DNA from: Endozoicomonas sp. OPT23 | GTDB lineage: Bacteria; Pseudomonadota; Gammaproteobacteria; Pseudomonadales; Endozoicomonadaceae | Length of the DNA: 64,000 bases | NCBI RefSeq assembly: GCF_009653635.1 | Contig: NZ_PPFD01000001.1 | Coordinates: forward strand, 373,410-437,409 | Reading direction: 5' to 3' | In this document: positions 1-64,000 of the stretch, piece by piece | Layout of the letters: every line of letters starts with the position of its first letter | Numbering within the stretch: the first letter of the stretch is position 1 | The notes under the pieces: model-generated | The model's input: the letters and a program-made list of their open reading frames with translations, nothing else | What the model was told of the DNA's origin: nothing | The model's database searches: none | Translations under genes and position numbers: made by a program

Positions 1-5
1 AAACT

Positions 6-920
6 TCAGAAAAAAAATCTGTAAAGAAAACCAGCCATTACCGCCATACTCAGAATTACAGCCAGAAAAGCCACAATCATCTGATTCCTGAAAATAGATT
101 TCAACAGAATAACTTCTGTCAGGCTTGCGCCGGCGCTGCCAATAATCAGTGCCATTACTGCTCCCAGTCCCATGCCTTTTGCCGCCAGAGCTGAACTCAG
201 AGGAATAACGGCTTCAGCACGGATATACAACGGAATACCAATAACTGCAGCAAAAGGAATGGCCAGAGGATTGCTGCCACTGGCGACACTGGCCACCCAT
301 TCGGTTGGCATAAAACCATAAATCAGAGAGCCAATGGCAATACCCAGCATCAGGTACGGCAGAACGCCTTTGAAGTCTTTCCATGTAGACTTCCAAACCT
401 TTAACCAGCGACTGTCTTCAACCTTCTTCTGAGCGCAGGAAGAGCCACAACCTTTCTTTTCGGGTTCTTCATAGGCTTCTTTTTTAACGAATTTCTCAAA
501 GCCCAGTTTTTCCAGAGCAATACCGGCGATAACTGAAACACCCATGGCTACTACAAAGTAGAAGGCGGCAACCTTTAAGCCGAAGGTAACAACAAACAGG
601 CCAATAATAATTGGGTTAAGCAAAGGGCTGGCAAACAGAAAGACCATCATGGTGCCAAAGCCTGCTCTGGCTCTTAACAATCCTTTCAGAAAAGGAATTG
701 TAGAGCAGGAACAGAAGGGTGTTATTGCACCCAGCAGTCCGGCAATAAAATAGCCTTTGCCGTTCTTGTCACTGAGAATCTGTTGAATCTTCTTGGGTGG
801 AATAACGGTTTGCAACAGGCCAACTATATAACTGATCACCAGAAACAGTAGAGTCAGTTCGGTGGCCAGAAAGAGAAACATTTCTATGGTTTCTCGAATC
901 ATTTCAGGAGTGATATTCAT
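6..920 (-). CDS. ArsP/YraQ-type membrane permease (DUF318 family)
   Basis: A 304-residue polytopic inner-membrane protein with about eight hydrophobic segments. The motif TPFCSCSTIPF (Cys70 and Cys72) near the end of the second or third helix is the hallmark of the DUF318/ArsP permease family, which includes the organoarsenical exporter ArsP. A cytoplasmic loop near residues 155-165 has further cysteines (GCGSSC), as expected for a thiophilic metal or metalloid substrate. A divergent ArsR-type regulator starts 110 bp away, and inverted repeats lie between the two, so the permease is probably derepressed by that regulator's ligand. The substrate (trivalent arsenical or another soft metal) is inferred from context and not shown by the sequence. 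Confidence 0.85.
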   Translation of the reverse strand: MNITPEMIRETIEMFLFLATELTLLFLVISYIVGLLQTVIPPKKIQQILSDKNGKGYFIAGLLGAITPFCSCSTIPFLKGLLRARAGFGTMMVFLFASPLLNPIIIGLFVVTFGLKVAAFYFVVAMGVSVIAGIALEKLGFEKFVKKEAYEEPEKKGCGSSCAQKKVEDSRWLKVWKSTWKDFKGVLPYLMLGIAIGSLIYGFMPTEWVASVASGSNPLAIPFAAVIGIPLYIRAEAVIPLSSALAAKGMGLGAVMALIIGSAGASLTEVILLKSIFRNQMIVAFLAVILSMAVMAGFLYRFFF

Positions 921-930
921 AACAGGTTGA

Positions 931-964
931 AAACTATATTTCTGGAATTGTCGAAATATAGTTT
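931..964. promoter_or_regulatory. inverted repeat, probable ArsR operator overlapping the permease 5' region
   Basis: A perfect 12-bp inverted repeat, AAACTATATTTC (931-942) and GAAATATAGTTT (953-964), is separated by 10 nt. It ends 11 bp upstream of the permease start codon. A related sequence, TCGAAATATTGTTTTT, recurs at 1001-1016, so the same protein probably binds twice in this divergent region. Confidence 0.65.
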
Positions 965-987
965 TTAGGTGCTTGGGTTGTCAATTT

Positions 988-1007
988 ATTTCGATTAAAA
1001 TCGAAAT
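988..1007. promoter_or_regulatory. second inverted repeat, probable ArsR operator
   Basis: ATTTCGAT (988-995) and ATCGAAAT (1000-1007) form perfect arms around TAAA, 22 bp upstream of the arsR-like start codon. An AT-rich palindrome this close to a regulator start suggests autoregulation. It shares the TCGAAATAT core with the other operator candidate. Confidence 0.6.
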
Positions 1008-1029
1008 ATTGTTTTTGGAAGTGACTGTC

Positions 1030-1365
1030 ATGAATACCGAGACAAGTGTCGAAGCGATCGCTAAAGCCTTAAAAGAGCTGGGACACCCAACCAGGCTGAC
1101 TCTCTACAAACGTCTGGTAAAGGCGGGTCATCAGGGACTAGCAGTCGGGAAAATTCAGGAAGAGCTGGAAATACCGGGCTCTACACTCTCTCACCATATC
1201 AGTAGTCTGGTGTCCGCAGGGCTTCTAAAACAACGGCGTGAAGGCCGTACTCTTTACTGCGTTCCTGATTATGATCAGCTCAATGAAGTGATTACTTTCC
1301 TGCAGGACGAGTGCTGCTCCGATGAAGCCAGTCTTGACGAAAGAAGCGCCGACGAGCAGCTATAG
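1030..1365 (+). CDS. ArsR/SmtB-family metalloregulatory repressor
   Basis: A 111-residue winged-helix protein of the ArsR family: the N-terminal helix has the typical LGHPTRLTLYKRL, and the recognition helix region reads STLSHHISSLVSAGLL followed by the wing REGRTLYCVPD. The start at ATG 1030 was preferred over an upstream in-frame start because it gives normal family length and leaves the operator untranslated. The Escherichia coli type CVC metal site in the DNA-binding helix is missing. Instead there is a vicinal pair Cys95-Cys96 near the C-terminus, plus Cys77. This recalls the Acidithiobacillus ferrooxidans ArsR site (Cys95, Cys96, Cys102, from memory), although residue 102 here is Leu. 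It likely represses itself and the divergent permease. Confidence 0.88.
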   Translation: MNTETSVEAIAKALKELGHPTRLTLYKRLVKAGHQGLAVGKIQEELEIPGSTLSHHISSLVSAGLLKQRREGRTLYCVPDYDQLNEVITFLQDECCSDEASLDERSADEQL

Positions 1366-1428
1366 GAAAAGGAACGGGGTTTCAGTAAACTCTGCCACCC
1401 GTTTTATAGCTTCTACTGTGGGAGAACC

Positions 1429-2391
1429 ATGACCAACAACCCGAATGAGCAGGATAGGCAGCCTTTGCCCACAGCTATTTTTCTGATGGGGCCGACTGCA
1501 TCGGGTAAAACCGATCTGGCCATTGCTCTGACAGAACATCTGCCCTGCGAGTTGATCAGTGTCGATTCGGCGCTGGTGTATCGGGACATGGACATAGGTA
1601 CTGCCAAGCCAACCGTGGAAGAACTGGCCAAAGCACCACACCGGCTGATTAATATCAAGGATCCGTCAGAGCCTTATTCAGCCGCAGACTTTCGGGAAGA
1701 CGCTCTGAGAGAGATGGCCGAAATTTCCAGTCGAGGCAAAATACCTGTGCTGGTGGGCGGCACCATGCTCTATTTCAAAGCGCTTCGGGATGGTCTGGCA
1801 GAATTGCCTGCGGCGGACCAGTCGATCAGAGATAGACTGCTGAAAGATGCAGAAGAACTTGGCTGGGAAAAGCTCCATGAGAAGCTTCAGCAAGTCGATC
1901 CTGTTGCTGCATTGCGTATTAAACCTACCGACACTCAAAGACTTCAGCGTGCTCTTGAGGTCTATGAATCGACAGGCCGGCCGCTGTCTGACTGGCACGC
2001 AGAGCAGAAGCAGCAGCAACTCCCGTACAATGTCGTAAACCTTGCCATCGCACCGCAGGATCGTTCTGTGCTGCACAAGCGCATAGCTATTCGTTACGAA
2101 CGTATGATGGAACAGGGCTTTATCGATGAAGTGAAGGCACTGCGTGAAAGAGGTGATCTTGATACGTCTCTGCCTGCAGTAAGAGCCGTTGGCTATCGTC
2201 AGGTCTGGAGTTATCTGGACGGTGAAATGGATTACCCGACCATGGTCGAGAAAGGCATTATCGCTACCCGACAGCTGGCAAAAAGGCAGTTAACCTGGCT
2301 GAGAAGCTGGCCGGATGTAAACTGGCTGGACAGTTTATCTGTAAATCTTGTGGAAGATGCCTTGAAAGTCATCAGGGCTAACCCTATATAA
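1429..2391 (+). CDS. miaA: tRNA dimethylallyltransferase MiaA
   Basis: MiaA transfers a dimethylallyl group to N6 of adenosine 37 in tRNAs reading UNN codons. The 320-residue protein has the N-terminal P-loop GPTASGKT, the substrate-binding segment [16 protein letters not shown], and [10 protein letters not shown], all typical of the family, and is of full length. ATG 1429 is preceded by a GGGAGAA ribosome-binding site. It lies upstream of hfq as in most gammaproteobacteria, but the usual upstream partner mutL is replaced here by the ArsR and permease genes. Confidence 0.97.
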
Positions 2392-2823
2392 TAGGCATTG
2401 TTCTTAATAGAATAACTATCTGGATAAGTGTATTCATATGCCTGAATGTTTTTCTCGTCAAAAGCGAAAAAACAGCATCTGAATTCATGTATCCGGTTGC
2501 ATTTCCAAGCGTATTGTCTGAGATGGGCTCTGAACGAAGAGACGGCATTCAAACTCGGTTCTTGTTCTCGGACGAAAAGGTAAATGCTGGTACGTAAGAA
2601 CCTGCAATAGTTTCTGCAGGTCTGACACGAGTAGCTAGTATTACCTATTGATGGCAGTGCGGGGCATCGCTTACTGTTGCCGAGCTAAATTTCTGGGCTG
2701 TACACAGATTGAACAATCAGGTACTGGCGCTGCCGGTAAAACGAATAGCCCATATAATGGTTAGTAAAATAACTCACGAATTTACGGCTATTCCAAACCC
2801 GAGAATTAATAAGGAGTACAGAA
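2392..2823. other. miaA-hfq intergenic region, 432 bp
   Basis: No convincing gene was found. The stretch is long for this normally compact junction. It contains a short inverted repeat, CCTGCA and TGCAGG, near 2610-2630, an imperfect hairpin near 2449-2475 that could end the miaA transcript, and a perfect TATAAT hexamer at 2753-2758 that may be the hfq promoter. Whether a small RNA is encoded here cannot be judged from sequence alone. Confidence 0.5.
2753..2758 (+). promoter_or_regulatory. candidate -10 box of an hfq promoter
   Basis: TATAAT lies 65 bp upstream of the hfq start codon. No good -35 hexamer stands 16-18 bp upstream, so the promoter would be weak or activator-dependent. The hfq ribosome-binding site AAGGAG follows at about 2811. 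Confidence 0.4.
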
Positions 2824-3075
2824 ATGTCAAAAGGGCATTCTCTACAAGACCCTTACCTTAATGTGCTGCGTAAAGAGCGCGTGCCTGTTTCCATTTACCT
2901 GGTTAACGGCATCAAGCTTCAGGGGCAGATCGAATCTTTTGATCAGTTCGTGATCCTTCTCAAAAACACAGTCAGCCAGATGGTATACAAACACGCTGTT
3001 TCTACAGTGGTTCCAAGCCGTCCGGTGCGCCTGCCTATGCAGGGACAGGAAGGTGAGCACGAAGAGCAGGAGTGA
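2824..3075 (+). CDS. hfq: RNA chaperone Hfq
   Basis: Hfq forms a hexameric ring that pairs small RNAs with mRNAs. The 83-residue protein has the complete Sm fold: [20 protein letters not shown] with the Sm1 signature ([19 protein letters not shown]) and Sm2 with the [10 protein letters not shown] motif. The distal-face, proximal-face and rim residues (Gln8, Tyr25, Lys56-His57 by family numbering) look intact. The acidic C-terminal tail is short, as in Pseudomonas. A strong hairpin terminator follows, so hfq may be transcribed apart from hflX. Confidence 0.98.
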
Positions 3076-3098
3076 TTTTTCTCCTCTGCTTGGAATAA

Positions 3099-3125
3099 CT
3101 AAAAGGCGCATATTGCGCCTTTTAG
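3099..3125 (+). terminator. hairpin terminator after hfq
   Basis: CTAAAAGGCGCA and TGCGCCTTTTAG form a perfect 12-bp stem around TAT. The stem itself carries the run of U on its 3' side. It lies 24 bp after the hfq stop codon, in the gap before hflX. Confidence 0.8.
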
Positions 3126-3293
3126 CGTTTCTGTTGCCTTGAAAAATAAAAAAGTATTCAGCAGTACCCTTTTGATAACATCTTAAGACAGTCCTTTTAA
3201 GGCAATCTCCTAAAACAGTCCCTTAAAAGGTGCAACTTCAGGGTAAACCATTACAATGGCGGCACTCTCTTAAAAAACGATTCGGAGTTTTTA

Positions 3294-4583
3294 TTGTTTT
3301 TTGATCGCCACGAAGGGGGCGAAACAGCCATCCTCGTTCACCCGGAATTATCCGACGACCGCGAACGGGAAGACCCCCAGGAATTTATGGAGCTGGCTAG
3401 CTCCGCCGGAATTGAATCTCTGGCCTTCATAACTGTTAACACCCGTAACCCTACTCCCCGATACTTTGTTGGTCCCGGCAAGGTTGAAGAAATCCGTCAG
3501 GCGGTTCTCCAGCACGAAGCTGAAGTTGTTCTGTTCAACCACGCACTTTCCCCGAGTCAGGCTCGAAATCTGGAAAAAGAACTGGAATGCAAGGTTGTAG
3601 ATCGTACCGGCCTGATTCTCGATATCTTCGCTCAGCGTGCCCGAACCTTTGAAGGTAAGCTGCAGGTAGAGCTGGCACAGCTGGAATATGTCAGCACTCG
3701 ACTGATTCGCGGCTGGACCCACCTTGAACGACAGAAGGGTGGCATTGGTCTGCGTGGGCCGGGTGAAACCCAGCTTGAAACAGACCGCCGATTGCTTCGT
3801 GCCCGAATTAAGAGCATCACCAAACGTCTGGAGAAGGTTCGTAAGCAGCGAGATCAGGGACGTCGTTCCCGCAAAAGAGCAGAAGTACCTCAAGTTGCTC
3901 TGGTGGGTTATACAAATGCCGGCAAGTCTACTTTGTTTAACAGCATGACGGCTTCTGATGTCTACGCTGAAGACCAACTGTTCGCAACGCTCGACCCAAC
4001 TCTAAGACGTCTGGAGCTCGATGACCTGGGGCCAATCATTTTGGCGGATACTGTAGGTTTCATCAGACACCTGCCGCACAAGCTGGTGGAAGCCTTCAGA
4101 GCAACACTGGAAGAAACCCGTCAGGCTGACCTTCTGCTGCATGTTATCGACTCCCATGACCCTGAGCGTCTTGATAACATCAAACAGGTTAACGATGTTC
4201 TGAAAGAGATTAATGCAGACGAAGTGCCTTCTCTGCACATCTATAACAAAATTGATTTGCTGGAAGGCGTTGAACCAAAGATTCAGCGTGATGATGAAGG
4301 CAAGCCGGAAAGAGTCTGGGTTTCCGCTAAAACCGGTGCAGGTCTTGAGCTGATTGAGCAGGCTATTACTGAACTTCTGGGTAACGACATGGTCCAGGGA
4401 CGTCTGTCTCTGACACCGGCTCAGGGTAAGGTTCGTGCACGATTCTTTCAGGCTGGCGCGATTCAGGCCGAAGAGTATTCGGACAAAGGTGAGTTGCTAC
4501 TGGACATTCGTATGCCGCGCGGTGATTATGAACGTATAGCCAAGCAGGAAGGGTTGTCTTCAGGTAATCTGGCTGAGCATTGA
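3294..4583 (+). CDS. hflX: ribosome-associated GTPase HflX
   Basis: HflX is an Obg-superfamily GTPase that binds the 50S subunit and rescues or splits stalled ribosomes, especially under heat stress. The 429 residues contain the N-terminal HflX domain, the glycine-rich GWTHLERQKGGIGLRGPGET segment, and GTPase motifs GYTNAGKST (G1), DTVGF (G3) and NKID (G4). Translation starts at TTG 3294: CGGAG lies 6 nt upstream, and the resulting N-terminus (MFFDRHEGGE) matches the Pseudomonas protein. It is upstream of hflKC in the usual order, but separated from it by 271 bp with possible promoter elements. Confidence 0.97.
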   Translation: MFFDRHEGGETAILVHPELSDDREREDPQEFMELASSAGIESLAFITVNTRNPTPRYFVGPGKVEEIRQAVLQHEAEVVLFNHALSPSQARNLEKELECKVVDRTGLILDIFAQRARTFEGKLQVELAQLEYVSTRLIRGWTHLERQKGGIGLRGPGETQLETDRRLLRARIKSITKRLEKVRKQRDQGRRSRKRAEVPQVALVGYTNAGKSTLFNSMTASDVYAEDQLFATLDPTLRRLELDDLGPIILADTVGFIRHLPHKLVEAFRATLEETRQADLLLHVIDSHDPERLDNIKQVNDVLKEINADEVPSLHIYNKIDLLEGVEPKIQRDDEGKPERVWVSAKTGAGLELIEQAITELLGNDMVQGRLSLTPAQGKVRARFFQAGAIQAEEYSDKGELLLDIRMPRGDYERIAKQEGLSSGNLAEH

Positions 4584-4778
4584 TTCGCTGGTAGCTGACA
4601 GGGTAAGTAAAGCGTAAGAACTTACGGTCAATACTAATATTGGCTTGCACATTCCGCTTAGCAAACTCTACAATCTGGCCTAGAACAGCGTCCCTTCGGT
4701 TGTATCCGATGTGGCACACATAAATCTATCCGGCCACTTTTGGCATGGATGAGTATTGAAAAGTTTGTTGAGCAGTTG

Positions 4779-4806
4779 GAAGTACTAATTAGACATACAG
4801 TACTTC
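4779..4806. promoter_or_regulatory. inverted repeat in the hflX-hflK gap
   Basis: GAAGTACT (4779-4786) and AGTACTTC (4799-4806) are perfect 8-bp arms around 12 nt, 49 bp upstream of hflK. It could be an operator or an mRNA hairpin; it has no U-run, so it is not a classical terminator. The function is unknown. Confidence 0.4.
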
Positions 4807-4854
4807 TACTCTATTGCCGACAGAGAATTCGTTACTGACTCTACGGAGACATAT

Positions 4855-6033
4855 ATGGCCTGGAACGAGCCGGGTGGAAACAATCAGGATCCATGGGGTA
4901 GTGGAAACAATAAGGGCGGCGGTAAGAATCAGGGACCACCTGATCTGGACGAAGCCTTCCGCAAGCTACAGGACAAATTGAACTCCATGTTCGGCGGGCA
5001 GGGCGGCAGCTCTTCCGGTCAGAGCGGCAATACCGGATCTTCTTCCGGTATGTTTGGTGGCATTCTTGTTCTGGCTCTGGTTGCCTACTTCTGGAATGCG
5101 GTTTACACCGTTGATGAAAAAGAACGTGCGGTTATTCTGCGCTTTGGTGAATACGTTCAGACCGTTGAACCGGGTCTGCACATCTACTTCCCACCGATTG
5201 AAACCAAGTATCAGGAAAAGGTGACTGAACTTCGTACCTATAACCTGAGACAGCAAATGCTGACCGAAGATGAGAACATCGTTGAGGTGTCCATGTCTGT
5301 TCAGTACAACATCGGAAACGTTAAGGACTATGTCCTGAACGTAGCCAAGCCTCAGATGAGTCTGGAACAGGCAACACAAAGTGCATTGCGTCACGTTGTG
5401 GGTAGCTCCGAGATGTATCAGGTACTGACACAGGGCCGTGAGGTTATGGGTCAGGAAGTCCGCAAGCGTTTGCAGGACTACCAGAGCAACTACGGAACCG
5501 GTCTGAACATTGGTAAGATCAACATCGAGAGTGCTCAGCCACCAAAAGAAGTTCAGGCTTCCTTTGACGATGTAATCCGTGCCCGCGAGGATGAGCAGCG
5601 CGCCAAGAACAAGGCCGAAGCTTACGCCAATAAGGTGATTCCGGAAGCTCGTGGTCAGGCTCAACGTAGTATCGAAGAAGCCAACGCTTATCACGATGAA
5701 GTGATTGCCAGAGCAGAAGGTGAGGCAGCTCGTTTCTCCAAACTGCTGACCGAGTATAAGCGTGCACCGGAAGTTACCCGTGAGCGTCTCTATCTTGAAA
5801 CCATAGAAGAAGTTCTGGGCAGCACCAGCAAGGTTCTGGTGGATGTTGAAGGTGGCAATAACATGATGTACCTGCCTCTGGACCGTCTGGGACAGGGTAA
5901 ATCAGCGATGCCAGCCAGACAGGCTGCAGACCTGAGCAGTCAGGAAGTGACCGAGATCAGCAACAGAGTTGCCGAGGAGTTGAACAAGCGAGTGAATAGC
6001 ATCCGCAATAGCAGCGGGAGGATTGGACGATGA
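4855..6033 (+). CDS. hflK: FtsH modulator HflK
   Basis: HflK forms a membrane cage with HflC around the FtsH protease and modulates its action on membrane and regulatory substrates. The 392-residue protein has a Gly/Asn-rich cytoplasmic N-terminus, one transmembrane helix near residues 64-80 (GGILVLALVAYFW), then the SPFH/prohibitin domain starting at VDEKERAVILRFGEY, and a long helical region rich in Ala, Glu and Arg. ACGGAG precedes the ATG. The stop overlaps the hflC start by 4 bp, indicating translational coupling. Confidence 0.97.
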   Translation: MAWNEPGGNNQDPWGSGNNKGGGKNQGPPDLDEAFRKLQDKLNSMFGGQGGSSSGQSGNTGSSSGMFGGILVLALVAYFWNAVYTVDEKERAVILRFGEYVQTVEPGLHIYFPPIETKYQEKVTELRTYNLRQQMLTEDENIVEVSMSVQYNIGNVKDYVLNVAKPQMSLEQATQSALRHVVGSSEMYQVLTQGREVMGQEVRKRLQDYQSNYGTGLNIGKINIESAQPPKEVQASFDDVIRAREDEQRAKNKAEAYANKVIPEARGQAQRSIEEANAYHDEVIARAEGEAARFSKLLTEYKRAPEVTRERLYLETIEEVLGSTSKVLVDVEGGNNMMYLPLDRLGQGKSAMPARQAADLSSQEVTEISNRVAEELNKRVNSIRNSSGRIGR

Positions 6034-6902
6034 GTCAGAAAGGTTTCAGTGCCCTGATCGTTGCTCTTGTTGCTGTCGTTATTGGCTGGGGTAGTCTCTA
6101 CGTCGTCAGTGAACGTGAGCGTGCCGTGCAGCTTCGCTTTGGTGAACTGGTAGGTCCGAACATCGAACCGGGTCTCCATTTCAAATTCCCGTTTGTGGAT
6201 AACATTCGTATTTTTGATGCCCGTCTTCAGCATCTGGAAGTGCCTTCCGAGCGTTTCCTGACTCTGGAGCAGAAAGCGGTTATCGTCGATTCCTACATCA
6301 AGTGGCGGATTGCCGACGTAGCCAGCTTCTATAAGGCTACTGCCGGTGATTTGTACCGTGCCAACACCCTGCTGTCTCAGCGTGCAGAATCCAGACTGCG
6401 TAACAAGGTCGGTGGTTTGACCCTGAACGAAGTGGTTTCTGGTCAGCGTGACAGCATTATGAGCGACATCACCAATGAACTGGATGAAGTGGCTCGTAAG
6501 GAACTGGGTGTAACGGTTGTCGACGTACGAGTTAAGCGTGTTGACCTGCCACCTCAGGTAAGTGACTCCGTATTTGAACGGATGTCCTCTGAGCGTGAGA
6601 AGGAAGCCCAGGAGTTTCGTTCCAAGGGTCAGGAAATGGCTGAAGGTATTCAGGCCAATGCTGACCGTGAACAGCGAATCATTCAGGCGGATGCGTACAA
6701 ACAAGCAGAGATTATTCGAGGTAATGGTGACGCAAAGGCTGCAGAAGTTTATGCCAGTGCTTACAACCGAGACTCTGAGTTCTACGCTTTCCACCGTAGC
6801 CTGCAGGCTTATAAACAGTCATTTAGCGACAGTGGCGATATCATGTTGCTGGAGCCAAATAATGACTTCTTCAAATATCTGAACAAGAAATCTGGCAATT
6901 AA
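6030..6902 (+). CDS. hflC: FtsH modulator HflC
   Basis: Partner of HflK in the periplasm-facing FtsH-HflKC complex. The 290 residues begin with a transmembrane anchor (ALIVALVAVVIGWGSLYVV), followed by the SPFH domain (SERERAVQLRFGEL), the VDSYIKWRI segment, and a coiled helical tail ending at the conserved FFKYLNK. It overlaps hflK by 4 bp (ATGA). Three hairpins follow the gene, which suggests that the hflXKC transcript is trimmed or ended before yjeT. Confidence 0.97.
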   Translation: MSQKGFSALIVALVAVVIGWGSLYVVSERERAVQLRFGELVGPNIEPGLHFKFPFVDNIRIFDARLQHLEVPSERFLTLEQKAVIVDSYIKWRIADVASFYKATAGDLYRANTLLSQRAESRLRNKVGGLTLNEVVSGQRDSIMSDITNELDEVARKELGVTVVDVRVKRVDLPPQVSDSVFERMSSEREKEAQEFRSKGQEMAEGIQANADREQRIIQADAYKQAEIIRGNGDAKAAEVYASAYNRDSEFYAFHRSLQAYKQSFSDSGDIMLLEPNNDFFKYLNKKSGN

Positions 6903-6923
6903 AAAGCAGATATAAGAATTCTT

Positions 6924-6956
6924 CAGTATTTACTCCGCGCAAGCGGGTAAATACTG
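6924..6956 (+). terminator. hairpin after hflC (first of three)
   Basis: CAGTATTTAC and GTAAATACTG pair perfectly, extended by CCGC and GCGG around a GCAA tetraloop, with one bulged T. TTTG follows. It starts 22 bp after the hflC stop codon and is probably an intrinsic terminator or RNA-stabilising hairpin. Confidence 0.65.
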
Positions 6957-7016
6957 TTTGAAAATTGATAGTATCTGAACACAGACTGCTCAAATTCTTT
7001 TCAGTTGTTTGATATT

Positions 7017-7040
7017 TTCCGCCTCCTTATGGAGGCGGAA
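7017..7040 (+). terminator. hairpin after hflC (second of three)
   Basis: TTCCGCCTCC and GGAGGCGGAA make a perfect 10-bp stem with a TTAT loop. The following bases are TTCGTTT, a poor U-run, so it may be a processing or protective hairpin, not a terminator in its own right. Confidence 0.55.
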
Positions 7041-7063
7041 TTCGTTTCAGGGTATGATAGCGC

Positions 7064-7088
7064 AAACCGGGCCTGTCCCGGTTTTTTT
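7064..7088 (+). terminator. intrinsic terminator upstream of yjeT
   Basis: CCGGG and CCCGG arms (extended by A-T pairs) around CCTGT are followed by seven T. This is the most classical of the three hairpins between hflC and yjeT. Confidence 0.75.
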
Positions 7089-7142
7089 GTGACCACTGTG
7101 ATTCAAAAGCAGGGTTGGTAGCATGGCTTGGAGGGCGCAGTT

Positions 7143-7334
7143 TTGGATTTAATGCAACAGCTGGCAATCGCCTTTAGCCTGATGCTGATACTGGAAGGTA
7201 TCATCCCCTTTCTCTATCCGCAGAGATGGAGAAATCTGGTCGCAAAGATGTCGGAAATTAATAACCGACAACTGAGATACGCAGGTCTGGCCAGCATGGT
7301 GCTGGGACTGTTGATTCTCACTGCGCTTACCTGA
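7143..7334 (+). CDS. yjeT: DUF2065 small inner-membrane protein (YjeT-like)
   Basis: A 63-residue protein with two hydrophobic helices (QQLAIAFSLMLILEGIIPFL and YAGLASMVLGLLILTAL) around a basic loop containing the PQRWR motif of DUF2065. Its position between hflC and hisZ-purA is conserved in gammaproteobacteria. TTG 7143 was chosen because GGAGG (7130-7134) lies 8 nt upstream; an earlier in-frame TTG at 7128 overlaps that site, and ATG 7152 is a possible later start. Its function is unknown. Confidence 0.85.
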   Translation: MDLMQQLAIAFSLMLILEGIIPFLYPQRWRNLVAKMSEINNRQLRYAGLASMVLGLLILTALT

Positions 7335-7483
7335 CCTGAGAGGTCTGGAAGCCAAACCCGAGATTAAAAATAAATCTGATTTCATGTCTGAAATGATCAT
7401 GAGCTCAGAACAAAAGTGTCATAAGCTGTACTTTCCGGCTCCATTTGAGCGGGACAGGTAAGAAGACAATAAGAGAGGCTGTT

Positions 7484-8653
7484 ATGACCGTCGCCGATCG
7501 CTGGCTGTTGCCAGACGGAATTGAAGAAATACTGGCTCCCAGTGCTCGCCGGGCAGAAATGCTACGCCGCGAGATGCTGGATCTGTTTGACCGCTGGGGC
7601 TATGAACTGGTGATCCCTCCGCATCTGGAGTTTATGGAATCACTGAGTGCCGGGGTTGGGCATGACCTTGAGCTGCAGACCTTCAAGGTGACGGATCAGC
7701 TGACGGGTAAAACAATGGGACTGCGGGCAGACACAACACCTGCTGTAGCTCGAATTGACGCTCGTACCAGTTCAGAAGGCACAGCGCGTCTCTGTTATGC
7801 GGGCAGTGTCTTTCATACCAAACCGGCATCGCTGGGCGCATCCCGCTCTCCGATTCAGCTGGGTGCAGAGCTTTACGGCCACGCTGGTGTGGAAAGTGAT
7901 ATAGAAGTTATCTCGCTGATGCTGGAGACTTTGAGCAGTGTCGGTATGAATTCTGCCAATCTCGATCTTGGGCATGTGCAGATCTATCGTTCGCTGGTTC
8001 AGTTTGCAGAACTGACCGCAGGACAGGAACAACTGCTGTTTGATGCTTTGCAGAGAAAGGCTGGTTGTGAAGTTCGTGACTTGCTGAACAACTGGCAGGT
8101 TAAAAAGGGAGTGGCCGAGATGTTTATGTCTCTCACTACTCTCTCGGGTAATACAGACATTCTGGATGTCGCCCGTGAAAAACTGGTGTCAGCGCCAGAT
8201 GAAGTGTTTGCAGCGATTGATCAGCTGGAAACCATTGCTGGTGCGATCAAAAGCCAGTACCCGGAAACGAATCTGTATTTCGATCTAGGTGAGCTGCGCG
8301 GTTATAACTATCATACGGGTGTCGTTTTTGCCGCTTACGTTTCAGGGCAGGGACAGGCTATTGCCAAAGGCGGCCGTTACGATGGTATTGGTCAGGTCTT
8401 TGGCCGTGCCAGACCTGCCACAGGTTTCAGTACTGACCTTAAAGTACTACTGGATATGAAACCCGCTGATACAGGTCAGCGGGCTGCTGTTTTTGCGCCT
8501 GTCGATGCAGATGCCACGGTTGTAAGGCAATTGCGTCGAGAGGGTAACCGGGTGGTTTGCCAACTGCCTGACCAGGAGACTGACGCTGCGGGCACTGGTT
8601 GCAAGCGGAAGCTGGTCTGCCATGAAGGGGAATGGACTGTCGTTGACGTCTGA
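7484..8653 (+). CDS. hisZ: ATP phosphoribosyltransferase regulatory subunit HisZ
   Basis: HisZ is a histidyl-tRNA synthetase paralogue that pairs with the short form of HisG to catalyse and control the first step of histidine synthesis. The 389 residues contain class II synthetase-like motifs (ADRWLLPDGIEEILAPSARRAEMLRREMLDLF, motif 2-like LRADTTPAVARI, GLRYDGI-like GGRYDGIG). It has no anticodon-binding domain, as is normal for HisZ. ATG 7484 is preferred over an upstream in-frame start because AGAGAGG precedes it and because the family begins near MTVADRW. It stands between yjeT and purA, the order seen in Pseudomonas. Confidence 0.93.
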   Translation: MTVADRWLLPDGIEEILAPSARRAEMLRREMLDLFDRWGYELVIPPHLEFMESLSAGVGHDLELQTFKVTDQLTGKTMGLRADTTPAVARIDARTSSEGTARLCYAGSVFHTKPASLGASRSPIQLGAELYGHAGVESDIEVISLMLETLSSVGMNSANLDLGHVQIYRSLVQFAELTAGQEQLLFDALQRKAGCEVRDLLNNWQVKKGVAEMFMSLTTLSGNTDILDVAREKLVSAPDEVFAAIDQLETIAGAIKSQYPETNLYFDLGELRGYNYHTGVVFAAYVSGQGQAIAKGGRYDGIGQVFGRARPATGFSTDLKVLLDMKPADTGQRAAVFAPVDADATVVRQLRREGNRVVCQLPDQETDAAGTGCKRKLVCHEGEWTVVDV

Positions 8654-8668
8654 TCCTGATGTGCTTAA

Positions 8669-10024
<1,356 letters not shown>

Positions 10025-10073
10025 TTGGCTTTTCAACTGAGTGACTTTTCAGTTGAGTGACAGCCAATGTGTG

Positions 10074-10103
10074 CAGATGCCTGCTATTAGCAGCAGGCAT
10101 CTG
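10074..10103 (+). terminator. strong hairpin downstream of purA
   Basis: CAGATGCCTGCT and AGCAGGCATCTG form a perfect 12-bp stem around ATTAGC. No T-run follows, so termination is uncertain; it may protect the purA mRNA 3' end. A second small repeat (CAACTGA and TCAGTTG) lies at about 10034-10055. Confidence 0.55.
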
Positions 10104-10245
10104 ACGCATAAATAAGAGACATCCCCAGTATTATTTCCCCATAGATACACGTCAAAGATATAAGTGACCATCCATGTATAATTGCTGAATAATTGGTAGT
10201 CTTGCCAATCTTGAAAAGCGTCCCTCTTCCTTGCACACTCGTTGC

Positions 10246-11055
10246 ATGAAAAACCCTTACGAATTTTTGAAAGCCATTGAGGATGGAAAACCTGTCCCCT
10301 GGAAAAAAGGTGTCAGCGTACTGACCAAAGAAGGTATTAAGCCTGGCCAGCTGACAACGGTCATTCTGCCAGATTCACTCTATGACGATAAAACCACTGT
10401 TCAGATCATTGATCAGGATGCTTTTCTGCGGCTGAAGAGCCGTTTCCCTGAACCAGTGGCAGTCAGTGACAGAGCTACAGCGTCTCTCGCTGGGGATTCT
10501 CATGCCAAAGCTGTAACCGGAAGCATGCTGACGCTGGATAAATCATCATGGCTTGAGCCTCGTGTGGCCGTTTGTCGTAATGGCTTACAGTGGTCAGCCC
10601 TGCCAGAGCCTCACGAACATCTGCTTTTGGTAGAAAATCTGGAAAACTTTCTGAGGGTTGAAGAAACACTTTCACTGGCTATAGAGCGATGTGGTTTGGA
10701 TGAGAAACGTGACCAAATAACTCTGGCTTTTGGTTCTGGTAATGCCGCCGCAAAAGCCTGCAACGCTCTCTTTTATCAGCACTTTGACTCGGTAAACTGC
10801 CTGTTTGATGTCGATGCAGGCGGTATTCAAATCTATCAAAATATTAAAAAATTACTGGCCGATTCTACTGTGCCTGTGCGGTTTCTTGTTCCGGAAAATG
10901 TATCTTCTCTGCTGGAACAGTCACGCCGTAAGTTACCCGATGATGAACGACAAAAATTGAAAGCTTTCTCTGAGGAAAATCCTGAATTAAGGTCTCTTAT
11001 CGCCATCATGCGACAGAGTCACAGGAAGCTCGAACAGGAAACCTATCTGGATTGA
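10246..11055 (+). CDS. Wadjet/Mks nuclease subunit (JetD/MksG-like, TOPRIM)
   Basis: First gene of a four-gene SMC operon. In Wadjet systems JetD is the TOPRIM nuclease that cuts plasmid DNA after loop extrusion. Here the C-terminal half shows a TOPRIM pattern: LLLVENLENF with Glu130, then CLFDVDAGGIQIY with Asp188 and Asp190. The protein is only 269 residues, whereas characterised JetD proteins are roughly 380-400, so the N-terminal arm appears reduced. ATG 10246 is used; no clear ribosome-binding site precedes it, and TATAAT at 10177-10182 may be the promoter -10 element. The nuclease comes first and the SMC gene second, unlike the jetABCD order of Bacillus cereus. Confidence 0.75.
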   Translation: MKNPYEFLKAIEDGKPVPWKKGVSVLTKEGIKPGQLTTVILPDSLYDDKTTVQIIDQDAFLRLKSRFPEPVAVSDRATASLAGDSHAKAVTGSMLTLDKSSWLEPRVAVCRNGLQWSALPEPHEHLLLVENLENFLRVEETLSLAIERCGLDEKRDQITLAFGSGNAAAKACNALFYQHFDSVNCLFDVDAGGIQIYQNIKKLLADSTVPVRFLVPENVSSLLEQSRRKLPDDERQKLKAFSEENPELRSLIAIMRQSHRKLEQETYLD

Positions 11056-11058
11056 TAA

Positions 11059-14000
11059 ATGAAATTATTGGATGATTCTTTACTTGGGCCAGGTGGCTCT
11101 TTATCCGGGCTCGAAGGCTCTCTGTTTGAAGGTGACCGCTACCAGATTCTGAGACTGGTGATGGTTAACTCCGGCAGCTCTGCCTATGTAGAACTGCCTC
11201 TGGACCAGACTGCTGCCTTGCTGGGCAGCAATAACCAGGGTAAAACCTCTGGCCTCCATACCCTTAAGCTGTTCCTGCTGCCGGAAGTGAACTTTCGCAG
11301 CTGCGAGAACAAATTTGGATTTGCTTCCAAGGACCGTGAATACACCGGCCTTGAGAGCTACCGCTACTATTTTCCCAGCCCTAACTCTTTCATTGTTCTT
11401 GAAGCGAGCAATCCCCGTGGCGAGTTCTGCATTGTTCTGTATCAGAGTAATCAGGAGTTAGGCTATGGTCGTTTAGCGGTACCGCGTCCATACGACCATA
11501 TCAAGCATCTGTTCTGGGATGAAAGCACTCGTGCCAATCAAGGGGCAGGTTCTCATCCAGGCGATATGGAGCTGGCGACAGTCGTTACCCGATTAAAGAA
11601 ACTGGGTGCACGACCACTTAATGATGTAGCGACTATTCGGGAAGCTTTGTATACCCGTGTGGACCCCAGTGATGACGATACCCGCTTTTGCCTGATGCCG
11701 CTGGTGCAATCCCCCAGTCAGCATATGATGCGTTCGATAAAGGCACTTCTGCAGCTCTCCTTCGATATCAAAGGTGCTGACCACAAGAACTTGCCTCAGG
11801 CCATTGCCAATATTATTGATGCCGACCTTTCTTCCCAGAAAGAGAGTATCAGTATCGATTTTCACCGTATTCAGGATGACCGTGAGCGGTTGAGCCAGAG
11901 TCAGCGGGAGATTCAGGCAGTTCGTGGCCATATGGATGACTGGAGTAGTCTAAGCAGTAACTATCTGAATTATCAGGAGCAGAGCAGTGCTTTGCGTAAG
12001 AGTTATCAGACACTGCGAACATCGCTGGCCATTCATAACGACACTTTTGACCCTGAGCTGAGTGATGCCCGTGTTAGTAATGACACGGCCACTAATCGTT
12101 ATAAGAAGGCTCGGGCACAAATGACGGCTCTGAAAAGTGAGTACGACCAGTGTAAAGGTCAGCATGTCACTCTTTCTAGAGAAGTCTCAGCTCTGACAGG
12201 TGCGATTGCTCTTGCTAGAGAAGTGCTGGTCCGTGACGCGCCTGTCGCTGGAGGACAGGATCAGGCTCGTGTACTGACTTATATGAAAGCGTGCCTGTTG
12301 GAAGTTGAACAGGAGCTGGAGGCACTTCAGAGTCAGGAGCAGTCGCAGAACGCTCTGCAACGGGAACTCCAGCGCAAGGTGCAGTTACAGAGTAAAATTC
12401 AGCGTGCTGAAGCCGTGCTGAAGCAGCAGAAAAGCAGCACACTGTCCTATCTGGACGGACACAGCGCACTGGTACTGAACAGTCTGCACTCAGGCTTTAG
12501 CCAAATGGTGATAACGCCAAATGAAGAACAGATAGACGCTGTTCAATCCTTTGTCCGACTGCTCAGTATTAATGAGCAAGGAAGGCTACTGTTTTGCGGT
12601 ACCCCGTTGCCAGGCGGAAGAGCACAACCCTTTGATGCTATGACTGTAAAAGAGCAACATATAGCACGACTTCATGAACTGGAAGACGAGCTGCAAAACT
12701 GTGAGCGCAAGATCGAGGGATATCGTCGTGCATTGACTGGCAGTGACGAGCAGCGTCGGGAATCCCTGAAAGGAAAGCAGATCGAGATAGGTGAGATCAA
12801 TCGTGAGATGAAAGTCGTTTCGGGTCTGGATTTTAATGTAGACAATCTTGCCGATAAGCAGATCGACCTGGATACGCTGAATCTGAAGCAGGCTCAGCAA
12901 CTTGAGCAGAGAGCAGCACTGACCGAAGAGCTTAAGCAATACGAGAATGAATGTGAGAATAGCCGTGAGCGGCTGAAAACGCTTGAATCACAGAAAAAGA
13001 GCCTGCAAATTGCTGAGAGTAGTCTTAATAACCTCTCATCTCTGGCAGGTCTGCAACATCTGAAAGTGGCTTCGATAGACGTGCCCACAGCTCCTGATGA
13101 CATTGCGACAGAAGCGAATAAGCTGATTCAAATGTTCTACAACGATGTCTCAGTGACTCGCCAAAGCTGTATCGATAAGTTCAAGGTGCTGATCGGCAGT
13201 GGCATTGCCAATCTGGAAGCTGATCTTGCCTTCCGTGCTGATCTGACCAGCAGTGAGTTCTTTGATGCCTTCCACAAGCTGAAGTCAGAATTCGACAATA
13301 TCGAATCCAGAGAGCGCGATCACCGTGCCCAGGTGATGAATCACAACCACGACACAGGTCGTCAGATCAGCTTGCTGGATAAGATGGATCTCGCTATCCG
13401 CAATTTCCAGAACAAGATCAACGACGATCTGTCTCATATTCATATCTCCAACCTTTCCGGCGTAAGAGTCGAGATAGGGACACTGGACAGTTTCAATACT
13501 CTGCGCCATGAACTGAAAGACCACGGTACAGAATCAGACCGTTTGATGAAGGAGTCCTTCTACAATCGGCTTCAGGACTTCTGTGAAAAGTATTTGAAAA
13601 CCGGAGGGCCTGCGGGAGGACGTGCTGGTCGCCTGGATCTGGAGCGCATAGTGACAAGCGTGAAGTTTATCTACCAGATCAATGGCCGCGATGAAGTAAC
13701 TCCTCAGTCAAACGGCACCAGTTCAATGGTAAATGCGGTACTGCTCTCCATTCTGATGCATAAGCTGGTACCTGAAGATGTGGTGTTTGCTCTGCCGGTT
13801 ATCTTCGATGAGGTGGGCAGCCTTGACGACAGTAATCTTGCAGAACTGCGTCGTATTGTTGAGGAACACAACTTCACCCTTCTGGTGGCCAACCCGACCA
13901 ATCAGGGCAGTATCGCTCAGTATATTGGCATATGGCACGACCTGTTCCTGCATCAGGTCACTGAAGGAACGCCTATTGCCAAGTGTCTGGCGATCTATAC

Positions 14001-14094
14001 CGGCAGCAGTGAATCGCTGACTGATATTGTCGAGGATGATTCTGTTGCTGAAAGTGCACCGGAAGAGCTGCAGGCAGAAGAGGCGTACCAATGA
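11059..14094 (+). CDS. Wadjet/Mks SMC ATPase (JetC/MksB-like)
   Basis: An SMC-family motor expected to form V-shaped dimers that translocate along DNA with the kleisin and its partner. The 1011 residues show an N-terminal head with Walker A GSNNQGKTS (residues 56-64), long Gln/Glu/Leu-rich coiled coils around 250-480 and 530-860 separated by a hinge-like region, and a C-terminal head with a signature-like SNGTSSM near residue 884 and Walker B VIFDEVGSLDD near 913-922. It starts 3 bp after the nuclease gene and overlaps the kleisin gene by 4 bp. The signature is SNGTS in place of the usual SGGE, as in divergent MukB/MksB-like ATPases. Confidence 0.82.
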   Translation: MKLLDDSLLGPGGSLSGLEGSLFEGDRYQILRLVMVNSGSSAYVELPLDQTAALLGSNNQGKTSGLHTLKLFLLPEVNFRSCENKFGFASKDREYTGLESYRYYFPSPNSFIVLEASNPRGEFCIVLYQSNQELGYGRLAVPRPYDHIKHLFWDESTRANQGAGSHPGDMELATVVTRLKKLGARPLNDVATIREALYTRVDPSDDDTRFCLMPLVQSPSQHMMRSIKALLQLSFDIKGADHKNLPQAIANIIDADLSSQKESISIDFHRIQDDRERLSQSQREIQAVRGHMDDWSSLSSNYLNYQEQSSALRKSYQTLRTSLAIHNDTFDPELSDARVSNDTATNRYKKARAQMTALKSEYDQCKGQHVTLSREVSALTGAIALAREVLVRDAPVAGGQDQARVLTYMKACLLEVEQELEALQSQEQSQNALQRELQRKVQLQSKIQRAEAVLKQQKSSTLSYLDGHSALVLNSLHSGFSQMVITPNEEQIDAVQSFVRLLSINEQGRLLFCGTPLPGGRAQPFDAMTVKEQHIARLHELEDELQNCERKIEGYRRALTGSDEQRRESLKGKQIEIGEINREMKVVSGLDFNVDNLADKQIDLDTLNLKQAQQLEQRAALTEELKQYENECENSRERLKTLESQKKSLQIAESSLNNLSSLAGLQHLKVASIDVPTAPDDIATEANKLIQMFYNDVSVTRQSCIDKFKVLIGSGIANLEADLAFRADLTSSEFFDAFHKLKSEFDNIESRERDHRAQVMNHNHDTGRQISLLDKMDLAIRNFQNKINDDLSHIHISNLSGVRVEIGTLDSFNTLRHELKDHGTESDRLMKESFYNRLQDFCEKYLKTGGPAGGRAGRLDLERIVTSVKFIYQINGRDEVTPQSNGTSSMVNAVLLSILMHKLVPEDVVFALPVIFDEVGSLDDSNLAELRRIVEEHNFTLLVANPTNQGSIAQYIGIWHDLFLHQVTEGTPIAKCLAIYTGSSESLTDIVEDDSVAESAPEELQAEEAYQ

Positions 14095-15626
14095 GACGGG
14101 TCAGCAGTGATGTCACACTGATTGCGATTCTCGAGCATAAATCACTGTTCTTTCAGTTGATGGATTACGTTCAGCACAGTCTGAACAATCCATCGCTGGA
14201 ATTCACCATCAGTGATTACCAGAAGCTGCTGGCTCACAGTGTTGAAGGTCTGGTGGATAAAGAGCGTCGACGGCTGCTGGATACGCTTGGTCTGGATAAC
14301 CTTAACCAGAATGGTCTGCTCAGTTATCTCGATCGTCGCAGTGGCCGCTTTCGATTACAGCAGTTTGTGCTGGATATGCTGCGGCATCTGGATAACAAAC
14401 GTTTGCGGGAACTGTCATCGGCAGAGCTGAACCAACTGCTTAAGCAGTTGGAAGAGTGTGAGCGACAGCTGAGTGACAGCAGTATTCTCTGGCTGGATGA
14501 CGACCCTGATTATCTGGAAATGGTCGAATCTGCCCACAATACGTTGAACGAAGTGAACTCACGACTGCAGTCTAATGTACGGGCATTGAAGGGGCAGGCT
14601 GCGCATTTGGCGGAGCTGGTGGATCGTCAGGACTACAGTCGAATGGAGCGCAGTGAGCAGGTTGGTTTTGCCCTGAACGAGATCCTGCGTATTCATGAAC
14701 GTCATGTAACGCCTATGTTGCAGTTCCTTGATGAACGTCTGGATATCAGTCGTCCCGGCTCGTCCAGAACGCTTGCGAAGAATGCGCTCTATGGCAGTCA
14801 GTCGCCCATGGCACTGGTGCAGAAGATCATCAAGCGCTTCTATGAGCACCGTAAAGGTGAGCATGTTACCCGTCTGCAGCGGGTGCAGTTTCATATTCTG
14901 TATCTGGGCGAAGATGTAGCGGCCATTGCCAAGAGTCTGGAAACCTACGTTCGGTACGCACAGCAGGAACGTCAGCGTTACAACCGCACAGAAGAGCTCT
15001 ACAACAGGCTGCTCGATGCTGCGCGTGAAAAGCAGCAGGGGCTGTTACGGGACTTTTTGCTGAAACCGGAACATGAGGTTTTCGAACCATCAAGAGTGTT
15101 TGGTAACTTCAAAAACTTCAGTCGTACCATGACCAGCAACATTAACTGGCCATCGGAACAGGGCACTGATGCGTTGGATGAAGTGCTGCGTGTTCGTCTT
15201 GAGAAAGCACCTAAGCTGTCGCCTGACAACCTCTCTGAACCGGGTAAGCCCCGTTCGGAAGAAGAACTGCTGAAACGCACGGTTATCAATCGCATTATGA
15301 AAGCGATGGAAAGTTTCGATTATGGTCAGAAACACGATGATATTTATCAGGCGTTGCACGACCATTTGCAGGAATCCATGCCAGCCTACCGTTTGCCTAA
15401 CCTTGTTGATGCTTTAGGGTTTCTGTCCAGTCATGGCAAGGTAGAGTTGGTTTCTCCTCCTTGCTTTCAGCAGATGGTTTATCAAGGTAAACAGCTGGAC
15501 TATCGGGTACGCAGCTATGTGCCTAAAGCCGGTAAGCGTCAGTCACGGCAGTCAATTGAGAATGTCTCTGTAAACAGCTCTTCAATCAGGCCGTCAGAGA
15601 AAATTTATGGGGAGTTAGCCCAATGA
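14091..15626 (+). CDS. Wadjet/Mks kleisin-like subunit (JetA/MksF-like)
   Basis: A 511-residue mostly helical protein next to the SMC gene, matching the size and place of the JetA/MksF kleisin that bridges SMC heads. The N-terminus is a helical winged-helix-like region (residues 1-110), followed by coiled coil (about 110-330), then a C-terminal helical winged-helix-like part near 385-485. It starts with ATGA overlapping jetC and ends overlapping the next gene, so the complex is likely made in coupled amounts. The assignment rests on context and architecture; no diagnostic motif is visible. Confidence 0.72.
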   Translation: MRRVSSDVTLIAILEHKSLFFQLMDYVQHSLNNPSLEFTISDYQKLLAHSVEGLVDKERRRLLDTLGLDNLNQNGLLSYLDRRSGRFRLQQFVLDMLRHLDNKRLRELSSAELNQLLKQLEECERQLSDSSILWLDDDPDYLEMVESAHNTLNEVNSRLQSNVRALKGQAAHLAELVDRQDYSRMERSEQVGFALNEILRIHERHVTPMLQFLDERLDISRPGSSRTLAKNALYGSQSPMALVQKIIKRFYEHRKGEHVTRLQRVQFHILYLGEDVAAIAKSLETYVRYAQQERQRYNRTEELYNRLLDAAREKQQGLLRDFLLKPEHEVFEPSRVFGNFKNFSRTMTSNINWPSEQGTDALDEVLRVRLEKAPKLSPDNLSEPGKPRSEEELLKRTVINRIMKAMESFDYGQKHDDIYQALHDHLQESMPAYRLPNLVDALGFLSSHGKVELVSPPCFQQMVYQGKQLDYRVRSYVPKAGKRQSRQSIENVSVNSSSIRPSEKIYGELAQ

Positions 15627-16153
15627 GACAGGACATCAGTCGGAAAATATACCGGGAACTGATTAACGGCAATATCATTAACAAACAGATTCTGGATGGC
15701 AGCCTTCTGGCTCCAAATCCACTGTTTGATGAGCTGGCCAGTGAACAGAATCGAACGGTGTACGATCACCTTTATGAAAGCATCGGTTATGAGTTGAAGC
15801 AGCTGGGCGACAGTTTTTTTCTGAATGAGATCGGCAAGGATGATGTGCTTTCCGATGTCGCGATGAAACTTCAGACGTTGCTGGTGGTTCTTGTCCGGGG
15901 TGTCAGTGATCGACATCTCTATACCGGTATTCTGACCGATCTTCGTGGTGGTTTGAGTCGTCAACAGATTGATGAGATGGGTGATGAGGAAGAGAATCAG
16001 CAGATTCTGGCAGCGGTTGGATTGAAAAAACGATTGATCACCGAAGTGGAGAATGTCCTTATTACCCGACAGCTGGCGTTCTGGAACGGGCAGGACAATT
16101 TGGTGTTAACCAATGGTGGTAAGGCGTTTCTTGATCATTTGCATGGGATGTAG
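15623..16153 (+). CDS. Wadjet/Mks accessory subunit (JetB/MksE-like)
   Basis: A 176-residue winged-helix-like protein at the end of the operon, overlapping the kleisin gene by 4 bp. Its size fits the MukE/MksE/JetB subunit, which binds the kleisin and DNA. The N-terminal half is helical (SRKIYRELINGNIINKQILDG), and the C-terminal part reads like a winged helix (LKKRLITEVENVLITRQLAFW followed by a beta-hairpin NLVLTNGGKAFLDHL). The identity is inferred from context. A bidirectional terminator follows immediately. Confidence 0.7.
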   Translation: MRQDISRKIYRELINGNIINKQILDGSLLAPNPLFDELASEQNRTVYDHLYESIGYELKQLGDSFFLNEIGKDDVLSDVAMKLQTLLVVLVRGVSDRHLYTGILTDLRGGLSRQQIDEMGDEEENQQILAAVGLKKRLITEVENVLITRQLAFWNGQDNLVLTNGGKAFLDHLHGM

Positions 16154-16156
16154 ATC

Positions 16157-16191
16157 AAAAAAAAGCGCACTGAGGTGAGTGCGCTTTTTTT
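16157..16191. terminator. bidirectional terminator between the SMC operon and ompW
   Basis: AGCGCACT and AGTGCGCT form an 8-bp stem around GAGGTG, flanked by A-runs on the left and T-runs on the right. It can end both the defence operon on the plus strand and ompW on the minus strand. Confidence 0.88.
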
Positions 16192-16209
16192 GAAATTCTC
16201 AAGTTCTGG

Positions 16210-16887
16210 TTAGAACTTGTAGGAGACACCGGCCATGTAAACCATTGGGTCGAGCTCTACGTCGATTTTGTACTTAGCGTTGTCAGCTCTACCCTTAAAC
16301 TCTGCAGTAGTGTTGATATCCATGTACCAGGCAGCTGCGTTCAGGCTCCAGTTTTCGTTCAGCTTGTAGTCAAAACCAACCTGAGCAGTCAGACCCAGAG
16401 AACTTTCAAGTTCCAGATCCTTGTAAGTAGCACTAGCGCCGCTCTTGAAGTCTTCGCTGAAGAACACTGTGTAGTTAACGCCAACACCAGCGTATGGCTG
16501 GAATGCAGAGTTACTATCCATTGGATAGTATTGAAGGCTTACTGTAGGTGGCAGATGTTTCACATCAGCAAAGTCACCCAGTCCGGACAGACCTTTCTTG
16601 CCCGTTAGGGTGTGTTTGAAAGGAGTGGCAGCCAGGAGCTCAATGCCGATGTTGTCGGTATACATATAGGTGAAGGAAACACCCAGCTGTGTGTTGCTAT
16701 CAACATCTACAGCAGTGTTAGCCAGTTTGTTGCCATTAGCTTCCAGAAGGCCGCTATCAACATCAGGATTTACAGCAGCCAAACCACCGCGCACCAGAAA
16801 ATCACCTGCTTCATAAGCTTGAGCAGAAGTGGCAGCAATAGCGGTAGTAGCAGCAAGAATAGCTACAGCAAGAGGACGCTTGAACAT
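16210..16887 (-). CDS. ompW: outer-membrane protein OmpW
   Basis: An eight-stranded beta-barrel of the outer membrane associated with small hydrophobic compounds, oxygen limitation and stress. The 225 residues start with a signal peptide cleaved after ATSAQA. The mature part shows family traits: DFLVRGGLAAVNPD, FTYMYTDNIGIELLAATPF, LPPTVSLQYYP and a C-terminal VSYKF ending in Phe. AGGGA precedes the ATG. An FNR-like site lies 83-97 bp upstream, agreeing with known FNR control of ompW in enteric bacteria and Vibrio. Confidence 0.93.
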   Translation of the reverse strand: MFKRPLAVAILAATTAIAATSAQAYEAGDFLVRGGLAAVNPDVDSGLLEANGNKLANTAVDVDSNTQLGVSFTYMYTDNIGIELLAATPFKHTLTGKKGLSGLGDFADVKHLPPTVSLQYYPMDSNSAFQPYAGVGVNYTVFFSEDFKSGASATYKDLELESSLGLTAQVGFDYKLNENWSLNAAAWYMDINTTAEFKGRADNAKYKIDVELDPMVYMAGVSYKF

Positions 16888-16970
16888 TGGATTTCCCTGT
16901 CTACTTGTGTGTTTTGTTTGTTTGTGTTCGTAGATGTGAAGTACTTTAATAAGATGTTAATTTTAAAGTA

Positions 16971-16984
16971 TTGATCTGAATCAG
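16971..16984. promoter_or_regulatory. FNR/Anr-like binding site upstream of ompW
   Basis: TTGATCTGAATCAG matches the consensus TTGATnnnnATCAA at nine of ten positions. It is centred about 90 bp upstream of the ompW start codon; the transcription start is not known, so the usual -41.5 spacing cannot be checked. It also lies about 200 bp upstream of rnr on the other strand. Confidence 0.5.
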
Positions 16985-17180
16985 TGTTCGTACAGGCTTT
17001 ATCCAGCGCCCCTTTGACACGGTTATGGCTTTAAATCCGGTTGCAAGTCTGGGCATACTGAGTGAAGATGCAGCCAAATTCTTCTCAGTCACTTCTTATC
17101 TCTTTTCTTGTGTCTGAAACTGCTGCAGTGACTGTCGTAACAACTCCTTATTTATTCTTTTAGAGGTTAAACACTCGTCC

Positions 17181-19733
17181 ATGTCGAAAAAGCCAATAGG
17201 TTGGAAAGATCAGGACTCCCAGGCAGCCGATGAAGCTGCCCGTTATGAAAACCCGATTCCCAGCCGGCTTTTCATCATGGAAACTCTGGAGAAGCGTGGT
17301 GCACCTGCCAGCCATAAAGCGCTTTGTGGTGAGCTGGGCGTTACCAGTGACGAACAGAAAGAAGCACTGCTATTTCGTCTGAAAGCCATGATCCGTGATG
17401 GTCAATTGCTGGAAACCCGCAAGGGAACCTACGGACTGCTCAGCAAGATGGATCTGGTTACTGGTCGCATTCAGGGTAATAAAGAAGGCTTTGGTTTTCT
17501 GATTCCTGATGAAAAGGGAGAAGATTTCTACCTGTCATGGAAAGAAATGCGCAAGTGCTTCGATGGCGACAGAGCGGTTGTACGGGAAACCGGCGTTGAC
17601 CGCCGTGGCCGGAAAGAAGGCCAGATTGTAGAAGTGGTTGAGCGCAGAACCACTCAATTGGTCGGTCGCTTCTACGCCGAGAACGATAATATCTTTGTCG
17701 TTCCTGAAAATGCCCGTATTGATCGTGAAATCCTGATTAAGCCGGGACCATTGATGCCTACCCACGGTCAGTATGTGCTGGTTGAGATTATTGATCAGCC
17801 GGGTAAACGAACTCAGCCAGTGGGTCTGGTTAAAGAGATTCTGGGCGATCGTCAGGATGCCGGAATGGAAGTGGACGTTGCTGTGCGCACCCACGATATT
17901 CCACACGTATGGCCTGCAGACGTTGAAGAACAGGTAAGCCATCTGAGTGATCAGGTGGCAGAGAAAGATAAAAAACTCAGAGTTGATCTACGGAAGATTC
18001 CTTTCGTCACTATTGATGGTGAAGACGCCCGCGATTTTGATGATGCCGTTTACTGCGAAACCAAGAAAAGCGGCGGCTGGCGTTTATATGTAGCGATTGC
18101 TGATGTTTCCCACTATGTAAAAGTGGGCACACCACTCGATAAAGAAGCGTTTAATCGTGGCACATCGGTTTACTTCCCTGGCCATGTTATTCCGATGCTG
18201 CCGGAGATATTGTCTAACGGCCTCTGCTCATTGAACCCTGATGTTGACCGACTGGCCATGGTCTGTGAAATGACCATCAGTGCCAACGGCAAAATTTCCG
18301 GTTATAAGTTTCATGAAGGCCTGTTTCGTTCCCACGCACGGTTGACCTACTCCAAGGTCTGGAAAATGCTCTCTGATCCTGAAGGTGAAGAAGGCAAGCC
18401 TCTAAGAGAACAATATAAGGCACAGGTTCCCCATGTTGAGGAACTCTATAATCTGTTCAAGGTGTTGAAGCGTGTCCGTAGTGAACGTGGCACCATTGAT
18501 TTTGAAACGGTTGAAACCCAGATTGTCTTTGGCCGAAACCGCAAAATCGAAGAGATTATTCCGGCGGAACGTAATGATGCTCACAAGCTGATTGAAGAAT
18601 GCATGCTCTGCGCCAACGTGTGTGCCGCCAAATTCCTTGAAAAACACAAGATTCCCGGACTTTATAGAGTTCACGAAGGCCCGACTCTTGAGAAAAAACT
18701 GAACCTTACCAGCTTCCTCAGCAGTCTGGGACTGTCCTTACCAACCAAGGGCGAGATTAAGCCTGTACACTATAAAGCCCTGCTGGAATCAGTAAGGGAG
18801 CGCCCTGATTACAAGGTTATCCAGACTGTTGTTCTGCGCTCCATGAGTCAGGCTGTTTATACCTCTGATAACCAGGGGCACTTTGGTCTGGCCTTTGATC
18901 AGTACGCGCACTTCACCTCGCCGATTCGTCGTTACCCCGATTTGATGGTTCATCGTGCCATTCGCCATGTGATTCGTTCAGGCATTGAGACACGACACGT
19001 TCAGCGTGTTGGTGCCAAGGAAATGAACAAGAAGACCATTTACCCTTATGACGGTAATGAGGTCTACACCATGGGCGAACACTGTTCTACGACAGAGCGC
19101 AGAGCTGACCTGGCCACCCGTGATGCAATGGATTGGCTCAAGTGTGAATATATGCAGCAGCATATTGGTCAGACTTATAAAGGTGTTATTGCATCGGTCA
19201 CCGGTTTTGGTCTGTTCGTCGCGCTGGATGAAGTCTATGTAGAAGGCTTGATTCATGTAACCAGTCTGCCCGGTGATTACTATCACTTCGATGGTTCCCA
19301 TCATCGTCTGGTGGGCGAGCGAACCGGTAAGGTTTACCGTCTTGGTGATGAAATCGAGATTATCGTTGCCCGGGTTAATCTTGATGACCAGAAGATAGAC
19401 TTCGAACTATCATCTGCTGCTGGCTTGAAACCGGCTCCCCGTAAAGGAAGAAAGCCTTCCGGTGGGCCTGGTCGAGGTGCTGGTCGCTCTGCAGGCAAAG
19501 GCGCTGGCCAGATTAACAGTGTTGCTAAAAGTCGTGCGGCTAAAAAGGCTTTACTGGATAAAGCCAAAGAAGAAGAGCAAGGCAAGAAGCCTGCGAAAAA
19601 GCGTAAGCCGACCAAGAAGCAAAAGACGCGAGCTAAAAGTCGTAAAAAGACTGACGGCGACCAGGCAGCTCCTGCTACTGCTGCCAAGAAGCCAGCCAGT
19701 CGTCAGCCAAGAAAGAGAAAGCCTAAAAAGTAA
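17181..19733 (+). CDS. rnr: ribonuclease R
   Basis: A 3'-5' exoribonuclease that degrades structured RNA. The 850 residues comprise an N-terminal winged helix (SRLFIMETLEKRGAPASHKAL), two cold-shock domains, the RNB catalytic domain with the metal-binding GEDARDFDDAVY near residue 280, an S1 domain (GVIASVTGFGLFVALDEVYVEGL), and a Lys-, Arg- and Ala-rich tail of about 90 residues from 760 on. In most gammaproteobacteria rnr is directly followed by rlmB; here a phospholipase gene and a palindromic repeat intervene. Confidence 0.97.
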   Translation: MSKKPIGWKDQDSQAADEAARYENPIPSRLFIMETLEKRGAPASHKALCGELGVTSDEQKEALLFRLKAMIRDGQLLETRKGTYGLLSKMDLVTGRIQGNKEGFGFLIPDEKGEDFYLSWKEMRKCFDGDRAVVRETGVDRRGRKEGQIVEVVERRTTQLVGRFYAENDNIFVVPENARIDREILIKPGPLMPTHGQYVLVEIIDQPGKRTQPVGLVKEILGDRQDAGMEVDVAVRTHDIPHVWPADVEEQVSHLSDQVAEKDKKLRVDLRKIPFVTIDGEDARDFDDAVYCETKKSGGWRLYVAIADVSHYVKVGTPLDKEAFNRGTSVYFPGHVIPMLPEILSNGLCSLNPDVDRLAMVCEMTISANGKISGYKFHEGLFRSHARLTYSKVWKMLSDPEGEEGKPLREQYKAQVPHVEELYNLFKVLKRVRSERGTIDFETVETQIVFGRNRKIEEIIPAERNDAHKLIEECMLCANVCAAKFLEKHKIPGLYRVHEGPTLEKKLNLTSFLSSLGLSLPTKGEIKPVHYKALLESVRERPDYKVIQTVVLRSMSQAVYTSDNQGHFGLAFDQYAHFTSPIRRYPDLMVHRAIRHVIRSGIETRHVQRVGAKEMNKKTIYPYDGNEVYTMGEHCSTTERRADLATRDAMDWLKCEYMQQHIGQTYKGVIASVTGFGLFVALDEVYVEGLIHVTSLPGDYYHFDGSHHRLVGERTGKVYRLGDEIEIIVARVNLDDQKIDFELSSAAGLKPAPRKGRKPSGGPGRGAGRSAGKGAGQINSVAKSRAAKKALLDKAKEEEQGKKPAKKRKPTKKQKTRAKSRKKTDGDQAAPATAAKKPASRQPRKRKPKK

Positions 19734-19830
19734 GTAGTAGCTCCTGTGTATTAGTCATCTGTCGTGTTATAACGACGTTTCTCTGAAAGTTCGCAGCTTT
19801 TAGAAGAACAATAAACATAACGGATGAAAA

Positions 19831-21162
19831 ATGCACAGACGTCACTTTATCAAGCTGGCAGGTATGGCTGGGGCTGCTTCAGCTATTAGCCTGCCATTGA
19901 GAGCCAGTGCGGAAGCAGTACTGGCGAATAGCTCGACAGGCTCAAAACCCTCAACAACCGTATGGCTGCCTGAGAATGGCCAATCCCATGAGATTGGCAA
20001 ACGTTCCCCGTCACCTAATATCCACTATATAAAGAACTGGCAGCCAAAGCTTTTTGATGGTGCCGGTTCTCTGTTAAAAACAGATTCAGCCACCCTTCCT
20101 GCTGGCCGATACGTGGCTACTTTTCAGATTTGGCACGATGAAAGTGATGGCGACTATCTAGGTGATATTAAAGCCTGGCAGGGTTCGCACCTGGTAAGCC
20201 GTGAACAGATCATAGCCGAGGATTTCCCTGATGGACTTGATGGCGGCTATCAACGCTGTCAGCTTGAATTTACTGTGTCCCGTGAAAGCAGTGATATTCG
20301 GTTTGAAGTCTGGTTCGCCGACAATGGTCGTATTACAACAGGTGCGGTGAGCGTGACGCCTGTGGACGACCTGCGGCCTTTCTACAATATTGGCCATCGC
20401 TGCAGCACTATGGAAAAAGCCGACGAAATGGTGTCCCGTGGTGCGAATATGATTGAATTCGATATTACGCCAGAACTGGTTGATGGTCGTATAGAGTTCA
20501 ACGTTAAACATTCTGGAGACCTGAAGTGGACTCGCTATCCTGACTTTAATCGCTATCTGGCAAACCTGAAAAAGCATATGGATCAGGGCAATATTGCCAT
20601 GATTATGCTGGATACCAAGCAGGATGATGCTATTGAACCAAGGCTTTATGCGCTGGATCTGGCCGAGAGGCTGATCAAGGTTGGCATTACTCCAGAGCAG
20701 GCGGTTATGTCTGTGCCTGCTGCAGTTGCCGGAGTTTTCAGAACCACTCTGGGTCAGCACGGTAAAGTCACTGCTCTGTATGGCTGCGGTATTGATGCCT
20801 ATTTAGAAGATTATGGTGATCTGACTGAGCAACAGTGGGTTGAACAGGTAGAAGCAACCGGAGCCAGCTTTCTGGGAGTGGGGGCTGCATCACAGTACTT
20901 CTGGTCGCCCATGAAAGACTGGATGAGCTGGATTCAGGCTCTGGCGAACCGTCGTGATCAAAAAGGCGCCTTTGGCAAAGCCTACTTCTGGACTATCAAT
21001 AAGCGCTCCTCAATTCGCAAATGCCTGGATTATAACGTTGATGGCATTATCACGGACGAACCGGATCGTGTACGGGATATTCTCAAGGAACCTGAATATC
21101 AGCGAATATACCGTCTGGCTGACGAACGAGATTCCCAGTTCAAAGTTCACGGTTATCAATAA
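19831..21162 (+). CDS. Tat-exported sphingomyelinase D/GDPD-like phospholipase
   Basis: A 443-residue exported enzyme. The N-terminus (MHRRHFIKLAG, then a hydrophobic stretch to ASA) is a twin-arginine signal. Residues about 42-178 look like a beta-sandwich (TLPAGRYVATFQIWHD, QLEFTVS, IRFEVWF). From 185 on, the sequence follows spider and corynebacterial sphingomyelinase D/phospholipase D: NIGHRCST (His189), GANMIEFDI (Glu209, Asp211), His227, MLDTKQ (Asp261, Lys263) and YFWTINKRSSIR followed by VDGIITDEPDRV. The spacings His+20 Glu and +22 Asp equal those of the spider enzyme. A generic glycerophosphodiesterase remains possible, and the substrate is unproven. ACGGA precedes the ATG. Confidence 0.8.
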   Translation: MHRRHFIKLAGMAGAASAISLPLRASAEAVLANSSTGSKPSTTVWLPENGQSHEIGKRSPSPNIHYIKNWQPKLFDGAGSLLKTDSATLPAGRYVATFQIWHDESDGDYLGDIKAWQGSHLVSREQIIAEDFPDGLDGGYQRCQLEFTVSRESSDIRFEVWFADNGRITTGAVSVTPVDDLRPFYNIGHRCSTMEKADEMVSRGANMIEFDITPELVDGRIEFNVKHSGDLKWTRYPDFNRYLANLKKHMDQGNIAMIMLDTKQDDAIEPRLYALDLAERLIKVGITPEQAVMSVPAAVAGVFRTTLGQHGKVTALYGCGIDAYLEDYGDLTEQQWVEQVEATGASFLGVGAASQYFWSPMKDWMSWIQALANRRDQKGAFGKAYFWTINKRSSIRKCLDYNVDGIITDEPDRVRDILKEPEYQRIYRLADERDSQFKVHGYQ

Positions 21163-21167
21163 GCAAC

Positions 21168-21242
21168 AAGTACTCAGATATAGAAAATCATAAACTGTTT
21201 GCCCGCATGTGGCGGGCAAACAGTCATTTAATATTCGATTAC
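21168..21242. repeat. 75-bp dispersed palindromic repeat, copy 1
   Basis: It begins AAGTACTC and ends ATATTCGATTAC. Its centre has the perfect arms CTGTTTGCCCGC and GCGGGCAAACAG around ATGTG or a similar short loop. The same element, with the same length and conserved ends (AAGTACTC, AAAATCATAA, CATTTAATATTCGATTAC), recurs at 51792-51866. The outer ends are imperfect inverted repeats. It starts 6 bp after the phospholipase stop codon and could act as a terminator or be a non-autonomous mobile element. Confidence 0.85.
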
Positions 21243-21335
21243 GTGTGTCTGCACACTTAAGGCTTCATGAATAATGAATGGGTCTGCTAATATTCGACCC
21301 ATTCTTTAATTTCCAATCTGAAGCTAAATTCCCCG

Positions 21336-22076
21336 ATGAGTGATGATGTGGTTTTCGGCCTGCATGCCGTGCAGAGCCTGTTTGAGCATTCCCCTGAAAA
21401 AGTTCTGGAGCTGATGATCCAGAAAGGTCGTACCGACAAGCGTATCAGTGTGCTGGTGGATCAAGCCCGCGAGCATGGCGTTACGGTTCGTTTTGTGGAA
21501 CGAGGGCGGCTGGACTCAAAGGTTGAGGGAACCCATCAGGGTGTTGTTGCTCGTGTTTCTCAGGCTCAGGTTTACCGTGAAGGTGATCTGGAAGAGCTGC
21601 TGGATAATCTGAAAGAAACGCCTTTCCTACTGATTCTTGATGGTGTAACCGACCCTCACAATTTAGGTGCATGTCTGCGTACTGCTGACGCAGCAGGCGT
21701 TCATGCCATGATTGTGCCAAAGGATAAGTCTGCCAGCCTGAATGCGACTGCTCGCAAGGTTGCCTGTGGTGCCGCTGACAATGTACCGCTGGTTCAGGTA
21801 ACCAATCTTGCTCGTACCATGGACTGGTTGAAAAACCGTGGTGTCTGGATGATTGGTACCGCTGGCGAGAGTTCCGGCAATGTTTATCAGTCTGATTTGA
21901 AAGGCTCGATGGCATTGGTAATGGGTGCTGAAGACAAAGGCATGCGTCGTCTGACTCGTGATAAATGCGACTCCCTGATTTTTATTCCCATGGCTGGCAG
22001 TGTCAGCAGTTTGAATGTTTCTGTGGCCACAGGCGTATGCCTGTTTGAAGCCGTACGACAGAGATCAGCTTCCTGA
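21336..22076 (+). CDS. rlmB: 23S rRNA (guanosine-2'-O)-methyltransferase RlmB
   Basis: A SPOUT-family (TrmH type) methyltransferase acting on Gm2251 of 23S rRNA. The 246 residues have the N-terminal substrate-binding domain (VVFGLHAVQSLFEHSPEKVLEL) and the knotted SAM-binding motifs LDGVTDPHNLGACLRTADAAG, MGAEDKGMRRL and PMAGSVSSLNVSVATG. It is complete and of usual length. It follows the inserted phospholipase gene in place of following rnr directly. Confidence 0.97.
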   Translation: MSDDVVFGLHAVQSLFEHSPEKVLELMIQKGRTDKRISVLVDQAREHGVTVRFVERGRLDSKVEGTHQGVVARVSQAQVYREGDLEELLDNLKETPFLLILDGVTDPHNLGACLRTADAAGVHAMIVPKDKSASLNATARKVACGAADNVPLVQVTNLARTMDWLKNRGVWMIGTAGESSGNVYQSDLKGSMALVMGAEDKGMRRLTRDKCDSLIFIPMAGSVSSLNVSVATGVCLFEAVRQRSAS

Positions 22077-22119
22077 TCGTTTTCTCTTTTCTGAATAGTC
22101 GTGTCCCGGCTGAGGTTTT

Positions 22120-22797
22120 ATGAATCCCTGGATTGAACTGGGTACCGCAGATATTCCCAATGCGGGCGGACAACTCAAGTTGTCACAAAGAGGTGACGAG
22201 TTTTCCATTCGTTTATCAGGTGTTCGTGGCGAACTAATGAACAGTCGGGTGCACGGTTCGGAAGAGGCGTTGTCTGAACTGGGATGTGCTCACCTTAAAT
22301 CGACAGCAGATGCCCATGTTCTGGTCGGTGGTATGGGAATGGGCTTTACCCTGATGGCGGCACTGAAAGCAGTCATGCCGACGTCAAAAGTCACCGTCGC
22401 GGAACTGGTTCCTGAAGTGATCGAGTGGAATAAAGGCCCGCTGGGTGCTTGTGCCGGATACCCTCTGAATGACTCGCGCACTAGTGTACATCAGGGCGAT
22501 GTGGTTGAACTGTTTAAGGACAGGAAACCTGCATTTGATGCCATCCTGCTGGATGTCGATAACGGCCCTGAAGGACTTACTCAGACAGACAATCATCAAC
22601 TGTATTCGTCGCAGGGTGTTGCCGCTATTCAGCAATGCCTGAAGCCTAAAGGCATGCTGGCCATCTGGTCGGCGTTTCCTGATGAGAAATTTCTTGGCCG
22701 ATTGAAAAAGGCCGAGTTTCAGGCCTCCATGAAAATGGTACGGGCACGGCCGGGTAAAGGCAGTCGTCATACTATTTTTCTGGCACAAAAAAAGTAA
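22120..22797 (+). CDS. spermidine synthase-like SAM-dependent methyltransferase
   Basis: A 225-residue Rossmann-fold protein. The motif HVLVGGMGMGFTL fits the glycine-rich SAM motif I; TVAELVPEVIEWNK supplies the acidic residue after beta-2, and DAILLDVDNGPEGL is motif post-II. These resemble spermidine synthase-like methyltransferases, but the aminopropyltransferase substrate residues cannot be verified. TGAGG lies 5 nt upstream of ATG. It may be co-transcribed with the next gene. The substrate is unknown. Confidence 0.75.
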   Translation: MNPWIELGTADIPNAGGQLKLSQRGDEFSIRLSGVRGELMNSRVHGSEEALSELGCAHLKSTADAHVLVGGMGMGFTLMAALKAVMPTSKVTVAELVPEVIEWNKGPLGACAGYPLNDSRTSVHQGDVVELFKDRKPAFDAILLDVDNGPEGLTQTDNHQLYSSQGVAAIQQCLKPKGMLAIWSAFPDEKFLGRLKKAEFQASMKMVRARPGKGSRHTIFLAQKK

Positions 22798-22864
22798 ACC
22801 TTATCAATACGCTTTGAAATGGATTTTCTGAAATAGCTTTAATAAAGCTTTGGGAGAGAAAAAG

Positions 22865-23803
22865 GTGGATAAAGTAAAAACAGTTATTCTAGATGCTGGC
22901 ACTCTGGGCAATGGTGTGAGCCTGAAGGCGTTTGAAGATTTACCTGTCTCTCTCGAAGTTTATGAAATCACGTTTCCCGCTGATGTGGCTGAAAGGGTAA
23001 AGGGCGCTGCAGCTATTTTTACCAATAAGGTTGTTCTTGGTCGAGAGCTGCTGGAAGCAAACCCACAACTTCGATATATCGGTGTACTGGCAACAGGGAT
23101 GAACAATATTGATCTGGCTGCCTGCAGTGAGCTGGGTATTAAGGTTCAGAACGTTGAACGCTACAGTACGTCGTCTGTCGCACAGCATTCAATGGCTTTG
23201 ATATTGTCACTGGCCAATGCTATGCCTGCCAACTCGGCTAATACATCTAATGGACAGTGGGCTAAAAGCGATATGTTCTGCCTGTTGAATAACCCAATGA
23301 TGGAATTAGCGGGTAGAAAACTGTTAATCATTGGTTATGGCGATCTTGGTAAAGCTACTGCAAAGCTTGCAGAAGCCTTCGGCATGGAAATTCTGAAAGC
23401 GAAGATACCCGGTTCAATCAGCTCTGCTTCCGATAGAGTAGATCTTGAAAAGGGGCTTGCTGAAGCCGATATCGTCAGTCTTCATTGTCCTTTGACAGAG
23501 CGCACTCAAAACTTAATCAATACAGAGCGTCTGGCTTTGATGAAGCCAACGGCATTGTTAATCAATACGGCTCGCGGCGGGCTGGTGGATGAGCAGGCTC
23601 TGGTTGAAGTACTGAAAGCCGGGAAGCTGGGCGGTGCCGGTTTTGACGTGCTGACTGAAGAACCTCCCGTTAATGGTAACATTCTGCTTGAGAACCCAAT
23701 GCCAAACCTGATTGTGACTCCACATTGCGCCTGGGGCAGCCTGGAGTCACGTCAGAGGCTGGTTAATCAGGCAGTGGAAAGCTATCAGCATTTTCTTGGT
23801 TAG
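22865..23803 (+). CDS. D-2-hydroxyacid dehydrogenase (glycerate/hydroxypyruvate reductase-like)
   Basis: An NAD(P)-dependent 2-hydroxyacid dehydrogenase of 312 residues. It has the nucleotide-binding IIGYGDLGKA near residue 150, the catalytic Arg in INTARGGLVDE, Glu in LTEEPP, and His in TPHCAWGS. It is closest in style to HprA glycerate dehydrogenases, but the substrate is not determined by the motifs. GTG 22865 was chosen: GGGAGAG lies about 8 nt upstream, while the in-frame TTG at 22850 lies before that site. It converges with the next gene, with 5 bp between the stop codons. Confidence 0.88.
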   Translation: MDKVKTVILDAGTLGNGVSLKAFEDLPVSLEVYEITFPADVAERVKGAAAIFTNKVVLGRELLEANPQLRYIGVLATGMNNIDLAACSELGIKVQNVERYSTSSVAQHSMALILSLANAMPANSANTSNGQWAKSDMFCLLNNPMMELAGRKLLIIGYGDLGKATAKLAEAFGMEILKAKIPGSISSASDRVDLEKGLAEADIVSLHCPLTERTQNLINTERLALMKPTALLINTARGGLVDEQALVEVLKAGKLGGAGFDVLTEEPPVNGNILLENPMPNLIVTPHCAWGSLESRQRLVNQAVESYQHFLG

Positions 23804-23808
23804 ATGGT

Positions 23809-25470
23809 TTACTGCTCATCATGCGTCGGCCTTTTTTCGGTGAGGGATTGCAGAATTTGCTGTAATCCCTCATAGGCTGAGATGGCTGTTTGCCCGGATG
23901 TATCGATTACAGTCTCAATATCCCCTTTCATAACTGACAATATGTGAGAGAAAGTGGTGTCTGATCCCATTGCCGATGCGACTACCTGATAACCTAGAAC
24001 AAGCACAATAGGGGTGGATACTCCTGGTATTTTCTTCAAATAAGATACGTTTTTCCAGCCAGATCTGGCCACTTCATGCAGGCTGACCCCGTGCTGGATT
24101 TTACTGGTGATCAAATGACTGAGTGAGGCCATTACAGCGATGCCTGAACCTCCCGATATTGCTGACATTAAGGTAGAAGCAGTATCCGGATCGCTCTGGT
24201 AAAGCTCTGTGCTTTTTATATAGTCAGAAACTGACATGGTTATGGAGGGAGCTGCGGTACCAAGAACAACTATGCCAGCGGTCCAGGTATTCAGCTCTTC
24301 ATGACTGATACTTTTGTCATGAACTTTCTTTGCCACTATTAAAATAGGTGACATGCCAATTAATGTGCCCAGAGTTGCTGTAGCCAGTGGGTACTGACCG
24401 TCACTTGATGACGCAATGGCATTACCGACTACTGTTTTAGCACCACCAGCAGAAGCAAGAATAACTGGAGTGATATACGTTTCAGATATAGGATTTGGAT
24501 TTAGAACTATGTTCTTATCTTTATTTGGCCCCCAGTGTCTGTGAGTCAATATCAGGTAAACAGGTATAGTGCTGGCAGCAGAAGTAGGCGCACTGGCCAG
24601 TATTGCATCAATTAAAGCATCTTTTGAGTGGGTTAGAGTTATGATTGTGCCCGCATATGCGGTAGATATTCCGGTAATCAACATAGTTGCCGTAATACCG
24701 GCGTCATCCATTACATAGCTGCCAACGGGTAAACTTGAGAGCCATTTGCCTCCTTTTTGTACCATAGGTGCAAAGAGAATAGCCCCGAATATGGTGGAAG
24801 CAATTTGTTGACTATATTCCATTGCATCAGAGATGGCGTCAGGGTGTTCTTCAGGATTTAAAACAGAGAAGTGCTTAAGAGCTTCTTCTGCATAAATCTC
24901 ACTTCCTATTGTGATCATGTTGCTCGTAGTGTCAAAAAGAATCATTTTTAATGTCAGGTCTGTTCCCCATCCAGCCCTGTTGGAATAAAAGCTATCTAAA
25001 AAGATGTAAAATTGCCCTGCCCAATAAAAGGCATTTCTACCGCTCTCGTCGGTTGCATCATCTTCTTCGACGGACCCTGCTATTTGAGCCACTGTGTTGG
25101 CTACGGCTATTTCCAGGCACATATCACTGGTCGAAAGGAAATCATGATATGTCTTTACTTTTGAGGTTGTGTATTCCGTGTTTGTTGGAAAATACTTTTG
25201 CATTAAAGCAGGCTTAAGTAAATAATCCACCGCTCTCTGAACTTTACCGCCGATCTTATGACCTCCAAAATTGGCAAGTTTACAGGAATAAAAAACACTA
25301 ACGCCTCCGGTTGTATAACCGGCAATAACAATGCCTAAGTCATAAGTTAAAGTGCTGTTCTCTTGTGGAGGGGCATCATCAGCGTTAGTTATTGTTAGAA
25401 ATGCTAATAATGAAAAAAATAAAAGTAGTTTCTTTCGGGGCAAAAATAAGTCTGACATAAAGATCATCAT
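23809..25470 (-). CDS. unknown exported/membrane protein with internal repeats
   Basis: I do not recognise this 553-residue protein. It has a signal peptide or anchor (LLLFFSLLAFLTITNA, cleavage near residue 30), a Cys-containing soluble part (about 30-215), and a hydrophobic region (about 222-500). That region seems built of degenerate repeats: each begins with a small-residue segment and ends in a hydrophobic helix plus a basic/His turn, as in 287-312 (ending VYLILTHRHW), 355-392 (ending ILIVAKKVHDKSISHEE) and 430-468 (ending SLSHLITSKIQHGVSLHE). AGAGG lies 6 nt before ATG. Lying beside a type III chaperone-effector pair, it may be part of the same acquired block. Confidence 0.6.
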   Translation of the reverse strand: MMIFMSDLFLPRKKLLLFFSLLAFLTITNADDAPPQENSTLTYDLGIVIAGYTTGGVSVFYSCKLANFGGHKIGGKVQRAVDYLLKPALMQKYFPTNTEYTTSKVKTYHDFLSTSDMCLEIAVANTVAQIAGSVEEDDATDESGRNAFYWAGQFYIFLDSFYSNRAGWGTDLTLKMILFDTTSNMITIGSEIYAEEALKHFSVLNPEEHPDAISDAMEYSQQIASTIFGAILFAPMVQKGGKWLSSLPVGSYVMDDAGITATMLITGISTAYAGTIITLTHSKDALIDAILASAPTSAASTIPVYLILTHRHWGPNKDKNIVLNPNPISETYITPVILASAGGAKTVVGNAIASSSDGQYPLATATLGTLIGMSPILIVAKKVHDKSISHEELNTWTAGIVVLGTAAPSITMSVSDYIKSTELYQSDPDTASTLMSAISGGSGIAVMASLSHLITSKIQHGVSLHEVARSGWKNVSYLKKIPGVSTPIVLVLGYQVVASAMGSDTTFSHILSVMKGDIETVIDTSGQTAISAYEGLQQILQSLTEKRPTHDEQ

Positions 25471-25616
25471 TCTCAGCCTCTCATTCTAAAGACGAGAATA
25501 TAGGTCAGAAAAAAATGATCAGGAATTCATTAATATGATTCATTTTTAGGTCAGTATCTAACCATCAATGAGTGTCCGCCGAAATCTTCTTTAAGGATGG
25601 AGGAAGGTTGAAGCTA

Positions 25617-26072
25617 ATGGCGTCAGCAGAAAAACAGTTTGAAGCACTGATTGCTTCACTGAGTATAAAGGTGGGGAAAACCTTGCCTTTAGAAGACGGA
25701 CTTTGCTCTCTTGAAAACCAGGCTGGGGAAACGGTTATTAATATAGAGTTGGCCGAGTCTGGTGAGAGACTGTTGTTGCACCGTTTACTGCTCCCCATGC
25801 CAACTGATCCGGATTTGCGAAATGGCAGAGCAATGCAGCTGTTGGCCTTAAACAGTCATCAGTCACAACTCTCAGGGCACTGGTTTTGCACCGATCCTGA
25901 AGGCTTGGGAGTGCATCTTATGGCCAGTTATCCGATAGCAAACCTTGCTGAAGATGAGTTTGAGCAAGTAACGGAGCGATTTATAGAGCTAGGTGCTGAT
26001 CTGGCTGAGAACCTTCAGGCTGAAGAGATTGAATACAGCGCTGAAGAGCTAAAGCAGGGGATAAGACCATGA
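25617..26072 (+). CDS. type III secretion class I chaperone (CesT/SycE-like)
   Basis: A 151-residue acidic protein with the pattern of Tir-chaperone-family proteins: an N-terminal helix (AEKQFEALIASLSIKVG), a beta segment with CSLENQAGETVINIEL, then LLLHRLLLPMP, LLALNSHQSQLSGHWFCTDPEG, VHLMASYPIANL, and a C-terminal helix EFEQVTERFIELGADLAENL. Such chaperones bind the N-terminus of one effector and deliver it to the secretion apparatus. ATG 25617 was chosen over GTG 25572, because GGAGGAAGG lies about 10 nt upstream and the length then fits the family. The stop overlaps the next start by 4 bp. Confidence 0.8.
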   Translation: MASAEKQFEALIASLSIKVGKTLPLEDGLCSLENQAGETVINIELAESGERLLLHRLLLPMPTDPDLRNGRAMQLLALNSHQSQLSGHWFCTDPEGLGVHLMASYPIANLAEDEFEQVTERFIELGADLAENLQAEEIEYSAEELKQGIRP

Positions 26073-27160
26073 GTATTGATGGTCCGGGGCAACGACCTGT
26101 TAGTTCAGGGAGTCAGCCGAGTTCAGAAAAAGAGCCTTTATTAACCAGCAAGACGAAGAAAAGAAGCAACGCTTTCAGTAGTCTGACTCCGGGCAGATTA
26201 AAAACAGGTGTTCAGAAGCTGACGGTAAGAGTTAATCATGTATTGGAAAGGGGACAGGAACGGGTATACAACCGATTTCCACACTTACGGCCTGCGCCCC
26301 ACCCTCCCAGCTATAAAGTAAGTTGTTCTCCTCCTACAGAAATACAAAGTAAGGTTCAGCTGAATGTGGATGCTCAGCTTGCTGCTTATCCTTATCACCA
26401 GTCGCTCGAAAAGGTACAGAATGCGGCCAGTAGCAAGCTTGACTCAGATAATGACTACTCAAGGGTCGGTAATTGGGGGGTTGAAAGAGATTTGACCAGC
26501 AAACTAGCTGAATCTGGAGGGTTTGGAACTCAGGATAAAAGCGGTCTTATATACGATAAAAAAACCGGTCTCACTGCTTATGTCATGAAGAATCCTGAAA
26601 CTCAGGAGTTGCGGCTTGTTTTTGGTGGTACTACTTCTGGTAAGAAGGCTGGGGGCATAGGCAAGCGGATGTTCGGAAATGCGGCTTTTACATTTCGCCA
26701 ATGGGTGGCAAATGGCAAAAATGCCGTGCTGGGAAAGACACCAGACAGTTATCAACAGGCTAAAGCATTAACAAATAAGCTACTGGAACTGCAAAGCAGT
26801 ACCCCAGAGCTTTCTTCGTACGAACTGAAATTGTCGGGCCATTCAAAAGGTGCAGGTGAAGCAACCTATGCGGCCTTGGCGAGAGATAAGCCTCTGAAGG
26901 CGATCTGTTTTGGCAGTGCCCAATTGGGGCGGAGCATGCAGAAAGAAATTCCTGAAGAAAATCGAAAGGATTCGTCTTTATTCATTACTCATTTCAACAT
27001 CAAAGGTGATTTGGTGCCGAAAATGGGTAATTTTAGAAATGGCCTTGGGCATCTCGGGAAGGTTGTGACGCTGCCGGGAGAGCACTTCTGGCAAAACCCC
27101 ATGCATCGACATGATCGATTTGCTCACCATGTCGATCATTTTGCCAATAGCAAACGATGA
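26069..27160 (+). CDS. putative type III effector with lipase-like alpha/beta-hydrolase domain
   Basis: A 363-residue protein translationally coupled (ATGA) to a type III chaperone gene. Residues 1-95 are polar, rich in Ser, Pro and basic residues, as is usual for a secretion signal and chaperone-binding region; there is no Sec signal. The rest resembles class 3 lipases: LRLVFGGTTS (182-190), the nucleophile elbow GHSKG (Ser259), the probable Asp in KGDLVPK (Asp314) and a His-rich C-terminus (339-357). Phospholipase or acyltransferase activity on host lipids is inferred. No secretion apparatus genes lie in the window. It ends 10 bp before the convergent tamB. Confidence 0.72.
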   Translation: MSIDGPGQRPVSSGSQPSSEKEPLLTSKTKKRSNAFSSLTPGRLKTGVQKLTVRVNHVLERGQERVYNRFPHLRPAPHPPSYKVSCSPPTEIQSKVQLNVDAQLAAYPYHQSLEKVQNAASSKLDSDNDYSRVGNWGVERDLTSKLAESGGFGTQDKSGLIYDKKTGLTAYVMKNPETQELRLVFGGTTSGKKAGGIGKRMFGNAAFTFRQWVANGKNAVLGKTPDSYQQAKALTNKLLELQSSTPELSSYELKLSGHSKGAGEATYAALARDKPLKAICFGSAQLGRSMQKEIPEENRKDSSLFITHFNIKGDLVPKMGNFRNGLGHLGKVVTLPGEHFWQNPMHRHDRFAHHVDHFANSKR

Positions 27161-27170
27161 TTTATGGAAG

Positions 27171-30100
27171 TTATTCTGAAGGGATAGCAAACCGGTAAAA
27201 AACATCCACTGCCTGATCCAGCCCGGTAATGACCTGCAGATAAAGTTTTGGCATGAGTTCGTAGCGGGCTTTTAGTTCTCCAATTGAATTAAACACACCT
27301 GCTCCATATTGAAGCTTTAAACCGGGAGCGAAATAACCACCAATAACTATTTGGGTATCATCTCCGGTGCCTTCTGCTTCAAGAGCCAGATCATCAATGC
27401 CCAGTTTGTCACCAAGGTTGTTGGCAAACCCTCCAAGCTGACCAATGCCTGCACTAATGGCCAGAGATTCAATGCTTGCTTCTCCCGGGTTACTGACACT
27501 GGTTCCTTTCAACAAATAGGAAAGTTGCTCCTGTCTGGTCATGGAGGGGGAAGAATAAATAGTCCATTCAGGTTTTGTTACCACCCCACTGACGTTTACA
27601 CCGACAGTTACATTGTCTTCAATGGTATCCGGGTTACGAACGGCGTCGACCTGAAGATAGGGGGATTGCAGTGCTCCCTGAAAGGTTACTTTCCCCTTCT
27701 TAATAATAAGATCCTGACCAAACTGGTGGTAACGGCCATCTTTCAGGTAGACAGTGCCCTTGCCTTCAAAATCTTTCGTGGGCGACTTCTCAACAGCAAG
27801 CTCTCCGGCCAGTTTTGTTGTCAGACCATAGGCATCAAGATTAACGTCTTCTCCCAGTCGTATATGAACAGCCAGAGAGTAGAGACTCTCTTTCTGTTGT
27901 CCTGACTGTATCTTGTCTGGATAAATGACGATGGTGTCGTCAGATACCTTCACCGCATTATCGGGCAGTTTCTTGATCAGTATATGAGCTGACGGTATAT
28001 CTATGTTGCCAGTAATTTCAGGCTGTGTGGCCAGCTTGATCACTATATCTGGCGATATGGTTATGGTGCCGTATCCGGGGTAGGGCACGATCACATTCTG
28101 ACCGTGAATATTGAACGCCCCCTGGAAAGGAAAACCGTTATGCCATGAAAGCTTGCCACCAAGGTTTAGCCTGCCTTTATTGATTGTCAGGCTACCCTGA
28201 AGCGTTCCTGACTGACCGTTTGCCAGTAACTCGGTTTCCAGTTTGCTGATGGCAGGAAATTCATCGGATAAACTGAGTTCGCCATCGGTCAAAATAACTT
28301 TGCCGTATAGCAAGGGCATCTTACTGGTTCCGGCAAGCTCGGTTTTCGCGTTCAACTCTCCCTTCATACTTTCAATATCAGGAAAGAACGGTGACAAGGC
28401 TTCAAGCTTAAAGTTTGATACATCCAGCCGGCCATTGAGGTTTCTAGTGGACGACAGCTGATTAACAATGAGGTTCAGTTGAGAATGTCCAAGCTGGTGG
28501 GAATTGAAATCCCCCGTTACTGTCAGACGACTTTTATTAATAGAACCCTGTGCTTTCAGTGTTTGATAGCTTTGAATCTGTTGACTGACGGTGATTCCTC
28601 CCGGCGAGGACTCAATACTAAAATTCACGGATGGCTGGCCTTGCTGCCAACCCAGTGATCCTGAGGCATTGAGGTTTGCCTGCCAGTTGAAACCTGCTGG
28701 TAGCCATGGGGAAAACTTCTCTGTTTCGAAGTCATAGAGATGAAACGCCAACTGGCTGCTCTTTTCATCAGGAGTGCTTCCAGACCAGCTTCCCGCTTCC
28801 AGACAGAGGCTGGCGGGCTGTGACTCAAGGCAGAAGTCTTCATAACTCAGGATTTCGTTACCAAAAGACAAAGCCGCGGGCGATTTTAGTAGCCACTTAC
28901 CTACAGGTGTTTGAAGTGATAATTGGTTGAGCTGACCATGATAAGTGCTCTCTCTAAGTTGTCCTTTACCATTAAGGTTGGCAGCAAATTCCTGACTTGT
29001 GCTGGTTAAACTCACAGAGTGGTTGGTCTCATCGCCACTGATTGAAAATGCAATGCTGTTTAAAGAGTGCTGACCAACCGCTATGCGGCCAATCTTGATA
29101 TCTGCTTTTCCTGCTATCTTATTGTCATAATAGGTCTGCCCATCTGCTCTTATTGTTGTGAGGTGGGTGTTTTTGTACGACAACTCTTTGCTGCTCAGCT
29201 GAAAATCTATAACGGGCTTACTGGCACTTCCTGAAAGGTTGGCTGTACCTGAAAGGTCTCCATGCAAATCAGGGTAGATATCAGAGAGATCTGAAGAGTT
29301 TATTGATGTGGTCAGCTGCCAGTGATCATTCAGACGACCTTCTGCGTCGAACGTATTGTCGCCTATAACCAGTTTCAGGTGTTCAAATAGCCATTCGGTG
29401 CCATTGCTGGTGGATACCGCTCCGGTGAGTTGGGCCGGTTTTCCAAGGTAGCTGCCGGTAATGTCCAGAGGAGCCAGCTTGAGAGACCTGCTATTGGCGG
29501 AGTCATGGAAGGAGCTGGTTACCGAGCCATTCAGTTTTGAGGCTACTTCCGGTAACCAGAGAGACAGATCAAGATCACCAAATCTGGTGTCGCCTTTCCA
29601 TGTGAGCTGATTTTTCCACTGAAGCAAGCCTTTGTTCTGCAGTGAACCATGGCCGCCTGTTTCTAGCAAAAGAGAGTGAACCGTCAATTGGTTCTTACTC
29701 AGGATTGAGTCGAGCGAGGCTGCTACGGTGAGTTCTCTTGGCGTTTTTATTCGGGTTTTTGCGGTCAGCTGAAAATCAGGTAATTGTCCCTGCACTGTGG
29801 CGATTATTGGTGTTAATGAAACACCTTCAGGCAGTTGTTTGGGCTGCTGTTTTACCACTATCTCGGTTGATAACTGAGCCGGGTATTTATTCGAGAGATC
29901 AATCGAGCCATTCAGCTTTGCCTTAAATTGCGAGTTAGCAAGCGACAACTGTTTGATGACAAGGTGTGACTTATTCAGGCTGGCTTTGAGTTTTAGGGAA
30001 TCAATGGTTTCCCAGCTATCAGTATCACTGTCACTTGAATGCAGAGTTTGTTTATTAAGAGGCAGCTTGTTAATAGACAGCTCACTGATAGATAGCTGCT

Positions 30101-30560
30101 TAATATCAACAGGGAGCGGAGCGACAATTGTTGGTAGTGGTTGATCTGTCTGAGAAGGCTCTGCAGGAATTGCTTCTGAAGGAATTTCTGTTGAAGAAGT
30201 TAGCTGAATATTAAGGTGGTCGACAATAAGATTTTCGACCACCAGTTCCCCGGCCAGAAGCTCTGACGGTAACCAGTCTACGGATATTGAGTCAGCAGTG
30301 ACGTTTGCTTCTGCCTCCTTCCAGCCTGCATTTTTAATGTTAAAGCCTGAGACAAGGTTACCCGAAGATAACTCTCCCTCTAATTGAGGCAGATACTGTT
30401 TTGTCAGTTGCCACAGCAGCGTTGAACCTGTGTGAGTTAAAGGCAGAGAAATAATCAGCAGTAGAAACGCGGTCAGGACGAAAGGGAGTAGGTAGATAGC
30501 GTTAACGACTTTGAAAGATTTTACCGCTCTTATGAGTTTTTCTGCTCTTGATGAACTCAC
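27171..30560 (-). CDS. tamB: translocation and assembly module subunit TamB
   Basis: TamB is an inner-membrane-anchored, periplasm-spanning protein of the AsmA/VPS13-like bridge type, working with TamA in outer-membrane assembly and phospholipid transport. The 1129 residues have one N-terminal transmembrane helix (about 20-45), then a long beta-helical region, and the C-terminal TamB (DUF490) domain with VGVNVSGVVTKPEWTIYSSPSMTRQEQLSYLL and a terminal beta segment. GTG starts translation and overlaps the tamA stop (GTGA). Confidence 0.93.
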   Translation of the reverse strand: MSSSRAEKLIRAVKSFKVVNAIYLLPFVLTAFLLLIISLPLTHTGSTLLWQLTKQYLPQLEGELSSGNLVSGFNIKNAGWKEAEANVTADSISVDWLPSELLAGELVVENLIVDHLNIQLTSSTEIPSEAIPAEPSQTDQPLPTIVAPLPVDIKQLSISELSINKLPLNKQTLHSSDSDTDSWETIDSLKLKASLNKSHLVIKQLSLANSQFKAKLNGSIDLSNKYPAQLSTEIVVKQQPKQLPEGVSLTPIIATVQGQLPDFQLTAKTRIKTPRELTVAASLDSILSKNQLTVHSLLLETGGHGSLQNKGLLQWKNQLTWKGDTRFGDLDLSLWLPEVASKLNGSVTSSFHDSANSRSLKLAPLDITGSYLGKPAQLTGAVSTSNGTEWLFEHLKLVIGDNTFDAEGRLNDHWQLTTSINSSDLSDIYPDLHGDLSGTANLSGSASKPVIDFQLSSKELSYKNTHLTTIRADGQTYYDNKIAGKADIKIGRIAVGQHSLNSIAFSISGDETNHSVSLTSTSQEFAANLNGKGQLRESTYHGQLNQLSLQTPVGKWLLKSPAALSFGNEILSYEDFCLESQPASLCLEAGSWSGSTPDEKSSQLAFHLYDFETEKFSPWLPAGFNWQANLNASGSLGWQQGQPSVNFSIESSPGGITVSQQIQSYQTLKAQGSINKSRLTVTGDFNSHQLGHSQLNLIVNQLSSTRNLNGRLDVSNFKLEALSPFFPDIESMKGELNAKTELAGTSKMPLLYGKVILTDGELSLSDEFPAISKLETELLANGQSGTLQGSLTINKGRLNLGGKLSWHNGFPFQGAFNIHGQNVIVPYPGYGTITISPDIVIKLATQPEITGNIDIPSAHILIKKLPDNAVKVSDDTIVIYPDKIQSGQQKESLYSLAVHIRLGEDVNLDAYGLTTKLAGELAVEKSPTKDFEGKGTVYLKDGRYHQFGQDLIIKKGKVTFQGALQSPYLQVDAVRNPDTIEDNVTVGVNVSGVVTKPEWTIYSSPSMTRQEQLSYLLKGTSVSNPGEASIESLAISAGIGQLGGFANNLGDKLGIDDLALEAEGTGDDTQIVIGGYFAPGLKLQYGAGVFNSIGELKARYELMPKLYLQVITGLDQAVDVFYRFAIPSE

Positions 30561-32275
30561 AGCTCTGGCCCCATGGTGAAATGAAGACGCCAGGGTGAGC
30601 CTTTGTCACTGACCGCAAAGGCCACATCCGCACGAACAGCGCCAAAAGGAGTTACCCAGCGAAGCCCCAGACCGACTCCTGTTTTCCAGGAGTCGCTGTA
30701 ATCATTGGTTGAGGTGCCATGGTCAATAAATGCCGCCGCCCACCATTTTTTTATAAACTGGTAGTTATACTCTGTACTGAAAACAGTCAGGTATTGCCCG
30801 CCAACCAGTTTTCCGGCGCTGTTTTTGGGGGCAATACTTTCGAAGTCATAGCCACGAATACTCTGATCACCGCCTGTGAAAAAACGAATAGAAGGCGGTA
30901 GTTGAGTAATATCGCTTATGGCAATAGCCCCCTGCTCCCCCCGAAGCAGAAGCCGGTGACGTTTATTCAGAGTGGTTAACCATTTGGCACGACCCCATGC
31001 CTTAATGAATTCCTGATCAGAGCCCAGATACTTATGAGCACCTTCCAGTTTGCCCATCAATAGATAACCTTGGGAAGGTTCCAGAGTGCTGTTGGCTTTA
31101 CGGCGAGTCAGGGATACACCGGGAATGGTGAGAAAGCTATTGCCTCTTTCCTGTCCCTGACGAAAGCCTTCCTGCTGGATACGGAAGAAAAAGTCCCTGT
31201 CCCAACCATGTAATTGCTTCTTCCATTGGTGGACGGAAGCTGTCGTCAGATTACTGCGGGTATCTTCCTGTTCCTTATATTGATAACCAAGCTGAAGATT
31301 GTAGAACTCGAGCAAAGGGTTTCCGTAGGGGATTTTGTAATTGCCGGTCAGTTGAATTCTGGGCTTTGAGGCAAACAGTTCGCTGCTCATGCTGTGACCG
31401 CTGTCATTGATCAATGGTCTGTCCCAGCTCAGGGAAAGTCTGATGCCTTCGTTGGTGGAAAAACCAACACCGGTTTCCAGCTCATGGTCGGTGTTCAGGG
31501 TAACGTCGATTTTGATGGGAATATGATGGTTGTGGCTCTGGTCGCGCAGAGGTTCAATACTGATGCTCTTAAAATAACCGGTGGCAGCAAGGTCGCGATT
31601 CAGGTTGTTCAGCTTGGTCAGCCTGTACCGTGAACCTGGCTTGAAGCGAATCAGCTTTTCTATGAGCTTTTTAATGCTGTCAGGCATTTTGCCAAACTGA
31701 ATGTCTCCGACCCGGTATCGCACACCTGAATCAAGAATAAGGTCAATGTCTGCAGCCTGCTGCTCTGGATAAACCTTAATGGTATGGCGTATCACGTGAG
31801 CATCAAAAAATCCCAGAGTCAGGGAGAGTGAGTTGAGCCTACCCTTCAGTGCTTCGTATTTGCCCTGATTGAGCACAGCTCCTTTTTTTAGAGTTGTTTG
31901 ACTCAATAAACGTTTGAACGCTTTTGACTGGCGGGCATCACCCAACAGCTGAATGGATACATCCCGAAGCAGAACGGGGTTTCCGGAAGACATATTCAGG
32001 CTCAATGTATCGCCTTTCAATTGTTCCTGAATGTCTGGTTGGTAATACCCCAGTGCCTGTAATGCCTTGTGAGTCGTATCAATAATTTTTTTTCGAGAGC
32101 TCTGGTAGTGACGAGCTTCGATATCCGGCAGGGATTCCAGAAAAAGTCTGACATTCTGTTCAAGATCGTTGTCCAGCCCTTCTACTCGATACTTAAGCTG
32201 CCCGGCCTGAGTAGATGAAACGGATAAGAAGAGAAACAGGAAAACCGTAATGACACTGGTAAATAGTGTTTTCAC
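30557..32275 (-). CDS. tamA: translocation and assembly module subunit TamA
   Basis: TamA is an Omp85-family outer-membrane protein. The 572 residues show a signal peptide (FLFLFLSVSSTQAG), three POTRA domains up to about 270, and a 16-stranded barrel with the lid-loop motif of the family (IRFFTGGDQSIRGYDFESI, with RGY) and a C-terminal strand WRLHFTMGPEL. It starts with GTG and is followed by tamB in the usual order. Autotransporter and fimbrial usher genes in the same window are potential clients, which is inference. Confidence 0.94.
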   Translation of the reverse strand: MKTLFTSVITVFLFLFLSVSSTQAGQLKYRVEGLDNDLEQNVRLFLESLPDIEARHYQSSRKKIIDTTHKALQALGYYQPDIQEQLKGDTLSLNMSSGNPVLLRDVSIQLLGDARQSKAFKRLLSQTTLKKGAVLNQGKYEALKGRLNSLSLTLGFFDAHVIRHTIKVYPEQQAADIDLILDSGVRYRVGDIQFGKMPDSIKKLIEKLIRFKPGSRYRLTKLNNLNRDLAATGYFKSISIEPLRDQSHNHHIPIKIDVTLNTDHELETGVGFSTNEGIRLSLSWDRPLINDSGHSMSSELFASKPRIQLTGNYKIPYGNPLLEFYNLQLGYQYKEQEDTRSNLTTASVHQWKKQLHGWDRDFFFRIQQEGFRQGQERGNSFLTIPGVSLTRRKANSTLEPSQGYLLMGKLEGAHKYLGSDQEFIKAWGRAKWLTTLNKRHRLLLRGEQGAIAISDITQLPPSIRFFTGGDQSIRGYDFESIAPKNSAGKLVGGQYLTVFSTEYNYQFIKKWWAAAFIDHGTSTNDYSDSWKTGVGLGLRWVTPFGAVRADVAFAVSDKGSPWRLHFTMGPEL

Positions 32276-32474
32276 AAAAATCAGCTGTCAGTAAAAAATG
32301 AATTTATAGACTTGGGGGCAGTGAGCTACTACTTATTAGAGCTACTACCCATAGGTCAACTACTCATAGAGTAGGGAGTGTCAGAACCGGACTCAAGCGA
32401 TTAAATAATAATCACTAGGCTTATTCACCTAGTTATTTGATGACGGTAACAGACAGTCCTGCGGCCATTGGCTC

Positions 32475-32503
32475 TTGCAACCATCGTCACACTTCTCTAG
32501 AAT
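32475..32503 (+). promoter_or_regulatory. promoter of the rpsF operon
   Basis: TTGCAA (32475-32480) and TAGAAT (32498-32503) are separated by 17 bp, a good match to sigma-70 promoters. Transcription would start near 32510 and leave a leader of about 160 nt before rpsF. Confidence 0.6.
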
Positions 32504-32607
32504 TCCGGCCTCTTGTATGCTGGGGATGAGCTATGGTTACTGATTCGGTTTTTCTGAAGCACAACTAAAGCTTGTTTCCACCTCCTTGCCTTACTACTGG
32601 CGTGAGG

Positions 32608-32628
32608 AACAAAAGTTCTGCTTTTGTT
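32608..32628 (+). promoter_or_regulatory. hairpin in the rpsF leader
   Basis: AACAAAAG and CTTTTGTT pair perfectly around TTCTG, 44 bp before the rpsF start. A leader in this place binds the S6:S18 complex in other bacteria; the required CCG bulge motif was not convincingly identified here. Confidence 0.4.
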
Positions 32629-32672
32629 ATGAACGTTGAGTGGGAGGCTGTTTAACCCGTAAGGAGCAAATA

Positions 32673-33116
32673 ATGCGTCATTACGAAATTGTTTTCCTGG
32701 TTCATCCTGACCAGAGCGAACAGGTACCAGGCATGATTGAGCGTTACACACGCGCAATCTCCGAGAACGGCGGTCAGGTACACCGTCTGGAAGATTGGGG
32801 TCGTCGCCAGCTGGCTTACCCAATCAACAAGATCCATAAAGCTCACTATGTTCTGATGAACATCGAGAGCAGCAATGAGATCCTGGAAGAGCTGACTGAT
32901 AACTTCCGTTACAACGACGCAGTTATCCGTAACATGGTGATCCGTCGTGATGAGGCTATCTCTGAGCCATCCATCATGATGCAGGCTGAAGAAAAGCGCG
33001 AGCGCCGTGATGATCGTCGTGACGACCGTCGCGAAGAGCGTCGTGAAGCTCCAGCTGCTGAAGAAGCTCCAGTTGCTGAAGAAGCACCTGCTGCTACTGA
33101 AGAAGCTGCCGAGTAA
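32673..33116 (+). CDS. rpsF: 30S ribosomal protein S6
   Basis: S6 binds the central domain of 16S rRNA together with S18. The 147 residues start [17 protein letters not shown] and contain the family motifs [19 protein letters not shown] and HYVLMNIES. After the conserved domain (about 100 residues) comes an Arg/Asp-rich stretch and a Glu/Ala/Pro-rich acidic tail, longer than in E. coli; glutamylation at the tail is known for E. coli S6. ATG 32673 follows AAGGAG by 6 nt. Confidence 0.98.
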
Positions 33117-33173
33117 GTTCTGATCTTTCGGGATCGAACTATCACCATTTAGTTAATTCAAGGAGACGTTGCA

Positions 33174-33398
33174 ATGGCACGTTTTTTCCGCCGCAGAAAG
33201 TTCTGCCGTTTCACCGCTGAAGGCGTGAAAGAGATCGATTACAAAGATCTGAACACTCTGAAAGCTTATGTTTCTGAAACTGGCAAGATCGTACCAAGTC
33301 GCATCACCGGTACCAAAGCCCGTTATCAGCGTCAGCTGGCAACAGCTATCAAGCGTGCTCGTTACGTAGCACTGCTGCCTTACACTGATCGTCACTGA
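33174..33398 (+). CDS. rpsR: 30S ribosomal protein S18
   Basis: A 74-residue basic protein with the complete S18 sequence ([54 protein letters not shown]). It follows rpsF by 57 bp. The priB gene found between them in enterics is absent, as in Pseudomonas. Confidence 0.98.
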
Positions 33399-33441
33399 TC
33401 AGCGACTGGCATAGATATTTGAAACTGTAGGTATTGCTTTG

Positions 33442-34314
33442 ATGCGTAAACTGGCGGAACTGGCAATGAAAGGCCCGAAACAAGCCCTGTTTCTGGCCGT
33501 ATTATTTGCCTGTATTCCCATGGTCTCCTGGCTGAGTGCGGCGATTGTATCCCTGGTGGTACTTCGTCGCGGTGTGGACCACGGACTTAAAGTCCTGATG
33601 TGGGCCCTGCTGCCAGCGATTGCGTGGGCCGCCTTTGGTCAGTTCAGCGTTATTATCGGGTTGGTAGCGACTACGCTATTAGCCTGTGTACTGCGACAGA
33701 CGACTTCCTGGCAGAGTACTCTGCTGGCTGTGGTACCGGCCGGAGCAACTATTGCTTTCGGCATGTATCAGTTCGCTCCAGAGACCATTGAGTTCATGGC
33801 CAATGCTGTGGTCGGGCTTTTGAAAGAAAGTCTGCCACAGGCGGGTAATGAAACTCTGGTCAATAAACTGGAAGCGGTCAGGCCAATAATGGAATACGGT
33901 GTTGCAGGTGCCATGGCGTGGGTTCACAGTTCATTCAGTGTCTTATCACTGATGCTGGCCCGCAGCTGGCAGGCAGGTCTGTATAACCCGGGGGGATTCG
34001 GAGACGAGTTCCGCCAGGTAAGACTGTCTCCCGGTGTGGCGATGACATTGCTGGCTCTGACGTTGATGGGTTCCGCTATATCACCGGTATTAACGGTGTT
34101 GCTACCCATCGCTTCGCTGCCATTGTTCTTTTCTGGCATGGCCATGATGCATGGTCTGGTCAAAATGGGACGTATGAGCAGCTTTTGGTTGATCGGCATC
34201 TATGTGTTGCTGATTGTCCTTACGCAACTGGCATACCCGGTTATGGTTTTGACAGCTTGTCTCGACAGCCTGTTCGATTTTCGCAAACGCGCATCGATCA
34301 AGGCTCAGGGCTGA
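33442..34314 (+). CDS. polytopic membrane protein between rpsR and rplI (DUF2232-like)
   Basis: A 290-residue protein with about eight hydrophobic helices (for example FLAVLFACIPMVSWLSAAIVSLVVL, MTLLALTLMGSAI, LIGIYVLLIVLTQLAYPVMVLTACL). A protein of this type lies between rpsR and rplI in Pseudomonas and relatives. Its function is unknown; resemblance to DUF2232/YybS proteins is suggested by topology and place. ATG 33442 was preferred over the TTG immediately before it. Confidence 0.8.
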   Translation: MRKLAELAMKGPKQALFLAVLFACIPMVSWLSAAIVSLVVLRRGVDHGLKVLMWALLPAIAWAAFGQFSVIIGLVATTLLACVLRQTTSWQSTLLAVVPAGATIAFGMYQFAPETIEFMANAVVGLLKESLPQAGNETLVNKLEAVRPIMEYGVAGAMAWVHSSFSVLSLMLARSWQAGLYNPGGFGDEFRQVRLSPGVAMTLLALTLMGSAISPVLTVLLPIASLPLFFSGMAMMHGLVKMGRMSSFWLIGIYVLLIVLTQLAYPVMVLTACLDSLFDFRKRASIKAQG

Positions 34315-34345
34315 CAGGCACTAGGTATAAGGTAAGAGGCTAGCG

Positions 34346-34792
34346 ATGGACGTTATCCTGCTTGAGAAAATTGCCAACCTTGGCAACCTTGGCGACAAGG
34401 TATCGGTTAAATCCGGTTACGGTCGTAACTTTCTGATTCCTTTCAGCAAGGCTGTGCCTGCTAATAAGGAAAACGTAGAAGCATTTGAAGCTCGCCGCGC
34501 CGAGCTGGAAAAAGCTGCTACAGCAAACCTGGCGGCTGCTGAGAAGCGTGCTGCTGAAATGGCTGAAGTTGAACTGACCCTGACTGCCAAATCTGGCGAC
34601 GAAGGTAAGCTGTTCGGCTCTATCGGTCCACGTGATCTGGCTGAAGCCATCACTGGCGCTGGTATGAAAGTAGCCAAGAGCGAAATCCGCATGGCGGACG
34701 GTCCTATTCGCGCTACTGGCGAATACGACATCGCTATCCAGCTGCACACTGACGTTGCAGCTACCATCAAGGTATACGTTGAAGCTGAATAA
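34346..34792 (+). CDS. rplI: 50S ribosomal protein L9
   Basis: The 148 residues begin [19 protein letters not shown] with the conserved [13 protein letters not shown], then a long connecting helix and the C-terminal domain ([14 protein letters not shown]). It is of full length and ends the ribosomal operon before a strong terminator. Confidence 0.98.
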
Positions 34793-34820
34793 TTTCAGAT
34801 TTAACTGACTTGATGTAAAA

Positions 34821-34849
34821 AGCCCGCTCCTGGTAGCGGGCTTTTTTTT
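34821..34849 (+). terminator. intrinsic terminator after rplI
   Basis: AGCCCGCT and AGCGGGCT form a perfect stem around CCTGGT, followed by eight T. It separates the ribosomal operon from dnaB. Confidence 0.92.
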
Positions 34850-34935
34850 GCCATCAATAAATTGCATTTAGAGTTCAGCCACCGTTGAACTTGCGGTATG
34901 CTTTTTCCATTAGTCCTCTGAATCCTTTATCCATC

Positions 34936-36342
34936 ATGCTTGAAGCTCTGCCCCGGGATAGCGTACAACTCCCCATTGATGAAGCCACGGTTTCATTAAA
35001 GACTCCGCCTCACTCCATAGAAGCGGAGCAGTCTGTCATTGGCGGTCTGCTGCTGGACAACGAAGCCTGGGATAAGGTTGCGGACAAGATCGTAGCGGAA
35101 GATTTTTATCACCCGCGTCACAAGGTGATCTTCAAGGCGATGGCTCAATCGGCCAACGAAAGCCTGCCCTTTGACCCTCTGACACTAGCTGCTGCACTGG
35201 ATAACCTGAGTGAACTGGAAGAAGCCGGTGGTATGGGGTATATCACCGAAGTCGTAGCGAATGTGGCGGGTATCGCGAATATTGAAGCCTATGCCGCCAT
35301 CATTCAGGAAAAATCAGTTTTCAGAAAGCTGATTAACATCAGCTCCCAGATTTCCGAAAAAGCCTATCAGCCGGAAGGCCTGAACAGTCAGGCGATTCTC
35401 GATGAAGCTGAACGACTGGTGTTTAACATTGCCGAAGAGCGCCCGAAAACCGGTGGTCCTGTAGGCGTTCGAGAGATACTTGATAACACCGTTCAGAAGA
35501 TTGATGAACTGTTCAACACCAAAGGTTCATTAACGGGTGTCACTACCGGCTTTAAAGATCTGGATGAGATGACCTCGGGTATGAACCCGTCGGACATGAT
35601 CATTGTTGCAGCTCGTCCTTCCATGGGTAAAACCACCTTTGCCATGAACCTGGTGGAAAACGCCCTGCTGAATTCTGACAAGGTGGTGATGGTATTCAGT
35701 CTGGAAATGCCCAGTGAACAGTTGATGATGCGTATGTTGTCATCTCTTGGTCGTATCAATCAATCGAAGGTGCGCTCCGGTCAGCTGGAAGAAGAAGACT
35801 GGCCGAAGCTGGTGTCTGCTGTGGAACGTATCAAAGACAAAAAACTGTTTATTGATGATACGTCGGGTATCAGTCCTTCAGAAATGCGCTCACGAATTCG
35901 CCGTGTTGTACGTGAACATGGTGATATGGCCATGATCATGATCGACTACCTTCAATTGATGCAGATTCCTGGCTTCAGTGAAGGCCGTACCAACGAGATC
36001 TCTGAAATCTCCCGATCTCTGAAAGCGATTGCCAAGGAATTTAATGTTCCGGTGGTTGCACTTTCGCAGCTGAACCGTTCCCTTGAGCAAAGACCGAATA
36101 AGCGCCCGGTAAACTCTGACCTTCGTGAATCCGGCGCAATTGAGCAGGATGCTGACGTCATCATGTTTATCTATCGTGATGAGGTCTATAACCCGGACAC
36201 TGAGTACAAAGGTGTCGGTGAAATCATCATTGGTAAGCAGCGTAATGGCCCTATCGGTTCTTGCCGACTGGCCTTTATTGGTCAATATACCCGTTTTGAA
36301 AATCTGGCTCCGGATGCCTTTGCCAACTTTGATGATGAATGA
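34936..36342 (+). CDS. dnaB: replicative DNA helicase DnaB
   Basis: The hexameric replication-fork helicase. The 468 residues have the N-terminal domain (PHSIEAEQSVIGGLLLDNEAWDKV) and RecA-like motor with Walker A ARPSMGKTTF, Walker B-type MIMIDYLQLM, and the DLRESGAIEQDADVI motif. No intein is present. ATG 34936 gives the expected N-terminus; an in-frame TTG at 34885 is unlikely. No clear ribosome-binding site precedes it. Confidence 0.97.
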   Translation: MLEALPRDSVQLPIDEATVSLKTPPHSIEAEQSVIGGLLLDNEAWDKVADKIVAEDFYHPRHKVIFKAMAQSANESLPFDPLTLAAALDNLSELEEAGGMGYITEVVANVAGIANIEAYAAIIQEKSVFRKLINISSQISEKAYQPEGLNSQAILDEAERLVFNIAEERPKTGGPVGVREILDNTVQKIDELFNTKGSLTGVTTGFKDLDEMTSGMNPSDMIIVAARPSMGKTTFAMNLVENALLNSDKVVMVFSLEMPSEQLMMRMLSSLGRINQSKVRSGQLEEEDWPKLVSAVERIKDKKLFIDDTSGISPSEMRSRIRRVVREHGDMAMIMIDYLQLMQIPGFSEGRTNEISEISRSLKAIAKEFNVPVVALSQLNRSLEQRPNKRPVNSDLRESGAIEQDADVIMFIYRDEVYNPDTEYKGVGEIIIGKQRNGPIGSCRLAFIGQYTRFENLAPDAFANFDDE

Positions 36343-36427
36343 TTGAAAACCCGCTTTAACCTATAAATCGCCTCAGTTTTGTTACCAGTGCTGTCATTGC
36401 AGTTAGTGCCGGTAACAACTTCCTTCC

Positions 36428-36455
36428 AGTTCCTTTTTTATAAGGAACTTTGCTT
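36428..36455 (+). terminator. hairpin between dnaB and the autotransporter gene
   Basis: AGTTCCTT and AAGGAACT pair around TTTTAT, followed by TTGCTTCT. It is probably a dnaB terminator, 85 bp downstream of its stop codon. Confidence 0.55.
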
Positions 36456-36503
36456 CTAGCCTGTAATCAAGTCTACGAATAAACGTTACAGGGAAGGAAC
36501 GTT

Positions 36504-38972
36504 ATGAAGTATTTACGCGCTCTTTTAATCACTCTATTAACTGCGTCAGGCATGGTGCTTGCCGAGCCTGTATCGAATGAAGCAGACGATAAAGTAAAGA
36601 TACCTCAATCGAAATACGTCAGGTCTATCTATTCCGGTGGTGATCCAAGGGATTACTCGGAAGATATAAAACAAAACCATAAACAATATACCGATTGGCG
36701 TGGTATGGATTACCAGTTTCATGACCTTTCCGAGTCAGGATCTCCTGTCATGAAGGCGTTGAACGGCAAACAAAAATACTGGGCCAAAATCGTTATTCTT
36801 CAGCAGGCCATGAACGATTCTAATATCCCTGAAGGTAGCTGGGTTGCCTGGGTTGATGACGATATTGTTATCAATGATGTTAATCATAGCCCTGCAATGA
36901 TAGACCGTATTATTCAGAAACATGGAGAAGGAAAAAGCGTCATAGTTGCAAAAGAAGACAGTGACTGGGCTTATCTGAATACCGGGATCATGCTGATTAA
37001 AAAAGATCAGGGTGGGCGAGATGTATTAGAAAATCTTATGAAAAAGTCAGATCAATCTAAATTTGGGAAGCTTGATCAGACTAAAAGTTTTCATGAACAG
37101 GGCGCTTTGAAAGAACTTTATTTAGGCTCTGACAAGGATAGTGCCGGAGAAAATCTGAAACGACATGTCGCAGTTGTCCCACAGCGAGATGAAGAACTGA
37201 ACTTTAATAACTTCAGAAGGTTCTCACATACCGATGAAAACCGTTTGATAAAAAATCCAGAAACTCAAGAGTTTGAGCCGATGGAACTGGTTTATGACGA
37301 CAGTCAAAGTGCCAAGGCTCAGGACACGGATGCATTTATTCATCACACAGGAATGAAGCAAAGCCTACGTTCTGATTCCATTAAAAAAACCATTAATGAT
37401 GTAAATAAAACACCTTTGAATTTTTTTCCGGAAGAGTCAGATGAGAAATTCAAAGCTGATCAGGTAGAGCGTCGAAATAGCATTCGAGAAGAGAAAATCA
37501 AAGAGCGAGATGAGAAGAGAAGAGGTACTCCAATTTCTCCTCCTTCAGAAGAAGAGCTGACAGCTTATCAGAGAGAACATCGAGATAATACTCGAAAGGA
37601 GAGACTTAAAGAACGGGATGAAAACATCAGAAAAAGAGACGAGAAGAGAAGAGGTATTCCAGTTTCTCCTCCTTCAGAAGAAAAGTTGAAAGCTGATCAG
37701 AGAAAGCACCGAGATAACATCCGAAAAGAAAGAATTAAAGAACGAGACGAGAAAATAAGGAAGCAAGCTGAAGAAAGAGCGAAGCTGGATGAAGCAAAGA
37801 AAAAGGCTGAACCGGAAGTTATTGAAGAGCCTGTTGTGTCTGCTACGGACACAGTAAAGCCTGCAGAAGAAGCAGTTGAACCTTATAACCTTTATGACTC
37901 ATTGAAAGCTCAGCTGCTTTCTGAAGTCAGCGAGACTGTGGAACAAGGCATTTTGGGTGTGCAATCACTGAACAGTGCTGCATCCATGATGATGCTGACA
38001 ACAATGACTGGCTTCAGCAGTGCAATGAGTGGCTTCAGAACAGGGCGCTTATTTTCTTACGGAATGACCAGTATCGATGAAGTTGTGCCAGAGGGTGCTG
38101 TGGCCAGTATTCACCCACCTGCACAGGGTCGCACTATTAGTCGTGAAGTAGGCAGCTGGCACAATTTTGTGCAGCTTAATATGCTTCAGGGTGATCGAAA
38201 GGCTGTGGATGGCTTACCGGGTGGCAGTGTAAAAGGCCACGGTTTGACGGCAGGTGTTTTTTACCAACTGGATGAAGATCTGATTACAGGAATGATGCTG
38301 TCCATTGGTAAAACTCAACACAGCCTGAGTCAGGCTAATGGCTCTGGCAGTATTGAAAGCATTGGCATAGGGCCATTTATTTCCTACACAAAGAATGACT
38401 GGCACATAGATGGTGCACTGACTTATTCCAGCGACAGTTATGCCATGAAACACAGTGACGCTCTCGGAAATCAGTTCAAGTCGGAGTTTTCCGGCAATAC
38501 GCTGACTGGTTATCTCGGGGTAGGTTATGACATTCATCTTGAATCGTTATCACCATCCCTGACGCTGACACCCATGATTGAGGTGATCCACAGTCGCTCA
38601 AGTCATGATAGTTATCAGGAAAAGACTTCTCAGAGCCAAGGCATGAAAATAGGAAGCTCATCCACTCAGGTCACAAGCACTCGCTTTGGGCTGGAATTGG
38701 GCTACCTCATGGATCTGGAAAACCCGATGGAGCTGAAAGTGCGTGCCGGTATGCAGCATCAGACTATTTCGGGACAGAGCACCAGCTATGAGTTGCCATT
38801 TGGTATGCAGGGGCAACTGAGTGTTCCCGGTAGCAGCGAGAAAGCTCTGTTTACCGGGTTGGCTCTGCATAAAAGAGTAGGAAGTGGTCATATGGCTCTG
38901 AGTTACTCGGGTACCCATTCTTCTGCCAGCAGTAGTCACGGCTTACAGCTGGAGTATGAAAGAAGCTTCTAA
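36504..38972 (+). CDS. autotransporter with GT34-like glycosyltransferase passenger
   Basis: An 822-residue predicted type V secreted protein. A signal peptide (1-20) precedes a passenger resembling GT34 galactosyl/mannosyltransferases: YWAKIVILQQAM (92-103), WVAWVDDDIVI with the DxD motif Asp118-Asp120, YLNTGIMLIKK (157-167), FHEQGAL (196-202) and AFIHHTG (277-283). Residues about 313-435 are highly charged helical repeats of 43 residues. A linker helix (about 465-515) and a C-terminal beta-barrel (about 548-822, ending YERSF) follow. In eukaryotes and bacteria GT34 enzymes act inside cells, so surface display is odd. Whether it is active and what donor it could use outside are unknown. GGAAGG precedes the ATG. 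Confidence 0.75.
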   Translation: MKYLRALLITLLTASGMVLAEPVSNEADDKVKIPQSKYVRSIYSGGDPRDYSEDIKQNHKQYTDWRGMDYQFHDLSESGSPVMKALNGKQKYWAKIVILQQAMNDSNIPEGSWVAWVDDDIVINDVNHSPAMIDRIIQKHGEGKSVIVAKEDSDWAYLNTGIMLIKKDQGGRDVLENLMKKSDQSKFGKLDQTKSFHEQGALKELYLGSDKDSAGENLKRHVAVVPQRDEELNFNNFRRFSHTDENRLIKNPETQEFEPMELVYDDSQSAKAQDTDAFIHHTGMKQSLRSDSIKKTINDVNKTPLNFFPEESDEKFKADQVERRNSIREEKIKERDEKRRGTPISPPSEEELTAYQREHRDNTRKERLKERDENIRKRDEKRRGIPVSPPSEEKLKADQRKHRDNIRKERIKERDEKIRKQAEERAKLDEAKKKAEPEVIEEPVVSATDTVKPAEEAVEPYNLYDSLKAQLLSEVSETVEQGILGVQSLNSAASMMMLTTMTGFSSAMSGFRTGRLFSYGMTSIDEVVPEGAVASIHPPAQGRTISREVGSWHNFVQLNMLQGDRKAVDGLPGGSVKGHGLTAGVFYQLDEDLITGMMLSIGKTQHSLSQANGSGSIESIGIGPFISYTKNDWHIDGALTYSSDSYAMKHSDALGNQFKSEFSGNTLTGYLGVGYDIHLESLSPSLTLTPMIEVIHSRSSHDSYQEKTSQSQGMKIGSSSTQVTSTRFGLELGYLMDLENPMELKVRAGMQHQTISGQSTSYELPFGMQGQLSVPGSSEKALFTGLALHKRVGSGHMALSYSGTHSSASSSHGLQLEYERSF
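37434..37770 (+). repeat. tandem repeat coding for 43-residue charged units
   Basis: Two units of 129 bp (from 37512 and 37641) are nearly identical at their starts (GAGAAGAGAAGAGGTA then TCTCCTCCTTCAGAAGAA), with partial units on both sides. The translation alternates KERDEKIRK-type helix with a PxSPPSEE turn. The period is a multiple of three, so copy number could change without a frameshift. Confidence 0.85.
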
Positions 38973-39073
38973 CCGAAGCTTCTTCTTTACTTACTTTTCC
39001 AGCTAACAGTCAGTCTAAGCTGAACTACCATTAAAGGTAATCCGGTTACCTTGAAATGGACTTGAGGCGAAGA

Positions 39074-39826
39074 ATGGACTTTCAACTTAGCAGACAATCA
39101 CTCGTTAAAAATATCTGTAGAAACACTTTTACCGGTTTTTTTGCATCTCTGGTTTTCTCATTGCCCGCTCAGGCAGATATGACGCTCAGCCGAATGATTG
39201 TCGATTTTCAGTCGGAGACCCTGCATCATCAGGATGTGACAGTTTTTAACGGGGATCAGGGCAACCTGTATGTCACTGTTAATGTCTTTGAAATATTGAA
39301 CCCCGGAACGGCTCAGGAAAAAAGAGTGCCAGTTCAGGACATGAAAAATATCCCTCTGGTTGCTACGCCAAAAAAACTGATTGTTCCAGGCAACAGTCAG
39401 AAAAATGTCAGGCTGGTTTCCCTTGAAGAAAGTGTTTCTAAAGACAGAATTTTCAGGGTTAACTTTTCACCGGCTTTAGGCAAACTAAAAGCTAGAACGT
39501 CCGGTATCAGAATTCTGGCCGCTTATGACAACCTGGTGATTATCAGACCGGAGAAACCTGTTATCGACATCACTACTGAGCGTAAGTCTGGCCGTATTGT
39601 GTTCCAGAACAAGGGCAATAGTAATGCCATTCTTCAGAATGGTTACCAGTGTCATCCGGAAAAGAAGAAGCAATGCGAGAAGCTACCGAATCGCAGGCTT
39701 TATGCGGGCAATACCTGGGAGCTGAAGACACCTTTCAGCGGTCCGGTTTACTATGAAGTGGATGATGGTAGCGGTGTGAAGAATCGGACATTTGGTGCTG
39801 CAGATAAAAAACTGACTTCCAGATAA
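39074..39826 (+). CDS. CS1-type fimbrial periplasmic chaperone
   Basis: A 250-residue exported protein related to CfaA/CooB chaperones of alternative chaperone-usher pili. After the signal peptide (SLPAQA) come a PapD-like immunoglobulin domain with LVATPKKLIVPGNSQKNVRLVSL and RIFRVNFSPAL, and a second domain with two Cys (residues near 192-200). ATG 39074 was chosen because TGAGG lies 6 nt upstream; ATG 39056 has none. It is on the opposite strand from, and convergent with, the usher gene. Confidence 0.82.
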   Translation: MDFQLSRQSLVKNICRNTFTGFFASLVFSLPAQADMTLSRMIVDFQSETLHHQDVTVFNGDQGNLYVTVNVFEILNPGTAQEKRVPVQDMKNIPLVATPKKLIVPGNSQKNVRLVSLEESVSKDRIFRVNFSPALGKLKARTSGIRILAAYDNLVIIRPEKPVIDITTERKSGRIVFQNKGNSNAILQNGYQCHPEKKKQCEKLPNRRLYAGNTWELKTPFSGPVYYEVDDGSGVKNRTFGAADKKLTSR

Positions 39827-39849
39827 TATTCTTATGCCATCAAATTAAT

Positions 39850-39885
39850 GATCATAAGGTGCTGAGTAGTGAACACCTTATGATC
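39850..39885. terminator. hairpin between convergent chaperone and usher genes
   Basis: GATCATAAGGTG and CACCTTATGATC form a perfect 12-bp stem around 12 nt. It lies 23 bp after the chaperone stop codon and 7 bp after the usher stop codon, suiting termination from both sides, though U-runs are weak. Confidence 0.65.
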
Positions 39886-39892
39886 CATATCC

Positions 39893-42367
39893 TTACTTAC
39901 AGATTAACTCTCCAGTCAGTACCACGCCTCTACGAACCTTTAACTGCTCAGGTAGTTCAAATGAACAGCTCTTACCATTCTCAAGATTGGCGTTAAGTTT
40001 TCTGACTCCTGTGTTCACTCTTGCCTGAAAAACGCCATTCTCATCAGTATCAGCAACGCCTGTCACGCCTTCCAGTTCAGCTTTTCTAATGGGCTGACCA
40101 CCGCTGTCGACCAGCTGCCCGATAATGACCAGAACCTGCTCAATATCCCAGCTGAAACTCTGAACGTTGCCTGGATAAAGGGCAAACTCCTGCTCTCGCT
40201 CATCAAACTCATAGTAGGACTCTCCCCGGGATTTGATGGATACCCGATAACGTTCGAAAGAGGGCAGATTAATCAAGGTACTGCTGCCAACACTGCCATA
40301 CCCTCTGCGTTGGCCGTTGACCAGAATGTCGAACTCACCTTTTACCTGACCATTAAGTTTAACCAGCAGGCCACTCTCGGTGTTGCCCTCGCCACCAATA
40401 ACAATCTTCTTACCGTCGGTGATCAGGCTGGTATTTAAGCTGCCGGAATAACTGGTGACTTTGTCACCGTCTTTCTGGTCGAGGTGGTTAACTCGGGCCG
40501 TGGTGTTCAGGTATTGGCCGTTATAATGAATGCCTGCACCCAGTGTTGAGCGGTTATTCTGTTTTTCGGCAAAGCCTTCCAGTTCGATTTCCGCTTCAAA
40601 GGTATCCCGGTCATACCAGGTCGCGGCTGCCTGATAATGATCGTCCTTATCAGTGATAGTTGCGTCGTCAGTCTTGTCGCGATTATGTTCAGCCTGATAG
40701 GAGATGCGGTTGTACCAGCTTCTGGTCCACTGACGAAGTTCTACGCCAGCCAGAATACGGAAGTTATCCCGCTCCTGAGAAACATCTGTTTTGAACTGAA
40801 GCTCATAACCGGCTTCCCGCCAGAGAGGAAAACTGAGTGAAGCGCCGTCAATGACCCGGGTTCTGTCGTCGGACTCATCCTTAAAATAACTTCTGCGAAA
40901 GTCCAGGTTGCCCTTACCCAATGCAATGCCCAGTGACGCTGTGCCCTGATAAAAGCTGTTGCCCAGCAGGAGGTAATCATCATCAGCGGGGGGGTCCTTG
41001 ATTGCTGTACTCCAGAGTCTGCGGTAATTAAGGTTCAGATTGGCTCGGCCCATGGACAGAAAAGTCATCATGGAAAAACCGTACCTGTCCCGATCGGCGA
41101 CCATGACACTGGTACCCAGCTGGTAGAAATCACCCAGTTTCAGCCCTGAAAGCTCAAGCAGCGCTTCTTTGCCTGTTGCAGCACCGGCTATCGCCAAGCT
41201 GGCTGTTTCACCGGCTCGCCAGTTATAGCCTGAACGAACAAGTGATGTGTCCTGGGTTTCAGGGAAGGTTTTGTCCGCTTTGGTGTTTACTGGCTTACCC
41301 ATTTCCAGAAAGTACTGGGGCTCATCAGCGGGTGGCAGGAACGTGGTTTTTACAAAGAACCGTGTGTCTTCGTCTCGCAGAACATCTCCGTCATACTGCT
41401 TGATCGTGATTTCGTAGGCTCCGGAAGGAAAAGAAACAGTATTGATCAACTGGCTTCCTGCTTCCTGAAATTCAGAGTGGATCAACCTGCCATCACGAAA
41501 CACTTCAACCCGACCACGGTTGCTTCTGAATACTTCGAGCCTGGTGCTCTGGGTGACACCATTACTCGTCAGAGTTCGCAAAGACGAACCAAAGCGACCA
41601 CCAATCATGGTCTTGTCAGCCGTGAAGGTCAGGCCGAAACTCTGACTCTGAATCAGGCCTGCGCCGTATGAAAAGCCTTCCTTGTCATGATTGAAAGAGA
41701 GGCTTCTGACACTGGTATTGCGCTCTTTATCGTAATCCCAGAGGCTTTCCAGATTGTTTTCCTGAAATGAAAGCATTGAGCGTCCAAACAGAGTCCAGGT
41801 TTCATTGTTTTCGGTATTGTTGTCACTGCTACGAGAGCCGGTAAACAGAGCGTTTACTGTCTGAAGGAATGCTGTGTCTGAAGTTGATTCAGGCAGGTAG
41901 TGCGACGAAAGCTCTTCAGGTGGCAGCAGGAATTCAGGGTTAACGACCAGATCCACACGGAAGCGTGATTCATCAAAAATAAGCCCGGCGACATCCGGTA
42001 ACAGGCTGGGGCAGACAGCTCTGTTGTTACACAGGTAATCACTATGACGATCCTGTGAGCCGGTCAGCGCTTCTGTCACCAGTTTCAGATTATTAAGACC
42101 GGGCAACATTCGGGCTACCTGCTCGGGGTCCGGGAATTCCACGGTAGTCGGTGTATAAACCGCTTTAACAGCATTGAGATAACGACCGTTGTAATAGACA
42201 TCAACCACGGTCAACTGTGGTGAAGCAAGCAGTTCAAACCCCTCAGGAATACCGTCCTCTTCAAAAACAGTATCGGCACTGATGGCAGGAAGGCTGGTGC
42301 TGAGCAGTAAACAAAAGGCAGGTGTACTGAATATCTCACGCCTTAAGGTATTGAGTACCTTTTCCAT
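39893..42367 (-). CDS. CS1-type outer-membrane usher
   Basis: An 824-residue usher of the alternative (alpha, CFA/I-like) family that secretes and assembles pilins. It has a signal peptide (AFCLLLSTSLPAISA), an N-terminal region with VVDVYYNGRYL, a long beta-barrel (about 200-620) with an internal plug region near RVEVFRDGRLIHS and GAYEITIKQYDGD, and C-terminal domains (LVDSGGQPIRKAELEGVTG, VRRGVVLTGELIC). Two Cys near residues 113 and 119 are typical of the N-terminal region. It is encoded downstream of the minor subunit on the same strand. Confidence 0.85.
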   Translation of the reverse strand: MEKVLNTLRREIFSTPAFCLLLSTSLPAISADTVFEEDGIPEGFELLASPQLTVVDVYYNGRYLNAVKAVYTPTTVEFPDPEQVARMLPGLNNLKLVTEALTGSQDRHSDYLCNNRAVCPSLLPDVAGLIFDESRFRVDLVVNPEFLLPPEELSSHYLPESTSDTAFLQTVNALFTGSRSSDNNTENNETWTLFGRSMLSFQENNLESLWDYDKERNTSVRSLSFNHDKEGFSYGAGLIQSQSFGLTFTADKTMIGGRFGSSLRTLTSNGVTQSTRLEVFRSNRGRVEVFRDGRLIHSEFQEAGSQLINTVSFPSGAYEITIKQYDGDVLRDEDTRFFVKTTFLPPADEPQYFLEMGKPVNTKADKTFPETQDTSLVRSGYNWRAGETASLAIAGAATGKEALLELSGLKLGDFYQLGTSVMVADRDRYGFSMMTFLSMGRANLNLNYRRLWSTAIKDPPADDDYLLLGNSFYQGTASLGIALGKGNLDFRRSYFKDESDDRTRVIDGASLSFPLWREAGYELQFKTDVSQERDNFRILAGVELRQWTRSWYNRISYQAEHNRDKTDDATITDKDDHYQAAATWYDRDTFEAEIELEGFAEKQNNRSTLGAGIHYNGQYLNTTARVNHLDQKDGDKVTSYSGSLNTSLITDGKKIVIGGEGNTESGLLVKLNGQVKGEFDILVNGQRRGYGSVGSSTLINLPSFERYRVSIKSRGESYYEFDEREQEFALYPGNVQSFSWDIEQVLVIIGQLVDSGGQPIRKAELEGVTGVADTDENGVFQARVNTGVRKLNANLENGKSCSFELPEQLKVRRGVVLTGELICK

Positions 42368-42496
42368 GGCAGAATCCGGCTGGTTGTTATTCTGTTGATT
42401 GAGTGCAAGCCAACTTTTTCAGGTATTCAATAAACCTGAAAAAGTGGGGCGCAACCTCACTTTTCACTTAAGAGCAGTTATCGACTGAAAACGGCT

Positions 42497-43402
42497 TTAT
42501 TGCACCCCGACACTGATGGTCAGCTGACCCTGGTAAGAGCCAGCGTAAGCCTTTTCAATCTCTGAAGATGGGACAGAAACAATCAGGGATAGAGGGTTGG
42601 AGCCGCAATTTTTACTGCCCTTTAGCCCAGATACGGGCACTTGAGGAGTCAGTGCCTGAACGCCATGGGCACTGTTTCTAATTTCGAGGTTGTACTTTAT
42701 CCGGCTGGCTTGCTGCCCGCTTCGAATCATCTCAAACGAACCTGGATTTGAGTCAGGTGCAGAGGCTCGAAGAGTGAAGCTCCCGCCGCCATTTCGGTTA
42801 ACGCAGATATTGACTTCCTTTCTTGGGTTCCTGAAGTCTTCCAGGACAATCTCTTTTGGAAGGGTCAGTTTGATCACCTCGGGAATCTGAATAAGGATAT
42901 CTAAGGTCTGTTCTGTCATTTTTTGAAAGACCCCTGAGAAGGCTGAAATCCTTACTTTGGCCTGATAATCACCGGCAGGCAGGTCATCAAGGTTGCTGGC
43001 TTTGGCGATCAGTTGCAGATCAGGCACATTACAGAGAGTGTCGCTTTGAATTGATGCTGAGTTTCGGTTAGCTGTAATCTCTTCTCTTCCGGAAGACGTT
43101 ACCAGGATAAGGTTGATGGGGATTCTGTTGCCCTTGCTGATGGCCACAATCTCATTGCCGCCACCATTTAAATCCTGAAAGCGCAGTGAGTAGTTGATAT
43201 TACTGTTATCCAGGCTGTCGGGCTGGGCACTGCTCTCGGCCTGCAGGCAGAAAGTTCGGGAAGCCTGAGATGTTGTTTTTCCGCCAGACCAGTCAATTCG
43301 AATAGGATCAGAAAGGTGTTCAAAACGTGTTTTGGTTGGTGCTGCCTGGGCAGGGTGAATAAAGGAAAATAGAAGAACAAAAAACAAGAGTTGATTTAAC
43401 AT
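42497..43402 (-). CDS. CS1-type minor (tip) fimbrial subunit
   Basis: A 301-residue exported protein (signal peptide ending SFIHPAQA). It seems to be two pilin-like domains: an N-terminal domain (about 25-160, two Cys) and a C-terminal pilin domain beginning near IPEVIKLTLPKEIVLEDF and ending GQLTISVGVQ with the alternating hydrophobic pattern of a donor or acceptor strand. The architecture fits a CooD/CfaE-like tip adhesin. The start was set at the inner ATG (43402), since AGGGA lies 7 nt before it. Confidence 0.72.
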   Translation of the reverse strand: MLNQLLFFVLLFSFIHPAQAAPTKTRFEHLSDPIRIDWSGGKTTSQASRTFCLQAESSAQPDSLDNSNINYSLRFQDLNGGGNEIVAISKGNRIPINLILVTSSGREEITANRNSASIQSDTLCNVPDLQLIAKASNLDDLPAGDYQAKVRISAFSGVFQKMTEQTLDILIQIPEVIKLTLPKEIVLEDFRNPRKEVNICVNRNGGGSFTLRASAPDSNPGSFEMIRSGQQASRIKYNLEIRNSAHGVQALTPQVPVSGLKGSKNCGSNPLSLIVSVPSSEIEKAYAGSYQGQLTISVGVQ

Positions 43403-43523
43403 GAGCTTTCCCTGCATCAAAATTCAAAGGCTTCTTTTGAGTGTAGGTGCCTGAGGGAAAGTTGGAGTGAGGAAAAGCTGGGCTAGGAAAAGTTGAGGGT
43501 TGGAGAGTTAGGGCTAAAGAGAT

Positions 43524-43545
43524 AGGGCTGGAAAGTTCCAGCCCT
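43524..43545 (-). terminator. hairpin between major pilin and tip-subunit genes
   Basis: AGGGCTGG and CCAGCCCT (extended by GGAA and TTCC) form a strong stem 12 bp after the pilin stop codon. No U-run follows on the minus strand. It may limit read-through or stabilise the pilin mRNA, giving more major pilin than tip and usher. Confidence 0.6.
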
Positions 43546-43556
43546 TATAGAGAGTA

Positions 43557-44096
43557 TTAATCGACAGACACAGTCATTTGCAGGGTGGCTGTGTATTCGC
43601 CGTTATAGACCTTCAACATGTTTTCTTTGGTGATATCTATCTTCAGGCTGCTGGTGTCGTTGCAATCAGACAGCCATTGAGCTCCCTTGATATCGTCATG
43701 CTTCTTGCCATATGTGATGCCTTTCTCTTGACCCTCAGTGATGTAGGTCACAGTGAATGGCACAGTGTTATGGTCAGTCAATTTAGAATCTGTATTGACC
43801 AGTTCAAATTTATTCTGTGCACTTTTGCTATCAGTCAAAATCAGGCTAACAGGGGTGTCTGTACCCATGTTAGAAGCAATACAGAATTTCTGAGTAACGG
43901 ATTGAGCACTGTTACCATCGAATTTCATAGTGAAATCAGCTGGCTTGGTCACGTTAATCAACTTAGGTACAGTCAGCTTAACGGCAACGTTTTCTTTCTT
44001 GCTTACGGTCAGATCTGTCGGAATCGCAGCAGCAAAGGTAGTAGATGCGATGGTCAGGGCAGCGCCCACTAGAGCCATTTTAAAAGTAGTTTTCAT
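43557..44096 (-). CDS. CS1-type major fimbrial subunit
   Basis: A 179-residue secreted pilin. The signal peptide ends TFAAA, and the mature protein begins IPTDLTVSKKENVAVKLTVPK, containing a donor-strand-like alternation of hydrophobic residues. Two Cys (in FCIASN and DCNDTS) probably form a disulphide. The last strand is YTATLQMTVSVD. GGAGGAAAC precedes the ATG, a strong ribosome-binding site expected for a structural subunit. It is the first gene of the minus-strand operon with tip and usher. Confidence 0.8.
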   Translation of the reverse strand: MKTTFKMALVGAALTIASTTFAAAIPTDLTVSKKENVAVKLTVPKLINVTKPADFTMKFDGNSAQSVTQKFCIASNMGTDTPVSLILTDSKSAQNKFELVNTDSKLTDHNTVPFTVTYITEGQEKGITYGKKHDDIKGAQWLSDCNDTSSLKIDITKENMLKVYNGEYTATLQMTVSVD

Positions 44097-44265
44097 GGTG
44101 TTTCCTCCCGGTTATTTGGCTAGTCATCCTTGGCCAGCCCGTGTTTCGGTCTGTTTTTGTGGCCAGGTATAAACTTTGATGCAGAGTCGGGGGGAAAGTT
44201 CAGGCTTTTATCGGGGTGAAGGCGCTTTGTTAGGAATACTAACCAGAAAACGGCATTTTGATCAG

Positions 44266-44283
44266 TGAAAACTACAGTTTTCA
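44266..44283. promoter_or_regulatory. inverted repeat upstream of the pilin operon
   Basis: TGAAAACT and AGTTTTCA are perfect 8-bp arms around AC, about 170 bp upstream of the pilin start. It is a candidate operator for the fimbrial operon; the region is also downstream of srkA. Confidence 0.35.
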
Positions 44284-44357
44284 GACCTCTATATAGAAGG
44301 CATAGCGGGAAGGGTTAGAGAAGCCCTTTGACTTTGTAGAGCTTCTCTTGAGTCAGA

Positions 44358-45356
44358 TTAGAAGTTTCCAGACAGCGCCAGAGGTGGCTCATCCAGAGCC
44401 GCAAATTGCTCCCTGAGTTCCAGAATATGCTCCGCCCAGTACCTTTCAGTGTTAAACCAGGTAAAGGCCATGGGGAAAGCCGGGTCATTCCAGCGTTTAG
44501 CCAGCCATCCGGAATAGTTAATCAGTCTGAGGGTTCTGAAATACTCCACCAGATTCAGCTCCACTGGGTTAAATTCATGAAACTCCTCATAACCTTCAAG
44601 CAGTTCAGTGATTTGTAGCGTCTGATTCTGGCGATCGCCCGACAGGAACATCCACAGGTCCTGAATAGCGGGAGCCATGCAGGTATCGTCAAAATCGACA
44701 AAGTGAGGGTTATCGTCTCGCCAAAGAATGTTTCCGACATGAGCATCGCCGTGAACGCGGATAATGTCCGGTGAGAATCGGGATTCAATTCTGGCCAGCT
44801 TATCGAGGATGTCTCTGGCCAGAGTCTGGTAGGCCGTTTTTAGAGAATCAGGGATAAAGTTGTTAGCCTGAAGCCATTCAACGTTTTCTACGCCATAGCG
44901 CTGCAAAGTGATTTCAGGCCTGTGCTCAAAAGGTTTGGCTGCGCCAAGGCTGTGAAGCCTGCCCATATGGCGGCCCAGAATTAAGAGATGATCAAGGTTA
45001 TCGAGTTCTGGTGGATAGCCGCCCATTCGCTTGAATAGAGCGAACTGAAAGCCTTCAAACTCAAACAGGGTTTCGCCATTGTCATTCATTATTGGGGCGA
45101 CAACGGGGAATTCCATATCCTTCAACTCGTGGGAGAAAGTGTGCTCTTCCTGTATCTGCTCCCGACTCCAGCGCCCAGGGCGGTAGAATTTGGCAATAAC
45201 AGGAAGATCATCTTCAATGCCGACCTGATAGACACGATTCTCATAGCTGTTCAGAGCCATAATTCTGGCGTCTGACAGAAATCCCTGGCTTTCCACAGCA
45301 TCCAGCACCCTGTCCGGTGTCAGTGATTCATAAGGGTGTTGGTTAGTCGTGGACAT
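44358..45356 (-). CDS. srkA: stress response kinase SrkA (YihE)
   Basis: A 332-residue cytoplasmic Ser/Thr kinase of the aminoglycoside-phosphotransferase-like fold, which counteracts MazF-linked death in E. coli. Motifs: ENRVYQVGIEDDLPVIAKFYRPGRWS (Lys region), catalytic RVHGDAHVGNILW, and metal-binding HFVDFDDTCMAP. Full length. It separates the fimbrial locus from the giant gene and is probably old chromosomal backbone. Confidence 0.94.
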   Translation of the reverse strand: MSTTNQHPYESLTPDRVLDAVESQGFLSDARIMALNSYENRVYQVGIEDDLPVIAKFYRPGRWSREQIQEEHTFSHELKDMEFPVVAPIMNDNGETLFEFEGFQFALFKRMGGYPPELDNLDHLLILGRHMGRLHSLGAAKPFEHRPEITLQRYGVENVEWLQANNFIPDSLKTAYQTLARDILDKLARIESRFSPDIIRVHGDAHVGNILWRDDNPHFVDFDDTCMAPAIQDLWMFLSGDRQNQTLQITELLEGYEEFHEFNPVELNLVEYFRTLRLINYSGWLAKRWNDPAFPMAFTWFNTERYWAEHILELREQFAALDEPPLALSGNF

Positions 45357-45499
45357 CAGTGACTCCGGAATACAAACAAGCAGTGTACCCTGAATATCCT
45401 GTCCCCTCTAACGGTACAAAATCAGTAAGTAGAAAAATCTTCAAGCTAAAGAACATGAGAATAAATGCTGTAGATGCTCGGCAAGCTTAAAGTCTGCTG

Positions 45500-45739
45500 A
45501 TGCGGGCTTTGAGTGTTGTGCAGAGCAGTAGAACTGCTTTGCAGCATACATTGACCGACGGCAGGAGAGTTATTTTTATTTCCGAGAATTTTTTACGACA
45601 GTTTTCAACAGTTTCTTATCGTACTGCCATTCGGTTGATAGCTGATGAGTTAGGTCTATGGAAATCAGGCCATAGCCATACTGTAAATTCTTCTGAAGAG
45701 CTGCTTCGTGATGTTGTTGAGGTATCTGAATATGATTAA
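45500..45739 (+). CDS. small hypothetical protein
   Basis: A 79-residue open frame with no recognised motif; composition is ordinary (FISENFLRQFSTVSYRTAIRLIADELGLW). No ribosome-binding site precedes ATG 45500, and the surrounding DNA is AT-rich and gene-poor. It may be a real accessory gene or a remnant; the 250 bp after it, up to the next gene, hold nothing recognisable. Confidence 0.3.
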   Translation: MRALSVVQSSRTALQHTLTDGRRVIFISENFLRQFSTVSYRTAIRLIADELGLWKSGHSHTVNSSEELLRDVVEVSEYD

Positions 45740-45989
45740 CTCATTGTTGGAGGAGTACTATTTGCGAAATTTCCTGAATCTGTACGTTATTGGTACGAAA
45801 GTTATTGTTGTGGAAAATAGAAGAAATTAGCAATTCAACTCGATTCGTAAAGGTTTTGATAACTATATAGTAGTTTTGATTTTTCGTGGTAGCTCATTAA
45901 TAAATTATGTTTGTGTGATTTAAAATAGATGTAAATATATTTAGCTACTACTTTTTCAGGTTATTATTAATCAAATAAAATTAAATAAA

Positions 45990-48900
45990 GTGCATAAACA
46001 CATTCATTTGATGTTCTTGGGGTTGTTTACTGTTGGTTTGCTGATTCATAGTCATGAATTATCTGCTGGTGGGTTTAAGTTGGTAGAAAGCCATTGGCAT
46101 CATGTCTATTCAGGCGACTCTACAGGTCTAGTGCATTCAAGGCTCAAACGTGATGTTCATAGAAAGGAAACTGTAATCAATGCAGTAAGAAGAATAAGAA
46201 AAATAAATGTTAGTTTTGATTCGAGTAGGGTGTCATCAGGAGAAATAGTAGAGCTCTACGAATTTCTATGGAATGGGGTAGGAAAAAGCGAAACTGATGT
46301 ATTAGAACTTCTTATATGTACAGGCTCTGTTGATCAAACTTTTGATGACGACTTGATAAGAGTAGAACGGGTGGAGGCCTTGCTGGCAGGAGAGAGTGGT
46401 AGTCAATGCTCAAAAGTGTATCTCTTAGCAGAGGCAGGAAAAACCAGCTTGTCTCTCAGGAGCACTTCAGTTGCAAAATTAGGTTTTATTGACAGTAACG
46501 GAAAAATTTTCTGGATGGATGAAGGTAAGTTCTCCAATGAGAAGGAAAGTGTAACGGTTGATGATTTTGATAGTCAGAACTTTAAGGGAAAGTTGAACAT
46601 CAAGTATGACCGCTGGATCGGTAAGAGTGACATTGAGATGAAAGTTGAAAGCCTTGCTGAAGGAAACCGTCAACAATCAATGTTGGGCTCAGGGAGTGGT
46701 GGCTATGGGGATGACGATGATTCGGATCGAAAGCACGGGAAATCACCAGCACCTACTTCAATGCTATCCACAATACTTATTTGGTTTAACGGCTCCAGAC
46801 AGAATGAAAATTCAGATCCGTCGGCTTTTATGTTGAGCTCTCTATTACCGGAAGCCGTCCAGAACACATTCAGAATTCAGCTGGTTACAGATGATGGTCA
46901 TGTTTATATCGCTGACCTTTCGAAAGAAGATTTAGATAAGGCATTACGGATAGCGCCATTCCAGTCCCCCGACTATTGGCAGGACTTATTGACGGGTATA
47001 ACTGCGGTCGAAGATATTCAGAGCGCTTACCTGAACTGGATGTTTTATCAGGGAGGAGAGACTGTTCTGCGAGAAGAGTTTGAAGCAAGAGTGGATGAAC
47101 TGGTCAGGACGTTGGCAGGTGGTTCTGTGGATATACAGTTACCAGCAAAGTTAACCACAGCACTGGGAATCCACAGTCCTGCTGGTGATCCTCCTGGAAC
47201 CTTTGTGGATATGCGGTTGCCAGAAAAATTAATCAGAGCACTGGGAGTACATAGTCCTGTTGGTGACCCGCCAGGAACTTTTGAAGAACCTGTGGACATG
47301 CTGAGAGTACGACGGCAAGGACAGCATGGATCGATTTATGGGGAAGAAGCCAGAGGACAGAGAGAGAGAGCCGAGAGAAGTAGGCAACTAAGGCAACAAA
47401 AACTGGGTAGAGGGCTTGAAGGAAACGGCAATGGCGAGGGGCACCGACCTCCGGAGTCACATGAGCGAGCTGTACCGTCTGGTAATCAACAATCTCGATT
47501 AAGTGAGTACGGTCGAGCTTTTATTGCCGCAGAGTTACGCAGTTTTCAAGGTCAAAGTGAATCAGAGTTGGCCGAGTCGGTACAAAATTTTTTGATGCAC
47601 TATTTCTCGAATTTTATTTCGCAACCAATGCTCAGCGGAGTTAGAGCACTGTTTGAAGAAGGAGGGGGGCAAAACCGGATATCGAAACGACTGAATATTC
47701 GAAAAAATTCGATGAAGTATTACATCATGAACCTGATTCTTTCGGGTAGGGCTGTGCGGCTGGCCGAAAAACTGGTTTCTTTTATCAACATCCAAAGCAT
47801 TATCCAGCGTATTGGAAGCACTCAGTCCCCGCATTTGGCTCAGTTTATAGAGACTCCAGTACCTTTTCGTAGCGCTGAATGGTTCGTTGAAGGTGCAAGT
47901 ATTGATAGCAGTGTTATTGAACACTTAGGCAGTGAGTTGCCTCTGGCTTTCTGGTCCTCTTTGTCAGATACACTTGATAGTGATAATGAAAATAGCCTGG
48001 TAACCATCAGCTATGTCTCCCAGAATAATTCACATCAACATGCAAGGCTGACCCTGCTTGACTCCTCAGACAGTGGAGGGGTTACAGACGTGGTGTCAGC
48101 CGGCCATCTTTGGCAAGCGCTGGTTCCTTCTGCTGTAGGCATGCTGGATTTTCAGGGTGAATTGCTACGAACGCTGATAAAGTCACTAGGGTTGAAGCAG
48201 AATGTTGCTCTGCTGATGGAAAAACTGCTGAGAGCAGGTTTCTTCAATCAACTGTGTGGTTTTGACTGTACACCAGCTTTAGCTTCGAAGGGTAGAGGTG
48301 TTCAAATACAGATACAAAAGAATGAAGATGGTACTGTTCAGGTTTCTATCCAATTGCAAGTAGTTGACCTCAGTTCCAGGGGTAGGCTGAGAGCTACTGT
48401 TCCAGTGGATATGTCATTGTCGGTGGAGCTGTTTTTTGATGCCTCTGGTCATAGGCATGAGATTACAGGGCGTAGAATCAGAATTATAAAGGCTCCTGAC
48501 TCGGATGCTCTAGCTTATTTGAATCAACTTATGAAACTTGAAGGCCTGAATCCGTCAGCAGCGAACCGCTCACTTCTTGAGGCAGCGCTCGGGTCATCTT
48601 ATCGTGCCGACTACAATCGACTAAGCCCTGAAAATCAGCTAAGAGAGAGAAGTGAAAATCGAACATTTCTCATGGTATATGAGCATTTGATGGCGGCGAA
48701 TAAAAATCTTAACCAAATGGTTGGTGAGATTCTGGAAAGCCAAGGCTATCGTTTATCACATGGGCGTTATGCAGGTAGTTTTAGTTCAATATTTTCTAAC
48801 ATAAGGCCGACTCTTGATCTTCTGGAGACTTTACTGCGTTATCATCAGGAAGTAGAAGAAACGACTTATTGGGACTTAAATAGAAGTTTGGTGAGACGTG

Positions 48901-50981
48901 CAAATGGGATCAATCAATATACTTGGCCAACCGTTTTGTTAAGAAGAGCGGTCATAGGGTTGAGGAAAAAAATTGAAAATTATCGGAAGAGATTGCGTCA
49001 AGGAAAATACTGGGCTAAACGACAGTTAGCAAGCCAATGTGAGGCTAGTAGGGAGCTACTGCTAGAAGTACAGAGATTGAGGGATGAGTATTTAAGATTA
49101 TCCAGCACTATAGGTAGGGATTATAATTCCGATTCACCAGAGCATAAAAATTTACAGGCATTGATTAAACCGCTGGAGATTGAACTTAGCTTTTCAGAAG
49201 TAGTGGCAAGGATATGGCACCTTCAGGCGCTTCATCAAACCTATATAGAGAGACGCGAGGTGCACAATGCGTTTATTGGTAAATATGGAACGACCTATTT
49301 AAGGCTTAATCCTTACGAAGACGTTGAGGATAGACAGCGGGGAACGGAAGCAACTGCAATTACAGCACGCTATATACCTGTTCCAGGAGGGAGTGGGGGG
49401 GCTGCTCAATTGACTGCGTATAATTCATTGTCTCAGCCAACTGCTGACAATGATCCATTTGTAGTTATTGATAGTCCAGGTGCTTTATCGCAGCCAGTAG
49501 CTGCTGGCTCAGGGCAAGAAGTGTCGTTTGAAGATTTTCTGAGTGAAGACCAAATGACTACTCCAGTAGACACCAGAACAGCGTCGCGGACGGAGACCAC
49601 TCATCTTCCTCACTCTGCACCGACTGGAACCGCTCTACCCTATTACCCCTTAGATGCAGAAGGTCCTCCGCCTGCTTATGAGCCAAGGCAGGTTGAGGAA
49701 CAGCAAGAGCGAGAAGCAATAATGAGGAGGACCAGTCTTCCTTTAAGACAGTGGTCAACGCTCCATGATGGAAACGGTAGCAGAGATCATCCTCGATCTC
49801 TTCAGGAAAGCCAAACTCCCAGATATGCATATAGCCATGAGAGCCACAGACCTAAAACTTGCAGTAGTCGATCTGGCTCAAGTCGTTTACCGACGACACC
49901 AGAGGGTGTAGAAACGTTATCTCCTTTTTCATCGGAATATTTGGGACGATCACCCACAGATCCATCGATATTGACAGCAAACCGAGTTCAGAGACACGAT
50001 GCGCAGTTCGGGCCGTTATCTCTTCAGGACTCGCAGGGAACTGCTGATTATCATCGGCATCCATCTTCCTCAAGTGTCCCTGTCCCTGTCCATGTTCATA
50101 CTCGAGCTCGTAACGGGAATAGACAGCCACCAAGTCTCAGTGGTTCATCTTCAGTTTCAACCACAGCCAGGTCGCCTGTATCTCTTCCACCCTTAGCACA
50201 ATGGTATGGAGTGGGCCTCAGCCAACCGAGGATGGAACGGTCGTCGGTGTCTCCCCCTCACACGGCAGTACGGGATGGGTTCAGTCAGCCTTCGACCAGC
50301 CTCGGCTATTGGGGACCTTCAGCACGTGACTTTGAGCAACTCTCTTCAACCTGGTTGCCAGATGGTCATTCAATGTCTCAGGGCGGGCTTGGTCAACCCG
50401 TTACAGGAAGAGGGCAGTCCATACCGGGGAGGTATGCGTCTCAATCACACTTGCCTCAGTCAGGAAATACACGCAGTAAACGCCCAGGTTCAGCCAGTCA
50501 CTTCAGAGAGCTTCAATCTGCAGCAACTTCTGACAATATTAATCAGATGGGGTTGGAAGATCCTTCCGCCTCAGAGAGGTTGACCAGAGCAGGCCGTGAG
50601 TGGTCTAGAAGCCGTAACTCGCTAGGAAGTATGGAAGATCTCAGGGCTGCAGGGCCGGCTATTAGAAAAAAACTAACCAGTTTTCTTAGATCTCTCCGAT
50701 CAAGTCCTGGCAATCATGAATTAAGAGCGGCAGCTGATCAGTTGTTTAAGTATCTTTCGAAAGGTAAAGGGTTCTCGGTTATCCGTATTGCAGCAAGGTT
50801 TCAGCTAGGCCAAACGACTTATAGAAATAATGTAGATAATTTTTTAACGCTGATGAAGCTAGTTTTAGAGGGTAATCAGCCACAAATAGTAGCCGAAGCT
50901 CTCTTTGGTATATGTGAGTTTGAATTGAGAAGTTGGTATGAGGAAGCAATAGTCGAACCTGCGTTTGGGACTTTACTCTAG
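45990..50981 (+). CDS. giant exported protein of unknown function
   Basis: I do not recognise this 1663-residue protein. It starts at GTG 45990 (or ATG 46011) with a Sec signal peptide (LGLFTVGLLIHSHELSA). Residues 51-54 are RLKR, a furin-like dibasic site. Two 26-residue repeats occupy 380-431, followed by Arg/Gln-rich sequence. A helical part (about 505-620) has ISKRLNIRKNSMKYY, a possible helix-turn-helix; a similar IAARFQLGQTTYRNN occurs near 1600. Coiled coil occurs at about 990-1075. Residues 1150-1530 are low-complexity Ser/Pro/Gln/Arg-rich with a PPAY motif (1227-1230). AGA, AGG and ATA codons are frequent, suggesting transfer. It overlaps convergent comF by 4 bp. A host-directed role is only a guess. 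Confidence 0.65.
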   Translation: MHKHIHLMFLGLFTVGLLIHSHELSAGGFKLVESHWHHVYSGDSTGLVHSRLKRDVHRKETVINAVRRIRKINVSFDSSRVSSGEIVELYEFLWNGVGKSETDVLELLICTGSVDQTFDDDLIRVERVEALLAGESGSQCSKVYLLAEAGKTSLSLRSTSVAKLGFIDSNGKIFWMDEGKFSNEKESVTVDDFDSQNFKGKLNIKYDRWIGKSDIEMKVESLAEGNRQQSMLGSGSGGYGDDDDSDRKHGKSPAPTSMLSTILIWFNGSRQNENSDPSAFMLSSLLPEAVQNTFRIQLVTDDGHVYIADLSKEDLDKALRIAPFQSPDYWQDLLTGITAVEDIQSAYLNWMFYQGGETVLREEFEARVDELVRTLAGGSVDIQLPAKLTTALGIHSPAGDPPGTFVDMRLPEKLIRALGVHSPVGDPPGTFEEPVDMLRVRRQGQHGSIYGEEARGQRERAERSRQLRQQKLGRGLEGNGNGEGHRPPESHERAVPSGNQQSRLSEYGRAFIAAELRSFQGQSESELAESVQNFLMHYFSNFISQPMLSGVRALFEEGGGQNRISKRLNIRKNSMKYYIMNLILSGRAVRLAEKLVSFINIQSIIQRIGSTQSPHLAQFIETPVPFRSAEWFVEGASIDSSVIEHLGSELPLAFWSSLSDTLDSDNENSLVTISYVSQNNSHQHARLTLLDSSDSGGVTDVVSAGHLWQALVPSAVGMLDFQGELLRTLIKSLGLKQNVALLMEKLLRAGFFNQLCGFDCTPALASKGRGVQIQIQKNEDGTVQVSIQLQVVDLSSRGRLRATVPVDMSLSVELFFDASGHRHEITGRRIRIIKAPDSDALAYLNQLMKLEGLNPSAANRSLLEAALGSSYRADYNRLSPENQLRERSENRTFLMVYEHLMAANKNLNQMVGEILESQGYRLSHGRYAGSFSSIFSNIRPTLDLLETLLRYHQEVEETTYWDLNRSLVRRANGINQYTWPTVLLRRAVIGLRKKIENYRKRLRQGKYWAKRQLASQCEASRELLLEVQRLRDEYLRLSSTIGRDYNSDSPEHKNLQALIKPLEIELSFSEVVARIWHLQALHQTYIERREVHNAFIGKYGTTYLRLNPYEDVEDRQRGTEATAITARYIPVPGGSGGAAQLTAYNSLSQPTADNDPFVVIDSPGALSQPVAAGSGQEVSFEDFLSEDQMTTPVDTRTASRTETTHLPHSAPTGTALPYYPLDAEGPPPAYEPRQVEEQQEREAIMRRTSLPLRQWSTLHDGNGSRDHPRSLQESQTPRYAYSHESHRPKTCSSRSGSSRLPTTPEGVETLSPFSSEYLGRSPTDPSILTANRVQRHDAQFGPLSLQDSQGTADYHRHPSSSSVPVPVHVHTRARNGNRQPPSLSGSSSVSTTARSPVSLPPLAQWYGVGLSQPRMERSSVSPPHTAVRDGFSQPSTSLGYWGPSARDFEQLSSTWLPDGHSMSQGGLGQPVTGRGQSIPGRYASQSHLPQSGNTRSKRPGSASHFRELQSAATSDNINQMGLEDPSASERLTRAGREWSRSRNSLGSMEDLRAAGPAIRKKLTSFLRSLRSSPGNHELRAAADQLFKYLSKGKGFSVIRIAARFQLGQTTYRNNVDNFLTLMKLVLEGNQPQIVAEALFGICEFELRSWYEEAIVEPAFGTLL
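47127..47282 (+). repeat. two 78-bp tandem repeats inside the giant gene
   Basis: Two in-frame units (from 47127 and 47205) code for 26-residue repeats: VD(I/M)(Q/R)LP(A/E)KL, then ALG(I/V)HSP(A/V)GDPPGTF. A third partial unit (VDM) begins at 47292. The unit is a multiple of three and could vary in number. Confidence 0.85.
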
Positions 50982-51727
50982 TTTTGAAGAACAGCTGTCC
51001 TGGCCAAACACCACACATCAACCCTCTCAGCACCCTGCTTTTTCAAAAGCAGGGCAATCTCTGAAACTGTGGCACCCGTTGTCACAACATCATCAACAAT
51101 AGCTACATGCCTGAATGAAAATGACTTACTGATGATGAAGGCATTTTTAAGATTTGTTTTACGGCGTTTGGCTGTCAAACCCTGCTGAGAGTCAGTGTAC
51201 TTCTGTCGCTTGACCAGTCGTGACTCAAGACTTAAAACAGAGTTTTCATTTATACCTGTATGAAGTTTACGGGCCAGTAACAGGCTCTGGTCAAATCCTC
51301 TCACTCTTAATCTCTGATTATGCAAAGGGACAGGAATAATGGTTTCCGGCCATGGTTCATCGTCATAACTGTGGATAAGTATTTTACTGAGCTGTTTAAC
51401 CAGCGGCGGCAGAAACACAATCTGCCGCTGATGTTTTATTTTCTGGATAAGAAAGTTAACTGGAAAATCGTACTGAAAGGCAGAGATACAGCGGTCGAAT
51501 GCTGGTGGTTTTTTCAGGCAGTTTGCACAGACCTGAGAGAACGACTCCAGCATAGGTAAACCACAACAATAACAGGCATTTGAAGCTATCGGCAGGCTGT
51601 CTATGCAGAGCCCGCAGAGAGGCTTGTCAGCTGTAGTATCTGCTCGGCACAGCAAACAACTGATGGTTATGTGTTGTTTGAAATTTAACCAGTTGTAAAC
51701 TCTGTTACGAATTTTAAATTGACGCAT
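50978..51727 (-). CDS. comF: ComF-family phosphoribosyltransferase-like protein
   Basis: A 249-residue protein with an N-terminal zinc-finger region (CLLCRADTT...CGLCIDSLP, CYCCGLPM, CANCLKKPP) and a C-terminal phosphoribosyltransferase fold (VAIVDDVVTTGATVSEIA with the PRPP loop). ComF is needed for DNA uptake in naturally competent bacteria, and is next to the bio genes in Pseudomonas too. Its stop overlaps the end of the giant gene on the other strand. Confidence 0.92.
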   Translation of the reverse strand: MRQFKIRNRVYNWLNFKQHITISCLLCRADTTADKPLCGLCIDSLPIASNACYCCGLPMLESFSQVCANCLKKPPAFDRCISAFQYDFPVNFLIQKIKHQRQIVFLPPLVKQLSKILIHSYDDEPWPETIIPVPLHNQRLRVRGFDQSLLLARKLHTGINENSVLSLESRLVKRQKYTDSQQGLTAKRRKTNLKNAFIISKSFSFRHVAIVDDVVTTGATVSEIALLLKKQGAERVDVWCLARTAVLQN

Positions 51728-51791
51728 GGTTTCAGTTATTTATCATCAAGCATAATTTTATTTCTATTCCTGATATTTGCTGAGTCCTGTT

Positions 51792-51866
51792 AAGTACTCG
51801 AATATACAAAATCATAAGCCAGTTGCCCGCCAGTGATGGGCAATTGATCATTTAATATTCGATTAC
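51792..51866. repeat. 75-bp dispersed palindromic repeat, copy 2
   Basis: Same length and conserved ends as the copy at 21168-21242 (AAGTACTC, AAAATCATAA, CATTTAATATTCGATTAC). The centre is AGTTGCCCGCC and GATGGGCAATTG, so the stem is less perfect than in copy 1. It sits between comF and bioB, 60 bp before bioB, where it could bear on the bio promoter. Confidence 0.85.
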
Positions 51867-51926
51867 ACACATAAACAGGTGTCAGCAAAACAATAAGAGA
51901 GCTTTCCCAGAAAGCGCAGTGAGAAG

Positions 51927-52985
51927 ATGACTGACAGCCTCCGCCACGACTGGACTATTGAAGAAGTTGAAGCCCTGTTTCGCAAGCCGTTCAACGACCT
52001 GATCTTTCAGGCGCAGGTGGCTCATCGGGAACACTTTGATCCAAACCGTGTGCAGGTTAGTACACTGCTTTCGATCAAGACAGGCGCCTGCCCTGAAGAT
52101 TGCAAATATTGTCCGCAGAGTGGCCACTACAACACCGGTCTTGATAAAGAAAAACTGATGGAAGTGCGCAAGGTGCTGGAAGAAGCCCGTCGTGCCAAAG
52201 CATCCGGTGCTACTCGCTTCTGCATGGGTGCCGCCTGGAAAAACCCGCCAGCAAAAGACATGCCTTACATTTTTGAAATGGTGAAGGGTGTTAAAGAGTT
52301 GGGTCTGGAAACCTGCATGACTCTGGGTATGCTGAATAAAGATCAGGCGACTCAACTGGCAGAAGCGGGTCTGGATTATTACAACCACAACCTCGACACC
52401 TCTCCTGAGTTCTACGGTAGCATCATTACCACTCGTACCTTCTCCGATCGAATGGATACGCTGGCTCACGTTCGTGATTCCGGCATGAATATCTGCAGTG
52501 GCGGTATTGTGGGTCTGGGTGAAACCGAGCGCGATCGTGCCGGTATGTTGATCGAATTGGCCAACCTGCCTAAGCACCCGGAAAGTGTGCCTATTAATAT
52601 GCTGGTTCGCGTGGAAGGTACGCCGCTGGAAAATGTGGACGCTGTAGATGGTATTGATTTTGTACGCTCTATCGCCGTTGCCAAAATTCTGATGCCTGCT
52701 TCCAATGTACGTCTGTCGGCCGGTCGTGAAAACATGAGTGATGAACTTCAGGCACTGGCGTTTCTTGCTGGTGCTAACTCTATCTTCCTTGGAGATAAGC
52801 TACTTACGACGCCTAACCCGAAAGAAAGCCGTGACCGTCAGCTGTTCGACAAGCTGGGTATCAATATGGATGAAAATACGGTTGACGAAGCCAGCGAAGA
52901 GGAAATGGAAGAGTTTGCTAAAAACTGTCCACTGCGTGAGCGTGATAATGATCAGTACTACGACGCGATGAACAAGGCTTCCTGA
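51927..52985 (+). CDS. bioB: biotin synthase BioB
   Basis: A radical-SAM enzyme inserting sulfur into dethiobiotin. The 352 residues carry the 4Fe-4S motif [11 protein letters not shown], the [13 protein letters not shown] segment, and the conserved Arg in [11 protein letters not shown] for the 2Fe-2S cluster. It leads the operon bioBFHCD, with 2 bp before bioF. Confidence 0.98.
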
Positions 52986-52987
52986 GA

Positions 52988-54190
52988 ATGTTCGATCTGG
53001 AAACTGATCTGCGAGCACGAAAAGAAGCCGGTCTTTATCGTTCCCGAAAGACGCTGGAAACTCCTCAGGGGCCAGAGGTCACCGTTGATGGTAAACGTTA
53101 TCTGGCTTTCTGCAGCAATGATTACCTCGGGTTGGCTAGCCACCCTGAGGTAAGCAACAGCATTGCTTCAGCGACACAGGATTACGGTACCGGCGGTGGT
53201 GCTTCCCATCTGGTCGTTGGCCACAGTCGTGCACACCATCAATTGGAAGAAGAGCTGGCCGAATTTACCGGGCGTGAACGGGTGCTGCTGTTTTCCAACG
53301 GTTATATGGCTAACCTGGGTGTGATCAGTGCGCTGTTGGGTAAGGAAGATGCTGTGTTTCAGGACCGCCTGAACCATGCTTCTCTTCTGGACGCAGGCCT
53401 GCTTTCCGGTGCTCGTTTTCAGCGTTATCTGCATAATGATGTGGATAATCTTGAGAAACGTCTGGCTCGAACGCAGGCTCGTCGAAAGCTGATTGTCACC
53501 GATGGTGTGTTCAGCATGGACGGTGATCTGGCTCCGATGACTGAGCTGGTTGCAACGGCAGAAAAGCATAATGCCTGGTTGATGGTCGATGATGCTCACG
53601 GTTTTGGTTGTCTCGGCAAACAGGGTGGTGGTGTTGCGGAACACTTTGGTCTTTCACAACGACAGTTACCTGTTCTGGTCGGGACTCTTGGTAAAGCGTT
53701 CGGCACAGCGGGTGCTTTTGTTGCGGGCAGTGAAGCATTGATTGAAACACTGATTCAGTTTGCTCGGACTTATATCTATACCACTTCAATGCCGCCCGCT
53801 GTGGCAGAAGCTTCGCGAACCAGTTTACGATTGCTGCAGCAGGAAAACTGGCGCCGTGAAAAGCTGACAATCCTGATTCAACAGTTCCGCAAAGGTTGTG
53901 AGCAGCTGGGACTGGAACTGATGGACTCGCACTCTCCTATTCAGCCTGTTATGGTCGGCTCAGCTGAAGCAGCTGTGGCCATGAGTGAACAACTGGCAAG
54001 TATGGGAATACTGGTGACGCCTATTCGTCCACCAACGGTTCCCAAAGGTACTTCCAGACTGAGAATTACCTTCAGTGCCAGCCATGAAGAACACCATGTT
54101 CAACAGCTGCTTGATGCTCTGGATAAAAGCACTCATTTGTTGTGTGAAAAAAGCTCGCGGAAGCAATCGTTTCAGGAGGAAGTATCATGA
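52988..54190 (+). CDS. bioF: 8-amino-7-oxononanoate synthase BioF
   Basis: A PLP-dependent alpha-oxoamine synthase joining pimeloyl-ACP and alanine. The 400 residues have [39 protein letters not shown] and the PLP-binding Lys in [12 protein letters not shown]. Its stop overlaps the bioH start by 4 bp. Confidence 0.97.
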
Positions 54191-54939
54191 ACACTCTGCC
54201 TATTGTTCTGGTTAGTGGTTGGGGAATGCCTGCATCAGTAATGGAACCTCTTGCCGGGGCTCTGGATGGCGATGGCCGTGCATCGGTGGTTCAGCTTCCG
54301 GGACTGGTAGAAGAGCCTGGTCGTAAATACGACTGGCAGTCCATGCTTCAGTATCTTGATCTTCATCTGTTTGAAACCCCGGTCATTCTTATTGGCTGGT
54401 CTATGGGCGGAGCTCTGGCATCACTCTATGCCAGCCAGAATCCGGACAAGGTAGCTGGACTGATCACGCTGGCCAGTAATCCATGTTTTGTCAGAAATGA
54501 CGATTGGGCAGAGGCCATGCTGCCTCAAACTTTCGACAGTTTTTATCAAGGTATGAAAGAAGCACCTGCTGCGACGGTCGATCAGTTTGCAACACTGTGC
54601 AGCATGGGTAACGGCAACCGCAAAGATGTTCTGCAAAACCTGAAGAAAGCTATTGAATTCGATATGGATCTTGATTCAGACATTCTGCTGCAATTGCTGG
54701 AAATGCTGGGTAGCAGTAATGTCAGCTCACAGTTGTCTGATATTCGTTGTCCGGTGGTTCATTACTTCGGTAAACAGGATGCTCTGGTGCCAGCGGACGT
54801 CGCTGGTCGAGTCAGCAGAACATTCCCGGCACATCGGGTTGAACTGATTGATGGAGGGCATTGCTTCTTCCTGGATAAGGACAGCGGTGTGATTCAGCAG
54901 ATTGCAGATCAGGTTAAGCGTCTATGCAGTCGAAGCTGA
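54187..54939 (+). CDS. bioH: pimeloyl-ACP methyl ester esterase BioH
   Basis: An alpha/beta-hydrolase that frees pimeloyl-ACP from its methyl ester. The 250 residues have the oxyanion [11 protein letters not shown], the nucleophile elbow GWSMGG, the Asp in GKQDALVP, and His in GGHCFF. Coupled to bioF (ATGA) and overlapping bioC by 16 bp. Confidence 0.93.
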
Positions 54940-55727
54940 GAGACAGGGAAGCTCTGTTCAAAACCGTCGACAAGCAGCGGGTAGCTGCCAACTTCAGTCG
55001 TGCGGCGGAAACTTACGACAGTGCAGCAGCGTTGCAGAAACGTGTTGCTGCTCGAGCCATGCTGGGTGTTCCGGCAGGCTTTCAGCCTGAACGTGTGCTG
55101 GACTTAGGCTCTGGTACAGGCAGTCAGACTTCTATTCTGAAAACTACCTTTTCTGATGCTCATGTTACCGGTGTTGATCTGGCGATGGGTATGTTGAAGC
55201 ATGCCAGCTCCCAAGAACTGGATGCTTCATGGTGCAGAGGTGATATTGAATCGCTGCCTTTTAAAAATGACTCTTTTGATCTGGTATTTTCCAGTCTCGC
55301 TATTCAGTGGTGTGAACTGGAGACTGTTCTTTCTGAAGTCAGAAGAATTCTAAAACCAGGTGGCCTTTTTGTGTTTTCGTCACTGGCGAAAGGCACTATG
55401 GTTGAGTTGAATCAGGCCTGGCAGCAGGTTGATTCTCACGTGCATATTAATGGTTTTGATCCTTTCAGCCTTCAACAACAGAAAGTCTCAAATTCAGCAT
55501 TGCAACAGCGCTCCCTCATGTTGCAGCAGGAAACGCTTTACTATCCTTCGGTTCTGACTCTGTTGCGAGAGTTAAAGGCACTTGGAGTGAATACGGTGCA
55601 CTCCGCTCAGCAAGGTCTGACAACCCGTGCACGCATTCAAAAGCTGGAACAGGCTTACGAATCATCCCGAACAGAGGTGGGGCTGCCTCTGTCCTATCAG
55701 GTCATCTACGGCACTCTTGTTAATTGA
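54924..55727 (+). CDS. bioC: malonyl-ACP O-methyltransferase BioC
   Basis: A SAM-dependent methyltransferase that starts pimelate synthesis. The 267 residues have FSRAAETYDSAAALQ and motif I VLDLGSGTGSQT, with LVFSSLAIQWC and ILKPGGLFVFS downstream. ATG 54924 lies inside bioH. Full length. Confidence 0.93.
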   Translation: MQSKLRDREALFKTVDKQRVAANFSRAAETYDSAAALQKRVAARAMLGVPAGFQPERVLDLGSGTGSQTSILKTTFSDAHVTGVDLAMGMLKHASSQELDASWCRGDIESLPFKNDSFDLVFSSLAIQWCELETVLSEVRRILKPGGLFVFSSLAKGTMVELNQAWQQVDSHVHINGFDPFSLQQQKVSNSALQQRSLMLQQETLYYPSVLTLLRELKALGVNTVHSAQQGLTTRARIQKLEQAYESSRTEVGLPLSYQVIYGTLVN

Positions 55728-55760
55728 TAGTGGCAAGTGAAGTAACTGGTTAACTGAATT

Positions 55761-56441
55761 ATGGCGAAAACATTCTTTATCACTGGCACTGACACAGATG
55801 CAGGTAAAACCTTTATTACCTGTGGTTTACTGGAAGCAGCTAATCAAAAAGGGTTGCAGACTCTGGCACTGAAACCTGTTGCCGCAGGTAGTGAAGAGAC
55901 GGAAGATGGTCCAAAAAATGAAGATGCCATTAAACTGATGGCATCCATGAGTATTGAGCTGCCCTATGCTCAGGTAAACCCTGTGTTGTTTGAGCCCGCT
56001 ATTGCCCCTCATATTGCTGCTCAGGAAGAAAGCCGCCTGGTTACAGTTTCACGGCTGACAGGTATCTGCCGTGGTGCCTTGATGAAGAAACACGATGTTT
56101 CTTTTATTGAGGGCGCTGGTGGTTGGAGAGTGCCTCTCAACGATCGGGAAATGCTTGCGGATCTGGCTAAAGAATTGAATACGCCAGTGATTCTGGTTGT
56201 AGGTATGAAGCTCGGCTGCATCAGTCATGCATTGCTGACGGCTGAATCTATAGTCCGTAGTAGTTGTCGATTGGTCGGCTGGGTAGCGAATCAGGTTGAT
56301 CCGGAGATGAACCGCTTTGATGAAAACGTTGAAACTTTGAAAAGTATGCTCTCTGCTCCTTGTCTGGGTGTCGTGAAATGGAAGGAGGGCGCTGACTCTC
56401 AGTGGACGGGCAACCAGCTGGATATTACATCTCTTCTTTAA
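55761..56441 (+). CDS. bioD: dethiobiotin synthetase BioD
   Basis: An ATP-dependent carboxylase closing the ureido ring. The 226 residues have the P-loop GTDTDAGKTF, LKPVAAGS, and EGAGGWRVPL, typical of BioD. It ends the operon. bioA, needed for the preceding step, is not in the window. Confidence 0.95.
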   Translation: MAKTFFITGTDTDAGKTFITCGLLEAANQKGLQTLALKPVAAGSEETEDGPKNEDAIKLMASMSIELPYAQVNPVLFEPAIAPHIAAQEESRLVTVSRLTGICRGALMKKHDVSFIEGAGGWRVPLNDREMLADLAKELNTPVILVVGMKLGCISHALLTAESIVRSSCRLVGWVANQVDPEMNRFDENVETLKSMLSAPCLGVVKWKEGADSQWTGNQLDITSLL

Positions 56442-56825
56442 GCCTTTTATAAGCTTACTTACTTCTTTCCCTTCGAATCTACTGCAATCAGCCTCTTGCC
56501 CGCCTCCGGGTTGGCAAGGCTGAGTACATGTCTAGTTTTCAACGCCTCCTGAGTTTTGTATTTATTTTACTCTATGGCCCATAAATAAAAGACACTATTC
56601 ATCTACTAGAACCACTATCCCTTCATTTGCTTTCAGCCTCCAAATTGTCGAGAAGTTCCACTTGTGATGACCGATATAAGGAAGGCTTTGTCACAAGATG
56701 TTCATCAAAGCAGTTGACAATTAATGTAAGCAAACGTAAGTTTCAAACACCTGTTTGAAGTGTGCGCTATACTTTTATAAAAATACGTACACCTAATAAA
56801 TATAAGAGCACTCAGAGGTACCACC
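56442..56825. other. bioD to acyl-CoA dehydrogenase intergenic region, 384 bp
   Basis: No gene was found. A hairpin with bulge (CAGCC and GGCTG extended by TTGCC and GGCAA, 56489-56522) may end bioD transcripts. The 3' part holds a TTGACA hexamer at 56714, a PsrA-like palindrome, and TATACT at 56768, forming the promoter region of the dehydrogenase gene. Confidence 0.55.
56741..56760. promoter_or_regulatory. PsrA-like operator upstream of the first acyl-CoA dehydrogenase
   Basis: TTCAAACA and TGTTTGAA flank CC (56742-56759), a perfect palindrome agreeing with the PsrA-type pattern CAAAC-N4-GTTTG. It overlaps the likely -35 region of a promoter with -10 TATACT (56768-56773), consistent with repression relieved by long-chain fatty acyl effectors. 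Confidence 0.55.
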
Positions 56826-58616
56826 ATGCCAGACTTTAAGGCTCCACTTCGTGATCTCCGTTTTGTTCGTGATGAACTGCTTGATTATGAAGGACACTAT
56901 TCGACACTTCCCGGTGCAGAAGAAGCAACTCCCGATATGGTGGGTGCCATCCTGGAAGAAGGAGCCAAGTTCAGTGAGCAGGTTTTGGCACCACTGAATC
57001 AGATTGGTGACCAGGAAGGTTGTACCTGGTATGAAGGTGGTGTGAAAACGCCAACCGGTTTTAAAGAAGCCTATCAGCAGTTTGTTGAGGGTGGCTGGCC
57101 ATCACTAGCTAATGGTGTCGAGTATGGCGGCCAGGGGCTTCCTTACTCACTGGGTCTGGTACTCAGTGAACTGATGGGTGAAGCCAACTGGTCCTGGGGT
57201 ATGTATCCGGGGCTAAGTCACGGTGCTATGAATACGCTGGAAGCTCACGGTACTGAAGAGCAGAAACAGGAATACCTGACCAAGATGGTTTCCGGTGAAT
57301 GGACCGGTACTATGTGTCTGACAGAATCGCACTGCGGTACTGACCTGGGCATGCTGCGCACCAAGGCAGAACCTCAGGAAAATGGTTCCTACAAAATTTC
57401 CGGTACTAAAATCTTTATCTCTGCCGGTGAACATGACATGGCAGAGAACATTGTTCATATCGTACTGGCCCGTCTGCCTGGCGCTCCAGCCGGCACCAAG
57501 GGTATTTCCCTGTTCATCGTTCCAAAATATCTGCCGGGACAAATCGGTGAGAGTAACGGCGTAAGTTGTGGCTCCATCGAACACAAAATGGGTATCCATG
57601 GTAACGCTACCTGCGTTATGAATTTCGATAACGCTACTGGTTTTCTGATTGGCCCTGAAAACCGTGGTCTGAACTGCATGTTCACCTTTATGAATACAGC
57701 CCGTTTGGGTACAGGTATTCAGGGGCTGTCCCACGGTGAAATCGCATTCCAGGGCGCACTTCGTTATGCCCGTGAGCGTTTGCAGGGGCGCTCCCTGTCA
57801 GGTGCCAAGAATCCTGAAGGTCCTGCTGATACAATCATCGTTCATCCTGATGTTCGTCGCATGTTGTTGACCATCAAGTCTTTGACTGAAGGGAACCGTG
57901 CGCTGCTGTACTACACAGCGAAGAAAGCCGACCTGTTGCACCACCCGGATGAAAGTATTCGTGAAAAGGCTGACAAGGAACTGGGCTTCCTGACACCAAT
58001 CGTTAAAGCTTTCATGACCGAAACCGGCTTTGAATCAGCCAACCACGGTGTGCAGTGCTACGGCGGTCATGGTTTTATTAAAGAGTGGGGAATGGAGCAG
58101 AACGTTCGTGACTGCCGTATTTCCATGCTCTATGAAGGAACTACCGGCATTCAGGCGCTGGATTTGCTGGGCCGTAAGATCATGCAGACCGGTGGTGAAC
58201 TGATGAAGCCTTTCACCAAGGAAATTCATCTGTTCTGCAAAGAACATGCAGATGATGAATCCATGGAAGAGTTCATCGAGCCTCTGACAGCCATCAACAA
58301 AGAGTGGGGCGACCTGACCATGCAGATTGGCGTTAAGGCCATGGAAAACCCTGACGAAGTGGGTGCTGCAGCTGTCGATTTCCTGATGTATTCCGGTTAT
58401 GCGACTCTGGCTTACATGTGGGCTGATATGGTTCGTGTTGCCAAGGCCAAACTGGCTGAAGGTACTACTGAGGAAGGTTTCTACAAAGCCAAGGTTCAGA
58501 CTGCCCAGTTCTATTTCCAGCGTATATTGCCAAGAACTCTGGCTCACAAGGCCGCCATTCTGAGTGGAGCAGATAACCTGCTGGCGATGGATGAAGTGGA
58601 CTTTGGTGATATCTAA
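56826..58616 (+). CDS. acyl-CoA dehydrogenase, long form (FadE1/FadE2-like)
   Basis: An FAD-dependent acyl-CoA dehydrogenase for beta-oxidation, 596 residues. It has [14 protein letters not shown] at the N-terminus, FAD/substrate motifs [12 protein letters not shown] and [15 protein letters not shown], the catalytic-Glu region [18 protein letters not shown], and the extra C-terminal helical domain of this subfamily. It resembles the Pseudomonas PA0506/PA0508 type; DmdC, the DMSP-pathway enzyme, is built alike and cannot be excluded. AGAGG lies 7 nt upstream of ATG. It is a paralogue of the gene at 59919. Confidence 0.9.
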
Positions 58617-58645
58617 GTAACGATGTAACACCTGCTTGCTTATTT

Positions 58646-58673
58646 AAGAGCTGCCTTCTGGTAGCTCTTTTTT
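58646..58673 (+). terminator. intrinsic terminator after the first acyl-CoA dehydrogenase
   Basis: AAGAGCTGCC and GGTAGCTCTT (one G-U pair) form a stem around TTCT, followed by six T. It lies 30 bp after the stop codon. Confidence 0.85.
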
Positions 58674-58691
58674 ATTGTGAAATAAAAATGT

Positions 58692-58952
58692 TTATTCTGT
58701 TTCATCAAGAATAATAAAAGACAGCAAGCTCATAGGTAGGGCAATCAACATTATTAAATGAACCGCCGGGTTTATCAGCATTAATAAACAGGCAATGATC
58801 CACAAAGGTTTGAGCTGCTTTCGCTTGAAACGATAGCGTTTTGTAAATCGTCTTTGATGTGGATGGTCAGGGTCAGGCGTTCCGTTTTGCAGCCATCCAG
58901 GCAGTAAAATAATTTTGATCATTATCAACAGCAGCGAACAGGAAACACGCAT
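58692..58952 (-). CDS. small membrane protein, hypothetical
   Basis: An 86-residue protein with two or three hydrophobic segments: an N-terminal helix (SCSLLLIMIKIILLPG), a basic loop, and PLWIIACLLMLINPAVHLIMLIALPM-like helices. AAGGA lies about 6 nt before ATG, which supports a real gene. No family recognised. Confidence 0.6.
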   Translation of the reverse strand: MRVSCSLLLIMIKIILLPGWLQNGTPDPDHPHQRRFTKRYRFKRKQLKPLWIIACLLMLINPAVHLIMLIALPMSLLSFIILDETE

Positions 58953-59113
58953 AACACGTCCTTTGCAGCAGGATTAGTTTACTGTACTGCATCTTGTACC
59001 CGGATACTTCCCCTTTCTTTTTGCTATCGACCAGTTGCTGGTCTATACATTTTCATTCACGAATAAAAATTCTCTTTCCACGGAACATCAGCATCCGGAG
59101 CTGTTTACGGATA

Positions 59114-59734
59114 ATGAAACAAATAAAAAAGACACTTATTTTTGTAGCTGGCCGATTGCTGTTGATTTTGATTGCAGCTATTTCTGTTTCTTTCTGGAAC
59201 AAGGTATCCGCTGAAGAAAATCCTCAAACAGAGATGAGCTATCAATTGGATCTCAATGCTTCCAGCCGTGAGCAGAATGAAGACAATAGTTCTGACCCCA
59301 TTGATCCTTACATCAGCTTTCATGAAGAGGGTGGCTGGTCAGCCAAACTCTGGGGTAAGCCTTTCGACAACAGACTACTGCTGGGAATGTGGACTCATCA
59401 CTTTGAATCCGGTGATGACCAGGAGAATAACAATGAACTTTTGGGAATGGTTTATAACGGCTACTACGTTGGCACGTTTATTAACACGCACAGCGATCGC
59501 GTCGTCTCGGCAGGGTGGCAGAGAAAGCTTTACTCTCTAAGTTCTGGTGAGTGGAGTGTTGAAGCGGGTTACCGAGCAGGCGTTATGTACGGCTATAAGA
59601 AGTACTTGAGAGCATTCGATACTGACTTTTTCCCTCTCTTTCAGACTCTACTGGATGTCAGTTATAAAAATGTAGGGCTTGAATTGTCATGGGCTGGGGT
59701 TGTTATGACAGCGGGCTTTTATTTCAAAATATGA
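59114..59734 (+). CDS. exported small beta-barrel-like protein (PagP-like?)
   Basis: A 206-residue protein with an uncleaved or cleaved signal (FVAGRLLLILIAAISVSFW, then VSAEE). The mature part alternates aromatic strands: LLLGMWTHHFESGD, LLGMVYNGYYVGTFINTHSDRVVSAGWQRKLY, GEWSVEAGYRAGVMYGY, GLELSWAGVVMTAGFYFKI. The length and the shape of strands recall the eight-stranded PagP lipid A palmitoyltransferase, but the active-site residues of PagP cannot be matched confidently. ATG 59114 was chosen since it directly starts the signal sequence. Confidence 0.55.
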   Translation: MKQIKKTLIFVAGRLLLILIAAISVSFWNKVSAEENPQTEMSYQLDLNASSREQNEDNSSDPIDPYISFHEEGGWSAKLWGKPFDNRLLLGMWTHHFESGDDQENNNELLGMVYNGYYVGTFINTHSDRVVSAGWQRKLYSLSSGEWSVEAGYRAGVMYGYKKYLRAFDTDFFPLFQTLLDVSYKNVGLELSWAGVVMTAGFYFKI

Positions 59735-59812
59735 CATTAGACGCTGCGGGGTCATCAATAAAAGGCCATTCACAACAGAATTAAGTGCCTTTGTGACAAA
59801 TTAATACAAAAA

Positions 59813-59832
59813 TTTAAAACGATAGTTTGAAA
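59813..59832. promoter_or_regulatory. PsrA-like operator upstream of the second acyl-CoA dehydrogenase
   Basis: TTTAAAAC-GATA-GTTTGAAA has the same design as the site upstream of the first paralogue (TTTCAAAC-ACCT-GTTTGAAG): 14 of 16 arm positions agree. A TAGAAT -10 box at 59862-59867 follows. One regulator probably controls both genes. Confidence 0.55.
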
Positions 59833-59918
59833 CGGTCTTTTCACTGCATAGCAGCCTTGGGTAGAATAGTTGCCAACACTTAACTATAAACACAATAAAT
59901 TCCCAAGGAGTGTCGAAC

Positions 59919-61703
59919 ATGGCTGATTATCAGGCGCCTTTGCGTGATATGCGTTTCGTGATGCACGAAGTGTTCGAAGCAGCAGAGAAGTGGCAGCAGT
60001 GGCCTGCAACTCAGGAAGCAATTGACAAGGAAACAGCGGACGCTTTTCTGGAAGAAGGTGCAAAGCTGGCGGCTAATGTTGTCGCGCCACTTAATCGCGA
60101 AGGTGATGAAGAAGGTTGCCACTGGAGCGAGTCTGGTGTTCAAACACCAAAAGGTTACAAAGATGCCTATCAGCTGTTTTCTGAATCGGGTTTCACTGGC
60201 CTGACAGGCAATCCCGAGTTCGGTGGCATGGGAATGCCAAAAGCACTCAGTGCCCAGTTCGATGAGATGTTCAGTAGTGCCAGCCTTGCCTTTATTCTCT
60301 ATCCAAGCCTGACTTCCGGTGCGGCTCTTGCTCTGGATGCTCATGGTTCTGATGAATTGAAAGAATGTTTTCTGCCAAAGATGTATTCCGGTGAATGGTC
60401 TGGTGCCATGTGCCTGACCGAAGCGCACAGTGGTACAGATCTCGGGATTATTCGCACCAAGGCGGAAGATAATGGCGATGGTTCTTACAATATCACCGGC
60501 ACAAAAATCTTTATCACCGGTGGTGAACACGACCTGACGGACAATATTATTCATCTGGTGCTGGCAAAGCTCCCTGATGCGCCAGCAGGGCCGAAAGGTA
60601 TCTCCCTGTTTCTGGTGCCAAAAGTTAATGTAAATGATGATGGCAGTCTGGCAGACAGAAATGAAGTTCACTGTGGCTCCATTGAGCACAAGATGGGCAT
60701 CAAGGCTTCTTCTACCTGTGTTATGAATTTTGATGGTGCTAAAGGCTACCTGGTTGGAGAGATCAACAAGGGCTTGAATGGCATGTTCACTATGATGAAC
60801 TATGAACGACTGTTCGTAGGTATTCAGGGCTTAGGCACCAGTGAGATGTCCTACCAGTCAGCGCTGGAATACGCTAAAGATCGTATTCAGGGCAGAGCCG
60901 CAACAGGTGCACAACAGCCAGAAAAAGCCGCTGACCCAATCATGGTTCACGGTGATGTACGCCGCATGTTGCTGAATATGAAAGCACTAAACGAGGGCGG
61001 TCGTGCATTTTCGACTTACGTAGCCATGTTGCTCGATGCTGCCAAATTCAGCACTGATGCTGTTGAAAAACAGAAGGCTGTTGATCTGGTAGCTCTGATG
61101 ACTCCCGTTGTTAAAGCCTTCCTGACCGATATGGGGTTGGAAGGTTGTGTTGCTGGTCAGCAGGTGTTCGGTGGTCACGGTTATATTCGTGAATGGGGAC
61201 AGGAGCAGCTGGTTCGTGATGTTCGTATCGCCCAGATTTACGAAGGCACTAACGGTATCCAATCTCTGGATTTGCTTGGCCGTAAGATCGCCATGAATGG
61301 TGGCAAGTTCTTCAATATCTTTGCGGAAGATGTTCGTTCGTTTATTGCTGCAGATTCTGCTGGCGAGTTTTCAAACGAATTGAGTGATGCACTGAATAAG
61401 CTTGAGAAGTTGACGGGCGAATTGGTTACTCAGTCCAAAGACGATGCGAATGTTATTAACTCTGCCTGTGTTGAATATCTGCACGCATTTTCCTACGTGG
61501 CTTATGCCTGGATGTGGGCGATGATGGCAAAAACAGCAAAGGAAAAGCTGGCAGAAGGCAGTTCTGAAGAGAGCTTTTATCAGGCGAAAATAATAACCGC
61601 CCGTTACTACTACAAACGCCTGCTGCCAAGGCTGGATGGTTTGATGGTTTCTGCTGCATCCGGCACTGAAGAACTCTACGAACTGAGTGACGATCAGTTC
61701 TAA
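59919..61703 (+). CDS. acyl-CoA dehydrogenase, long form (FadE1/FadE2-like), paralogue
   Basis: A 594-residue FAD enzyme starting MADYQAPLRDMRFV, with CLTEAHSGTDLG, NITGTKIFITGGEHD, the catalytic [18 protein letters not shown] and the extra C-terminal domain. Clearly paralogous to the gene at 56826, and closest in form to the Pseudomonas PA0506-type protein. ATG 59919 was chosen because AAGGAG lies 8 nt upstream; an in-frame GTG at 59910 overlaps that site. Differences in chain-length preference between the two are likely but unseen. Confidence 0.92.
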   Translation: MADYQAPLRDMRFVMHEVFEAAEKWQQWPATQEAIDKETADAFLEEGAKLAANVVAPLNREGDEEGCHWSESGVQTPKGYKDAYQLFSESGFTGLTGNPEFGGMGMPKALSAQFDEMFSSASLAFILYPSLTSGAALALDAHGSDELKECFLPKMYSGEWSGAMCLTEAHSGTDLGIIRTKAEDNGDGSYNITGTKIFITGGEHDLTDNIIHLVLAKLPDAPAGPKGISLFLVPKVNVNDDGSLADRNEVHCGSIEHKMGIKASSTCVMNFDGAKGYLVGEINKGLNGMFTMMNYERLFVGIQGLGTSEMSYQSALEYAKDRIQGRAATGAQQPEKAADPIMVHGDVRRMLLNMKALNEGGRAFSTYVAMLLDAAKFSTDAVEKQKAVDLVALMTPVVKAFLTDMGLEGCVAGQQVFGGHGYIREWGQEQLVRDVRIAQIYEGTNGIQSLDLLGRKIAMNGGKFFNIFAEDVRSFIAADSAGEFSNELSDALNKLEKLTGELVTQSKDDANVINSACVEYLHAFSYVAYAWMWAMMAKTAKEKLAEGSSEESFYQAKIITARYYYKRLLPRLDGLMVSAASGTEELYELSDDQF

Positions 61704-61805
61704 TTAGAACGATTGTCTATAGTTAGATTACTGGGCCTTTAATCTACAGGGATGTAGATGCAGGATGCTGATTTGAGCAGGATGCTCACAAGGAGTCGAC
61801 CCAGT

Positions 61806-61836
61806 AGAAAGCCTCGCTTTGCGGGGCTTTCTTTAT
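61806..61836. terminator. terminator between acyl-CoA dehydrogenase and sensor kinase
   Basis: AGAAAGCC-T-CGC and GCG-G-GGCTTTCT pair around TTT, followed by TTATTT. It lies between convergent genes. Confidence 0.8.
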
Positions 61837-61870
61837 TTAAGGACTCTTTATTTAGGGGCTGTACTACGCG

Positions 61871-64000
<2,130 letters not shown>

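Follow-up and report, generated by a model that had tools for sequence, protein, structure and literature searches.

Can an enzyme that consumes a nucleotide sugar serve as the passenger of an autotransporter? This question is raised by a gene of the marine bacterium Endozoicomonas sp. OPT23, located in a window of 64,000 nucleotides (the whole stretch of DNA analysed), which an initial annotation had read as an autotransporter carrying a GT34-like glycosyltransferase. The oddity is that the sugar donors for such enzymes normally occur only inside cells.

Layout of the protein and its barrel

The gene is one open reading frame (36504..38972) on the forward strand, as are the features described in this section. 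It starts with ATG, follows a ribosome-binding-like GGGAAGGAA at 36491..36499, and encodes a protein of 822 amino acids without cysteine. Along the protein we found a signal peptide, a GT34-family domain (PF05637), a charged repeat linker and an EstA-type autotransporter barrel (PF03797), in that order. That is, the gene was confirmed to encode an autotransporter with a GT34-type passenger. Residues 1-20 (36504..36563) look like a signal peptide by eye and end in VLA, followed by EP. The orthologue in the isolate Hp36 was also hydrophobic at its N-terminus in a hydropathy scan, in line with the signal peptide first proposed.

The linker (residues 306-470, 37419..37913) is rich in Lys, Glu and Arg. 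The charged repeats that had been noted there correspond to a unit of 129 bp (43 residues), present in 1.8 copies at 37507-37744. Residues 471-562 (37914..38189) are a predicted helix or plug ahead of the barrel, appearing as a long helix in a low-confidence model. The barrel itself occupies residues 563-822 (38190..38969), and its last residue is Phe. A terminator-like hairpin (38960..38984) overlaps the stop codon; it comes from a pattern scan only, which gave 4 hairpins in the region against 2.2 expected. The Hp36 copy possesses a single cysteine, residue 289, at the very end of an insertion of 80 alignment columns that is missing from the OPT23 copy.

The PF03797 profile matched residues 563-760 with 115.4 bits against a cut-off of 26 (E 4.9e-33), the match covering profile positions 10-207 of 255 and stopping at 207. 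Among the NCBIfam models, TIGR01414 scored 56.9 bits against a cut-off of 16 (E 1.8e-15), and the model of the esterase EstP was matched at E 1.2e-8, far below its equivalog cut-off. In the PDB, the barrel sequence matched only EstA at E <= 1 (3kvn, E 6.5e-9). An AlphaFold2 model of the helix and barrel, made from two sequences, showed a helix and then about a dozen strands, with a pLDDT (34.6) too low for use. At the level of sequence, the C-terminal autotransporter barrel was supported by PF03797, TIGR01414, the EstA match and the terminal Phe.

The passenger and its relationship to GT34

The passenger covers residues 21-305 (36564..37418) and was assigned from PF05637, profile matches and the fold. 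In the Pfam search of the whole protein, which the initial annotation had proposed, PF05637 (Glyco_transf_34) scored 37.5 bits against a cut-off of 23 (E 2.8e-9), the match spanning only residues 50-228; with the passenger domain alone the E-value was 9.6e-11. A profile search of the PDB gave XXT5 (E 2e-5) and the PBCV-1 glycosyltransferase (E 8.8e-5). The proposed structure prediction of residues 21-305 gave an AlphaFold2 model of moderate confidence, in which pLDDT was below 50 for 101 of 285 residues and the C-terminal part, including the last His, was poorly modelled; the phage-like sequences L052 and L055 had been supplied as extra rows. In Foldseek and VIA comparisons its GT-A fold was nearest to GT34 structures, at 12-19% identity in the structural alignments. 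Pfam, the PDB profile search and Foldseek/VIA all placed XXT1-type GT34 enzymes and the PBCV-1 glycosyltransferase at the top rank. These results support the first interpretation of the passenger.

Fourteen of the 15 members of the passenger alignment (A1) matched PF05637 at E <= 1. As candidates for the family, Glyco_transf_8 (1 of 15 members) and Nucleotid_trans (4 of 15), both with weaker E-values, were rejected against these 14. Matches to S100-type proteins (best E 0.074) and to a mite allergen (best E 0.11) were regarded as chance.

The four motifs named at the outset are all present: DDD (residues 118-120, 36855..36863), a putative DxD motif for metal and nucleotide sugar; LNTG (158-161, 36975..36986), which also occurs in XXT1, XXT2 and XXT5; HEQGAL (197-202, 37092..37109), a putative catalytic motif whose H-E-Q also occurs in two relatives on phage contigs; and HHTG (280-283, 37341..37352), which may supply the third metal ligand in a DxD/H site. 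Such a motif is the metal site in GT34, according to the available portion of PMC12892413, and the OPT23 passenger has D118, D120 and the terminal His (H280 or H281 as ligand) at the level of its sequence. K95, D118, D120 and N159 were invariant in all 15 aligned members, E198 was kept in 13 and Q199 in 14, and H281 was kept in 10 of the 13 ungapped members; L009 and L004 have the first His only, and L003 has Pro. At E198 L017 has Thr, and L003 has His and Asp at E198 and Q199, so that the set of passenger relatives may include non-enzymes. In the OPT23 copy K95, D118-D120, N159, H197, E198, Q199, H280 and H281 are all present, and the motif residues are the same in the Hp36 copy. Judged from alignment, the putative roles of these residues are those in XXT1.

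Distribution, locus and selection

GT34 is best known from eukaryotes. PF05637 was matched in 12 of 37 genomes of Endozoicomonadaceae. In a sample of the class it was matched in OPT23 itself, one genome of 369, and in none of the other 368. It matched 0 of 14 control genomes, which speaks against a promiscuous model. A search with the passenger sequence found 16 of 192 relatives, namely 15 Endozoicomonadaceae and a single remote genome from the order among the matches listed; 35 of the 37 family genomes were among those listed for this search, the other two not being among the matches. With the passenger profile A1 we obtained 5 of 398 genomes in a sample of the phylum (OPT23 and four remote ones) and 9 of 390 in a sample of the order (8 of the family, OPT23 included, and G084), and misses are possible in both runs because at most 6 candidates per genome were scored. 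The same profile gave 4 loci in viral contigs; of these relatives, L052 and L055 are phage-like glycosyltransferases that show 24-25% identity and have W-H-E-Q and N-T-G motifs.

The fusion of a GT34 domain with a barrel was found only in OPT23 and in the sponge isolate Hp36 (G024) among the genomes searched, at one syntenic place. The search of related genomes for the same fusion, also suggested in the annotation, thus added one further case. A blastp search with the barrel over loci L001-L024 matched only OPT23 and Hp36, and the whole protein had no match in a plasmid collection. The frames at L036 and L038 stop soon after the glycosyltransferase domain, and no barrel was seen by eye in the translated remote loci L093-L096 and L104. 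By eye, L104 and L094 adjoin other glycosyltransferase-like genes. At L096 (G865:C46), in a genome of 1.2 Mb from the same phylum, two adjacent genes related to the passenger profile encode proteins with a membrane-like N-terminus, so that being exported or anchored in a membrane is not peculiar to the relatives in Endozoicomonadaceae.

A hydropathy scan of 21 frames, among which were the autotransporter of Hp36 and the remote L040, showed a strong hydrophobic stretch within the first 45 residues in 12. In three (L006, L012, L019) the stretch lay further in, that of L019 being N-terminal if a later Met starts the protein. The remaining six (L010, L008, L003, L014, L038, L040) were below every threshold; L003, L014 and L038 look signal-like by eye. 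Hp36 alone gave 12 passenger matches. Two of these are fragments of its autotransporter and six fall on contig C111; the total corresponds to about 10 genes, which suggests that the expansion of GT34-like genes is a trait of weight in this lineage.

Several of these relatives have layouts of their own. On the Hp36 contigs C111 and C65 (L014, L018-L024), GT34-like genes are clustered as neighbours and many are N-terminally hydrophobic; one frame of 832 residues there has two GT34-like domains. A protein of 965 residues (L086:422-3319, reverse strand; G020:C1) has a hydrophobic N-terminus, is apparently exported, and combines a GT25 domain (PF01755, 43.3 bits against a cut-off of 24) with a following GT34-like domain just under its cut-off (21.1 against 23); Pfam finds no barrel in it. 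Loci L006, L008, L009, L010, L012 and L013 of genus g5 encode GT34-like proteins, each about 525 residues long, whose N-terminal extensions of about 250 residues have MTEFIHTYIHPPG-type motifs in common. In L006 and L012 a strongly hydrophobic segment lies near residue 132, and no Pfam family was found in the extension of L006, the only one scanned.

In both OPT23 and Hp36, the fusion gene is flanked by dnaB on one side and a chaperone-usher pilus locus on the other. In the remaining eight genomes of the genus, the 1.5 kb next to dnaB hold other frames by eye. The pilus locus (39056-43420) adjoins the autotransporter gene and comprises a pilus-chaperone-like gene (39056-39826, forward strand), recognized by eye and matching no Pfam family, a CS1/Coo-type usher (39893-42367, reverse strand; PF15976 E 2.1e-16, PF16967 E 4.1e-18), and a protein with a weak CblD-like Pfam match below the cut-off (42497-43420, reverse strand). 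In the DnaB frames L111-L114 (G020-G023), of 943-996 residues, the match to OPT23 DnaB is split near residue 236 in an intein-like manner. OPT23 was obtained from a sponge and Hp36 from the sponge Halichondria, as the available portion of PMC6955870 reports; the words "autotransporter" and "glycosyltransferase" are both absent from its main text.

We then compared the OPT23 and Hp36 copies by the Nei-Gojobori method. The dN/dS values were 0.068 for the glycosyltransferase core (residues 21-208), 0.118 for residues 209-305, 0.17 for the linker, 0.053 for the helix/plug and 0.067 for the barrel, against 0.034 for dnaB and 0.044 for the usher, and these ratios are rough because dS in these parts was 1.0-2.7, near or beyond saturation. 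The linker evolves fastest (dN 0.45). Rough as the ratios are, the fusion gene is under strong purifying selection, and the value of the core speaks against a chance reading frame. In a tree of 19 glycosyltransferase domains the two autotransporter passengers were paired (88/77); deeper down, support is weak and long branches come together, so the tree does not settle the passenger's origin.

Proposed action and alternatives

On balance we favour, with modest confidence, an EstA-like, surface-tethered GT-A glycosyltransferase that acts where host nucleotide sugars occur. The protein would be a classical (type Va) autotransporter of EstA-like layout, with an alpha/beta enzyme in place of a beta-helix and a charged stalk joining this enzyme to the outer-membrane barrel. 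It would be exported by Sec, the barrel would insert into the outer membrane, and the passenger would emerge and fold outside, to remain tethered or to be shed later. The enzyme would be metal-dependent and of GT34 type, and retaining if like its family. The periplasm and the space outside cells offer little nucleotide sugar, and a donor supply must therefore be assumed: it may come from the host, either within one of its cells or compartments or by leakage from damaged cells. The acceptor may be host glycans or the bacterium's own glycans. The available text of PMC11809670 states that Endozoicomonas aggregates in coral "may be intracellular"; that strain is from coral, not one of the sponge isolates.

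The main rival reading is a lectin or adhesin on the same fold, in which the displayed GT34 domain would keep its sugar or nucleotide pocket and bind host glycans without transfer. Such a protein needs no donor supply to explain its display outside the cell. Its neighbourhood, a chaperone-usher pilus locus, is a setting of adhesion, and motif residues are changed in some relatives (L003, L017). However, every motif residue checked is present in the OPT23 copy, the dN of the glycosyltransferase core is lower than that of the barrel, and a catalytic Glu-Gln would be of little use to a pure lectin. We think that this reading is possible but doubtful.

Action on the bacterium's own glycans or on the protein itself while export is under way, be it in the periplasm or at the outer membrane, would use a donor other than free cytoplasmic nucleotide sugar. 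The stand-alone relatives that bear signals would reach the periplasm by default, which agrees with this idea. We consider it very unlikely all the same: autotransporter passengers generally stay unfolded in the periplasm, we know of no nucleotide-sugar-type donor that would be suitable there, and a GT-A enzyme that has the DxD/H metal site described for GT34 (PMC12892413, available portion) is made to use nucleotide sugars.

Nor do we give much credit to a fossil domain, that is, a glycosyltransferase gene fused by accident and now serving only as a stalk or spacer. GC3 was 0.37 in the glycosyltransferase part, 0.30 in the linker, 0.49 in the helix and barrel and 0.52 in dnaB and the usher. 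This contrast suggests separate histories for the passenger and the barrel, as after a fusion, and the low value of the linker may have other causes, the linker being Lys-rich. The fusion was also found in only 2 of the family genomes searched. The dN/dS of the core and the identity of the motif residues in both copies nevertheless make disuse improbable. A cytoplasmic enzyme with a misleading barrel assignment or signal peptide, to which the glycosyltransferase-like neighbours of the distant relatives L104 and L094 might point, is scarcely credible in view of the PF03797 match (E 4.9e-33), TIGR01414, EstA, the terminal Phe, the signal-like N-terminus and the lack of cysteine.

The surface-tethered glycosyltransferase that we favour can be set beside known systems. 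Pseudomonas EstA, an autotransporter esterase (3kvn), is alike in its enzyme passenger and related barrel. Its passenger, a GDSL-type hydrolase, needs no co-substrate donor, whereas in OPT23 a long charged stalk carries a GT-A glycosyltransferase. To our knowledge, the enzyme passengers known from autotransporters are hydrolases without need of a soluble co-substrate. In CAZy family GT34, the xyloglucan xylosyltransferases XXT1/2/5 (6bsu, 9p3j) and the PBCV-1 capsid glycosyltransferase (2p6w, 2p72, 2p73), the latter also counted as GT34, share the W-K, DxD and N-T-G motifs with the passenger. We know of no eukaryotic GT34 member with an autotransporter barrel. According to the available portion of PMC12892413, eukaryotic members are type II Golgi enzymes, and within GT34 a structure has been solved for XXT1 alone. 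The autotransporter heptosyltransferases TibC and AAH likewise bring a glycosyltransferase and an autotransporter into one system. In that system the two are distinct proteins, and the enzyme modifies the passenger ahead of its passage across the inner membrane (PMC7142665, available portion), whereas in OPT23 the enzyme itself is the passenger. Secreted glycosyltransferase effectors such as the type III arginine GlcNAc-transferases are sent out of the bacterium and act amid host nucleotide sugars (PMC7142665); they belong to another glycosyltransferase family and use another delivery route.

Both the autotransporter chassis and GT34 are known, and their combination has apparently not been described. 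A search of the open-access literature, with subscription journals and preprints outside its scope, did not find an autotransporter with a glycosyltransferase passenger, which is weak evidence of absence; PMC12373483, PMC7142665 and PMC10619736, in their available portions, concern other matters. A displayed glycosyltransferase needs a donor from its surroundings, so that either the bacterium lives amid nucleotide sugars or the fold is reused for binding, and either outcome would be informative on the relations between Endozoicomonas, a genus of sponge and coral symbionts, and their hosts. If the enzyme reading is true, sugar transfer would join the chemistry of type V secretion.

Sequence matches to the barrel occurred in 21 of 37 family genomes, and Pfam was run on 18 of these barrel relatives. 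In one batch of 10, all 10 had barrel families alone. Among the other 8, the DnaJ family PF00226 was over its cut-off in two, L051 (in the OPT23 genome) and L079, weak matches below the cut-off occurred in L059 (E 0.0031) and L058 (E 0.097), and four had none. PF00226 and PF03797 were both over their cut-offs in at least 3 frames, on contig C26 of OPT23 (G000) and on C10 and C58 of G019, that is, in at least 2 of the 37 genomes. A J domain normally requires an ATP-driven Hsp70 partner. It is conceivable, though we hold it only tentatively, that Endozoicomonadaceae use autotransporters and signal-bearing relatives to place modules dependent on intracellular cofactors, namely nucleotide-sugar glycosyltransferases and J domains, outside the cell, where they would act in a host compartment containing these cofactors. 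If so, surface display would be a route for enzymes to the host interior without injection. The link between the two kinds of passenger is an idea and not a result. The frame on OPT23 C26 (L089:2040-5291, reverse strand) encodes an autotransporter of 1083 residues whose passenger has two stretches of DnaJ (J) domain with HPD motifs, and the frames on C10 and C58 of G019 resemble it in this unusual type of passenger.
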